Below are positions 1-64,000 of a DNA stretch of 64,000 nt, piece after piece. The stretch comes from Sistotremastrum niveocremeum HHB9708 (taxonomy: Eukaryota > Basidiomycota > Agaricomycetes > Sistotremastrales > Sistotremastraceae). Position 1 is the stretch's first letter, and each line of letters begins with the position of its first letter. The translations under genes and the position numbers were made by a program. Where the stretch lies: contig KV419406.1 in assembly GCA_001630475.1 (NCBI GenBank), forward strand, positions 298,991 through 362,990. The letters are read 5' to 3'. The notes under the pieces were generated by a model. It was not told the origin of the DNA, made no database searches, and saw only the letters and a program-made list of their open reading frames with translations.

Positions 1-122
1 TAGACCCTGCAACCAGTTGCAGCTGCCAGTCATGCAAAAATAGGGTCCGCAACCGGACCGGCAGTTGCCGGTTATGAGAAAAAAGGGCCAAGGTCCAGTC
101 ATGACTGGACCTTAAAACCCTA
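1..122. mobile_element. Right end of a hAT-type non-autonomous element (TAG(G/T)G-terminus family), cut by the window edge
   Basis: The segment ends in TTAAAACCCTA, the inverted counterpart of the TAGGGTTTTAA end seen at 14693. It holds the family's internal motifs: repeated GCAACCGG/CAGTTGCCGG blocks and a perfect 24-bp palindrome at 90-113 built on GGTCCAGTCA/TGACTGGACC. The base after the end begins ATCGTGGG, the presumed 8-bp target duplication, whose partner would lie left of the window. No coding capacity is visible. Assignment to hAT rests on the complete copies at 14178-14693 and 11728-12590, which show 8-bp duplications and T-A-G terminal bases. Confidence 0.7.
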
Positions 123-246
123 ATCGTGGGACATATGCCCCAGCTTCGACTGTCCGCATCAATCTGGAGACCCCGATGACGAGCTGATTAACCGTATATG
201 GATTCATTGGAATGAGTAACTATATTTTCGGGGTGGCCTCTTATAG

Positions 247-341
247 TCATGTATTGTAATCCTTCGACGTCACGGTTTGGGTGGTCGAGGCGAGCGAGTG
301 TCATGTATTGTAATCCTCCGACGTTTGAGTGGTCAATGCCA
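247..341. repeat. Two-copy tandem repeat, 54-bp period
   Basis: TCATGTATTGTAATCC starts at 247 and again at 301, each followed by a similar CGACGT...GTGGTC segment. The second copy is slightly shorter and diverged. No gene is evident around it. Confidence 0.8.
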
Positions 342-412
342 GCATGTGTCGCCTACAAAACTGTCCGCGCTGCTTTCTGGAGTGATAAATTACTGAAACT
401 ACTAGACGACCA

Positions 413-489
413 AAGTGCGTTATCGCCGCCTTCTTCATTCTCAGACGGCTTGACGGCCTAAGTGCGTTATCGCCGACTTGTTCATTCTC
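413..489. repeat. Two-copy tandem repeat, 47-bp period
   Basis: AAGTGCGTTATCGCCG starts at 413 and again at 460, each followed by CTT-TTCATTCTC. It lies close to the 54-bp repeat, so this stretch has expanded twice by short tandem duplication. Confidence 0.8.
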
Positions 490-639
490 TCACGATCTGT
501 GATTGGACGGGTCGAGCCAATCAGAACACTCGATTCAGTCACGTGATGCCCCCAAATAACCCTTTCTCTCCTCAAAACGATTTGTTTTTCGGGAGTCGGG
601 GACCTCAAGTCACGCTCAATTCGAATGTCTTTTGGTACA

Positions 640-2900
640 ACCAGTACACGTTCTAGTCAAAACGGCTCTCAAATCCTCCCCAGCCAATCTATCCGATTGT
701 GATCAAGTCGATGCGCTTCACCTCCGGGCCCGATGCATCTGAAATCTCGTAGTACAGACTCATAGACACAGCCTGATGAGGTTCTCTTGTTGTCTTCTTC
801 AACTCGACACTCGAGTTCCCTCGTTCGCATCGAAAACAGTCCTATCCAGTGCCATCTCGAAGACATCTCCCCAAGTCCGCACCCCCCCTGTCATTGACAG
901 ACATCGACATCGACAGCACCACCACGTCTGTCACCTCCAATCCTGTAGCTCACCTTTCGGACCATGGCTCAATTCATATATTGAGCGACTTATTGTAAGC
1001 CTCTTCTGCTTGTCATCTCCGATACGTAGTTGCTTACACGTAAATTCTGTTGTCAGGCTTTATGATCTAATTGGATTCGATCTTCATGTGCCGTCCCTCG
1101 GAGGGTCTATTGCTCGTGACTCTCGTTGCGAGTATCTGGCAGGACCGTGATGATGTCACGATGGCTATTGAGGCTCCCTCGATTTCGGGGCTTGGCGGAC
1201 GGACTAGAATCTCATCTTATCCGAGACACATAAGTGCGGTCCTTTTTCAATTCCGGATCCATAGACTGTATACCAGTCTGATGGAGTTCATTCCGCGCCT
1301 CGACATCCCATATCATCCCATATCTACCTCCCAAGATTCTTCAGACACTTCTGCAAAGGCTCGATCTTTATGCCCGAAAAGATTGACCTCACGGTCATTC
1401 TCGTCACTCCGATCATACTCGATCGCACATATCTCTGTGATTACCCGTCTCCCGCTCCCTTCACCTTGGGCAGGAACCCGCTGGACCTGCGCTGATCTAC
1501 TTCGATCACGCTTGTCCTCAAATTCCTTCCTCTCTCCCCGAGAGAGCTTGTCCCTTGGTGATCGATGTCGCCCTGATCAGTCTAAACAAAGCCTTCTTCG
1601 ACTACCTATCGTCGTCACGATCGAGTGCCATACCCCCTTCCCTATAGGCAATTTCGACAAACTTCACACTTCACACGGCTAAGACGACTTGACGTCTTCG
1701 GCGCTTAGCTCTCCGCCGACTCTCACAGTGACGTTAACGCCGGGTTCATCCAAGCCAAGCCGACCCAGCTTCGCCTGAAGGACCGTCAGACTCGAATCCC
1801 GCGTTCCGAATGGCCGCACTTGAAGCTCGAGCGTACCGGCCATGTACAACCACCCTCTTCTATTGGCTTCTTGATGTCCCCCAATCCTGGAGAGTGAAGA
1901 TCACAGTACATCCCTCCCTATCCGCCTTTAATGCCTTCAGCCTTGGCCACATCAAAGACATTTCAAGACCGTCGGCCTAAAATTCCAAGACGAACGAACT
2001 CCGTTTTCCGATTCCAGCCTATGAATATCGGTGGAAGTTTGACTTACCTTCACTCGAGCACAGCCAGTCGTGTAGCGTACGAATTCTACCTCTCCAAGCT
2101 TCCACATGGAGCGCGTCCTGGCTTTCGGTAGCGCACAAGCCTATCCCTCGATCATGCTGATTGTACGTCTTGCCCGTTACAGACTGACCTGTCACTGAAC
2201 TCTCTATTTAGTCGAATTTCGACTTCATCAAAGGTGACGCATTGCGCCTTGATCAAAACGAGCAGGGTAGACTTCAGTGATCAACTGTCTCCCAAACAAT
2301 CTCATCGATCCACACTCCCTCCTTGGGCAGATTCTGACATCCTCATCATCATCGTTCCATCGATCGGCTTCACTTTCAACCCTATTGCTCTATATTCCCT
2401 CTCTCTTGGCTATACTAGGCTTGGCCTGTTTGGTCATCAACACAATTCGTCGGTGCCAGGTGAAGCCCCGGCCCGTCTTCCACATAGTACCCTTGATCTA
2501 AAATTCGGTAGAGGAGGCCTATGCAGATCTCATCAGACTTTTCGAAGGGTCTCTTGAATGCATCACTGCTATCACTCTGACCTCCGAGATCCGTGTGATC
2601 CTCGACAGCGACACAAGGGGCCACGTTGTCAGTGCTCTCGGGTAGATATGACGAGTCTTCGGAAGGTGGACACCTCTTGAGCTCCTGCCGCGTAGTTCTT
2701 GGCGGTGACACCGTCATAGGGGGCACGTTCGTTTCGATATTCTTGGACAAGTCAATCATTGGACATCGTCACCTGCGAAATCATCAGCTTCAGTCTATTC
2801 AAATATCTCGCAAAGCTTGAGTGCGCAATGGCCGACATCCGTTTTGCTTTTCAGGAGCTGTTCACTGCATTTCTATGCTCCTTTGAGAAGATTTCGATTC
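640..2900 (+). other. Decayed or unrecognised coding-like stretch
   Basis: No continuous gene can be built here. Short plus-strand pieces nevertheless read like exons. From ATG 2106 a 19-codon piece meets a plausible intron (GTACGT at 2161 to TTTAG at 2213) and continues into FDFIKGDALRLDQNEQ. About 2330-2500 one frame gives a hydrophobic helix followed by arginines (LLAILGLACLVINTIRR), and about 2510-2640 another frame gives VEEAYADLIRLFEGSLECIT. The pieces lie in different frames with stops between them. This may be a relic membrane-protein gene or chance. I do not recognise a family. Confidence 0.25.
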
Positions 2901-3602
2901 ATCATTTTACCTGACAATTTCGTGGCGAAGACATGTTCACGTGTAGGAGATGTATCAAAGTCTAAGTCCCAACACTAAGAGGTCCGAATACAACTTTTGG
3001 TGAAAGTTTTAACCCTTGACATCTGTACTGACTCATCCGAGTTGGTGTGGTGAGGTCCTCGCTGTGAGTATGAAAGATTTGAAGACGAATCATTAAACGC
3101 TCGCCGTTTCGTGTTGATCTCAACCTGGGTTTGACTTGACAGCTGTCTTGCATGACGGTACTGAATGGCAGTGGCGTGAGGTTGTCAAATATGTGGCCTG
3201 CGTCTCAGAATGGATGATCAGTACCATTGACAAGGCCCAGAAAAGAGCGAAATGAGTATCTAGATCAAATCTCCAAAACTTAAGAAATGCCATTCACATA
3301 TTTGGGGATTCCCGCTCTCACTACTAGTAGTAAAGTACGGATTGTGACGCTATCCCCGACTCGTAACGGAGCACGAAAGTGCGAAGTTAAAGACGAAGGG
3401 ATTATCCGTTGGGGCGGCGGTGGGCTCGTGCCTGAAACCAGGAACCGTGTGACTCGCTTATTCTGTTGCTGTTTGTCACGTGCACAAAGCATTACGCGGT
3501 CATTTGTATATGTTTGGCTGTTTCTCAATTTTTTTTACTTGTCTCTGCATCTGCTCTCAGGCTGCATCTTCCGTTTTGTCAACCTGGTATTTGATTTCTC
3601 CT

Positions 3603-3892
3603 TAAGGATGAACACGAGTATAGCAAAAAAATTGGTACCCATGGATAGACCTGAGTAGGTACCTGCCTTTTTCACTTTTGACAGGTACTGAGTATTGGCT
3701 TTCCCAGAAAAACTGTCAAAAACAGGTATCCATACCTGGGGTACCTGGGTAAAAAGGCCATTTTACTCAGGTATTACTCAGGTAGGTACCCGTCTTTTGG
3801 GAAGTGAGTGGGTATGGCTGGCCAGAATCTCCTCTGAAATACTCATGAGTGGATACTCAGGTGGGGCAGGTATATACTCGTGTTCATCCTTA
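3603..3892. mobile_element. Complete hAT-type MITE (TAAGGATG family), 290 bp
   Basis: Perfect 20-bp terminal inverted repeats are present: TAAGGATGAACACGAGTATA at 3603-3622 and its reverse complement at 3873-3892. The element is flanked on both sides by the identical octamer TTTCTCCT (3595-3602 and 3893-3900), an 8-bp target-site duplication as made by hAT-superfamily transposases. The inside is non-coding and rich in GGTACC/CAGGTA motifs, which recur in the copies at 16165-16815 and 12474-12517. The perfect duplication and repeats suggest a recent insertion. No hAT transposase gene is present in the window, so it would need one supplied from elsewhere. Confidence 0.93.
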
Positions 3893-4195
3893 TTTCTCCT
3901 TGCTATGGCAGCTTCGTCGCATGCGCATCCCGTTGACGACACTCAGGTGTGTGTATTCTCATCATATGGCAAAGATTTTTGCGGCCGGAGCGCTATGTAA
4001 TAATAATAAGTAAATATAAAATAATATATCATTCATTCATCGTTCCATCGTCTTCGCTGATTGATCAGGTACACAGAGCGTGCTGCTGAGTTTGCAAATC
4101 GTCAAAGAGTCGGGGATGGCGCCCCCGCCGCTACAGATAAGTAATGCCAACGGTGGGTTTCTGCTGCTTCAGTCATATTGACCGCAGCGCGCGCT

Positions 4196-4213
4196 CACGT
4201 GACGGCTCACGTG
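4196..4213. promoter_or_regulatory. Tandem E-boxes upstream of gene A
   Basis: Two CACGTG hexamers (4196-4201 and 4208-4213) sit 12 bp apart in a repeated GCTCACGTGAC context, next to GCGCGC, about 230 bp before the start codon at 4437. CACGTG is the site bound by basic helix-loop-helix factors such as Cbf1 and Pho4. The paralogue at 56688-58246 also has a CACGTG beside GCGCGC about 100 bp before its start (near 58351). The shared site suggests conserved regulation, which is an inference. Confidence 0.5.
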
Positions 4214-4436
4214 ACAGCTCAACCTCCGTGACGCGCGTCGAACATCGAATGTCAACGCCCCTCCCGTTCCAACAACTCACTTAGTCTACCCTACCCGCAC
4301 CCGCTGAATCGGCTGGATGGTCAGCACCATACACTCTCTTTGAGGACTAGCAAAGTCCCTCCGCAGTCGTTCTCCCCACCAATCCTGCGACACGTAGCTC
4401 GCCGCAATCATTGTACCCTCTAGTACACCTCTTATC

Positions 4437-6109
4437 ATGGATACCACGCTGCCCCCTATCACCGCCTCTACTCCTACGACAGCTCCTACGACTCAACCCA
4501 GTGCCGCAACAGCACAGACATCACCCAAACCACAGGGCGTCAAAGACATCAAAAAATGGAAGCATCTTGAAACGTTTTGCGAACAGGTCTACTCTCCCAA
4601 CATCCAAGATGATTTCGTCCCCGGCCCGTTTAATCTTCCTCGGGACATACAAAGGGTAGTATTCAACTGCCATCCGGACCCAAGAGCTAAAGAGACGCCA
4701 CCGGACGATTTTGTTTGTCCCTGGAAAGAAATCGACACGTCGATTGGTGAGCCGCGTTTGTCTCCCGGGTTAAATGCCATCTGACTGATAATGGAATGGG
4801 TTGCTATAGCCACGAACAAAGCCTTGGAATTCTCGGGTGACGCTGAAATTGGGTTTCTTTCAGCTGCACACGCCGAGCGTTATTGCTGTTCGAAACTTCA
4901 GCACGAGGTGAGCCACTAAGTCTCTCATAGCACTTATATACTCAGCATTTTCATGGAAAGGAGTGCACCTGCTGTCTAGTACGAAACGTATCACTAGCAT
5001 ACCTTGCTGTGAGGCTCGGGCTGCTAAACTGTCCCGACTTCCGGGCCTCACGGAACGATCAATACAAAATCTGTCAATGGCTCAAGGCCATGGAGAACCA
5101 ACCCCCACAGTCAAAGTCGGAACCCGACGACCCACCCCCACTATCAGAAACCGAAACCGACAACCCACCCCCACTATCGAAAGCCAAGCGCGGGCAACCA
5201 CCCCTACTATCAAAAAGAGAATTCAATATTTGTCTCATCCTATACCCCAAAGCTCTAGCCAACCTTGTTGAGGCCCTGGGTGGTGGCATTCGTCTTGCAT
5301 GGGGGTATAAGGCGCTAGAGGAGTGGTTGAATCCGTACCTTTATTACTTCGGACCGAAGGCTGCTCGTCCAGACCTCGCTGCCAATACCGATCAGAAGGA
5401 CCCCAACCCTCTGAAAGACGTGAAGCCGCAGTACGATGGCTGTGTCAACAAGCTCATCGGCCTCATCAAATTTATGAACGACACTCCTCCTTCTCTCCAA
5501 ACGCCATGCCTACAAGAGCTGGGCCAGGTCCTGAATGCAAGCGTCAGGATGACTTCTCACATGGCTGGCGAACGAATCAAAGTCGATGCCAACGGAAGGA
5601 TCTCCCCATTCTTTGCCCAACTCGGTAGATGCGGCGCCGATCTCTTTAAGCGCAGCCTCTGGGACGGCTTCATGTATGATCCCAGAAGGCGTGGGATGTA
5701 TTTAAAGAAAGGAGGGGAGCATTACGTGCCTTATGTTAGCGTGAGTGTTACTTGAGATCTTTCAGCGGAATCTCCCTCATTCTTGTCCCAGGCCATGACC
5801 GATGTAGTCATGTCTCCCGCCGTTCTGGCAGCTCTTGCGATGGAACAGGATCTGTGTGATCTCGTGGAGTTTGACGAGGGATTGACTATCACTGTGGAAA
5901 TAGTCAGCGACATCATGGTTGCCAGTGTTGGATGTTTCCAGCGCCAGTATAGGCACAACCTTGAGGCTCTGGAGCCTTACATGGTTAGGATTGTTGAGGC
6001 TTCTAATGTCGTTTTGAGGGATGAGCTTGGTATGTCACATTCACTGCGTCGTTTCGTTCAGTCCCATTAACGAGTTGCCATAGTCCAGTTGGATGCATTC
6101 CTCCGCTAG
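4437..6109 (+). CDS. Orphan-family protein (gene A), paralogue of the gene at 56688-58246
   Basis: About six exons can be read. The first runs from ATG 4437 to a GTGAGC donor near 4746. It is followed by ATNKALEFSGDAEIGFLSAA, then the HGKECTCC piece, a long exon from about 4948 to 5740, an exon beginning AMTDVV, and a last exon ending QLDAFLR with TAG at 6107-6109. Landmarks shared with gene B are VFNCHP, the LGLLNCPD segment, a Gly-rich helix before ALxxWLxPY, a (G/C)CG-L-(R/K)R block and VPxxxVSV. Gene B also has the same final helical exon. The N-terminus is Thr/Pro-rich. An insert of four 10-11-residue Pro-rich repeats (from about 5098) is absent from gene B. I do not recognise a function; no enzyme motif or signal peptide stands out. 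Confidence 0.8.
5098..5220 (+). repeat. In-frame 33-bp coding minisatellite
   Basis: Four diverged copies of a 33-bp unit keep the reading frame and encode PPxLSxxxxxx repeats (for example PPPLSETETDN). They sit just after the LGLLNCPD segment of gene A. Gene B has only a short non-repetitive linker at this place, so the array arose after the two genes separated. Confidence 0.85.
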
Positions 6110-6423
6110 TACCCCGTCTCCCTCCGCAATAGTTTCTTTCCACAAACTCAGTCTTTATCCTTGTGCCCTTCACTTACTTGTACCATTTCTTGCTTTGTAC
6201 AGTACTGAAAGTTGTTTTGTATTTTACGTCCTCTTCCACCCCCCCGCTGTCAGCGCTTTGGAGTCCGGTAACAGGATTCTCGCTTTATGCCTCTTCAAGC
6301 TTCAAGGCCAGAGTTTTCCACGCATCGCTCTACTCGACTGAGCAAATACTGGGCACGAGCTATTTTTGCTTTTCACGGATAAGTACATTGATGTTCAAAA
6401 TACACGTATACATCGTCTTCATA

Positions 6424-8964
6424 CTAAGCCCTAACAGATACATCAACAATCTTGACATCTTCGTAAGGCTTATCCGCCTTATTAGCTTTGACCTTCCGAT
6501 CGCGTGAACCACCTCAAACTTGAAGCCTTCTGTGACTCTTCCGAAGATAGTGTGTTTTTGTCAAGCCATAGCGCGGGTACGACGGCAATCAAGAATTGAG
6601 ATCCATTCGTGTTTTTGCCAGCTTTTGCCATGCTTATTGTGTAAGGTCTGGAATAGATGATGTCAGTGACGCCTGGAGAAGGAGAAATTGAGGGCTCACC
6701 TTTCGTGTTTGAGATCGTCAGAGCATTCATCTTCAAATTCTCGTCTCTATATCGAATCACTTCATGCGCCGTCACCCAGGGGGTCGCCAATTTGTATGAT
6801 CTGTAGATCTTTAGTATGGTTTCGCCGGACGGTTGGAAGAAGTGACGAGCAAATTTTGGGATAACACGATGAAAGATAAGGCCGTCGAAATATGACGATC
6901 GCGCATGTCCCACGAAAATCCCGACAGCCTTCGATGCTTGGTCCCGGACCGGATTGACAAATATATCACCCAAAGTTGTGCGGATGGTAGCCGAATATAC
7001 GATGGGCGCAACCCCAGTACCCTTCACAGGTTGTGTAAGGGCAATCTTCTGTTCGTCTTGGGTTGGATGTTCGTTGAAGATGTCGCGGTCGCCACCGCCT
7101 TTTGCGTCTCTGGTAGCGAGTGTCAGTTATCAGCCCGAAGGAGAGCATCGAACAACGACTTACCGGGGTCCGTAGGTGGTGAGCATGTAAGATCGGTGCA
7201 GAAAAGGGTAGGATCGCGGACCGCTCGCTCGGCGGGTAAGGGATTGTCAGAGGTCACAAGAGCCTTAGATATTCTGCTGGATGAATATTGTATATCCGAA
7301 AGCAGGACGGCTTACCAGCGTATTCACGCCCTGCTTCGCAGGTTCACCTTGATACAGGATAAGATCCAGCCTCCTGCTAATCTCATCTTTCCTGAGTAGC
7401 CTAGACACCCTATTGATAACATTATTGATGACTACGAACAGCGTCAGTAACACGCTACAGATGCGCAAGTGTGGGGAAAGGCACCTTTAACGCCCAACAA
7501 CGTGGCATAGATCACAAAATTTCCACTTTTATCCAAAACGGCATTGATAGTTCGTATACTCTTGTCGTCGCTCTCCAGCTCTCTCTCTCCACTGCTGATC
7601 TTCTACCAAACTCCATGTCCACCACTTTATACACCGCTATTCCAGCTTGCTGCATTTCTTGAATTTCTGACTGATCAAACTTTCGAAGAGCTTTCCAGTC
7701 ATAAAGTTGAACACGCGGATTTGGCGGTCGGGGTAGAAGAAAGGGGCGAATTGTGTGAAATCAGCGGAGCAGATGCTGCAAGTCGGGATACTTCTACTCT
7801 ATTTCAAAGTCAATACGAGAGAGCATGTCATGGAGACGAGTAATTACCTTTTTGAACTCGTATAAGTCAGTTTTGCTTTTGTATTGCCATAAGCTAGGGA
7901 TTTGGGCAGGTCGTATGGTTTGCGAGGTTGCCGATACTCGACGAACCCAGAGACATCGGCAGAAACAACGGTGTCAAACCGGTCGGAGTACTGAGTACCT
8001 CTATAAGAATAGGTTTACGAATGAGCTTAAGGGTAACGTACAGACATGCGATGAACCGGTGACTTGTGGAGGCTGTCAATCGTCTCTATCGGTGTACTAT
8101 CGCCTCGTCCATCAAATATTTGAATCTTCGGTGAGTTTGCGTCCGAGCTGTATCGACGTCAAAGGAGAAAGCAGTGGTCATACGGAAGTGAACTCACACC
8201 GCCAACAACCCTCTTGCCTCGCCGCGCTTCTGCACCCAACAACAAGCTAGCGGGGTGAAGCCTAGCTTGAGGATGCTAATCATATCTAGACACAGATAGA
8301 GCTGAGCTTCCGGCTTCACCAAACGGATCGCCAGAGAGACGCACCAAAATTGACGACATCAAAAACTTTGGCCTGACCGTCTTCTGCAACACTGGCGAAC
8401 AACAGTCCATCCGAGCTCGCAGCTACAGCGACAATAGGTGCTAAATGTGCTCGGTAGTGTTTCACGAATTCGATTCCGGTCGGTTGTTTCTTCCAAAGCT
8501 TCAAATGGCCATCGACAGAATTAGTGATGATGAATTCGGTTCTGCAGAGGGTGGAGATGTCCTGTAATTATACATCTGAAGAGGCACAGCGACATTGCCT
8601 GAATTTGCTGACTTTGTAACGGTCACGAAATTTAATACGTCGCGGTGCATGAAGCTTTTTGAGTATCGGTCTGCGCTTGGTAGGTGTTCAAGGAAGACTT
8701 TTTCGTGTGGCAGGACTAGAGGGCATTTGAGCCGCGATCTTCCTCGACGATTTGAGAGAAATAAGTACCTTTTCGTTTCTTATGAGGGGCATCGATTGCG
8801 CTCATTGGCATAGGGCCAATGTCACCCTCGTCGTCGTCGTCTTCTCCATTCTCTCCTGACGCATGTTCTGGTGCGGGAGCTGGTCCAATCTCTTCGGAAG
8901 AGGAGTTTCCATTTGACGTGTCGTCTTCGCGCTCGCGTTTACCCAATACTGAGGTGTCCGCCAT
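6424..8964 (-). pseudogene. Cyclophilin with WD40 repeats (PPWD1/Cyp15 type), decayed
   Basis: The N-terminal part reads cleanly over several exons. It has an acidic Met-Ala-Asp start at 8964, a KKRK motif, [30 protein letters not shown], and a WD-type block ending KVFDVVNF, which continues into DMISILKLGF and KIFIFDGRGDSTPIETIDSLHKSP. These are the order and wording of PPWD1, a spliceosome-associated peptidyl-prolyl isomerase. The C-terminal half is still recognisable (GHARSSYFDGLIFHRVIPKF, RPYTISMAKAGKNTNGSQF, KPYEDVKIVDVSV) but needs several frame changes. It also has in-frame stops where the family has Gly/Trp, in the segment after IQIGDPLGDG and before REFEDE. With so many lesions in the isomerase domain this is probably a pseudogene, unless the assembly is poor here. 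Confidence 0.85.
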
Positions 8965-9283
8965 GCCTTCCAGGTAGGATGAGTTGAGCAGTCGAAGAGG
9001 TTCACGGACTCTCGGAGTCGGAGCTTGAAACACGATTCGGCATCCTCATGCCGGCCGTCGCATACACAAAACAGCATTAGCCGATATTGACTCTGGGAGT
9101 GACACCTATCCAGCAGCGAACGAACGATGCAATACGAAAGCAACAAATCGCTTAGATAGGAAGCCTAAATACATTCCAACAGGCGCAGTTCTTCAGTTTT
9201 CTTCATTGGTAAACAAGCCATTTATTTATAAAAAATTTAATTCCAGCAACACCCAACATTCTTGAGATATAGCGACCTTTCGA

Positions 9284-9645
9284 TCACTTGGAACCCTGAG
9301 AAGAGCCTCCGCTGGGAGGGGTATAGTTGCTGTGCCCGTTGCCGCTATTGTAATAGGTAGAGCCATTGGAATTGCTATAGTAGTAGGATCCATCCCTGTA
9401 AAGATAGGGCACGTCGAATTAGCCAAAGAGCTCAATGACCAAGAATCCAGTGAAGAACATACGTGTTGGAATAATGATACGCGTGAGATCCTGAATAGTC
9501 GCGAGTGCAGTAGTGATTGCCCTGTCATCAAGGTAGCGAGATAATGAATCCCAAGAAATCGAACGATAAAGGAACTCAAGCATACCGAACTATTAGTTCC
9601 GGAGCTCTTGGTAGTGTAACCACTAGATGATGATGACTTGGGCAT
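9284..9645 (-). CDS. Small Ser/Tyr/Asn/Gly-rich protein
   Basis: Three exons join in frame: MPKSSSSSGYTTKSSGTNSS, then a middle exon starting GNHYCTRDYSGS, then a Tyr/Ser/Asn/Gly-rich exon ending GSSQGSK with TGA at 9284-9286. Both introns are short with GTATG donors and clear CAG acceptors. The product is about 77 residues, with many Y-S, Y-Y and S-N-G steps and almost no hydrophobic residues. It is therefore probably disordered and has no signal peptide or membrane segment. I do not recall a named family. Its low complexity is typical of small basidiomycete proteins of unknown role. Confidence 0.7.
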
Positions 9646-10077
9646 TATAGAAGAAGTAGTTCGATAGGTAGTTCGACAAGTGAAGTGCTCGAGTTTGGGT
9701 GAGACACGAAGATATCGGAACTAGCCGCACCTTTGTCTTTCCTTTATAGATTACAGCGACTGCTTATTCCCTTCGCCTACTGCTTATCTCTTGCGAATTC
9801 CATGTATGTTTATTTCGTTTGGTACTGTATCTTGAATGATTTGACGAGACTGATTGCTCCCGATTTTATTGAGGACGAGTATCCGATCGTTTAACCAACT
9901 AAGCCATCCACTCTCATCGATTCACATGTGTGATTTGAGCTTCTGGGCAGTGCTGCGAATACGTGCACCATGAGTAACAGTCCGAGTCGTCGCAAACTTC
10001 ATGCTATTAGTAGTACAGATATTGAATACATCTTAACTTATGAAATGGGCTATCGTTGAGTATAGAGATACATTTCT
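9646..10077. other. Intergenic stretch with a tRNA-like A-box fragment
   Basis: No open gene is seen. On the minus strand around 9880-9915 the sequence GATGGCTTAGTTGGTTAAA resembles the D-arm/A-box of a tRNA. No matching T-arm (GGTTCGA) or closing acceptor stem follows, so I do not call a tRNA. It may be a tRNA relic or chance. Confidence 0.3.
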
Positions 10078-11764
10078 TCACGCAATATTGTCAACGCCAG
10101 CGGGGATCTTGTCTCTAGCGCTCCTAATGGCCCTTTCGTGATGGCGACGGGCAGTTGTGTTTCTGCAGTAATTTCAACATTGTGAGAGTATGATTGCGAA
10201 AGGACTGACGTTCTGTTGAGGATGCTTTCAGCTCCTGTGAAGCAGAACGTGTCATACAGTATATCAAAGCGCCGCTAAGATCCCATTAGCGAGATTCGGA
10301 AACATCGGAGACATTAGGTGAGTGACTTACGCCAATGCGCCGATAATCGGGCCAAGGATGGGAGTCCACAGCCAATATTGACTGCGACGTTGTATTAGCA
10401 TCTCACATCAATGAAGCGCGTGCTACGTACCTCCTGAAATTGGATACTTCTCGACCATAAAATATACAGGTCATTAAATGGGGGCCAAGGTCGCGGGCGG
10501 GATTGATAGCATAGGCTGTCACCGAGATCTCGATATTGATCTTCTCAAGGGGTCGTGAATAACATGGGCTTACCTGTGTTCATACCGAGACATGCACCTT
10601 CGCCTAGGACCAGAATGAAGAGAACCAAAGGGACAAGTCCTGCAGGTGGCGGGCCATTCTTTTTATCGGTGACGGCAAGAACACCAGTCATCAAGAGCGA
10701 AGTTGCCAAGAACTTGAGGAGAGATTCAGTTACATGTCGTAGAAAGGAACAAGCGACAAGCGACCGACCTCATCAAAGAAGCAGGAGACTAATCCAATCA
10801 TTCCGAAATCTCATGAGCCAAGAAGAGATACGCAAATATCGAGAATACGTACCAGGGGTTTCATAATTCATCTAGATAGAATTAGCGGATATAGTGTCGG
10901 AAGCGACCGACAACCTACAGCATACGTTGCAAACAGTGACGCAGTTCCCGGAACAGTACGAATGCCTTTCCCTTCATAGGCATCGAGAGCATGAAAGTAG
11001 GTGGCATAAGTCAGAAGTGCACCGGTGAATGCTCCTAGTACTTGTGCGATGACGTATATGGGGACCTTGTACCAAGGGAATTCTCGAAACGCAGCAAGAG
11101 CGATCGATACCTGGCTGGCCTGTTAAGTAGAACCGCTTTCACCAAGAGATACATACAGCAGGATTTATGTGGCCCCCAGAATAACCGCCCGAGACCCATA
11201 CGCCCATTGCGGTACCTACGCTCCACCCGAATGATATCAAAAGATAGTCCTTCATGGCTAGAGATGAGAGAATACACATAATCGGTGAGGGATTTGATCT
11301 CACCCCTTTCGGTGTTGCAGAGACATTCGTATTGGAGCTGAGAACAACTTGACAGTCTGCGCCATTCCCAAAGATAAACTGGGCTGTCCGTCATGGGTCT
11401 GATTGAGGAGAGCGAGCAACATGCATACCAAAATCATCGTCCCAAGAAACTCTGCTGCCGACTCTCTCAGCCAGTATCTGCGTCAAAGGATGTCAGATTG
11501 AGCAGGACAGCGACTAGAGGGAACCCACCGTATTCTGCTCCATCGGTTCGGAAATGAAGTGATATGATTTGCGTGCTTATAGACATAAAGACTATGGGGT
11601 AGATCTTCTTCCTCAGGCTCATCTTCGTGGACGGTAGGTGAGCCCTCCCGATGTTCTATCTCCTGTTTGCTGAGATTTCGACCCCTCACTCTCGTGATAT
11701 CGTTCTCGAAAGCGTCGTGGTGATCACTAGTGTTCCAAGGTCCAGCTGCCGTGACCGGTGGCAA
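10078..11764 (-). CDS. Aquaglyceroporin-like MIP channel with transposon-derived start and a C-terminal frame scar
   Basis: About ten short exons give the main parts of a major intrinsic protein: AEFLGTMIL, DCQVVLSSNT, SFGWSVGTAMGVWVSGGYSGGHINPAV (first NPA box), WYKVPIYVIAQVLGAF, and GYAINPARDLGP-type second box (AYAINPARDLGP). The Asp after NPAR is typical of glycerol-permeable members. The gene ends DKIPAGVDNIA with TGA at 10078-10080. The only in-frame ATG I find (11764) lies inside the hAT-type element, so the first 12 codons are element sequence; the ancestral start was probably beyond 12590. At 10255-10261 the sequence TACTGTA (minus strand) adds 5 nt to an expected GALIYDTF segment and breaks the frame. 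Channel function is therefore doubtful. Confidence 0.8.
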
Positions 11765-11818
11765 CCGGCAGTCGCGACCGGACCGTGACCGGACCGCAGT
11801 TGCCGGTTGCCTAGGTTC

Positions 11819-12473
11819 NNNNNNNNNNNNNNNNNNNNNNNNNNNNNNNNNNNNNNNNNNNNNNNNNNNNNNNNNNNNNNNNNNNNNNNNNNNNNNNNNN
11901 NNNNNNNNNNNNNNNNNNNNNNNNNNNNNNNNNNNNNNNNNNNNNNNNNNNNNNNNNNNNNNNNNNNNNNNNNNNNNNNNNNNNNNNNNNNNNNNNNNNN
12001 NNNNNNNNNNNNNNNNNNNNNNNNNNNNNNNNNNNNNNNNNNNNNNNNNNNNNNNNNNNNNNNNNNNNNNNNNNNNNNNNNNNNNNNNNNNNNNNNNNNN
12101 NNNNNNNNNNNNNNNNNNNNNNNNNNNNNNNNNNNNNNNNNNNNNNNNNNNNNNNNNNNNNNNNNNNNNNNNNNNNNNNNNNNNNNNNNNNNNNNNNNNN
12201 NNNNNNNNNNNNNNNNNNNNNNNNNNNNNNNNNNNNNNNNNNNNNNNNNNNNNNNNNNNNNNNNNNNNNNNNNNNNNNNNNNNNNNNNNNNNNNNNNNNN
12301 NNNNNNNNNNNNNNNNNNNNNNNNNNNNNNNNNNNNNNNNNNNNNNNNNNNNNNNNNNNNNNNNNNNNNNNNNNNNNNNNNNNNNNNNNNNNNNNNNNNN
12401 NNNNNNNNNNNNNNNNNNNNNNNNNNNNNNNNNNNNNNNNNNNNNNNNNNNNNNNNNNNNNNNNNNNNNNNNN
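11819..12473. other. Assembly gap (655 N)
   Basis: Unresolved bases lie within the hAT-type element at 11728-12590. Sequence on the right flank of the gap belongs to the TAAGGATG family, so the gap probably hides nested repeats rather than a gene. Confidence 0.99.
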
Positions 12474-12517
12474 ACAGGTACCCAGGTATGGCAAGTATGG
12501 ACTCGTGTTAAACCTTA
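12474..12517. mobile_element. Right end of a TAAGGATG-family hAT-type element nested in another
   Basis: ACAGGTACCCAGG followed by GGACTCGTGTTAAACCTTA matches the right terminus of the copies at 3873-3892 and 16796-16815, with a few changes. It is followed at once by the GGACCGGCAGTTGCC motif of the surrounding TAG(G/T)G family. The left end lies in the gap. Confidence 0.65.
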
Positions 12518-12599
12518 AACCGGACCGGCAGTTGCCAGTCGCACCCTCTGGGGGTCAAAAGTCCAGTCGTGACTGGACCTCAGAACACTAGTGATCACT

Positions 12600-13200
12600 A
12601 GGCCGAGATGCGGGTTGCAGATCTGCTTGAGGATGACTATGTTTGCTCGTCGGTGCTTTTTGTGAAGTGGGTCAAGTGCTGCCCGTGAATCCAGTGCAGA
12701 GGGGAAGGAAGGAGTGAGATGGGAGTTCGTGGCCATGGCTGGTGTGAGAGTATTAATGTATCCACTTCTGCAAGGGGGTCAGCTGGGTCGTTTCTCGAGA
12801 AGGTAGATCTGACCATGGCAGCTCGGCAGGACACAAAAGGCTGACTGCGAGCCATCACGTCCTCGAGAGCTATACAAGCGATTTGCTAGACTTCAAATTT
12901 GTGGAAGCCTGAGGATGAAAAGACTGCTATGGCATCCAGATCATTAGCGATCCTAGTTCTTGACTCGCAGCTTTCTGCGCTATAAGAGCTTGAGGGGTTT
13001 CTGGCCAATGATGATGTCAACGGAATGGAAGGGATCGGGACAACTGTTGTTGCGAGGTTTGTACATGGTGCCCGACTTCAAGTAGCCGTTTGAGCCGTTT
13101 ATCTACTAGTGCAGCAGGTTGTATTACTATATCTACGGATAAGGTATTGTGTGGTATCCAGAATAACGTTATATAACACCTCTAGAGCTGCGCCTGTGAA
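12600..13200. other. Intergenic stretch between aquaporin and PAL
   Basis: No gene is supported. A minus-strand frame of 73 codons (12515-12736) runs towards the aquaporin, but it is out of frame with the aquaporin across the reconstructed insertion site. This stretch probably holds the original aquaporin 5' region and start. Confidence 0.4.
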
Positions 13201-16144
13201 TCATTGAGCGGAAGCCAATACATCTAAAAGCACGGGCACAATATCCCCGCTATCGAAGGAAGCATAAACCCTGGAAACTTGTGCGTCAATTTCTTCGTCA
13301 TCGAAAGTAGATCCTTTTCTGGAGGGAATCTTCAGCGTCTTCCGAACGAAGTTGTACAAGGAAGCAGTGGATCCGAGGAGCGGGGCCGCCGTTCCGTGTT
13401 CGTAGGAATCCAACCGAGCTGTGCGGAAAGATTCGAGGAGAGTCTTCGACAAGTTTCTTTGCCATATATAGATATCAAAATGGATCCTCGGGGCCGGCTT
13501 ATCTTCCAAGAAGGCAGTCACGTGGGCCAGTAAAGACCGCACGAGAGTCGCGAATCGATCCTTGGAATCCAAATGCGTGGTGTTTCCGAAGGAAACTCGA
13601 GCCTGGTTGAAAACTGTCCGCGACAATTCGGAGACGAGAGCTTCGGGCTCATCGGGGAAAGTCGACTGGAAGCTGGTGCTAATGTCGATCTTCATCTGTG
13701 CAAAGAATATGTCGGTCATCACACGCAGGTCGACTGCTTGGCATAGCGCCCATATATGATTGGCGTAGATCTGGAAGACAGTCAGGTCTTTCGAGTGCAA
13801 ATGAGACGCGACTCACCATTTGAAGACACTGAATAGTAGTGTATGTATACCGGGCGGAGATCATGGCAAGAGAGTTGATAGCCTAATCATGCATCTCGGC
13901 CGATTGAACATGATTTGTTACGGTAATGCTAACGAATGAAAGTTCTGTTGAAAAGACTATGATAAGGGAAAGCATTGACTGCACGAAGAGATTGCTCACC
14001 GCTAAGATAGGAAGCCGTCGCCACATCCATAGCCTTCGTGCCAAAATCGATTGAAGGTTCCCAAGCACAAAAATCAGGCGGCAAGCCTCTGTTCATGTTG
14101 GTGTTGTTCAGCTCAGTAGATTGCGCATAGCCTATCTTGCCGAACTGTTGTAATCCTATTCTGGTTTTCTCCATGACTAGAGTTTGAAGGTCCAGTCCAC
14201 GTGACTGCAGGCAACCGAAGGTCGTGGTGGGGTCGTGACTGGACTGCAGTTGCCGGTCATCTGGATTTCTGAAAATCAGGCAACCAGCAACTGCAGTCAT
14301 GACCAGTCGCAACCGTGGTCGTGACTGAGGACCCTGAGGGGCCCTGGGAAAGGGTATACACAGGGTATTTTGAGTGTCAAGTGGGTATTTATGGCCATAT
14401 ATTCATCATATATTGTATTATATAGTGTTCCTATGTGTTAATAGACACTATATGACCACTAATAAGACCCAAAAGTAATACATAATTGAATAAAATAACG
14501 ACTTAGACCAGTTGTGACCTCAGGTTGTGGCCATGACTAGTCAGGCAACTGGTCTTTTTGGCAACTGGTTGCTGGACCACAACTGCAGTCCTGTTGCCAG
14601 TTGCACAAAATTTTGGCAGGCAACCGGACCAGCAGTTGCCAGTCACGGGCAAAAACAGAAAAAGTCCAGTCGTGACCGGACTTTAAAACCCTATCCATGA
14701 CCATTGCGACAGAAGTCGCCTGGAAGTTGCCGCCATGCAGAGTGCGGTCTCCTTGTACGTCGATAATGGGATTGTCCGTCGTCGAATTCATTTCGGTTTC
14801 GAGAGTCTTCATTCCCGTTACGAGTTCCTCGAGATGGGGACCAATCCATTGTGGAGAAGTGCGTAAACTATATCGATCCTGTCGGAGAGTCTGGGTGGGG
14901 TCGCTCTCGTCGTGATAGCGAGTGAGTTTGCTGTCTTTAATCATCACCCGACAGTTTCGTGCAACTTCAATCTGCCCGGGATGTGGACGAGCGATATCGG
15001 ACATGAATGCATCGAAGGACTCTGGGGTGCCTGTCAGGGCTTCTACAGACATGGCGGTGCATACTTGGGCAACGAGTGCTAGAATGTTCGAGTCATGAAT
15101 GGCCAGAGCGGCTACAGCACAGCTGGGCGCTGTTCCGTTGACGACAGCGAGAGCTTCTTTTGGTCCATATTCTACGGTTTGGACATCGTGTAGTGCTAAG
15201 GCTTGACTAGCAGGCATCTGTTTCCGCTCAGAGCTAAACTTCGTTAGTGGCTGCTGACATGAACACCATTGGAAGCTCACTCTTTGCCACACCAAACACG
15301 AACGTGCATCTCTGACGATAGCGTCGCTGCAATATATCCAAGGGGTGCCAAATCGCCAGAGGCAGAGATAGTCTGGTGAAGAGGGACACATGGAATGATG
15401 TCATTGACGAGCAGTTGGTGAAGTCCGTGAAGTAATTCCCATCGACAGCCCGAGTGGCCCCTCAACAACGCGTTAATGCGGACAAGAATTGCAGCCCTGA
15501 TCCAGGCCTCCGGATCAAATGTGGGATTATATGAAGGAACGTTCGTCAAAGGAAGCACCCCGCACGCGAGATGCTTTAGAATCTTTCTTTGGAGTTCTGT
15601 GCGTTGATTGGTTCTGGTGATACTAATGCAGATCAGAATAAAAAACTAGAGAAAAGTGACGAATATTAACGCTGCAAGGATAAATGAATGATGAGAGGCG
15701 TAGATTATCGAGAATGAACAGGCACGTACCTCTAGCCCCGACTCCAGTGTTCACGCCATACATATTCGGGCCGGGCCCATCACTTTTCGCTAAGACGGAA
15801 GCCAGAGACTCATCGACCTTCTGCCGTATCTGCGAGTCTTGAGTCAAGAAAGAAGATGCATTGTATCTGAAAAGTGATGCAATCAGCACGTGGACAAAAA
15901 TCTAGACTGGCAAAGCCTATAAAGTGTGTCATACCGTGACTCTATCTTCAAGGACTGAAAATAGGGGAGGAGAGTGCACATACATCTCCTGATACAGGAG
16001 AAAATGAGGGCCGCGTTGCAGCGGAATGAAGTAGCTGCCACGAAATGTCAGTCACCAGATTAGGGGAAGGGAGAGACGAATGGCTCACTTGCGCGAACAT
16101 GGGGAGCCACCATGATCGTCATTAGATTTCACCGTTGACGCCAT
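13201..16144 (-). pseudogene. Phenylalanine/tyrosine ammonia-lyase interrupted by a hAT-type element
   Basis: The exons encode an aromatic amino-acid ammonia-lyase, which deaminates Phe or Tyr to cinnamate or coumarate. Visible parts are MYGVNTGVG, the Ala-Ser-Gly triad that forms the MIO cofactor in TISASGDLAPLGYIA, NGTAPSCAVAALA, the TTDNPIID loop, GGNFQATSVAMVM, EKTRIGLQQFGKIGYAQ, NRGLPPDF, SITVTNHVQSAEMHDQAINSL and ALCQAVDLRVM. It ends VLASAQ with TGA at 13201-13203. The proposed ATG is at 16142-16144. The coding core is split between GGNFQATSVAMVM and EKTR by 516 bp of transposon plus its 8-bp duplication. The element ends do not form a GT-AG intron that restores the frame. A second element sits about 20 bp before the ATG. 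The gene is otherwise well preserved, so silencing is probably recent. Confidence 0.88.
14178..14693. mobile_element. Complete hAT-type non-autonomous element inside the PAL coding region, 516 bp
   Basis: The ends are TAGAGTTTGAAGGTCCAGT and the inverted form of TAGGGTTTTAAAGTCCGGT. TCCATGAC is present just outside both (14170-14177 and 14694-14701), an exact 8-bp target duplication. The body is non-coding with repeated CAACTGG/GGCAACTGG and CAGTTGCC motifs and an AT-rich middle. It belongs to the same family as 1-122 and 11728-12590. Confidence 0.94.
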
Positions 16145-16164
16145 CTTTCTCGTTGCATCGAGTT

Positions 16165-16815
16165 TAAGGATGAACACGAATACACCAGAAAAAAGGATAC
16201 CCATGGATGTACCTACCCAGGTACCTGTCTTTTTCAGCTTTCACAGGTCCAGGTACACCATCTACTAAAAATCTCACAGGTCCGAGTATTGGAAATCTCA
16301 AAATTTTGTTTACTCAGGTACCCCATGGATATACCTGTCTAGAGGACAGGTCTCCTCTGAGTCTCAGATTCACATAATATCCTCCAATACCAGCTCAAAT
16401 CTCATTATTACACCACTTATAATTGATAAATATAAATCAGAGACAAGGATATTTGGGTCTTAATTGAGTCTTCAGTATCCATTGGGCATCTATTTGGACT
16501 TGAGTTGAGGTACTTGGGTTCAATCTGGATACCCAAAAGCACTCAGATACTTGAGTATGGGTGTTCATATGGATATTTTTATGACATATTGGTACTCAGG
16601 TATGGATACTTGAGTCTGGTTTGGGTACTTTTTTTACTCAGTTCTACTCATATCCATATACTCACAGGTATATCCAGGTACCCCAAGTAGGTACCTAGGT
16701 TTGAGAAAATCAATGTCACAAAAAAATTTCACAGGTCTGAGTATGGGTCCCAAGGGCTAAGGTACCTGCCTGTAAGGTACCCATATTCATGAGTCCATAT
16801 TCGTGTTCATCCTTA
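16165..16815. mobile_element. Complete TAAGGATG-family hAT-type element upstream of PAL, 651 bp
   Basis: The left end TAAGGATGAACACGAATA and right end TATTCGTGTTCATCCTTA are perfect inverted repeats. ATCGAGTT flanks both sides (16157-16164 and 16816-16823), an 8-bp target duplication. The inside repeats GGTACC, CAGGTA and ACTCAGGTA-like motifs and has no coding frame. It is 361 bp longer than the 290-bp copy at 3603-3892 but has the same ends. Its near end lies about 20 bp before the PAL start codon, so it sits in the 5' leader or core promoter. Confidence 0.94.
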
Positions 16816-17675
16816 ATCGAGTTGCCCATGCAGGAGCTGTGGGTACGATAAGACCATTATGAAGAATGAAATCCTGACTGACTGATGATGAACTCGGGAC
16901 ACCAGGATCCTGGCCAAGAACACGAGGGTGCGGAGGAGACCTTTTGGCGACGTACCCTGAGGGGAGGATGGGTCAACTGATCAAATGAGTATACATGTAC
17001 AGAGGTCTGTCAGACCGTACGAGACTCGCACCAGCAAGAAAGCACGCAGGATCAAAATTTGGGCGACAAGTCGGAGTGCCAGCCATGAGTGCATCGATTC
17101 TTCCGTGTTGTCATTACAAGTGGTGGCCAAAGGAAAAGATAGACATAAGAATCAAAGTCTCGTCTCAGCATTGACACCAGCCTGGCAGCCATTATGGGAC
17201 AAAGGCACCTGTGAGCTCTCCCTCCACGCTGAGCGAAGGATCATCCAGAAGATCTTCACGAAGAGAGGCAGGAATTATTTTGCAGGTTACGCGCTGGAGA
17301 CTTTGAGGGACGCGCTTGAACGTCAAGCTTGAACCCGAACCAAGTGATTTCCAACGCCCTACGTGCCGCCTCCCTGTCTACCAAACTTGTTGGACTGGGA
17401 CTGACGAGACATTGATGACTTTAATTGTCCATTCGCAACAATGAATTCGAACCATTACTCTTCTTGATCCTAGTAATTCCAAAGCTTCGATATCGAAATT
17501 ATAGTAATGAAATTTGTGTCTTGGACTCAATACATTGCAAGGACCCAGACTCCTAGAGACCAGAGACTCTATCACACGGGCTGATGACATATCAACTAGT
17601 TACAAAACAATGAAGGGAATTTAGACATAAGGATAGTGACAACAGAATCCAGACTTGGGAAAGAGCAGATCAGCG
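16816..17675. other. Intergenic stretch with one unsupported 115-codon frame
   Basis: A plus-strand frame at 16985-17332 ends in a mixed helical segment (AERRIIQKIFTKRGRNYFAG). I see no family resemblance, splice context or promoter. It is recorded as a possible small gene only. Confidence 0.2.
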
Positions 17676-19176
17676 CTAGGATGGGCTTTCAGACGGATAC
17701 CAGGGGTTGGCGACGATAGGTGACAAGATACCGTTCGTAGAGTCGTAGGTAGCCTTGATGCATTTTGAACACAACAACCTCTTCATCTGCGGATCCTCCA
17801 AGAAAGTAATGATCTGTTTTCGGGATTCAAACAGGCGAGTACCCTCGGAGTGAGGCAGTGGGATGGGGAAACGCTGCCCTAGCAACTCAGTTTCATCCGT
17901 GACTTGTAATTCTCCGGGCTAAGATGGAGAATAAGACACAAGCTCCTTGACGACTGGCAAGCACTCACCGGCTTCAAAAATGATGCACCATCTGCTGTTT
18001 TGCTCATTGAACGTAGCCCTGACGTCAACACTGACGGCCCCTCCGGTTGCTTCCGACGAATCTGGATTTTTGTAGATTTTCCAATAGGTTGATTTGGTTC
18101 GGTGATGAAGCTCCATTTTTGGGTGGGCAGTATAGATTCCGCAGGCGAGCTCGTATCCGACCGGCGAATAAGAAAATCTTCCCTAGCGTCATCTATTGAA
18201 AGTTGGCGTGAGGCTGGAGGCGGTCTTGGTGTAAAATCGGGGCAGAGATGGAGCAGGGCCATAATACAGGAATTGCAGAGATTTGCCGTCGCGGGATGGT
18301 TCTCTGACAGTAAGACATGGATCGCGTCTAAAGTCTGCTTCGATGTGACGACCCGACGTCTGCCAAAGTCGACATGCGCTCAGTCAGAAGAACATTTGCG
18401 GACATACTTTGAGTGCTTACAACTCTTCCCTTAGTTTCCAGATCGCTGAAGAGCGCATATAACCTTCTCCCACCCGAGTGTGCTCCTTCAATTGCGCGTG
18501 CTGGTCCGAGAAAGGGAAGACGAAGAGGAAGGCAGGAGGTAGGGAGATCATGGCGCATACACCCACACCGAGAGAGACTTACGATTTTGTAGACCCTCTC
18601 TAGGAAGCATATTTGTGGCTGCAGGTCGTCAAGAAGGAATTTAATCGAGACTCGCTTTAGTTTGTAGAGTAGAAATGCTTGTAGCTCCTTTTTTGATCTG
18701 GGCTGTTTTGGTGTAACTTTTGCCGCCTTCTGTATGTTAGAGTCTTTCTTTATCTTCGGGGCCTTCGAGCGACGTTTTTTATTGGGATTCGGCTCTGTAG
18801 CGGGTGGGACATTAGCTGAAGCCTGAGTTTCATATTTTGTAGATGAGGCGGTGGCGGTGGCGGTGGCGGGAGGTTTAACGGACGTCGAAGGTATCGCGAG
18901 TCGACGGCTGAATTTAGCTTTAATAATACGCTGGAAAGTCATGCTCGTGGAATAGTAGAAAGGCGTGTCGGCAATCCCCGCTGTTCGAGGCAACGCTATC
19001 ATGGCTACGCTTGTAAAGCTACTGGTATTTCCATGCGACATTCGCTGGAATCTCATCTCAGGCCGGCTTGATCCCCTCAAATCTCTGACTTGCGCACAAA
19101 CTATGAATGAACCACAGAGCTTATGGTCAAGTTCAGCTCCTCCTCTCGCCGATGCAAGAAGATCCAGGAAGCGCAC
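17676..19176 (-). CDS. Hypothetical protein, about four exons
   Basis: Four exons join in frame. The first carries a basic, alanine/threonine-rich segment (FQRIIKAKFSRRLA, then lysine-rich NKKRRSKAPKIKK) and ends ERVYKI at a GTAAGT donor. Next come HAQLKEHTRVGEGYMRSSAI, then VVTSKQTLDAIHVLLSENHP through WSFITEPNQPIGKS, and finally GELQVTDETELLGQRFPIPLP to NPWYPSESPS with TAG at 17676. The open frame reaches ATG 19176. The ATG at 18942 (MTFQRIIKAKF) gives a basic amphipathic N-terminus like a mitochondrial presequence and may be the true start. No family is recognised. Confidence 0.6.
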
Positions 19177-19214
19177 TTGCTTCGTGTCTCAGCACCCGCA
19201 CGAACATCGCGATC

Positions 19215-22200
19215 GAAAACCCAACAACCTAGGAGGAAATGGTCAGGTACGCATGGCTCGGGCTACTGCACCCACTGGCAGAAAAAGATGTAAACGTCTA
19301 AGTGGGATGGCAGATTCAGCGCAACTCGAAGAGGCTGGCGAGGGTCAGCGGGCCGATCTTCAAACGAGGCTTCACTTTCAATAAGAAGCACGTCAGCAGC
19401 GTCGCATTCTGCTGACCAAAATTCTGTTCAAGAACCTCCGCATGTTCGGCTACCGACGCTGCCCCGAGCAGTTCAAGACCAACTTGGTGAGCTCCCCCGT
19501 AGCATTGAGCAACCGAATTCATGCTGATAGACAGGGCGTTGTAGTGTGTGCTTCATTTCCACGGTTTGGCACGGAATTCAACACGACTGACTCCTTGGAG
19601 CTACAGAAAACTAAAGACGTACGAATACGCTACAAACTGCTTTGGCTGGACAGCTTGAAGAATAGTCAGAGGATGTCTCTGCCCTCCAACCGACGCTGAC
19701 CAGCTGCGAAATCTCATCGTCAGCTATATTGGACTGAATATACAACATCTGAAGTTGCTCCCTGAGCCAGAAGGGTAGGCCATGGATCAGAGTTTCATGA
19801 TTCAGGCATTGACTGACTATTGCAGCACGACTAGCGGCTCCTTGGAGCTGTCCGAGTTAATAATCTCCTCAAAATTCTCTTCGCACCCCTTTGCCTCCAC
19901 ATTTACCCAGGCGGCCTCATCAACATCGACGAATTCCCTCTCTCCTTGACAGATCTTCAACGCCGATTCCAGATCGCGGACGGACATGTTCTCGGCAGAA
20001 TTTTGGTCCCCGTTCTCCGTCTGTTGATCTTCAGCTCATGACCCGCACGACCGCAAGGACTAGCCAGTGGTGATAACGGATGGAGGAACATCGTCCCTGG
20101 ACTGGAGGCATCAGCGGCCACTAAAGCAATTGCGAGAATGTTTACAAATCCGGAGGAATGGTGCCCGGAAAATTCAAGCACGAGCTCGTTCGAGAGAAGT
20201 TCATTATTAGGGCCTCTGATACGCCTGGGCGTGTTTCAATGGGAATGGGTGAGCCCGATCTGCAGTCCTCGGCATGAACAAGTATTGATCAACGTCCTCT
20301 AGCCGACGATCTCCAAAACATATTTCTCGGAACCTGAGAAGCGAACCCGTGCCGATGTTGATGCCTCAAACACGAGCCTTCGTGCCACCCTCCATAATCT
20401 TCAGGTACGCATCTTAACCGTGCCGCGGAACCCGCTCTAAGATCGTATAGACGTCACTTTTCCAACTCTTCAACTCGATAGTCCGAGCATCTCCGGAATG
20501 CCGTGAGTCAGTGTTAGAGTACTTCTCAAAGGTTATCTCGTTGAACGTACGCGGTCTCCAGGTAAACTCTGGCCCGCCTATGGTCTTCAGAATTGTCTAA
20601 TTCATCCTAGGTCGACTTCGCAACCGTGGCTTCCGATGGATTCATGGTTAACCTACAAGCTGTCCTTCTCCAAATTGCCGAACCCTTCATTGACTCAAAA
20701 TTCTCCAAACTGGACCGTATTGATCCCAAGTTCTTTGGTCGTTCATCCCGAATAAGCATGGCAGACAAGACCAGAGTAAATGCCACAAGCGATGAAGCCT
20801 CTCGATGGGCTGAAGAAGTCCAGAGCGAAGGCCGTAAGTTTACCGTCCTTCATAGCGGCGAGGTATTAACGGCTGAGACAGATGGACCCGCCAATTTTAT
20901 CACTGAGATATTTTATCTGACGGCGACTATCAATCATTATGGTCTCATGAGGACTATCCAGTCCGCACAGGACCTGCACAAGGCAATCGATGAGCGTCAG
21001 AATGTCATTGATTGGTACGAAGGCGATCCTACGTGGAGAGAGCAGCCCGTAAGTGAATCACGTCCTCAGACAGTGCGGCGGCTTATATGTTTATGCAGCC
21101 TACGATAAGAGCACGATATGAAGAGCAAATGAAGAGGATCAAAGTGCGTATCGCGAGCTGGATCAACGTTTGTCATCTGACATACGCTTGCCGTATAGGA
21201 CGAGATGCAACTGATACATGAGGAGATGTTTGCATACCAGGTGCAGCTTCTCGACCCTGAGTTCAGTGCTCGACAACTGGCATTCAATGGTTTCCTATCC
21301 ACCTGGTTGATCAACCTCGTCGATCCTAGTAAGAATCATCCTACGATTACCATCGACTTTGTGCCTCCCAGTTGCTCTTCCGTGGTCCACTGCTGACAAT
21401 AACCGCTAGACTCCCACTTCCGCAAGAGATTCCTACCGTGTTCAAGATGATCCCCGAATTTTTCATCGAAGACATGGCGGACTACGCTCTCTACTTGATG
21501 AGACTGAAGCCTGAGGCGATCGAAAACCCCGCCCGCGTGGAAATCCTCATTTTATGTTTCACCTTCCTGAGCAGTACATGGTATATCAAGAACCCTTTCT
21601 TAAAAACTCGACTTTTACAGGTATACCCTCGTCTTTGATTTGTCTCTCAGGGTGCTGATTTGATAAGGGTCATGTTTTACGGGACGTTGGAAACTGACGA
21701 GAACGAAGAGGAATTCTGACCGAACTACTGAACTCGCATCCCCTCTCTTTGAAGCATCTGATGTCAATATTGACTGGCTTCTATATCGGTGAGGTTTTAT
21801 TGATATTCTAACGACATCGGGCTAATCGATTGCAGAGGTCGAATCGAGGGGATCACATACTCAATTCTATGACAAATTCAGTGCGCTCCTCCCTATTCTG
21901 CGTAGTATCGATGCTCACTACTGTCTGATCATCTAGATGCTGGGTACGCTATCTTCTCGGGCCTATGCGGATCCTATTTGTGAAACTCTAGGCAGGATAT
22001 GGCCTAGATCCACAAGGCCAACTGGAATAACCCTGCACATCGTGACGCCCTTAGACAAAAATCATTGTCAGTTCCCGTTGATAGCTGCGATAACGTCTGT
22101 TAGCTCTCCTCATTGACCTATCAATATGGCCGTCACGTCTTCGAACGTTAAGGGCCCGACTATTGACAAGCGATGGGTCAAACAAGCTTTGAGAAATCGA

Positions 22201-22890
22201 GGAAGAGTAGCTGAATTCAAGTTCCATCGAAGAGGTTTATTCAGTAGCATCGCAAATGGTGCGTGGCTGATTTAGCAAAGATATTGGTGAGACTGAGCAG
22301 AGCTTTGTCTCTTTCCAGGTATTGATCAAGCAGTGCATGGTCAGTCTTGCATGAAAATGTAGTCTAGTGGGTTGCAGTACTGATAGTGAGACAGGCGTGG
22401 AGAGTGGCATCAAGAGCGTTGTAGGAGACGTCACCAGTGTCGCTGCTGCGGCCACCGGCATCAAGAGCGTCGCGTCTGGCGTTACTAGCGCGGCCGTGGC
22501 AGTCGCGACTGACATAAAAAATGGTACGCTCCCTAAGAAGCACAAACAACCTGTTAAACTCACGCACGTCTAATAGGTGTCAATACTGCTTTTCATGGTC
22601 AGTTTGATTTTGTTGTCTTATTCTGCTCTCATATCACTGCAGCCGCTGAAAATGCTACTGCATTCAACAAAACGGAAACCGATAATCTCAAACCCATTTC
22701 TATCCAGAAGGATTTCCCCATCATCAACAAAGATCTGGAATGCGGTCCGGCGACTGGCACTATATCTTTGGATGTCGACACGGAGGTCAAAGCGCAAGTT
22801 GTGTTTGGATATGTTATCACTGTAAGAAATCTCTTCCTAAAGTTCGCTCGAAAGCTCACCTCTCTTCTCCAGGGTACGGCCATCACGCCG
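19215..22890 (+). pseudogene. Truncated duplicate of the Ufd2 plus secreted-protein gene pair, fused
   Basis: The segment is collinear with 43209-49525. It starts at the Ufd2 first exon and keeps recognisable exons, for example from 20626 ([20 protein letters not shown]) and about 21410 ([18 protein letters not shown]). Relative to the other copy it lacks about 370 bp in the Ufd2 N-terminal half, and its first exons are badly degraded. At 22086-22090 the Ufd2 sequence GATAGCTGCGA passes directly into the third exon region of the neighbouring secreted-protein gene (TAACGTCTGTTAGC). This removes the Ufd2 C-terminal third including the U-box, as well as the signal peptide of the neighbour. Homology ends near 22885-22890. 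Neither product could be functional. Confidence 0.88.
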
Positions 22891-23694
22891 ACAATCTGCG
22901 GGAATTGTTCTGTTTCATTGCCACTGGATGAGAGAAACCTGCAAAGCCCGAGATCGAATGTTTAAAGCACAATAAAGTCTGACACTGCGTGGCGAAAGGG
23001 ACAGCATCGAAGAGACTCCATTAACGACGATGTCAGCGTTTCCGGGCCATCGAAGTTTCATCCTCAATAACTCACCATGAGCTTTTCTTCCATTTCACTG
23101 CGAGCCCCGAGACGTCCAGACCGAGCCATGTCCGTCTGACAGTATACCCAAGGGCGAGAACGGAATCCACTTTAATCCAGCACCAGAATTCGAACGTCCC
23201 TTGATATGCATTATTTTGCTCGTTGTCAAGGCTTGAGTCATGGCTTGAGCTTGAGCCGCCGCTTAAATAGGGAGGCTCTGAGATTTTCATGCCTACATTT
23301 CGTTTCATTTTCTAGCCTCCTTCATGCGAGAATCGATCCTGAAGTCGCTGGGCAGAGCGTTTCATTTCGGCGAGAAGAGCCCATGGAATGAAACTGAGTG
23401 CAGAGAAGAACAAAGAGAGTCAAAGAAGGTGCAAGACTTGACGCGCTTGACGCCTATTTCGATTGCATTCAGTTAAGTCCAGTCATGGAATGGAGTGGAC
23501 GAACAAGCAAACGAAGGGGAAATCCATTTTGAGCGCGTCCATCGTCGAGGCAGAGCGGAAGCAGTGTCGGAACTTTCGGGTACCTCTCCCTTCCGGTTCG
23601 TTCGACTTGCTTTGAGCATTCACTTTCACTATTGTGCTCCTCCTCAGCTTATGACTGCCCTTCGACAGATTGCGTCAATTCTCATGATAGCTTC
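22891..23694. other. Intergenic stretch
   Basis: No gene is supported. A 78-codon minus-strand frame at 23072-23308 has no recognisable features. Confidence 0.4.
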
Positions 23695-24529
23695 GTCAAG
23701 ACATGGGCCGGCGACAATGTACATGGAAATTCGATACGGATTACTCCGCTCACTGGCAACTGCTCTTACTCCCTCCCCCTCACTCACTTGTCCTCTTCTG
23801 TGCGTCCTTACTATCGCTGCTAAATCGCATCAAACGACCGAAATGAGCCATGTCTCCTGCTGCTCGAATGCACTGCCGTGGGAAGTCGGAGTATGAGGGA
23901 GGAATTCCTGCATAAAAGAAATGTCACTCTGTGAGCTCTCTTTCTCTCGTCCCCCTCCACTCTCTCACCTGGCGTCCGAAAGGTCGTCAAGTGTGGGCTC
24001 GCCATTCCTCATCCCGAGGAATGGGGCCATCAGGTCCGTGCTTTGCACCCAAATGACTGACCACCGTCCTCCATCCCATCAGATGGGGGCTCGTTGCGCT
24101 CGGTCAACCTGTGATGTGCTGCTGTGCTGAGTGGGGGTTGCGCATTCGGACGTCGTGAGACGTTTGCGACTTACCCTGTGGGTATTGTTGCCCGTTTGTG
24201 TCTGAGGCCAAGGGGTCATGTGGTGATGATCGCTGGGCAACCAGTGGTCATGGGCCCATGGTCGTGCGGCTGCGGGACATCCATCGCTTGCGAACAGCGC
24301 TCTGCGCTGCATCGCAGTCGGCCTGCCCGACAGGTGAGTTTCTTGTTTTCTATTTTGTGCCCCACGCTGACCCACACTTTCTTAGGCGGGCCGCATATCT
24401 GCGACCGAGGGTCTTTCGTCGAGGGACATCAAGGATTGGACATCGGGGACGGAGACGGGCTGAAATGTACTAGTAGATTGGGCTTGGGGCTTGTCGTAGC
24501 AGAGATATTCATCTTCAGGAATTTGCATT
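23695..24529 (+). repeat. 835-bp duplicated unit, copy A
   Basis: The unit is nearly identical to the reverse complement of 29168-30002 over 835 bp. Its middle (about 23870-24480) is almost perfect and its first and last 100-150 bp are more diverged. Inside are a 70-codon frame preserved in both copies (ending TCDVLLC near 24128) and an intron-like GTGAGT...CTTAG block at about 24332-24386. The unit has neither terminal inverted repeats nor a clear target duplication. It could be a duplicated small gene, a non-coding RNA gene or a non-autonomous repeat; I cannot decide. Confidence 0.85.
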
Positions 24530-24756
24530 GAGTCACTTTGGGGTCAATAATTTGAATAAAGCTACTAGCCACAGGTCGCTATCATGTAGGCTACGCAGCG
24601 AATCCGAGTCATTGATGAACACAGGATACAAATTCCTCACTCATCGGTCCGCACAGTCGATCGGCAGAATGCAACGGTTTGCAACAAAAAAGTGACGAAA
24701 CTCGATTATTAGAGGACTTTGGGACTCAAACAGTTGACAACGCAATAGTCTCAACG

Positions 24757-26137
24757 CTAACCTTCCACCTCCTGTTCCCACATTCCACGGGCCTGAACGG
24801 TCATCAGAAGCTCCGCCACTGCCTCACTAGGGTCTTCCTCATCCCCTATGTGGAAATCCTTCAAATATGGAAGGGAATGTGCAACGTCGATTTCAAGTAA
24901 AGCGAGTAGTGCTGCCTCTAGATCGCCAAAGAGTTCGAGGACTTGTAGCGATGGGCACATCATAAGGATATGAAGGCAAATGTAAGAGAGATCCGACGTG
25001 GGGAGGACAAAGTTGGACGAAGATGGCGCCTTATAGATAGCGAGCTCAACCGCGCGCGTGCAGGCAGCCTGCATGAAAGAAGAGATGATGCGAGTAAGGC
25101 ACGTGACAGAAGACGTGTTCTGTTCTGAGGTGCGGAAGAGTTCATGGTCCAGTGGGACATAAAAGGAGTACGACGGCCACGAATTGAGCTGTACCAGTAT
25201 AAATTTCTCTCGAAGCTCTACAGTCACCGCGTTCGGGGAGACCATTGTATGGAGGGTGAAGGCAGGAAGCGAGAGGTTCTCCGTGGAGAGTTCGTGATCG
25301 TTGAGAACCAGGTGTACGTGGACCTGCCCTTGGGCCAGAAGATGGACCTTGTTCATCATGCAGCGTGCACCAACCACACTTATGTTGCGGAGAGTGAATG
25401 AACGACAGTGTATGAGAGTGATACTTGGACGAGAGACGAGGAAGTTGTCTGGAACAGGTCCCTCCCACACTAACTCGATGTGATCTACGTGCTCCAATTG
25501 TTTCAGCATTGATATCAGAGTTGCGTGGTAAGCCTTCGTGATCTGCATGTCAAGGAAACGAAGGGAAGGGAAGTGCTGCACTGGACAAAGCCGCCAAGAG
25601 CGCATGTGTAATCTCGTGAGAAGGGGTGCGTCGTTGCAGACAAGACGATTTATGGCTTCCACTCGGTCGCCCAAGTCCACCCACAAACTTCTGAGACGAG
25701 GCGCAGGTTGGTCGAGCGCATTGGCGATATTCCCGGTACATTGGCCGTTACATATGGTCACGTCTAGTTCCTGTGCTCGTGGGATGTATTCTCTTAGGTG
25801 TTGCGCGCATGTATCTCTTATCGCTCTCGACATGGGCTCCTCGATCTTCAGCACGAGGATCAGGTCGTAGCCTTTTGATCGACTAAGGAAAAACTTGATG
25901 AGCGGTTTTGGCCATGCGACGTCGACGGTGTTCCAAAGGCTAGGAGTGGACCCTATACGGTTGAACCTAGAATTTCTGAAGTCGATCCGTGAGCTCGATG
26001 GAGGGCGAACAGCAGTCCTGAACTGACAGTCGTCGCATCGTACTTATTCCCGCTAGTTTGTCTTCCCATGAGCCGGAATGAATAGCAAGTCGCATGATGT
26101 CAAAAAGAATTGCTTCGCTGAGCTTATTGAAGGACAT
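24757..26137 (-). CDS. F-box/leucine-rich-type protein
   Basis: A short first exon (MSFNKLSEAILFDIM from ATG 26137) is followed by a small intron and a long exon carrying SPSLWNTVDVAWPKPLIKFFLSRSKG. About 365 residues of leucine-rich, repeat-like segments follow (LRSLWVDLGD, LTRLHM, LRFLDMQ, LQVLELFGDLEAALL), ending WEQEVEG with TAG at 24757-24759. A cramped F-box-like start, an LW-T-V motif and irregular leucine-rich repeats are the layout of the large agaricomycete F-box families, which select substrates for SCF ubiquitin ligases. The F-box itself is weak here. It is a distant relative of the gene at 54765-56225 and lies between the two inverted 835-bp repeats. Confidence 0.7.
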
Positions 26138-29100
26138 GATATCCAAGCAACTTGTTCGAAGTCAGGGTGGAAAGTAATCGCAGAACGAGTTGCAGGAGCA
26201 TTCGATTGCTGTCGGAGCTTTCAAAGTCCGCTCCACATGCACATCTGTGGCACATAATAATAATATAATAGTACATTACTAGTAAGAGTGTACATGATTT
26301 TCTCGAAGCACATCCATTTCGGACAAAGATTCTGTGTAGAAAGTACTACATTTGGCGGCCTGCTGCTCAGCGGACGCACGTTGATCTGACCTGGCCGAGA
26401 CCAAACTGTGCGCAGCTGGCAGCGTTTCAGTTCGCTCTCTCAAAGCGGCGTCAAAGAATGCTGCATGTGTTGTTCAAGTCGGTCACTTGGTAGCTCGCAT
26501 GACTGGAATGAGATCTGCCTTTGAAGAGGGCAACGTGGGAGACTTGGGAAAATCACATACAAAGAGACGGGATGGCATCCCCCGCTTGTTTATTTGAATC
26601 TGGATGGTCTCGCAATTCAGGATATCACATCGAGGAACGACAAGAAGGAGCGATGGCAAGGAATTATGATGCACCCGATGTCGAGAATCGCCAAATCCTG
26701 GAACTGCATGAACAAAAAGAGACAGAGAGGAACGCATAATCTCCACTTACTTTGACTTATCTGACCGCGAAGTGTGTCCCCACTAGAAGCGAAACACCCA
26801 ATTTCGACGAGTCGATGGCATGCTCTTACTGTCGACGCGGTATGTTTGAAGGTTTTGTCTTGGAATGCCACGACTCTGTCTTCAACAAGATCTCGTCAGC
26901 GACCCAATTCGGAATTCCAAAGCGCCGCGGCCAACCCACCATCAATCTACATGGGTTCAGGGCCGTGCTACTTGGCCGAGTTCGCCGCGTCTTTCCATCC
27001 GAGAGAGAAGCGATATATGCGTAGCACACATCGCAGATGCCTTTTGGGACTCCATCGAGACTTGAACGGAGACAGGCCTTGTTCACGTGAATGATCAATA
27101 ACAGGCTCAAACTTTTATACAGAGTGACATACCTAGTGTTCGCAAAGTGAGAGAAGCTAGGTGACGAGATGACGATGCAATCAGACATGTGTAACACGAG
27201 CTAACCCTTGGAAAGACTGCGACTCAAGATGGGCTCGACGAGAGGTCCAACATATACTGCAGCAGGAACTAACAGCATGAATCACTGTGCGACGACGTGT
27301 TAGCGAGCGAACCACCATCGGTGCTATCCTCTTTGTTAACTTAACGCTCATGGTAACAGCTCTGACGTACTTCTTCGACAAGCTTGGACTGTGATGTGAT
27401 CCGTAGGTGGTTCGAGCGAGCGAGGTGACGCTTGTAAGCAGCTAGTGCCTGACAAGGCTCAGCTATGACCCAGGCCTTTTAAAGTCAGTAATGAAACCCG
27501 ACCATGACGACAGGACCTTACCGGTGCTGAGAATATAGGATGTTAGCCAGAACCCGTGCAACGACAGTGGTCTGTTCTCCATGAGTTAAAGTTACGACAA
27601 GACGACACGCCGACAATGAAGGTCCCTCACCTATAGACGATATCCCTACGCTACGACGGAGCGTTCCAGCTGGAATAATCGGATGGAATCGGAGCGAAGT
27701 TGGCGCAGGTGGTTGAGGCGAAACGACCTCGAATGGAGGGGAATGGCTGCAGACGGCCGGGGCCAATCACGGCCAAAAGACGCACTTTGGAGGGACACGG
27801 AGTGTTGGGTCAGCACAATTTGGTCTTGTAGCAGCTAGAGAGTATCAGGCACAGCCAGACAGCCTGATATTGGCATGTGGTATCCAGCATCAGTGTCGTT
27901 CGTCCTACGAAGTCTCCGGCGCTTAGTCTGGCTGCGATCACGGTCATTCTGCTAATGACTTCTTATTAAGTTATTTTCGATGTCAACCGCGACTCCAACG
28001 CTGAGTTTTCTACGACCAACACCTCAAGCATTCAATTAGCTTTGACATCAACTATCAACTGGGCAAATTTTCCGTCACGCGCGCCAGAGCCTATTAGCAC
28101 TATCGACAAATGCTTACCCTGGACAGTCATTCTTGAAAGCGCTATTGTAACTTGCAAGTCATTCTTGATTCAGATGCGGTCTCCTGCCTCGGGGACTGAC
28201 ATCTCTCATCAGCACTTGTCTCTTCCGCTGCCTTCGCTTCGGGCTAGTAGGGCCAAACCGTTGCTGAGAAACTTGACGGATCGTGCCAAAAGCAATCTCT
28301 CGTAGACTCGTACTGTGGCCTCATCCTCCAGCAAAACGTCTCCCTGAGATAACACCGAATGACTCTGTAATTCTGAACCTACACAGATGAACATGCACTC
28401 TCTGGGAACATCTTTAGGCTCCGTAAACCCAATCCGAGGGTATATCAATGTACGCGTTTCGAGATCTTACTGCCTCAGGCTCGTTGACTCAAGGCCCAAA
28501 TCTGGCTTGGCAATCTTTTTTCAAAAGTCGAGTCCCGTCTTCGTACCATTTCCAAGTCCAGCCACCGCCTGCTCTTACCAGCGCTCACCTCTTGAGGTAG
28601 AATCTAGCTGAACGCGCAGATGTCGAGGGTATATTGAGCTGGAATCTTGGGATGGAAGATAGAGAACAGTAAGGACGGCACAAGAAGACGTATGGGACGC
28701 GTTATTCATCAATGTGTTTGTGTTCCAAGCTCATCTGCTCAAATCGCACGACTGACACTATTCCTTAGCCCCTAACGAAAAGAAAGGCAATCAAAGTCGT
28801 AAACTCGAAGGACCGATTGCTGCACGTCCCTCACAAACGAGCATCGAGGACTGAGCCAAGACCGATGGATCGGCGGGAACGGACATGCGACTCGAAAAGG
28901 CCAGCGGGAGCGGAATATAACCGAGTTTTGATGAGGCGATGGAAGCGATGGAGTACACGGAAACTAAGTAGGTGATAGCAAGCCCCGGTCTGCCGCAGCA
29001 GCCTCGCAAGCAGCCTCAGCAGCTTGTTTCTTTGATTTGTGCTCTTTAACGAATTTTATTAGTATCAGGAGACTTTTGATATTTGGCTGATAGCCCGAGA

Positions 29101-29167
29101 GAGAGCGATTGTGTGTGATAAGAGAGCCAGCGTAATATGAACCATGAGTAAAGCAAGCAGCTCGTTG
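26138..29167. other. Long gene-poor stretch
   Basis: Only short overlapping frames on both strands are present, none with a recognisable motif, consistent splice signals or a repeat match in the window. Around 26260-26285 there is a short AT-rich run of ATAATAATAT. I see no supported gene in 3 kb. Confidence 0.5.
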
Positions 29168-30002
29168 AATGCAAATTTCTATACATGAATGTCTCCGCTA
29201 CGACAAGCCCCAACCCAATCTACCAGTACGTTTCAGCCCGTCTCCGTCCCCGATGTCCAATCCTTGATGTCCCTCGACGAAAGCCCCTCGGTCGCAGACA
29301 TGCGGCCCGCCTAAGAAAGTGCGGGTCAGCGTAGGGCACGAAACAGAGGAACAAGAAACTCACCTGTCGGGCAGGCCGACTGCGATGCAGCGCAGAGCGC
29401 TGTTCGCAAGCGATGGATGTCCCGCAGCCGCACGACCATGGGCCCATGACCACTGGTTGCCCAGCGATCATCACCACATGACCCCTTGGCCTCAGACACA
29501 AACGGGCAACAATACCCACAGGGTAAGTCGCAAACGTCTCACGACGTCCGAATGCGCAACCCCCACTCAGCACAGCAGCACATCACAGGTTGACCGAGCG
29601 CAACGAGCCCCCATCTGATGGGATGGAGGACGGTGGTCAGTCATTTGGGTGCAAAGCACGGACCTGATGGCCCCATTCCTCGGGATGAGGAATGGCGAGC
29701 CCACACTTGACGACCTTTCGGACGCCAGGTGAGAGAGTGGAGGGGGACGAGAGAAAGAGAGCTCACAGAGTGACATTTCTTTTATGCACAAATTCCTCCC
29801 TCACACTCCGACTTCCCACGACAGTGCATTCGAGCAGCAGGAGACATGGCCCATTTCGGTCGTTCGATGCAATATACCAGCGAAAGCAAGGACGCACAGA
29901 AGAGGACAAGTGAGTGAGGGGGAGGGAGTAAGAGCAGTTGCCAGTGAGCGGAGTAATCCGTATCGAATTTCCATGTACATTGTCGCCGGCCCATGTCTTG
30001 AC
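29168..30002 (-). repeat. 835-bp duplicated unit, copy B (inverted)
   Basis: This is the inverted partner of 23695-24529 with the same length. The same 70-codon frame (ending at 29567) and the same intron-like block are retained, with only scattered substitutions in the core. It lies about 260 bp left of the terminal repeat of the 10.7-kb element. Confidence 0.85.
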
Positions 30003-30262
30003 TATGCTCGCATCGAGCAACAATACGCATATCAAGGGGCGTCCATAGTCCGGTGCTGAATTGCTGTTCTTGACCTTCTGGATTCTGTCAGACGGCGATG
30101 GCTCGCTCTCGACGTCTGAGGCCTTGCTATAGAAACAGTTTGAATATACTCGTTCCCGATAAGGAACTCGATTCTAGAAAGAAGCCCTAGGATTTAGTCA
30201 ATCAGTCATCCTTTTGGTAGTAGCGGCGAGAAAATGTTTACTTATGCATTACTGTGCCCTTC

Positions 30263-30294
30263 AGTATGGCCAGCCGGCTGATACATTATTCAAA
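30263..30294 (+). repeat. Left outer terminal inverted repeat
   Basis: It begins AGTATGGCCAGCC and ends ATTCAAA. It pairs with 40924-40955 at about 25 of 32 positions. Confidence 0.7.
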
Positions 30295-30762
30295 CAAATC
30301 TTTTCTTTTCAGGAGGATCAAACTTTTCAGCGTTTTTGACCAGATGTTTTTGTTTTTTAACTTCTTTTCACACTTTTTGCCACATGTTTTCTGAAGGCTA
30401 AGAACTTTTTTTTGGATCATGTTTCCTTGACACAAAGAAGCTTCTCAGTCTGCAGTTTTGGACAGTCTTGTTTACTTGAAGAGCTTTCTTATCATCAACC
30501 TTCTTTTCCAACAGCATATATAGGAGAAGATGTTTTTTGAGTCGCCTATATGGCACCTTGTTTTCACTAGATTTCTCCCAAGAGTTCACACAAATGTGCC
30601 TTTGTTTTCAGAGTAGTTTTGCAGTAGTTTTCTTTCATTCACCAGTTGTTTCTTCAGATGATGTTTTCACAGAAGATGTTTTCACTCAGGGGTTCTTTCC
30701 ACACAGAGATCTTTTTTGCGGGATCTTTTTCCATCACACATGTTTCCCATTTGGTGTCCACT
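30290..30762 (+). repeat. Left T-rich subterminal array
   Basis: Many short variants of AGATCTTTT, AGATGTTTT and ACATGTTTT are scattered at irregular spacing, often near CACAGG or TCACA. The same set occurs on the opposite strand at 40617-40917. Such clustered subterminal motifs commonly serve as transposase binding sites. Confidence 0.65.
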
Positions 30763-30796
30763 GCTGACTAAGTGTCACAAGCCGGCCGGTGATCTC
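30763..30796 (+). repeat. Left inner inverted repeat
   Basis: The 34-bp sequence has GCTGACTAA and GCCGGCCGGT blocks and matches the reverse complement of 40574-40607 at about 26 of 34 positions. Confidence 0.75.
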
Positions 30797-31199
30797 CATG
30801 TTGCCCAAACCAGGTAACATACATGTGACTGATCATGTGCAAACACGGTCACGTGTATTCCCTGACATCATGTCCGAGCCATCCCGGGGGCCTTGTCTGA
30901 GTTTCAATGGTCTTGATTGTTCTTGCCTAAGGGAGAACAATCATTCAGTGTTGTTGTCATCCAGTTTATACTCTGAACAGTGCACTATATGCGACACGAG
31001 AACACTTATCTATCACAAAATGTCCTCAAATGCAGGTGTTCATCTGCCAGAGCATCTCCGATCCCACTGTTTCTCAAATTAGATTTAAGCTCCGCTTGAA
31101 AACGAGGAAAAGTCACGGGTATCCAAGGGCCTCAAGTCGACGTGGTGCTTTATTCCCCGCCTTTGCCCTTGTTCTCTACAAGGCAACTGATACCCCACC

Positions 31200-34100
31200 A
31201 TGCCCGTGCTTTCTAGCGCGCTTAGACCATGCCAGGCTGCTAATTGTGCTCTCAGACTGAGGGGACAGGCGTGTACCAAGTTTCATTCTCCTCGATTCAA
31301 TTTGTTGTTGCAGTTGGCGCAGTTGACAGAGTGGTTGAATGCCAAGTGCGCCGACTGTGGATGTGAGGGTCGTGACCATGTAGATCCATGGTTGTTAGTG
31401 GTACGTATGCAGGCAAATCACAGGATATACATACTAAAGATGTCATAGGGAGCTCAAGATGATCCCCTGCCTCATGTTCAAGTTGCGGCACAAGCTTCTA
31501 CCAGCGCCCAGGCGGTGGTCCCCATGTGGGTTCAGCCAAGCATTCCGAACACAATTGACCCTGCCTTGCCACCCCCTGCCTATGTCCAACAAGCGCCTGC
31601 CGCTCCTCCCTTAGCCGTGCAGACGCCTGCGGCGCCCGGTCTCTTCACAGCCGCTGCTGATAGGCGCCAGGCGGCTGTAGCACAAGTGGTAGGCACTAGA
31701 GAGGTAGCAAATCAATTCGCTCATTTGGGAGAGGTAAGTTATGCCTTACTTCGAGACTTGCACGCTAATATATGTATCAGTTCATGATGAAGACCGAACC
31801 TCCGAAAAGAGCCTCTGGCTCGAAGGAGAAAGGCCCAAGAAAGAAGGCTAAGGTCGAGACGGATGAACAAACTACAGTTTGCTTAGTCCTCCTGCCAGAT
31901 ACGGATCACGTCAACAACGCCCAAACTGGAGTAATGATCCAGGCACACTCACGTCAGTCAAAGCTTTTGGCAATTTACAAGGAGCGGGTGCAAAGTACTG
32001 AGGATGAGCCCCCCGCTTTCGGTCGTTCACGATTGGGCTACACAGTGCCTAGTTTAAGTCGGTTAGTTTTACTTAGTCCTTGGAGGAAGAGATTACTAAC
32101 TGTTTGCAGGCTGGCGAAGGTGGCTGAACTCGGGCTTTGTGTCCAAATCATTGTTCGCGACTCGGATACTCCGGATGACATCCATCGCAAAACTCGTAGG
32201 GCATTTCAACACGTCGAGGAGTTTCCAGACAGCACGGAGGTTGGCTATCGGTTTCTTCAAGCCGAAGATACCTCCCAAGGCCGGCCGAAAGTGCTACTGT
32301 ATTACCAACCAGCGGACCCCAGAGTGGCATTGGTGGAGCCAATTAGTGGAAAGGCTTTAGGCTTGTAAGCGCTCCTGTTCAAGCGTGATAGAGTCCAGGT
32401 TACTCACCCGAACGAAGACTCGGTCGGACCATCCACGATGTGCCGAAGCGGATGAGGAATATCCCGATGGTGTTCCTTGTCATGAAGCCCGGATTCCCAA
32501 ACGTGCCCTGGCATTACCGTGAGGATCTTAGTTTCATATCCAAAGAAGACGTACGGGTATACACTGCTCAGAAGAAAGGGAAAGGGAGGAAGGCTGTGCG
32601 TAGGGAGGTCGAACCGGACTATGAGGACGACATAATAGGAGCCGTGGATTTCAAGGATGGGGACTCGGATGCAGGCAGTGATAGCAATACCCTGGCTGAT
32701 CCTGACGCGGACTACGTTCACATCGGCATTGGTAGCCCAGTACGCTCAGCTGGTCCTCCATCGACACGTGCTTCGACTCGAGCTAGTGGCTCAACCGCGT
32801 TCTCAGGGGTGACAAAGTCGAATGCCTCCGCTAAGCGCCTGACCGATGCAGAGGTTAGTAAGCAGTCTTGATAGTCATGACACGTACTAACCTAGCTGTG
32901 TTAGATCCTCGAACAATGGGGTGTTGAGCCCACTGCGCCGCCCGTGAGAGTGAGTGCGTGTGTGTGGGAAAGAGGAAAGCACTGACGTCTGTGATCAACA
33001 GGCACCGGCGGAAGTAGATCAAGTGGATGTCGACGAAGAAGACGAGGATGTTGATTGGGTGTTACAATTCGATGCGCAGTATCGTGCGAACAAGAAGAAG
33101 TATCTGACTGTCGGTGGCCAGACCTTTGCTCTTGTTAGCAATGTTGTCGAGTGCGAACAGTCTTCACAATGGGTCAGTCTCCTTGTTACTATTCCGTGAA
33201 TGTAACTCACAGAGGGTAACAGTTCCAGCAAACTGACATATATAAGAAACTGGAGCGTCTGTACTACGCCTGTTGCACTCATGCTCGGGATCTCGCGTAC
33301 AACGAACACCGGTTCAGTCTCCTCGGCAAAGCCCTCGAGGGTTTTGGACGTTATTCAGAGGCGTTTCCTGTGAAGGCCTCTTTACCTTTGCCCAATACAG
33401 CAGAGTTCTTGGCGCTTATGGAACTAGCCATTTACTGGGGGCAGTTTGCGAACCCGGGGCTTGTGCAGCATGTGGAGTTGATGCAGAGAGCGATAGAGGT
33501 TCTCGGGAGGGATTGGCAGAAAGGTCATGTGGGAATGTACGAGCGCGCCATTCGGTTGCGTGATGAGTTGGGGAGTCAACTCATCGCGCTGCGCACAGTG
33601 GTCACAGTGTTCAAGGGTAGCAGCATCCTATCGCCAGATGATCACCCAGCTCGGGTCTATCTGGATCGCAAGCCATTCTCGACTTTGAGAATTTACTTGC
33701 TGTGCAGCTCTGTCCGGCTCTCAGTGAGTGATTCTGGTCTTCCTGGACTTCGTTTACTGACTCTAGCACAGCCATCAAACGGGATACGTTATGCTGTCAC
33801 TTTGTTGCGTCTCCCCAAAGACGCCGAGGCGGAAGGATCCTCCGTCGACGAGTTTGACAAAGCCTTCGAGGCTGACTTCGGTGAGCCCGATGACGACTTC
33901 ACGGTTTCCTTCGCACGCTTGCGTGCGGGGATTTCCGTGCCGGGAGAGTACAAGTCTCCTGGACTGTGGGATATTGTGCGCGACATATTTGACGTCTTCC
34001 TGGATGAAGTCCCTCTCGATCATCCGTTACACGATAAATATGGGGCTATTTTTGAAATGTGGGCGGATGTGTTCTTGAAGACGATCGACAAGCATCGGCG

Positions 34101-34748
34101 CGTGCAGGGTTTACGACCCGTGAACGAGCTTGAGGACTATGTTCAGCCAAGGCCCGTGCGGGATGAAGGGGAAGCTGAGATGCAGTTTGCGTAAGTTGAT
34201 CTCTTCATAAGGAATGTGTCTACGGACTTACAAGTCGGTAGACATGAGCCACCTGTAAAGGCCGAGAATGATCTGGGATCCGTGTTGGGCGACGGCCAGG
34301 TAGAGGCGGCGCAGTTGGGCGAAGATCACGGTGTCTCCGCCGAAGAAGCTGTAGGCGACAGCGCTGAGGAGGGAGGCGAGATCGATGAGGGCAGCGCGGT
34401 GGAAAGAGTCGCTTGGGGTTTGGAGATTCCGTTGTATTTGGGCATTGAAGATCGAAGAAAATTGCGAGAGGCTGCGGTAATAAGTGACGTCATTGATATG
34501 GCTAAGTATGTGGTCGAGAATTGGACTGATCAGTTTGGTCCTTTCCCCCGTTCGTCCAGCACGGCCAAGTGGGGGAAGGTACGACTGAATATACTGCTCA
34601 AGGTGCGCAGTCGGGCATTGTGAAGTGCGGAACTAATCAATCCGCGTTTTAGCATTTCAAAGGACGCCTGGAAGAATACGAACCAGGCTCTCCTGCTGCA
34701 GCGCTTGCCCGCTTGATTGCGGATGTAATCACACACTGTCGAAAGTGA
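31200..34748 (+). CDS. Cargo gene X of the 10.7-kb element, unknown function
   Basis: About a dozen exons read in one direction. Landmarks in order are LAQLTEWLNAKCADCGCEG (a small Cys cluster), a Pro/Ala-rich linker, a basic PPKRASGSKEKGPRKKAK stretch, a conserved-looking domain with VQIIVRDSDTPDDIHRKTRRAF and NIPMVFLVMKPGFPNVPW, and an acidic DVDEEDEDVDW stretch. A helical region follows with YKKLERLYYACCTHARDLAYNEHRF, then DIVRDIFDVFLDEVPLDHPLHDKYG, and a final exon ending IADVITHCRK with TGA at 34746-34748. The start is uncertain: ATG 31200 is in frame with the first clear exon, and ATG 31021 is an alternative. The acidic and basic stretches suggest a nuclear, possibly DNA-associated protein. 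No enzyme family is recognised. Confidence 0.65.
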
Positions 34749-35234
34749 CGTCCAACGAGGACAGGGCTTGAACGAAGAACGAGGGACTGGGATACGGACT
34801 GTGTTCACGGATATTACGATCGGGATATATCGGACTGACGAAAATATATAGCTTACAGGAAAAAAATTACGGAAAAGACCGTAGCAAATGTGTGTAGGCT
34901 GATACATGGAATGACAACCGCGTTTGCTGCGTTGAGATACGGGGAGTGTCGTTAACCTGCGATGATTCCGGCTTCACGTTCATGCCGTTTGTTGGTAGTT
35001 GAGCCCGACCGGCACATTCACACATTTGAAGCACACAAGAGCGGCGTCATACATTTGAGGCACACGAGGGACCAATCACACGGAATGCACTTCAGAGGCG
35101 TGGGCCGATATATTAAGTGTTGAGGAGCTCGAGGCCAATGCAGACGTCAGCGGCGCCAGAATCTGCCCAACACATGTTAGACGATGACGGCTTTCATGGA
35201 TATGCAACTCACTTGTTCAAACAGCATCGTTCCA

Positions 35235-35875
35235 TCAAACTGCTCGCTGAGGGCTCCACATGCGCAGATGGATCACGGTGTACGGAGGAAGCGGTCTTGT
35301 CCAGGTCCGGATAGAGAGGCCCGCCATATAACAGATCCATTTCGAACCGACTCCTGGAGGGTCAAAGAGACCGTGCAGAATATCGGTCATCCCTGCCACA
35401 CTCTCGCTGACAGTGCCATTTGAGGCAGTGCCATCGAGACTGTAGCAGAGGTCCTGGGCGCTCAACCAATACGCTGAAGAAAATGTTGTTATCCGTTCTC
35501 AAGTAAGCCGACGAATGGACAGCTCACCGAAGAACACTAGGGTGCATCCCAGGCAGGTTTTCCGAAATACAGGAGGGTTCGACTGCGAGAGTGAATGATC
35601 AGCGTGTGTCGACACGTTTGTGGGAGCGATGAGGACTTACGACGATCAAATCAATATTAAAAAACTAGGTTGAGACGAGTTCTATTGTGCCGTTGTTGGA
35701 CTCGTTCAACCTCTGAAGAATTCACCGCTTACCAGAAGAGAGAAAGGACTCGTGGGTTGAGGGAGGGCGGGCAGTGTGTTGGGGAGAACGACGTGGTGTT
35801 GTGTGTTGGCGGAGTATCAATTTGCGTCCGTCTTTGGTGATGTGACTGGAGGGTGTCACGAGCTATCTTCGGCAT
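35235..35875 (-). CDS. Possible small cargo gene Z (weak)
   Basis: Between genes X and Y the minus strand has exon-like pieces with splice signals. A start MPKIARDTLQSHHQ at 35875 is followed downstream by SNPPVFRKTCLGCTLVFF, then YWLSAQDLCYSLDGTASNG. I could not join the first exon to the rest in frame, so the model is incomplete. No family is recognised. The hydrophobic CLGCTLVFFAYWL run could be a membrane segment. Confidence 0.3.
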
Positions 35876-36410
35876 GATAAGGAGAGTGTCAGGAAGGTAC
35901 TAGGGGGAAATATAGCATGACGCAGAGTCGTACGATTATCTGCGACCTAGAATTAACTAGATAGAAAGGTCAAATAACATACCCCTCCGGATGTCTTCCC
36001 GTGGACCTTTCGGAAGATGCATAAGACCTGCTGAGAGCACGTCTCAGGACACAGATGAAACGGTTTGGCTGCTCTAACTGCGCCCAACAAATACCGCGCG
36101 AGATGAACCATTCCGGTGAAACCAATGGCTCAAAAGAAAATGAACGCACCGCGAGACACAGCACTCACGATCACGTGCCAATTTGATCCCGTGATCGGCA
36201 CCCTCAAATAGCCGCGCCCTGAGCCAGCGTTTCGGAGTTGCAATTTAAACTTACCTCTCGATCGTCTGATCCCGCCAACGCCCTCTGAAGACTGCCCCCT
36301 CACCGCCGTCCTATCTGTCGTCCTCAATTGGACCGCAGATTGGATTACTGGGATCTCGTGCTCCTCTGCGCCAGATCGAGAAGACATTCGACCAATTCAC
36401 CCGACCGATT

Positions 36411-38538
36411 ATGGAGCAAGATCGACAGGCTGCCTTTCTGGAAGACGGCGAGATTACTGATGCGCCCCAAGGTAGACAACTGACAGTTCATTGGGTTACC
36501 CGCTGACGAGACTAAATATCACAGAAAGCGAGATCAACGAGCCACTCGTGTGGGCTGAATGGCGTGATGGACTCCAAGTATCCAGTACGAACGCCCTATA
36601 CATTCCCAGCCCACCGCCAAATCACCAGCTCATTCAGATGCGCTCGGACGGTCGATACGGAGAGGCTGACCATGGCCTCTCACCTCAGTTCTTCTGTGCC
36701 GCGTTCCCCCATCTCTCATATCTGCCGAAATCAACGCACCCTCAGTATCCTTCTCTCAGGGCGATAGCAGGCCTTCTGGCCCCAGAGAATGTCGTCTCAG
36801 TCGTACCGAGCTCGTCCCATACGAGACTGCGTCTTTTAAGCCAGACACTGCGAAGCGACGCTACGTTGGCTATCACACAGCTGACTTCGCAGTTAGAAGG
36901 CCTTCTCACAGCCAACCGACGCTTGATACTCGCCCAGATATTGAGACTCGCATTCGCACTTATCAACGTCACCCGCAATCTCAAATTACAGCTCGAAACT
37001 CCCATGACATGGCCTTCGCTGCTACGTCTCTGGGGCACAATGCAACGGCACTGCCAGGAGATCGCAGGGCTCGTCGAGTATCTGCAGCGTGTCATCACGC
37101 CTGCACTCTCTTCCGTCACCATACCCGACCTCCAAAACGAACTTCTTGGCGCATTCACACGAGACCCCGCCGTCGCCTTACAACTCCATCGTCACGCTGT
37201 ACCCGTATGGTTCATTTCCGCGGCTCGCCAACAAAACAATTCTTCCTCTCATACCGCCATACGGGACTCTCTATCCGTCGAGCCTCTCATCCCGCTCGCA
37301 TTGTCCGATGATAGCTCCCCCCTCACTCCTTGGCAAGAACTCGGTACATTCGCCAACGACGATCCAAAGGCCATCATCGCCCGCGTTGAGTACGACCGAC
37401 TTTTCACCCCCAATCCCGAAAGCTATGAGATCCAAGATCTCCAGACCAGCTCTCGAGACCGAATAGCCACCGTGATGCCGCAGCAGAGCTCATTGCCCAA
37501 GGCACCAAAGTCTAAGACACGCGGGCACCCGTGTAAGCGACTCCGCAAGAATCTCATACTCACGCATCTCATCTTTCATTCACAGACAAAGATGGCGGTG
37601 AGACGCCTTCAGTGGGCAATCCAACCCTCGGGATTGCGTTTCGCAAACCTGACGAAGTGCCCGATTGGTCGGTCGCTTTGGACCGTTGTCGTCACCTCCC
37701 AGAAGCCAGAGTCAGCGCTCGTCATACCTATCCTCCCACTCTCCTCTTCTCTCGACTAAATGAGACTACTCGGCTCCGATTTCTCGTCAATTGGCTGGCC
37801 GTGCGGAAGCGCTGGTTTGCACATGTTCAACACCATAACTTCTCGGAAGCGACCGCTCTCACCCGCCAAGACTGGCGCCATGTCCTCAGTCACCGTCCTG
37901 AACGCGGGAAGTTTGTCAGAACAGGCCATCCCGCTCTTGAATTTTTTGACCAACTCTTGCCCAAAGGAGCGCCTCCAATTAACGAGCTGGGGGACCTGGT
38001 ACTCCACAAGTGGTTCGGCCGCGTGTTAGACCCCCTGAATCCCAAAGAAAGCCTTGTTACGCAGCGACTCATTTTGTGGGAATTGGATGAGTGGACTTTT
38101 CGCCACGAAATCCTAGAGCTCGACGAGCGTCTCAGCGTGACCGTTGGTCGCACCGAGGAAACTATAGCTCAGCGACGCGCCGTGATCATGAGGATGTGGG
38201 CTGGTTATCCCCTCGACACCGACAACCACTTCCTCTACGAACCGGACCTTGACCGTGGCATCAACTCCTTTATCTGGGATTATTCAGTGCCAGCTCTCAA
38301 CTCGGCTCGCCTGATTATGCGGTCCTGGCCGAATGCTCCGGAGTCCTTCACCGGAGCACTTGTCCTTCCAGTGGACATGAACTCGATCCCAGTTGTCCGG
38401 CGATTGCAGCAGGCGATCCCTCTTTTTTTCTGTGAATCGTATTATCGTGTGTTTCAACGTCTGCCGATTGTTCCAAGTCAAATTCCTATCCCGTTCACTG
38501 GGTTGCCGCCTGATATCGCCTGTATCACCGCTTCTTGA
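36411..38538 (+). CDS. Cargo gene Y of the 10.7-kb element, unknown function
   Basis: Three exons join in frame. MEQDRQAAFLEDGEITDAPQ from ATG 36411 joins the long second exon at ESEINEPLVWAEW. A second intron at about 37532-37587 is followed by KDGGETPSVGNPTLG and DEVPDWSVALDRCRHLPEARV, ending GLPPDIACITAS with TGA at 38536-38538. The product is about 680 residues and soluble. Its first half is helical (SQLEGLLTANRRLILAQILRLAFALI) and its second half rich in Trp and Arg (LRFLVNWLAVRKRWFAHVQ, RLILWELDEWTFRHEILEL). No catalytic or nucleic-acid motif is recognised. The gene converges with the integrase gene, leaving about 135 bp between the two stops. Confidence 0.75.
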
Positions 38539-38674
38539 TACTGTATTCCAATACATATTCATTTACGACGAACACCGATTCAGCGATCATGTTGGCCTCA
38601 ACGATAAATCAATCCGCCTTCAAAACAGTGCATTCCAGACATCAGCGCAAACACAATGGCATGATACATCAAAT

Positions 38675-40308
38675 CTACAATTCCGCCACGCCAGCCTCAA
38701 GCAAAGTCACCACTTCAGTATATACTTGCATCCCTACCTGATTGTCTTGGCGCATCACGTCAAAATTCCCAAGCACTTGCTTACCCCACTCTACCGCTTG
38801 TCCTAACAAAGTTAGCTGAACCTCATCTTCTTCCCCGTTGGCATCATCGTCCCTCCGATGCTCTCGCTCTAAACCCTCCAATACATCTGGCGGTAAGTCG
38901 TGTTCATCGTCCACGCCGTAATAGCGCTGTCGTGCCTCCTCCACAGGATCTCCGGGATCGTTCCAATAGCCACCAAGAATTGCCTGCTGTCGAGAGAGAG
39001 ACCAAATGGCCTTGGGTGATCGATGCCTCTCGCTGCTGAGTGCGTGGTGGTTCCAGGTACGAGTGGCTTCATCGAGCGACGCTTGGACGCGAGGCTGATA
39101 CACCAATATCATAGCCACTCGATGGATCCGATTCTCCAGGACGAAAAGACCGTTCTGCCGGAGAAGGCGAAATACGGCGGCGAAGGGAGCTAACGTTGTT
39201 TTACCGATGTCACGCCAGAGACGTTCGATCCGGACGTTGTGAACCGAGCTGTGCATAGCATGTAAGCGAATGTCTCAGCTGTTGAACACTGCACACTCAC
39301 CGTCCTCTCAAGAATGCATAATGACCTCCATTCTCGCCACCCCAATGCTCAATCATTTTGTGAGCAACAACGTTGTTCTCGGTCCCGAAATCAGCTCTAA
39401 TGCGACTTGGCCAGCCAAATTCGGCAAGTTTCGGTTGGAAGCACTGCCAAACTGTGAGTGCCTTCTTATTCCAGCGACATTCGAGATAAATGATGTGTCG
39501 AGAATAGCCGTCCACGCATCCATGAATATATAGACCGGCACGGACCAACTTCTCGTTCGCGTCCATGTGCCAGAGGGCATTTGTGCAACGAACGTTGTAT
39601 TCTCTTCGTGCGACGATTTTGTCATGGCTATTTGATGTGAGCATGAATTCCATTTGATTAATAAGGCTCTATCACTCACAAATGACGTAGAGGCCGAGTA
39701 TCGACGCGATGAACGCTGGCACGCATCCGTGCCCTTGGCACTCGATGTCCAAGAGAGATAAGATGGCCCATCAGGAGTTGTTGGCCGTCTTGAGGATGGT
39801 TCTCAAAGTAAGTCCGGCAGATGTTGTCCAGATCCTCGTCTGATATCTGCGAAAAGGGGCGAGGAGTATCAATGCCGGCTTTTTCGAATTGACGCCTAAT
39901 GGTAACTCGATTGACGCCAAAGACATTAGCAATGTCTTTCCAGCTGCTGCCGTTCTGATAGAGCTCAAGGATCGCCTCAAGCGGCAGTTCAATGGAGGGT
40001 CGGCCTCTTCGGCCGGTGTGACGGACAGGAAGGTGAGGGCCCTCGTCTACTGGCTCTAACAAGCTTAACTGATTAATCAGATCTAATACTAGATCCAACA
40101 TCTCGTCTATAGTCTCCGGGGCCACATGAGGATCTTCAAGATGCACGAGAATGGGAACAATGGCACGTAGGCGCCGGTCGACGTGCTCTCGATCCAATGG
40201 ATTTCCTCGAGGATATTCGCCAATCAGATGTCGAGCTCGATCGCAGGTAAGTTGAGCACTTCTATATAGCTGTACGAGTCGATCGTTGACGTCCATTCGC
40301 AGAGACAA
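38675..40308 (-). CDS. DDE integrase-type recombinase of the 10.7-kb element
   Basis: Three exons give about 500 residues. The N-terminal part has a helix-turn-helix (ILELYQNGSSWKDIANVFGVNRVTIRRQ) for DNA binding. The catalytic core has ALWHMDANEKLVRAGLYIHG with the first Asp, IRADFGTENN with the second Asp, and SVHNVRIERLWRDI with the probable Glu, after a YAFLRGR segment. This arrangement matches the eukaryotic integrase core-domain proteins of the retroviral-integrase fold found in fungal and animal mobile elements. The C-terminal tail is acidic. Both introns join in frame, so the gene looks intact. It most likely moves the surrounding 10.7-kb unit by acting on the terminal repeats and T-rich arrays. 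Confidence 0.85.
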
Positions 40309-40573
40309 TGATTTGGACGGTGACGAGGGCTGTTCGGCGTGATAACACCGAGAAAAATTTTAAGGGGTAAATATTTATCCTATTACAATTCTTAGTCTAA
40401 CTAATCCCAAGGCAGCAGGTCTTGAATACCCTGGAAAATGATGAGGATGAGCCTGGCAAGTGATGCGTGGGTGAAGCCGAATGAATAATGCGTGCTGTTG
40501 GAGTTTTCTGGCCGAGCTGCCAAATTTGGCAAGTCAAGACATGGGTAAATATGAGTTTCTATTTCGGGCCGAA

Positions 40574-40607
40574 GAGCTGACCGGCCGGCCAAGGACGATT
40601 AGTCAGC
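40574..40607 (-). repeat. Right inner inverted repeat
   Basis: Reverse-complement partner of 30763-30796, with GCCGGCCGGT and GCTGACTAA preserved. Confidence 0.75.
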
Positions 40608-40616
40608 TTGATCGAG

Positions 40617-40917
40617 ACTGAGGATGAAAAGTAAAGAAAAGAAAGAACAAGAAAAGAAAAGATCCTGTGAAAAACATCTTGAGAGAAAACAGCCTGTGAA
40701 AAAAGATCTTGTGAGAAAAGATCATGTCAGACAACAAAAAGCGATTTCAAGCACGCTTAAAAAGATCTTCTCAGAAAGAACTGCTGCGAGCAAAGATGTT
40801 ATGTGTGAAATGGAAGTGTGAAAGAATCTTCAAGAAAAAACATGTTGACGAAAAACAACTTTGCACGGAAAGAAACATCCTCTCTCAAAAAGAAGTAAAA
40901 CTGAGGCAAAGAACATA
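40617..40917 (-). repeat. Right A-rich (reverse T-rich) subterminal array
   Basis: On the minus strand this reads as repeated AGATCTTTT, ACATGTTTT and AGATGTTTT variants with CACAGG, mirroring the array at 30290-30762. Open frames across it are by-products of the low complexity. Confidence 0.65.
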
Positions 40918-40923
40918 GGGTGA

Positions 40924-40955
40924 TTTGAATTAAGTAGCACTGGGCTGGGCATACT
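40924..40955 (-). repeat. Right outer terminal inverted repeat
   Basis: On the minus strand it starts AGTATGCCCAGCC and ends ATTCAAA; partner of 30263-30294. Confidence 0.7.
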
Positions 40956-41405
40956 TCAGAGATTGGCGTGACGTCGACCAGTGTATTCAGGGTGGCCCCT
41001 CCAATTCTTTTCGGAGGCCAAACTCGTATGAAACCTCCACGCATCGTTGTCAGTTTAATACTGGCTCGATCACAGTCCCCCCATTGGTCGTGAATCTACA
41101 TTGTGGACACAATTACAGGTTGCAGTGTAAGTGCACTTTGTTTCCAGGCAAAAATGAAGCAGTCTTGCTGAGCTTGAACGTAGTCGACGCCGAAGCCTGC
41201 AATCATGGCCGAAGGTTAGCCCCTTTGACTGCAACGTATAGATCTGGATTGCTTTCTTGTCGTTCAGCGAGACGAGAGACCGAAATAGCAAATAGTTCCA
41301 ATCAGGCGACCCTTTCCGGCGACCCTCTCCGGTTGAAATGAACACTGGCCTATCTCATCCCAGTCTCCCATCACCTCTCTCGACCATCGATTTGTACAAG
41401 TCCAG

Positions 41406-42839
41406 ATGACTCTGCATTCTCCCAATGCCCATCTCTCGACGGGATCAGATGAATGGGAACAAGTCGCAAACATTATGCCGCCGGAAAACCCGGAGACGCT
41501 CCTGACGATCCAACAGAGACGAGAGCGTCTGTCGAGGTTGAATACTTTGAGAAACGAAGTCTCTGATGTCCCTCGTCCGTCTTATTGTCTCTTCGTCGCC
41601 CGCGTCAACTAATTATTTTCCAGAGATCGGCATTACTGTCGTCGGAAAGACGATTAATGTGAATGGAGGAGATATCCCGATCAGAACATACGTGCCCATT
41701 CCAAACGAGTCTCTCGGAGAATCTGTGGATCAATCTTTTCCTTTGCTTGTGTGGTATCACGGTGTGTGTGTTTCTGTCGCCAGTATTCGTCTCTGAACAA
41801 GCTCTATATAAGGCGGCGGCTGGGCTTTGGGTGACCTGGAAAGCGAGGAACTCGTTTGTCGAGCGATCTCGCTTCGGAAACGATTGTCAGTCATCAACGT
41901 CGCCTATCGATTATCCCCTGAATTTCAATTCCCTGTCGGATTGTTGGATTGCTATGAAACTACCAAATGGGTATGTACCTGAATGACCGAGGAGCCCGAG
42001 ATGAGGTTACCTGACGTGAATTTTCAGGCCGCCTCCAATATACTGGAACTGAAGGCGGACCCACACAAAGGCTTCCTGGTTGGCGGAATATCTGCTGGTG
42101 AGGCATTTTCCTCTGCTTAGAGAAACTGGCTAAACTCCATGTATGCGTATCTAGGTGGAAACTTTGCGGCTGTCATCTCCCTCCTCGCGCGTGATGACCC
42201 GTTCTTCAAGACACATCCTCTCACTGGGCAGATACTCCAAGTGCCTGCCGTCTGTATGAGCTCTGTATATCCGGATCGGCAAGTAGTTTTGGGCGGACAT
42301 CATCGACCTGAGAAGCTGACTTCGGTTGCAATTCACCAGTTGGAAAGATCAACTAGTCTCTACTGAAGAACTCGCTGAGGCGCCTGTCTTGACGAAATGG
42401 AGTATCAAGCAATTCATAGGTACGTTATGCGGTGCCCTGATACGGCCACTGCTGAAGATGATTCCTTCTAGAGCAGTATGGTTCGCCAGACCCTCATGAC
42501 CCACGCGTTTCTCCTCTCCGTGCGGAATCGCATAAGGGTCTTCCACCGGCATATCTTCAGATCTGTGGCATGGATCCTCTCAGAGATGAAGGTATTGTCT
42601 ATGAGAAAGTCTTGGCTGAAAACGGTGTGCCGACGAAGATTGACATGTGTGTTCTTTTCTCGATTTCTCTGTCCCGTGCAAGTTGACCAAGTAAATCTAG
42701 ATACCCGGGGTTGCCACATGGATTCGCAGGAATCATTCCGCATCTCAAAGCAAGTCAGAAGTGGAAAGATGAGCTCGCGGCTGGGATAGACTGGCTTCTT
42801 GGCCAGAGCGGAGAGGAGAAGAAAGATATCAGTACATAA
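41406..42839 (+). CDS. Alpha/beta hydrolase (hormone-sensitive-lipase-like, fold-3 type)
   Basis: About seven exons can be read: an N-terminal lead (PPENPETLLTIQQRRERLSR), TVVGKTINVNGGDIPIRTYVP, LLVWYHGGGWALGDLE (the HGGGW oxyanion motif), INVAYRLSPEFQFP, and FLVGGISAGGNFAA (catalytic Ser in GxSxG). Then come PPAYLQICGMDPLRDEG (catalytic Asp) and IYPGLPHGFAG (catalytic His), ending GEEKKDIST with TAA at 42837-42839. All three catalytic residues are in the right order, so an active carboxyl-ester hydrolase is likely. No signal peptide is seen, suggesting an intracellular enzyme. The first intron is the least certain. The gene starts about 450 bp right of the 10.7-kb element. Confidence 0.85.
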
Positions 42840-43208
42840 TGTAAAGAAATATCGGATGGATGTGTATGAAATATGTTTGAGACGCGCGAGGGGGTTTACA
42901 TGTAGTGTTGTCAGTGGAGACCTAAACATGGTGATAGGGCGATCCAGTGGCGACTTCGTATTGGACTCAGGGTGTCGGACTTCAGTGCCAGCCATCTCTC
43001 CTGCCACCATCCTCCATCACTTTCTGATTTCAGACCCATCTGACGACCGACTTCATCCTTCTGACTTTGCAGTAAAACCCGGAATCTGTGACCGAGTTCG
43101 CCCTCTCATCTCGGCGGTACAAGTGAATCCCGGCAGTCGCTCGAATCTCGAAGACGCCATTCGTTCTCATTCTATTCCTTCTGCCACCTCCAACCATAAG
43201 AAGATAAT

Positions 43209-46200
43209 ATGAGTGAACAGCCAACACCCCAGGAGGAAGCTGATAGAGTACGTATGGCTAGGCAGGCCACAAATGCGGATTGACGATCGTCTAACTGGGA
43301 TGACATACAGATTCGTCTCAAGAGACTGGCAAAGCTCGGCGGTTCGGCGTCGTCTTCACCTGCTCCATCTAATCCCACTGCCAATGCGAGCACGTCCTCA
43401 ACACCACATCCTCCTCTCCAAGCTCCTGTTCAGAAACCGGCTCCCAGACCGCAGCCTGTTCAACCCGTACCGACGCCCGTGAGCACTCCGACAAAGAAGG
43501 CGAACGTGGTGCAGGCCCCGGTGGCGTTGACCAACCGAGCAGCTTGGGAGGAAGGGCTAGTCGAGACTGTATTCCTAGTAACTATTGACGTGAGTCATTA
43601 TCAATATTTCGAGCAGAATTCAGAATAACCAATTCATCACTGCTCTTGCAGAGGGAGAAAGGTGTACGGATGGGCTATAAGCTGCTTTGGTTGAAGAGCT
43701 TGAAAGAAGACTTGGAAAGCGAGAGTGAGTGATCGTTCTCTGATAGTTCGACACGCCACTGAAATGTCGAGTAAGGGAGCGCAGGGGCCGAAGTCCATCT
43801 GTCGGCTCAGATTGTGGACAGTGTTTTGATATCGAGGCTGGAAGTCGATCCTAAAACCCCTAGGTACAGTTCCCATACTCTTCCTCTTGCGATAGTGCAC
43901 TGATAGAATATACGCGCAGCGCCGATCCCTCATACCAACCATTCCTGGATCACATCTCCCCCAAGACGACTGTGTTTGAGTACCTCTTCGGATGTTGGAG
44001 GAGGTTAGTATTAGCGCGAAGGTCCTTACCGAAAAAGGTACGCTATCCATGTCTTTTGCTCTGTATATGCGCTGAGCAGATCTTAGTATCGTGCAGAGGA
44101 TGTCTCTGCCGTTCAACCGACGCTGGACAAGTTGCGAGATCTCATCATCAGTTATATTGGGCTAAATATGCAAGATCCGACGATGTTCCCTCAGCCAGAA
44201 GGGTAAACCATTCCCTCAGAGTTGCGTGATCCAGAGATTGACCGACCGTTGCAGCACAACTGGCGGCTCATTGGAGCTGTACGAGTCACTACTCTCCCTA
44301 AATTCCTCTTCGCACCCCTTTGCCTCCACATCTACGCAGGCCGGCCTCGTCAACATCGACGAATTCCCCCTCTTCCTGACAGACCTTCAACGCCGATTCC
44401 AGACCGCGGACGAAGATGTTCTCGACGAGATTCTGGGCCCTGTCGTCCGCCTGTTAACTTTCAGTTCGTGGCTTGCGCGACCCGAAGGACTAGCTAGTGG
44501 AGATAACGGATGGAGGAGCATCGTCACTGGATTGGAAGCATTGATGTCCAATAAAGGGATCGCGAAGATGGTTACAAAGCTAGAGGAATGGTGTCCTGAG
44601 AACGCAAGCGCGAGCTCGTTCGAGAGAAGTTCATTATTAGGGCCTCTCATACGCCTGGGCGTGTTTCAAAGGGAATGGGTGAGCTCAATCTTCATTCATC
44701 GGCTTGAACAAGTATTAATCCCTGTCTTTTAGCCCACGATCTCCAAAACATATTTCTCGGAACCTGAGAAGCGCACCCGTGCCGATGTTGATGCATCAAA
44801 TACCAGCCTTCGTGCCACCCTCCATAATCTTCAGGTGAGCTTCCCAACTGTATCGCGAACCCCGCTCTGAAACCGAATAGACTTCCCTATTCCAATTGTT
44901 CAACTCCATAGTCCGGGCATCTCCGGAATCGCGTGAATCAGTTTTAGAGTACTTCTCAAAGGTGATCTCGTTGAACGTCAAACGACGCGGTCTCCAGGTA
45001 AACTCTAGCCCGCCCATGGTCTTGAGATTTGTCTAATTTATCCTAGGTCGACTTCGCAACGGTAGCTTCCGATGGATTCATGGTTAACCTACAAGCTGTC
45101 CTTCTCCAATTTGCCGAACCCTTCATCGACTCAAAGTTCTCCAAACTCGACCGAATTGATCCCAAGTTCTTTGGTCGTTCATCCCGAATAAGCATGGCGG
45201 AAGAGACTAGAGTAAATGCCACAAGCGATGAAGCCTCTCGATGGGCTGAAGAAGTCCAGAGCGAAAGCCGTACGTTCACCGTCCTTCATAGCGGCGTGGT
45301 ATTAACGGCCGAGATAGAAGGGCCTGCCAATTTTATCACTGAGATATTTTATCTCACGGCGACTATCAATCATTATGGTCTTATGAGGACTATCCAGTCT
45401 GCACAGGACTTGCATAAGGCAATCGATGAGCGTCAGAATGTCATTGATCGGTACGAAGGCGATCCTACGTGGAGAGAGCAGCCCGTAAGTCAACCAAGTC
45501 TTGGACAGTGCGGTAGCTTATATGTTTCTGCAGCCTACAATAAGAGCACGATTTGAAGAGCAGATGAAGAGGATCAAGGTACATATCGCGAGCTAGATCA
45601 AAATTTGCCACTTGACATACGCTTGCCGTATAGGACGAGATGCAACTGATACATGAGGAGATGTTTGCATACCAGGTGCAGCTTCTCGACCCTGAGTTCA
45701 GTGCTCGACAACTGGCGTTCAATGGTTTCCTATCTACCTGGTTGATCAACCTCGTTGATCCTAGCAAGAATCATCCCACGATCACCATTGAGTTTGTGCT
45801 TTTCGGACACTCTATGTGGACCGCTGCTGACAACAACCACTAGACTCCCTCTTCCGCAAGAGATTCCTACCGTGTTCAAGATGATCCCCGAATTTTTCAT
45901 TGAAGATATAGCAGACTATGCTCTTTATCTGATGAGACTGAAGCCTGATGCGATCGAAAAGCCCGCTCGCGTGGAGATCCTCAATCTATGTTTCACCTTC
46001 CTGAGCAGTACATGGTATATCAAGAACCCTTTCTTGAAAACTCGACTTGTACAGGTATACGCTCGTCTTCGGTTTGTCTTTCAGGGTGCTGAATTAATAA
46101 AGGTCATGTTTTACGGGACGCTGGGATACGGGCGAGAAAGAGAAGGGATTTTGACAGAACTGCTGAACTCGCATCCACTCTCTTTGAAGCATCTGATGTC

Positions 46201-47580
46201 AATATTGACTGGATTCTATATCGGTGGGGTTTTGTTGATATTCTTACGACATCAGGCTAACTCATTGCAGAGGTCGAATCGACGGGATCGCATACCCAAT
46301 TCTATGACAAATTCAGTGCGTTCCTCCCTATCTCAGGTAGCGTTGATACTCACTCCTATCTGCTCTCTTAGATGCTAGGTACGCTATCTTGTCTCGCTGA
46401 TTCGGATTTGTTCATGGTATGCTAGGCGGGATATTGCCTACATCCTCAAGGCCGTCTGGAATAACCCTGCCCATCGCGACGCCCTTAAACGAGAATCATT
46501 GTCAGTTCCCATTGATAGCTGCGACTCTGGCTCACCTCCTGTAGAAACCTGGACAAGTTTGTTCGATTCATCAATTTGATGATGAATGACGTCACATTCT
46601 TGTTGGACGAATCAGTCTCGAAGCTGACTGAGATCCACAATATTGAAATCGAAATGGCCGCGCCAGACTGGGAAGGCAAACCTCTTCGGCATAAACAGGA
46701 GAGGATTCAAACACTGAGCTCTATCGGACAACAAGCAACGAGCTGGTCTGCTCTTGGAAAGTCAACTGTCGACCTCTTGAAAAAATTCACGCACGAAACC
46801 AAGACGCCTTTCATGACGCCGGAGATTGTCGATCGACTTGCAGCTATGTTAAACTACAATCTTGATGCGCTGGTCGGACCGAAATGCCAAGATCTCAAAG
46901 TAAAAGACATGGACAAATATCAGTTCAACCCTCGTCAGCTTCTCAGCGATATCCTGCAAGTCTATATCAACCTTAGCGGCGAAGGTACTTTCGTTCAGGC
47001 TATTGCGGGTGAAGGACGGAGCTACAAGAAGGAGCTTTTCGAGCGTGCCGCAGGCATTGCCAAGAAGCGGGGGTTGAAGACTGACATGGAGATCGAGCAA
47101 TTGAGATTGTTCGTTGTGAAGGTTGAGGAAACGAGGGCTACCTTGCAAGCGGAAGACGATCTGGGCGAGATACCGGATGAATATTTGGGTGAGCCAACCT
47201 TTCTATCCATCTCGATCGAGTCATTCAAGCTCACTTGCTTAACCCTCTTTGCAGACCCTTTGATGTATACGGTCATGCGAGACCCTGTCATCTTACCCTC
47301 GTCAAGAACAGTCATTGACAGATCGACAATCAAAGCGCATCTGTTGTCCGATACCACGGATCCTTTCAATCGTGTACCGCTGAAACTCGAGGACGTCGTG
47401 CCTGGTACATCTATTTTGACGCACTGCCTGAGTCGGATCACTGACTAGGCACCAGATCATGAACTGAAAGCAAAGATCGAAGGGTTCCTTGCTGAGCGTC
47501 GGCGGAAGGGAGGTGCTCTCGATGTTGCTCCTGAAGATGTGATGCAAATAGACGAGAACGCAGACGCAATGCATATGTAA
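43209..47580 (+). CDS. ufd2: Ufd2-type ubiquitin ligase (E4, U-box)
   Basis: Many short exons give the full family order. An N-terminal Ufd2 tag ([23 protein letters not shown]) and a Pro/Ser-rich linker come first. A long helical core follows with [56 protein letters not shown] and [11 protein letters not shown]. The C-terminal U-box is [23 protein letters not shown]...DPFNRVPL, and the protein ends [12 protein letters not shown] with TAA at 47578-47580. Ufd2 lengthens ubiquitin chains on substrates in the Cdc48 pathway. In the exon junction near 45799-45844 the obvious GT-AG intron does not keep the frame. This may be a lesion, a base error or an unusual splice, so intactness is probable but not certain. 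A broken duplicate lies at 19215-22090. Confidence 0.88.
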
Positions 47581-47946
47581 GCCTGAGACCAGTAGCTTTC
47601 AATTGATCCCATGTAGTAATTTCTCGTTGGGAGGGGTTGAGCTGAGATCTTGTGGGGGCGCGCAGTAGTCCGCATGTGTGGTTTTCTCTTTTGATTGTAA
47701 TGCATTCTATAAGACTTTAGTAGATAGAAACTGAGTCCGAGATCAAGTTTTGAGTGAGGGTAAGCTGGCGATCGGCAAACGGCGACCGCGCTACTAGTCG
47801 CGCCCATTGGTGACGAACATCAAATTACTTGATGGCAGAGGACGTCGCTGACCACCATCCGACTATGATCAAAATCTCCTGCGCAACTAATGAGGTCCGG
47901 ATTGTACGGGGAGCCAAGCCCTGTACGGCTCTGCTGAAAGGCTCAC

Positions 47947-47955
47947 TATATATAT
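47947..47955 (+). promoter_or_regulatory. TATA-like element of the secreted-protein gene
   Basis: TATATATAT lies about 155 bp before the ATG at 48110, and a pyrimidine-rich stretch (TCTGTCTCTCTTTTC) lies between them. This is a typical arrangement for a strongly expressed fungal gene. Confidence 0.45.
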
Positions 47956-48109
47956 CATGCAACGATGATGCGGGCTCAGCAACAGACTCTGACCTCCCAG
48001 TCCTTGTCTCTGTCAACTGTAGAGGAAGCTGCGCTCTTCTGTCTCTCTTTTCTTTCTGTGTCCTTTACTGCAGCTGGTCTGCCTAATTTTATCCTAATTA
48101 ACGTACATC

Positions 48110-51100
48110 ATGGTTTCTCCCTACTGGCAAAGGGCTACTCTTTCGGCTGTTCTGTTGGCATTGACTGTCGCTCATGCGATAGATCTGAGTGATCCTTCAG
48201 TGCCTTGTACTTCTGGGTGGTGCGCATATGATACAGGCGATGGCGTTAAGACTGCTTATTCGACCCTCATTCTGGTGAGTCGTAAATGACACTTCTTGCA
48301 ACCTTCAGATCCCTAATGCGTACTTTACGCAAACAGAATGGATCCCCTTCTTCTATTGGCGATATCACTCCAGCTGGCGGATGGATGGTGTCAGATTGTC
48401 CTCAATCCTGGCCGTCTGGACAGGCAACAATTAAAATGAGTTGCATGCAAGGCTCATCCGAGTGTGACAAACTATTCTCGGGCGCAGGGGCACAAAACAC
48501 CGTCGTCAGATTACCCCCTTCGTGCGGACAAGGCCCTTTCGCCCGTGTTGTTTCTCACTCCAGTTCTGACTCTGGCACCAACACAACGAGCGTCGCCAGC
48601 AAAAAGGGCAAGGGAGCCGAGAAAAGAGCCAAAGCCAATGCATCCCAAGTTCACACTATGACATTGGATTTTGCTTTCTCCAAGATTCCAGCCAAGTGAG
48701 TCATCTGTTTTTTTAAATCTAACAGTTGCGATAACGTCTGTTAGCTCTCCCCATGGACCTATCAATATGGCCATCACGTCTTCGAACGTTAAGGGCCCGA
48801 CTATTGACAAGCGATGGGTCAAACAGGCTTTGAGAAATCGAGGAAGAGTAGCTGAATTCCATCGGAGAGGTTTATTCAGTAGCATCGCAAATGGTGCGTG
48901 GCTGATTCACCCAAGATATTGGCGAGACTGAGCAGAGCTTTGTCTGTTTCCAGGTATCGATCAAGCAGTACATGGTCAGCCTTCCATGAAAGTGTGGTCT
49001 AGTATGTTGTAGTACTGATAGGGACAACAGGCGTGGAGAGTGGTATCAAGAGCGTTGTTGGAGACGTCACCAGTGTCGCTGCAGCTGTAGCCACCGACAT
49101 CAAGAGCGTCGCGTCTGACGTTACTAGCGCGGCTGTGGCAGTCGCGACTGACATAAAAAATGGTACGCTCCCTAGGAAGCGTAAACAAGTTGTTAAACTC
49201 ACGCACGGCTAACAGGTGTCAATACTGCCGTTCATGGTTAGTCCGATCTTGTCCTCTTATTCTGCTCTCATATCATTGCAGCCGCTGAAAATGCTACTGC
49301 GTTCAACAAAACGGAAACCGATAATCTCAAACCTATTTCTATCCAGAAGAATTTCCCCATCATTAACAAAGATCTTGAATGCGGTCCGGTGACTGGTACT
49401 ATATCTTTGGATGTCGACACGGATGTCAAGGCGCAAGTTGCGTTCGGATACGTTATCACTGTGAGAAGTCTCTTCCTAAGGTTCGTTCTAAAGCTCACCT
49501 CTCTTCTCCAGGGTACGGCCATTCCGCCTAAGCTGGATGAATTCATGGTCATGGCGAGTGAGTGATCTTACGAAAGCTCGTAAATGTAGCCTCATGTACA
49601 AGCGACTACAGCCTTGAATGGGAACGTCACGAACACATTCAACGTCAATCTGGGCTTACAGGGCAATTTCGATACTGGCTCGAGGCAGCTAATTCAAACG
49701 GGTTTACCGGGGCTGAGCATACCAGGGTTCGTGCGCGGCGGCAGCGACAACGTCTTTGCTAATCCCTTTCGTAAAAAGAATTGTCACCATTGGCCCCATA
49801 TTCTCCATCAACGCAGAGCTATCCGCCAATTTCGATCTCGAGGCTCAAATGGTCATCAACACAGAATTTGATCTTCCCAACATCAATCTAGTCTTTCCTC
49901 CCGATCAGGGCAAGAACTCTGGGACCGAGTCAACGGCCAGCGGCGGAAAACAACGTGAGAGCCCCCAGCTTTTGTCTGATCAGGTCTCTGAATGCTCCTT
50001 TAGCTTTGAAGGTCTCCCTAGGAAGCGGTTCAGGCACTCTCAACGGCAATATCGATGCCCATTTGATTCCTAGAGTCAGCGTTCCGAAGTTTCGTACGTT
50101 GGCGTCGCTGACTTTGTTGCTTAGGTTGACTTTGGAGTTGAAATCCTCGAAGGATTAGCCAAAGCGACGGTAAATCACGCTCGTCTCGCTACAAGCATTA
50201 TTCGGCAGAATCTGATGTCACGACAGGTGTTCTTGGAAATGGACGTCTCCGGCACTCTCACCCTCGAGGCGTCAGGCCAAAGTGAAGGCGGCTCTGGAAA
50301 CGCTGCCACGGGTGCAGGGAGTGATGGTTTAGGGGGTGCCGATGGCACTCTAGACGACACTACCACCGACGGACTGACGGATGACAGCACGGGGACCGAC
50401 ACGGCTGCTCTACCCGATGACACTGATGTTATCCCCCCTGAACGACGAGCCATTCTATACAGTCGAATTTATCGAAGGAAATCATCAGGAGGCAGCTCGA
50501 AGAAGGAATCCAAGGTCACGATGAGTGATCAAGCAGTTCCGACGGATCCAGCAGTTGCAGATCAGTCTGTCGACGATTCTATTTCAGGCGCGGACAACTC
50601 AACGGCGGGAGACGACGGCACGAATGACGGCACCGATTCGACTGGCGGAACTCTGGACGGAGACGGAGCTAGCTCTGGCACCAATGGCACTACTGCAGAT
50701 GATAGCTCTCTCAGCAGCGCAGATACGAACATTACATCGATTGATGATGGCACTGCGAATGCCGCTCCTCCCGCACAGAAAGGGGCTACAGGCGGAACTA
50801 TTGATGGCACCTTGACACTCGTCGGCGGTATCAATATCAATGGTGGTCTAGACGGCAATTTGGGTCCTCTTGGGGGGTCGAAGACGTTCCCGATATTTAA
50901 GACTACGAAGCAGCTATTCACAGTATGTCTTTCTTCATCTAGACTTGGATCATCGACTAATGGTCGCTTCCCTTCAATAGAAGCAATTCAGCGAGAAGTT
51001 AGGCTCCGCTAAGAACGACGCCAGCGATACAGACAATGCTTCCGCGAGCTCTACAGACGACGCTGATACGGCAACCGACTCTGCGCTCGACCCCGCAGCG

Positions 51101-51331
51101 CCGACGAAACGGGCTCTTCTCAGCAGCCGCAAGTCCAAGGCAAAATCAACAACCGACGACTCTACAAGCGATAAATCTAATCTTTCAAGCACAGAGACGA
51201 GCTCAGACACAGCACTAGGGGCTTCTGAGAACCTCAGCAGCGTAGCTTGTTCAAGCTCTAGTTCGTCGGGAGGTGGAATCGGGGGTCTGATCAAAGGATT
51301 CACGCAGTCCTTGCTACCGATCTCGTTGTAG
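48110..51331 (+). CDS. Large secreted Ser/Thr/Asp-rich protein of unknown function
   Basis: ATG 48110 starts a signal peptide (basic WQR, then LSAVLLALTVAHA) and is followed by SDPSVPCTSGWCAYDT with paired cysteines. Exons continue through GPTIDKRWVKQAL and a stretch of repeated GIKSVVGDVTSVAAAVATDIKS units. A beta-rich middle has NFPIINKDLECG, TISLDVDTDVKAQVAFGY and LSANFDLEAQMVINTEF, followed by a long low-complexity tail of Gly, Thr, Ser and Asp. It ends FTQSLLPISL with TAG at 51329-51331. The order resembles the large secreted DUF7029/DUF7223-type proteins of mushrooms, an assignment from memory. It is probably a cell-surface or extracellular protein. No anchor helix is seen. A broken partial copy lies at 22091-22890. 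Confidence 0.8.
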
Positions 51332-51889
51332 GGCCAGAAAGCTCTTGAGGGGAGGGGAACAAGTGAAAGCATGGATGGAGGTGTGTCATTGAGCGAGGTC
51401 GCTGTGTAGAGTGTTCGGCCAGAATGTATACAATTACAATGTAGGTTTGGGTACCAATAAAATGATGTCGCAACGAGAGTAGAGGTTTCATGATAAGATA
51501 TGCTCAGTTTTCTCATTTTCGTGCTTCCCGCATCCATCGTAATCGCTCAGTCCTCAGTAGGAGACGGTATATGGATTGGAATGATAGTTGTTGCAGCACA
51601 GGCACACGCGCGTCTGGATGGACTCTGACATTCGCGTCGCGTCACGGTCACGTGGCCATCCGCTTTACAACTTGAACACTTCACTTCACGATTCTATCAG
51701 GCCCGGCCATTAGTGCTGGCATCAATGCCTCACAATGTGGTGAGCACATCACGCAGTACTGCGGGCCATAGTCTCACCACCGTCTTTCCCCAAGCAGTCA
51801 GGCGGTCGATTGACTGATGACACCGAAGATACCGATATCTCATCCGTCACAAATACTGTTGGCTCGATAACGTACGCGAAAGAACCTCC

Positions 51890-52783
51890 ATGCTGTCTGA
51901 TTCAGTAACTCACACTCCTCCTGAGCATAGCGTTCCCGCTATCTCGTCCGAGGATGAAACAGAAGCCATTTCGTCCTTCCTGTTTTCCGACATCGCAATC
52001 AAGAGCCTCCTCTGTGGCCCATGTCTCTCGACGCTCTCTGGTCTTCTTTCCGAAAGCTCTTCGCCAATTACGACAACAAACTCGACAACGACCGACGAAT
52101 CAGATGCAGAAAACGATGAAATACTCTCCGATGATGAAGACCTCAACTCCGACATTCTCGCTGAAAAGGGTGAAAAGTGGTTAGGAAGTGTACACGTGGG
52201 GCTATTCGACGACGACGACGACAAGGAGCAACGACCATCGATAGTCTCGCAGATCTTGGAGGAACTTGACAGGATGCGTTCGACTGCGAATCGTGCCCAA
52301 TCGTCATCATTCTTGCGTAGGGTGAGCGCCACATGAAACCAGCGTAGCTTTTACACTCAACTTCCTTTGCAGCCCGAGGTCCCGGTGCGGTCGGATGCAG
52401 ATGATGAATTTGTGCCCTCCAAATTTCCCGTGCCCCCTTCAGATCATCCTGGCTCGCAGATGGACGCAACACGTGCTCTCATAATTTCGTTTCTTATGGA
52501 TCCTCATCCCGCGAAGCATTTCATTTGTCCTCAATGCATAGAATTCCTCGAAAAACATACACATGGCCTTTGCGACAGACTCCCATTGCGTACCGGATCT
52601 GATGAACGAAAATTGAGAACCAACATATTGAAGTGGACCCCCTTCTTTGATCCTCTCTGGACCCCACCTAGACTCTCCCTTGGCTCCTCGTGTCCTTATC
52701 GTTTCTCCTGTCTCACGTCTTCGAAACAAATTCCTTTTTGTACTGTTATGTTGAGTCTTTACCACCGATTTGTATCAAATTGA
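51890..52783 (+). CDS. Acidic hypothetical protein, two exons
   Basis: Exon 1 (from ATG 51890) encodes a Ser/Thr/Asp/Glu-rich protein with a run DDDDDKEQRPSIVSQILEELDRM and meets a GTGAGC donor after SFLRR. Exon 2 continues PEVPVRSDADDEFVPSKFP and carries HFICPQCIEFLEKHTHGLC, a possible metal-binding Cys/His cluster, ending near 52783. The real start could be further upstream, since an exon-like stretch lies at 51780-51860. Function unknown. Confidence 0.55.
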
Positions 52784-53355
52784 AGCTCGGAAAATGCATG
52801 TTTGATTGTCATGCCGACGCGCAAACCATCTGATTTCGGCTCTAACCTAAGACCACATCCAAAATCTTGATTTTTTGGACTTTTATAATCGCAGGTTTGC
52901 GATATGGATTGCATCTTTCACCGGCAATGCTCTTCCAGCTTTGTTTCCCAACAGGGAAACTATGCATATACGTATCCCGCGGCATGCAATGGGCTGACTA
53001 GAGCGTCATGCAGAAAACTAGAAGCACATCCAGACGGCAGTGACGAGGATTCCAAACCGACGATTGTGTTACATATACATGGCCTCCACAATCTTGTCTG
53101 TTTGCATCACAACTTCTGGCCCAACGTCCGAAACGCCTCCCTGTCGATGACTTGAACGCTCAGAAAACAATCCCTCCAGATTTGCCTTCAGTTCAAGAGC
53201 CGGGGGATTCGTGACTGACGGGAGTCATTATAGTATGGCAAGATCATGTATCTGGTAGGACTTTTTCAGGTCCGAAAGAAGCTCATTCGCATTTCATTCT
53301 AGACGGCAAATACATGTCAGGGGGGAAATTCCTATTAAGAGTGACGATCCATACC

Positions 53356-53736
53356 TCAATTGACTTCATCTAATCCAAATGCTAGGCCTTGTCGTAGGCT
53401 GTAGGCGCGGATCAGCAATTGGACGGACCCGATAGAAGGGCAGAGAGCATACGGATTTTTTTTCCTCCACGCAAAGTAGCTTCGGTAGTGATCGACAATG
53501 CTGTGATGCTCGTCGAGTGCGAGATGGGCATCCTGGGGCAGATGAGACGATACTTGCCAGTTCACGATGAGTGAGATATCAATGTACGATTGGCTGGAGC
53601 ATCTATATCGGCCATTAGCGACTAAGCGTTGAGTATGGCAACAAGTACTAGGCAGACGTACTGCCTTCGGTCTGATAATCTTAATCCCAATGAGACGCTT
53701 GATCTCCTGAGGATGTACTCTGGTCTCCTTCGCCAT
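53356..53736 (-). CDS. Possible small hypothetical protein
   Basis: A minus-strand frame starts MAKETRVHPQEIKRLIGIKI and ends GLAFGLDEVN. It contains a GTACGT...GATATAG stretch that may be a 59-nt intron, in which case the C-terminal part would read in another frame. Exon-like fragments continue upstream to about 54360. No family is recognised and the model is not settled. Confidence 0.3.
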   Translation of the reverse strand: MAKETRVHPQEIKRLIGIKIIRPKAVRLPSTCCHTQRLVANGRYRCSSQSYIDISLIVNWQVSSHLPQDAHLALDEHHSIVDHYRSYFAWRKKNPYALCPSIGSVQLLIRAYSLRQGLAFGLDEVN

Positions 53737-54764
53737 ACGTATTCAGGAGGGAAAGTTGATGTATTGGGGAGCAATGCAATCCGCTGTCGATGACTCGGAG
53801 GGGTTGAGAAGAGGTCAAGGTCTGCTTGTCGACCTAAAATAAAGGGAAATTACTTGAAGAGCATGGGACGAGAAAGGGTCTACCTGGAGGATCAGTCGTT
53901 TGAGGTTCAGCGACATCACCGTTATCAAGTACTTGGACCACTGCAGTTCAATGCCATTCAGAGAGCGCTCGGCGAGTACTGTAAAGTAGATACGCACCCG
54001 GGCCTGCAGATGGAGTCATGGCGGCTTGATGGCTGACACGTGGAGCATCTATGTCGACCTTGATCATCCTCTCAAGGTCAATGGCAGGCTCGAAAGATAT
54101 ATCTCGGGATTGTAGGCTATAACCTGTCAATGCAACTTCTGCAAGCCAAAGAGGAAAAGAGGCGCACTCGTTCCCTTGGTGCAGTAGGTGCAGTCCAGCT
54201 AGTCCATAGTGCCCACTGGCAATACAAAAATCTCATCGAGCGAGCCCGCGTTCGCGTCCGCAGAAGTCGCCGTTCTTCCAGCATCGGGATCATTCTGGCG
54301 ATATCTGTATTAGCTACCAATGCCAACAACTTAGAATGGAACTCTTACGTCTCTCATCGCCACTGATAGTCAGCCCCTTGTGCGTCCATCGAGTGCAGAC
54401 TATCGGGAACTAAGAAGAACAGGACCGAGAACCTCGCCGAACAGCTGACATGATAGTTCCAATATTAATCGTCATTCGCGAGCTGCGCAAGCTATCGATG
54501 TTGAGGCCCTGGGGTACATGTACAGCGAATATCATTAGAATGTATTGCATGAGATTTCTTGTACGATAGAGTGAACAGCACTTCCGACCCCGACGTTACC
54601 AAGGCCCTGGCCTCAAACCACCAAGTCCGGGAATAAGATGAACCACAACCCCCCGAGAGAAAGACGAACTAGAATTATGCGTGCTTTCATGATATAACAT
54701 TTGACAAAACGACATTTCCAATTTTCCATACAACACAATAATCGAGAAATAGGAAGGCTTTGGT

Positions 54765-56225
54765 TCAAGCTGAGAGTCGCTCATAGGAAGTATTCACGCC
54801 TCTGACTCGGCCAAGGCGCGACAACGCATTCATAGCGTTGTTGAGAATTTCCCCCTCTGCAGCCTGAGACTTCTCGAGAATTCTGATCCGGGACAAGGAA
54901 GGAAGCCAGTCTCGGTTCCGGATAAGGTTAACTTCGACCATCCTGCTCATCTGATCAACGAAATCCAGCTCGAGGATCGATGGATAGCTGAGGAAAACGA
55001 ATCCGAGCATTGTACGCAGATGGTGAACCCTCAGAGACAAGGGGTGAGCGTTGTGCTGTTTACTGATCCTGTCGGTGAGGACAAGTCGAGCCGGCTGGAA
55101 TCCTGCGAAGGGAGCGGGAGCCATAATGGCAAAATGGATGGCATCGAGCATTTCATCATCCAGAGCTGCATCCGAGTTATACCAACAGCTCACGAGTTCA
55201 AACCCTCTAAATGACACCTCGAGTCGAGTGGGATAAAGCTTGAGATGCAGAACTTCGGGCGTCGAGGTGGGAGTAGAAAAGGCAGCGGAAAGAGAGTATC
55301 TGGGATGCAAATGATTGATGTCCATGAGGATTAAAGTATTGTTCATCACTTCCACGTCTTCTCGGACGGAGAGTGCGATCAAATTCGGTAGGGACAGGCT
55401 GTGCAAGAGATTGAGAACGCAGTGCGCACGCATCTTTTTGATAGATAGGCGGCGACATGAACCGAGAGCGAATGGGTCTGTCGGAATAGGGGGTAGATGG
55501 ACGAGATCCGGAAGTCCGATGAGGGTAATGTCTTCCAAGGACGGCATCTGGGGCATGGATTCTAGAAGCTGGGTCACGTTCTCAGGGCCCACATTGGACG
55601 CCAAGGTTCGCAATAACGTGTAGGTGGTCAGGGTGAAATTAAGACAAAGACCGGAACGTATGTTGGCCGAGACGAGGTTCGGGGCATGAGAGTTGAACAG
55701 CTGAGTGATCGACCGTATCCTTTCTCCGAGGTTGATGATAGCAGTGTGCAGAACAGGGGCGGGAGTGTTGACGGCGTCAGCAATTGCTCGTACTCCGTGT
55801 GTGTTCTGGATGTGAAGGTTGAGGAATACGATGTTCTTCATCTGCGTACGCAGGAAGTTCGCCCATCTCGCCAGATTAGCTTTCATGTGAGAAGTCCCTC
55901 TTCCTCTAGTGTCCAGATAGACATAGATTGTACTATCGTTTGCGTGTTGCGATCGAAGCAGATAGAGTTCGACAATTTCTTTCGACCATTCGAGATAAAT
56001 TGTCGACCATAGGGGCTTGTGGTGCAGAGCAACATGACGCATTCTTCTATTACTGCAAGAATTCAGTCAGACTATTATGATGCGCCGAGGAGGCGAAGCT
56101 TACATCTGACCCATTGCTAAAGTCTGTTTCAGTCGACTTTTGGCGGTTGTGCATTCCTCGAGGTTGTAGTCGTGATGTTCTAGCACCTCAGACAGGAGTT
56201 CGAACGGGAGTGTCCCGAATGGCAT
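54765..56225 (-). CDS. F-box protein with leucine-rich repeats
   Basis: The first exon (ATG 56225) encodes LPFELLSEVLEHHDYNLEE, the start of an F-box. A short intron joins it to RRMRHVALHHKPLWSTIYLEW, the conserved F-box end in this fungal group. The second exon is 425 codons of irregular leucine-rich segments (NIVFLNLHIQNTHG, LEDITLIGLPDL, LIALSVREDV, ILELDFVDQM), ending NTSYERLSA with TGA at 54765-54767. F-box proteins bring substrates to SCF ubiquitin ligases. An in-frame ATG at 56333 would add 36 residues but gives no known feature. It is related in layout to the gene at 24757-26137. Confidence 0.82.
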
Positions 56226-56687
56226 GCTTGCTGTCGTTCCGTCTGAGATATCGTAAATACGGCTTTCGAATTCGAGGTCTCTGTTGAGAATCGTTCTCGG
56301 CGCGAATAAAAGCGACCACAGGCAAGTGAGCAACTTGTTGAACTGGTGCAGACGCGTAACGCGTCCGTCACGCCGACGCGCTCAGCGCTTTGTCTGTCTT
56401 CAGTGGAAGTGGACGACCATTCCTTTTTCAACAAGCGACCGATAGTGACACGATAGATGAAGTATCGAGACTCGCCGACCGTACCAGTCGTTGCTACCGA
56501 TCTCATTGTAGGGTGCCAAAGATTTACGTGCCAAAGTACTAGTATTTTTGCAGAAATGTTCTAGTGGTTATGTAACAAATCGAAGCAATGAATGGGCAGC
56601 AGAAAGTATACTAGTATGGTGTAGAGACCGGTGGCGACCATGACGTCGTACTGCCAGTGAAAGTGTCGCAATCAAAATGGAATGTGC

Positions 56688-58246
56688 TCAGCTTTCGCTG
56701 TCCTGCAACCTTTGCTGCCGCTCAGCCCATAGCAACGCGATTTGGTGCTCTGAAAAATTTGCCATCAGCACGATGCATTGATGCATGCAGTTGGAGACCC
56801 ACTCAGCATCGGTCGCAACACCAACTCTGCTGCCTCGACAAGCCTGTAAACGAACGCTTCAAGCCGATCCAAATGATGTCGATACAGCCAGTAATAACAT
56901 CCAAAACTCGCGATCGTGACAACGCTGATCTTGTTGAAGGATGCAGAATTGCTTCCAAAATGCACGTATTTCTTCAACCCTTGGCTGATGGCAAGAATTC
57001 CAAGAACAACTGGGGACGTAATTAGAGCTGTTATTTCCTATAGGCAGACTTTTGTCAACAGAAGCTCAACATTCATCAAGACACTTACATTAATATGCGG
57101 CACGAGAGTCTCTCCGGCCTTCTCCAACCAAAGGTAGCTCTTGTCACTCATAGCCGCGGTGAAAATCATTCGTCGAAGAAGACGAAGACCGCATTCAGTG
57201 AATTGGGCGTAGATGGGAATAAGGGTCCTCTCCGAGGTGAACCTCATCCGCCCATGAGCTTGCCAAATTGCCGCAACAGCCTTATTAAGAAAGCGTCCCT
57301 GGTGCCGCAGCGGTACCTGCTGAGTACGACATATGCGATAGACCATGGGTATGAATTGCGCCAGCTCCATGACGCGGTCTGGAAACCTATAATCGCCAGG
57401 CAGATCCCGATCGCTTTGGTCCGTGCAGAATTGAGCGTCGGCGTGCGCGGCATGGAGATAGAATCGTTCGAAGTAGGGCGTCAACCATGCTTGCAAGGCT
57501 TGAGCACCGCCGGCTAGAAGAGCACCGCCGGCAACGGCCTTGAAGAGGTTAGAGAGGAGTATCGGCGGAAATGCGGACGGGATGCCAGTAACTGGATCTG
57601 CTGTCGTAAACCAGTTGACTATCTGCCATTGTTCATCTCTTGGTATCCGTATGTCGGGGCAGTTCAAAAGCCCAAGTTTGACCGTAAGATGAGCTAGGAC
57701 TGCGTCGTGACTGAGGCAGATTGTGCGATCCTTCCGGTATGAGGTTAGCCTATACGAGCGAGAAGCTGAAGCACGGTGACGCACGGTGTGCTCTTTCTTC
57801 GAGCGAGCATTCCGTTCCAACCAGGTGGCAGCACTCAGACCGATTTCGTGCTCGCCCCAAGTTTCGAGCAATTTATTGGTCGCCAAACCTACGATTATAT
57901 TGTCAATGATCAGAATGCACGCCGTCTCTGCAATGCAACTCGTACCTGAAAAAGGATCTGGTTCGGGCCATATACATGGCCAATCCGATGGCGCTTTCGA
58001 TTCTTCGCCGGCTTGATTGGTAGGATGGCAATTGAAGACTACCAAATGTATCGCACGGGTAAGACGGGGGTGGATGGGATTGAAGTCCTCGGGAACACGC
58101 GATCTGCTGATTTCGGACTGTAGCTCTTTGTATGGGAGGCCTTGCAGCAGACGTAGGTTGGGGACATAACCAGGTTCTGGTTCTGGTTCGGGACTGGGGC
58201 TGCGTGAACCTTCGGAAGAGGTGGTGTCTGTGTCGTTGTCAAGCAT
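56688..58246 (-). CDS. Orphan-family protein (gene B), paralogue of gene A
   Basis: Exons run from ATG 58246 (Ser/Pro/Glu-rich start with PEPEPEPGY) through VVFNCHP, a 57-nt intron (donor GTACGA), TNKLLETWGEHEIGLSAA, and a second short intron before KDRTICLSHD. Then come LGLLNCPDIRIPRDEQWQ, FKAVAGGALLAGGAQALQAWLTPY, ECGLRLLRRM and ETLVPHIN. An exon with TSPVVLGILAISQGLKKYVHF and WLYRHHLDRLEAFVYRLVEAAELVL follows, and a last short exon ends RLQDSES with TGA at 56688-56690. Several introns are multiples of three and read through without stops. The hydrophobic Gly/Ala segments could associate with membrane, but no clear topology is seen. Function unknown. Confidence 0.78.
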
Positions 58247-60462
58247 CGGGGATCGCGAGATGTATCAAGGTTGGAGGAGCTGCAGAGATGCGTGGTAAAA
58301 GCCAGCGGCAGGGGCGTCGTCGTTCTCGTGTTCGGGTCGCGTCGGCATCACGTGATCGCGCGCCCTCCGCCTTCGCCGTCACTGGTTAGCGCGTCGGGAT
58401 GTGTTGTGACTTTTCGAGTCGCGCGCTGAGCTTCCGGTCAAAGGGGACCTCGTGCCAGTCAACATCCCAAGTGTGTCCCTTAGCCTCACGGACACGTTCA
58501 AGATGAGCTGGTACCACCCAAAATTTGACAGTGGGTTTTTATTGATCCATCCTCAGTATGTAGGAGTTGTATTCAAGATGATCTTTCTTGCAGTGGTAAA
58601 CGTGTTATATCTCTTAAAGTTCTGACAGGATCACATACCTTGAACGCGAAATTTCGAGCATATCCAACGATGGCCGATTTTCTTTGCTCGGCCGGCCCTC
58701 AGAATTATTTCTTTGCTGCAAAATAATATGGTCACCATCGCCCGGCTCTTTAAGTCTTGTAACGGGCATTGACAGATCCTTGAGCGAGTCCAAGAGAAAA
58801 TACAAAGGCGAGTGAGACCAGTGAGACTGTGAGACCGCGCAGGAGATGACTCAAGGTAAAGTTGAGGCGGAAAATATTCGCCCCGACTTGCCCGTTCCTA
58901 ACTGAGAGCAAAGGGTCCACTCTCAACTATCGATTATTTAGCGAGGACGAAGAAGGCCATCTTCTGTGAGTCAAGAAACTACGTTTTTGGTCTCAGCTGT
59001 TGCGTAAAAGATCCCATTTTTAGTGAGTTAGAAAGCTTTCTGATCGTCTCTGTACCGATAATCAGACGCAGGCTCTCGAGTCTCCACAAAACTGGATTAC
59101 GACTACCCAGGATTGTTCACGGCCTTGAAACGAGTTTCAAATACCAAGAGGCTTACTAGTTCTCCTGCTGCATGACATTTTCTAACTCTCTTGGAAGAAC
59201 TGGTCTGCCTTCTGAACCAGAGATCAACCAGGAAGCCTGTGACCATGCAGCACCGATGAAGAGGGTGACATCGCGTTGCATCAGCCACGTCTGATTCTTC
59301 CAAATTTGCAATGCAATGATCGGACGCGACGGTCTGCCCTTGCTTCATGGTGCCAACTCGTCACTGTGTACCACGGCCGCCGTCACTGAAGAAGCGAGGC
59401 TCAGGAACCTGGGCAAGCAATCCAGCAAGTGTGTTGTCACCCCTCAGGTTGAACATCCATTTTTATCAAGAATGTCAGCACAATGTTTGTTGTCTCGGTG
59501 TGTTGCCTATTTTTTGTCGACATTCTTCTCTGAAGTTCACATCTCGCCGCCGTCAGGTTCCACAAAAACTAGTGTTCATACGCATCTGAATCCCCCTGAG
59601 CATGGCGGAGCGTATGATCATGACACCAAATGGCAAGATTGCTACCAATTAGTGCAATTACTGATCATGTCGCACCCTTCATGATAATGTACAGAAGGGT
59701 GTCCATTCGGGTTGTCAACCCTTGACAATTGATCATGGTCTATCATTGTCTCCACACTTTTATGCGATCAAAGTGTCTCCCCGTACCCGCACTGAGCTAG
59801 TGGTAAGACTGATGCAAACTTCAGGTATCTCGACGAGAGATGATAGCTGCACCCTTAGTAAATTTTATCGAACAGATTTGGTTTCTATCAGACGATGCCC
59901 TAATTTTTACGAGCTCAGAACGCCATACGGCCGTACTCAGATAATACGACTAGTACATGGACTCCTCTGCGCCTGACATACGCACGCAGCATGGTCCCGA
60001 ATTGATCGGAAAGTGTGAGCACTAGCAACTCATGCTCATGATTGATGGCTCTGTTCCGGCAACCAGCATAACCGAATAACTCCCATGAGAGCTGCGAGAC
60101 CCAGCCAGAATGTAGTATGCGCCATTTACAATTGATTGATGGGGACGGTCCATCCAGGTTAGGTGAGCGTGAATCGCAAGGAAAGACTTGATGGGGAAGT
60201 CGAAGAGAACATCACGAAGCACCGACGCTCAATATTCATGCATCAATTTGCGAGATCAAACTTCATGAGAAATAACACGAGACATTCCAATCTTAGACCC
60301 AGCGCCTGCTAGATCAAGTTGAGCCAGCTGTCGAGCGGAAGAGAGGGCTGCTTCCGACTGCCGGCTCTATCTCTCGTGCCCGTGACGACCGCCTCCCAAG
60401 TTCGTCTCTGCGTCCCACACACTCACTAGGCCTCGCTCACGAGGGGTCTCCTCGCAGCGGCC
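58247..60462. other. Intergenic stretch of 2.2 kb
   Basis: Both flanking genes start outwards from this stretch, gene B leftwards and Rictor rightwards, so it holds two promoters. Near 58351 there is CACGTG beside GCGCGC. No gene or repeat in the middle is supported. Confidence 0.5.
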
Positions 60463-63400
60463 ATGCCCTCAACGCTTGACATGAATGGGAACGGTGGCAT
60501 CAACATCGCCATCCCCCGTCGATCAACCGAGGGCCAGGGGGGTCATTCGGTTTCGACGATTGCGTCCAATATCAGCCTTATACCTACGGATCTGAATGAG
60601 CTGGATAACGATCTCAAGGGAAGAGATCTTGCTGATCAGGTATTTACATTCTCTGCCTCAAATTGCCTGGGTGGCATTTGGGCTAATGTCTGTCCTTATG
60701 ATATAGTTGGAGTACCTCAACGGCCTACTTCAGAAAGCCACACGGATACGAAATGGAGCAGAGAACCTACTTGAAGCGTCTCAACCCCGAGTTAGTCTAT
60801 CGCCCCTCCAACCACTGCTTGCTGAACGGAGTTGATAGGATAATCTGAGAAGACAGATTGAGCTAGAATTATTGGCCTCACATAACAGAATCACCACCAT
60901 CAAGGCGAAGATGGATGCTCTGCGCGAACAAGCAGGCTCTTCTCGTGGTCTTCGGAAGAAGACACTGCCCCTCGCGCCACCTCCCAGTGCCTCGAATATT
61001 ATCGCTGGGAGCGTCCTGACTCCTCCGAACTCCAATTCTAATCTCAAACGAGACCGAGGGAGCCAATCAACTTCCCAATCCGAGTTTCCAGACAAAGGTA
61101 CTTTCTTTCATTTCACAGAATGTGTTGTCTAAGGATATCAAAGATGATTTTCGGACGGCCATAAACCATGCCAATCAGTGTCTCAAAACACTCTCTGTAT
61201 ACGCTCGCCATCCATCCGCAACCTCTCCCCTGACACCTCCATCGGCATCTTCATCAGGATCGGCGCCAAATTCCATTCTCTCCATGTCAAACTCAAATGG
61301 AATCCTCGGTTCCGCCGGTTTAAGCAACGGGACCACAGCTGGAGGTGTTCCAACAAGTGAAATAGATCTTGATAAAGCGAGGGCGGACGTTATGAACCGT
61401 CTCGTGGGGATCATGCAGCGTAATTTGAGGGTGCGATACGAGGTCGATATTAATGATGTCGTTCGCGGGTACGTTTTCTCTATTATCCTGAGCTCTGGAT
61501 GGACATTGAACCTTGCTTTGCTATAGTGTGACTCCGGCGCTGGCGGACTCGGCGAGTCGAGAGACTCGTGCATGCGCGTACAGACTTTTGAGGCATACAT
61601 TGACAGATGTCCAATCTGTGCTTACACTCCTCTCCTCTCCTTCTTCGCCGTCCCAAACTTCGCCGTCTCCTTCAACACCCAATCTCATTCCTACACCTGT
61701 CCAGACACTCAATCTAGAGTGGTACATCCTCCGCACCCTCCTTCGTCCCTCCCCATCTACCCCAACCCATACCCAGTCCGCTTCGCACACCGCAGGCCAA
61801 AACTCTCAAAATCAATCCGAGAAAGCCCAACTCGAAGCATCCACCCAAGCCGAGCGTGCTCAATCCCTCCTCCTCATCCGGTCCATCGTCGAAATCGGCT
61901 CCACTCGACATCCACCCTCGTACAAGGGCCCTGGAAGCGGATTCTGTCCTCTTCCTCCTTCTATTATGCGTGCGCTCATAGCTATTGCGGACGCACCGAC
62001 TTCGGTACCCGGAGGTACCGAGGACGTGCTGAGGATGAGCTGTCTCGAACTCTTGGCCGAGATCTGTGAGTCGTCCAAAATACTGCTAAACACTGCTAGC
62101 AAGCACCATAACTGATGATGGCGGATAGTGTTGATTGACATAGATCTATGCTACAGAACGGGCGCGATGAGAGTACTGTTGAACACGCTCGTGGACGGGC
62201 CAGTTGAGTTGGGGATGGTCATCGCACAGGCGTTTCTCGTTATTGTCGATTCGCCCAGAACGAGAGTTTATATGCGGCCTCGAATCGATCTTGAGGTAAC
62301 TCTCCTCCTTTCTCCGTATTCATCGACTAAATATGTTGCCAGATTGCATTATCAGGAATTACAGACATCTATAAATCCCGCAAAGAAGAACCACAAGTCA
62401 ATACTCACGAGCGATCCGGAACGGGAACCAAAACGATGACAACCCAGGGGATGAACATATCTATTGTCTCAAGCATGCTAAAGTCGTGGAGCGGGTTGAT
62501 GTATCTCTGTATGGACGATATGAGCGCTATTAGGTCTATCATCGACACTTTGCGTATACCTTCGTCCCAGTCTACCAATACCATTCAAGGAATGGCCGGG
62601 TTCGGCGAATCAGGGGCAGCTGCGGATGGGAGAGAAGGAGTGTTGGATATGTTTTTTGGGCTATTTAATATTAGACCACCGAAGTGGTATCAGGAATTTA
62701 TTGCGGGGCGGAGATTAACGAGTACGTCGCCTCTATTCACTCGTTCTTCTCAAAATTTCTAAATGACTTGCGATAGTTTACCGACGGAGTAAACACTTTA
62801 CTGAAGATGACTCTCTTCAATCCGGAGGGTCAGGATTGGGACCCGGCTCTGCTGTACCAGGTGGGAGCGGTCCTGGAATCGCGGGTGGATACGGTGGATA
62901 TGATGAACCGAGAAGAGGAGTGGAGAGGTTAAACCTCACCGATCAATTCATTTCGCTTTTGTTGATGATACTGAACAAAGCCGGGTTATTCGACGTACGT
63001 CCCTCTTTCCTTTCGTGGAATGGAGTATAATACTAACGACACGATGCAGGCATTGATTGGCTTAGTAGAGGAGGCAAATGCTGGAAAGGCTCTGATACGA
63101 AAAGCAACTCTCCTGATCGGCGAAATACTTCAAATTGCAAATCGAGTACTTCCACCGCCCCTAGCCGCCCAAATTCAGGCAGGTCCCTCTCCTTGCGGTT
63201 TGACTGTGAAATAACCTCGACTTGTTCGCCCTTTCTGTTTTTGACAATCTAGAGCCTCCCAAGATTGTTCGAATTAGCAGCTGCGTTCGATCCTTGGGAT
63301 GAAGAAGAGGGAATGGCAAGAATAGTGGGCACGTCAACGCTCAGTTCGATCGACTCGTTCAACCGGAATCGATCACGTCTTCAACCTCAATCTCTCTCTT

Positions 63401-64000
63401 CGCCTTCGAAACCGACTCACTCACATTCGCATCCTCATCTCGCCGCTCATTCTCACCGTCATCGAGCCCTCTCGAACTCAACAACGAACGAAGATCCAAT
63501 GCGTCGGCAAATGGATCAAGTGAAGCTCAAAATAGGGCTATCGATCGACGACAAGTCTTTCCAGTCTCTCCTTCTCGAGACACAGGTCATGTTGACTCCT
63601 GATCATACGAAATGGAACTTCGACACTCTGTTAGGGTTGATCGAGGGTCCGTTGTTGAATTCGAAGCGGTTAGAGGAGACGGTGCGGGTTAGCAAGTTTA
63701 CGAGGAAGTTGATGGGATTCTTTCATCCCTTCAACCATCGCTTTTCGGAGATCAAGAATACGAAGGTACATCTCCCTCCTACTTCCCACTTGCATGGGAA
63801 TTGACAGTCTCGGTTCAGGCGAATCACAAGTGGGTGCGGCTGGGATGTATTCTGCTGCAGACAATGTTGGCGAGTCAAGAAGGACAACGTTATCTCGCGA
63901 ATGAAGACCCTCTATTGAAACAGATCGTCGCCTGTTTTGCTCAGCTTGATCCCGTAAGCTACCTTTTCCTCCTCGTCGGCGTCATCTGCTAATTTCAATC
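60463..64000 (+). CDS. Rictor/Avo3/Ste16-type TORC2 subunit, N-terminal part
   Basis: ATG 60463 starts a multi-exon gene that runs off the window. The N-terminus has an HR1-like coiled-coil (LEYLNGLLQKATRIRNGAENLLE, then RRQIELELLASHNRITTIKAKMDALREQA). The Rictor N-terminal helical repeat domain follows, with VTPALADSASRETRACAYRLLRHTL, LLIRSIVEIGSTR, GAMRVLLNTLVDGPVELG, FFGLFNIRPPKWYQEF, LTDQFISLLLMILNKAGLFDALI, and the activation-loop-like LFELAAAFDPWDEEEG. Rictor is the scaffold of TOR complex 2, which controls AGC kinases, actin and membrane stress responses. Introns are about 50-60 nt, and Ser/Pro-rich linkers between helices are long. It reads without lesions as far as seen. Confidence 0.92.

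Follow-up and report, generated by a model that had tools for sequence, protein, structure and literature searches.

An IS3EU-type DNA transposon with two additional genes in Sistotremastrum niveocremeum

Limits, ends, and subterminal repeats

A DDE integrase gene lies close to two intron-containing genes in a 64,000-nt stretch of the Sistotremastrum niveocremeum HHB9708 genome (contig KV419406.1 of assembly GCA_001630475.1, positions 298,991 to 362,990; hereafter the window). Do the three genes form one mobile element and, if so, of what kind? The window contains one complete DNA transposon of 10,689 bp (positions 30265 to 40953), with one DDE transposase gene (Int) and two intact genes, X and Y. 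The element starts with TATGGCCAGCC at 30265, ends with GGCTGGGCATA at 40953, and is flanked by identical copies of the target site duplication CTTCAG (30259 to 30264 and 40954 to 40959). Its limits were determined by scanning positions 29000 to 31200 against 40300 to 41500 for pairs of TA..TA ends flanked by the same 6 bp, and 30265/40953 was the only pair found. The left terminal inverted repeat (30265 to 30298, forward strand) and the right one (40920 to 40953, reverse strand, TATGCCCAGCC read inward) match at 24 of 34 bases; the left end is TATGG and the right end TATGC. An earlier note, made from the window alone, had described 32-bp outer repeats. These are present, with the true ends 2 bp further in, the extra AG/CT being part of the duplication.

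T-rich arrays lie just inside both ends, inverted with respect to each other as the earlier note had proposed. The left array (30299 to 30760, forward strand) consists of GATGTTTT- or GATCTTTT-like units, and the right array (40640 to 40919, reverse strand) is its inverted likeness; the limits of both are approximate. The left arm has 40% T, and the right arm, read inward, has 39%. An inner 34-bp inverted repeat (30649 to 30682, forward strand, and 40671 to 40704, reverse strand) had also been claimed. Its copies match at 27 of 34 positions, a value reached by 0 of 200 randomized pairs (mean 22.05, maximum 25) generated as random walks on the dinucleotide frequencies of each region. A general repeat finder (seed 11) listed neither the outer nor the inner pair, whose arms are imperfect.

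The arms of the window element had 92 7-mers in common in inverted comparison, versus 22 and 54 in the reverse-complement and plain-reversal controls. Across the window element and the four further complete elements described below, the inverted comparison gave 60 to 100 shared 7-mers and the reverse-complement control 10 to 22. The plain-reversal control was closer (window, 54; C16, 30; C4, 23; C26, 26; C30, 47), indicating that the likeness between ends partly reflects mere T-richness. Array motifs varied by lineage among the five elements, and the subterminal regions of the window element, used as DNA queries, gave no second copy.

The transposase and related elements in the genome

Int, the single DDE integrase gene of the element, encodes 505 aa in three exons on the reverse strand (38675 to 40296; exons 40296-39680, 39627-39301, and 39248-38675, open under GT-AG splicing). 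Its product matched Pfam family PF24764 (rva_4; E value 3.2e-56), and an alignment of six copies placed the catalytic residues at D228, D285, and E323, with 37 residues separating the last two. NCBIfam matches to IS481 (6.4e-12) and IS3 (7.7e-4) were both under cut-off. A helix-turn-helix (HTH)-like region spans approximately residues 106 to 143, with HTH matches below their cut-offs, and the Pfam matches included no HHCC domain.

IS3EU is a minor superfamily. The available part of its description (PMC10045372) gives TA..TA termini, a 6-bp target duplication, a DDE core of the IS3/IS481 kind, a first catalytic D lying 100 to 300 residues into the protein, and no HHCC domain. Int resembles these transposases in having its first D at residue 228 and no HHCC zinc domain seen. 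By sequence, the ends, duplication length, and transposase of the window element fit IS3EU, as far as described in the accessible portions of PMC10045372 and PMC12730594, so the family can be named, which the earlier note had not been able to do.

A search of the genome with Int matched 23 loci. Ends or companion genes were examined at nine of these, and elements lacking X may therefore exist at the other 14. Four more complete elements with homologous ends were found (C16, C4, C26, and C30), together with two partial copies with Y homologues (C64 and C6); the ends of C64 are similar to the left end of the window element. The scans required TA at both ends and, for C16, C4, C26, and C30, allowed one mismatch in the duplication, yet the 6-bp duplications were perfect in all five complete elements. 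Terminal matches out of 34 were 24 for the window element, 23 for C16, 29 for C4, 29 for C26, and 26 for C30; in the scans of the latter four, the next-best end pairs reached 17 to 19. C4, C26, and C30 have TATGG on both sides, and C16 shares the TATGG/TATGC ends of the window element. A genome-wide search with an end pattern (at most one mismatch) gave 11 matches, nine of which are ends of C4, C16, C26, C30, and C64; its reversal gave 0. The ends of the window element have diverged too far to be matched by this pattern.

All five complete elements contain X and Int, four contain Y (absent from C30), and the order X-Y-Int recurs among copies. X thus goes with Int wherever a complete element was found, and Y does so usually but not always. 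The earlier note had predicted further copies sharing the three genes inside the same ends. Four exist, one of them lacking Y, and its claims of a single mobile element and of a whole one are supported by the TA..TA ends, perfect duplication, open genes, and homologous complete copies. That an integrase element merely inserted beside or around X and Y, these being ordinary single-copy genes of the host, is hardly credible. Nothing was found in favor of this: at five loci X and Int, and at four of these also Y, are enclosed by homologous ends with perfect duplications, and matches to X are confined to elements.

The 6-bp duplication and the retroviral-type integrase core would also suit a Polinton/Maverick-like, self-replicating element. 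Polintons/Mavericks carry genes for a protein-primed DNA polymerase, an ATPase, and capsid proteins. Here the ends are short (34 bp), no stop-to-stop frame among those listed (at least 80 aa) exceeds 150 aa outside the three genes, neither X nor Y has a Pfam match, and no polymerase gene was seen among frames of at least 150 aa. We consider such an identity extremely improbable.

Judging from its perfect duplication and open genes, the window element seems to have decayed little since insertion, in keeping with part of the earlier suggestion that it may be young. No recent burst was seen, since the window transposase differs from its nearest relative in the genome at 10% of residues and silent sites were saturated in the pairs computed.

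The companion genes X and Y

Gene X encodes 1,016 aa in 11 exons on the forward strand (31200 to 34748), open under GT-AG splicing (exons 31200-31400, 31449-31733, 31781-32061, 32110-32364, 32418-32853, 32905-32949, 33002-33172, 33223-33723, 33772-34190, 34242-34602, and 34653-34748), and has homologues in all four other complete elements. Gene Y, modeled in the same way, encodes 673 aa in three exons (36411 to 38538, forward strand; 36411-36471, 36525-37532, and 37586-38538), with homologues in C16, C4, C26, C64, and C6. The description of both as intron-rich thus applies to X; Y has only two introns.

X has an N-terminal Cys/His cluster, a basic stretch, and a helical stretch in exon 8. C11, C16, C25, C50, C53, and H60 are invariant in an alignment of the five X proteins, from which the putative zinc cluster was read; no DNA-binding domain was recognized. 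X matched no Pfam family at an E value of ≤1, Myb/SANT included, and no PDB sequence. One query gave seven X matches at five loci, all inside the five complete elements, and a second gave nine at four of the same five loci. Every X match obtained thus sits in these elements, which disfavors X being a host gene. Spliced alignment scores for X (C16, 1664; C4, 672; C26, 519; C30, 459) compare with 150 to 234 for reversed-protein controls. Each of exons 1 to 4 varies little in length among the five copies (exon 4 has 255 bases in four and 264 in C30), with exon models in the other copies guided by the window protein. Five of the ten possible X-bearing pairs were computed, and silent sites were saturated in each.

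Exon 3 of Y is predicted to be all-helical (AlphaFold2 pLDDT 79, pTM 0.81) and matched no PDB fold at an E value of ≤0.001; Y matched no Pfam family at an E value of ≤1. Spliced alignment scores for Y were 1934 in C16, 856 in C4, 798 in C26, 828 in C64, and 937 in C6, and 220 in C30, where the reversed-Y control scored 200. A further 12 loci contain relatives of Y without an Int match nearby in the Int search, and one of these relatives, at C55, lies near an alpha-kinase gene. The absence of Y from the complete copy C30 and these 12 loci indicate a looser tie to the element for Y than for X, and Y is the more dispensable part. The proposal that both are genes of the element, not neighboring host genes, is supported with this reservation.

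The host-like, multi-exon structure of the genes and the dispersed Y relatives, such as that at C55, would be expected of passengers captured from the host with no role for the element. Such an origin is improbable, however: X relatives were not found outside elements, the X-Y-Int order recurs, X exon 1 to 4 lengths are nearly kept despite saturated silent sites in the pairs computed, and the C4-C64 comparison shows Y to be constrained (dN/dS, 0.075/0.474; Int, 0.030/0.538).

Alternatively, X and Y may serve in anti-silencing or host conflict, as cargo of the transposon outside its transposition machinery, which we regard as a serious if not the favored possibility. According to the accessible text of PMC12730594, a TET/JBP dioxygenase gene with a proposed anti-silencing role is present in some IS3EU elements of rusts, and both X and Y evolve faster than Int (C4-C26 identity, 37% for X and 61% for Y versus 80% for Int). 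Between the window element and C16, identity is 46% for X (50% over the trimmed part), the C16 model being doubtful in the small exons that surround an insert and an N run, and 90% for Int. The much faster evolution of X would be unusual in a partner that does nothing but bind the ends, and would suit a host-conflict protein. Conversely, the presence of X in all five complete elements, with no match elsewhere, is no less consistent with a core function, and Pfam searches found no enzyme domain in X or Y.

We consider it quite probable that the locus is a complete IS3EU-type transposon in which Int is the transposase, X an end-acting helper or regulator, and Y an auxiliary protein. Int, binding by its HTH region to the 34-bp termini, would excise the element and join it to staggered target DNA, and the 6-bp duplication would result. 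X carries a conserved Cys/His cluster and a basic segment and is likely to enter the nucleus, to bind the T-rich arrays specific to its lineage, and to help or regulate Int, by analogy with second proteins of other DNA transposons. Y is probably auxiliary, in regulation or protection from silencing, and the element could lose or exchange it. More tentatively, X may represent a new family, a necessary or regulating partner that recognizes and coevolves with the arrays, and the Y position may be a slot for exchangeable cargo, occupied by Y here, by other open frames in C30, and by TET/JBP and alpha-kinase genes in rusts.

Comparison with known systems

En/Spm encodes a second protein, TnpA, beside its transposase and has subterminal repeat arrays, and the window element is similar in both respects. 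Harbinger/Nuwa elements also pair their transposase with a second protein, of Myb/SANT type in the available part of PMC12730594; unlike it, X matched no domain in the Pfam search. Ginger1/Ginger2 (4-bp or 4-5-bp duplications in the consulted text of PMC10045372) and Zisupton (KDZ) (8-bp in that of PMC12730594) were rejected as assignments, given the 6-bp duplication in all five elements. With the Repbase superfamily IS3EU (IS3EU/GingerRoot lineage), the element shares TA..TA termini, the 6-bp duplication, and an IS3/IS481-type DDE core.

The rust TET-bearing IS3EU elements, as presented in the accessible portion of PMC12730594, have a 6-bp duplication, TAYGG..CCRTA ends over 30 bp, and several genes, with the TET/JBP gene, proposed by the author to help them escape methylation silencing, between the transposase and a distal alpha-kinase gene. 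The window element resembles them in its duplication, its several genes, and a transposase oriented opposite to the distal gene. Compared with their TAYGG-type ends, its right end is TATGC, and the arms of the five elements match at 23 to 29 of 34 bases. It carries X and Y instead of TET/JBP and alpha-kinase genes, neither Tet_JBP nor Alpha_kinase being found by Pfam in X or Y. A comparison of X with one alpha-kinase product of this genome, a weak test with a single-sequence template, detected no homology, at an hhalign probability of 0.2/100 (E value 0.3); a TET/JBP search of the genome had no match, and its controls were empty too.

A constant companion X and a variable Y offer a clean system for the role of extra genes in eukaryotic DNA transposons, and transposon genes such as Y, with relatives at many loci, may swell fungal "hypothetical protein" families. 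X and Y are additional to IS3EU as given in the available text of PMC10045372. To the cargo genes named for IS3EU in that of PMC12730594, TET/JBP and alpha-kinase, the present lineage adds X and Y, and it is this X/Y cargo that is new here, a cargo variant of the known superfamily IS3EU.

Ends and genes of the window element

The window element is a 10,689-bp insertion with a 6-bp duplication, conserved ends, a conserved triad-bearing transposase and companion genes. It lies on C13 (KV419406.1), in an assembly of 34.7 Mb and 111 contigs. Read from the sequence, the left end begins at 30265 with TATGGCCAGCC and the right end finishes at 40953 with GGCTGGGCATA, and CTTCAG is found on either flank. 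Exactly one TA..TA pair with identical 6-bp flanks, 30265/40953, was identified by a scan of the window's two end regions. The 32-bp outer repeat reported in the earlier note is therefore present, with two bases per side that belong to the target duplication. The terminal bases match between the ends at 24 of 34 positions, and mutually inverted T-rich arrays lie directly internal to both ends. The inner repeat pair matches at 27 of 34 positions, a value reached by none of 200 randomised pairs. The window copy is undecayed.

Gene models were built with ordinary splicing and GT-AG introns of 47-53 bases. Three genes are open under this splicing. X (1016 aa from 11 exons) and Y (673 aa from 3 exons) are both on the + strand, and the DDE transposase gene, Int (505 aa from 3 exons), is on the - strand. 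Int matched the integrase-core family rva_4 of Pfam (PF24764) at 3.2e-56; Pfam HTH matches at approximately residues 106-143 fell under the cut-off, and two NCBIfam transposase models, IS481 and IS3, both matched under their own cut-offs. Residues D228, D285, and E323 were invariant in an alignment of six copies. Neither X nor Y matched a Pfam family at E≤1. X had no PDB match by sequence, and the best match of Y exon 3 to PDB sequences (E of 0.085) was not significant.

Further copies in the genome

A genome search with Int returned at least 46 matches, counted as at least 23 loci (match counts from the genome searches are lower bounds). Ends or companion genes were examined at nine of the 23 loci. 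Besides the window copy, complete elements with perfect 6-bp duplications were present at C16:675397-693110 (CTCCTG), C4:789306-800659 (CTCGAA), C26:170918-182535 (CACACA), and C30:139023-155279 (CAGGAC). The end scans of these four elements tolerated one duplication mismatch and yielded 129 to 200 candidate pairs; the best pair matched at 23 to 29 of 34 positions and the next best at 17 to 19, and the best-matching pair had a perfect duplication in all four scans. The C16 element contains a 3,523-base N run (C16:680360-683882), and its Y has a break of ~500 bases and one stop.

Two partial copies, at C64:83390 onward and C6:1035506 to about 1049096, retain Int and Y, lack X, and each have one recognisable end in the fetched sequence. 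A 290-bp inverted repeat (87% identical; C64:82588-82877 and 94332-94624) flanks the C64 copy; it resembles an element terminus bearing a GGGCCC duplication, a reading rejected because the likeness continues beyond it. A 24-base end pattern, allowing at most one mismatch, was found at no fewer than 11 places genome-wide, nine of which are ends of the C4, C16, C26, C30, and C64 copies, and its reversed form was found at none. The window ends are not among these places because they are too divergent for the pattern. The remaining two places are C8:877615 and C13:620324. The sequence at C8:877615-877638, apart from the copies examined, repeats the initial 24 bases of the C4 element exactly and may be either a fragment or a non-autonomous derivative.

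Among the aligned copies, the closest pairs are C13 with C16 and C4 with C64, and no burst is visible. For C4-C64, dN/dS was 0.030/0.538 in Int and 0.075/0.474 in Y, and silent sites were saturated in the five other element pairs computed. This saturation, together with the divergence, indicates that each lineage is old.

Distribution and possible roles of the companion genes

Window X and Y were compared with each element by spliced alignment, for which reversed-protein controls scored 150-234 (the C6 control was reversed X only). X scored 1664 in C16, 672 in C4, 519 in C26, and 459 in C30, and was not found in C64 (153) or C6 (179-180). Y scored 1934 in C16, 856 in C4, 798 in C26, 828 in C64, and 937 in C6; its score of 220 in C30 was not counted as presence. 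Judged against the controls, X is thus carried by all five complete elements and Y by four, with doubtful small exons in the distal parts of the X models of C16, C26, and C30. The Y interval of the C30 element, between X and Int, contains other open frames on the - strand, and the five of these that were scanned matched no Pfam family.

A search with X at E≤0.001 gave at least seven matches at five loci, all within the five complete elements, and a second search at E≤0.01 gave at least nine at four of those loci. The second search missed the C26 X, which means that X genes of greater divergence could also have gone undetected at other loci. Relatives of Y occur at 12 or more further loci (C12, C55, C73, C88, C36 (two), C5, C8, C71, C57, C20, and C33; the weakest with E about 1e-4), none with a match nearby in the Int search. 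The earlier note stated that the unit would not be one element if X and Y occurred as conserved, single-copy, syntenic host genes lacking the integrase. This pattern was seen for neither gene: every X match lies inside an element, and Y is a many-locus family with four members in complete elements. The Y relative at C55:112393-117712 has an alpha-kinase gene 2-4 kb away and no integrase match in its vicinity, suggesting that a single unit can carry both Y and alpha-kinase cargo.

X is the fastest-diverging gene: its window and C16 copies are 46% identical, compared with 90% for Int. C16 and the window copy have GATGTTT-like subterminal array motifs, and the motifs are TTTTCCCT in C4, CTTTACCC in C26, and TTCTTTCC in C30. 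This variation of the arrays by lineage, paralleled by that of X, would be explained by a coevolving end-binding protein. An anti-silencing role would account for the fast evolution of X equally well. Int is inferred to perform cut-and-paste transposition, X probably binds the subterminal arrays and assists or regulates, and Y is probably auxiliary.

Relation to known IS3EU elements

The available text of PMC10045372 describes IS3EU elements as having TA..TA termini, duplications usually of 6 bp, and a transposase with no HHCC domain and its first catalytic D 100-300 residues in. By these described features, the window element fits this superfamily. It would represent a known superfamily with new cargo, a variant that may already be on record in Repbase or in further papers; the available portions of the IS3EU literature, including PMC10045372 and PMC12730594, mention no such companion genes.

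For TET-bearing IS3EU elements of rust fungi, the accessible part of PMC12730594 gives 6-bp duplications, TAYGG..CCRTA ends over 30 bp, and a cargo of TET/JBP and alpha-kinase genes. In contrast to those ends, the right end of the window element is TATGC, as in C16. At C5:711500-721499 and C18:475000-484999, a more distant Int-like gene and an alpha-kinase gene are oppositely oriented and ~4 kb apart. Ends were not found for these two regions, which share 90% identity over 9.3 kb. Their gene layout recalls the rust arrangement and, given this identity, they appear to form another IS3EU family of this genome, one of the rust type.
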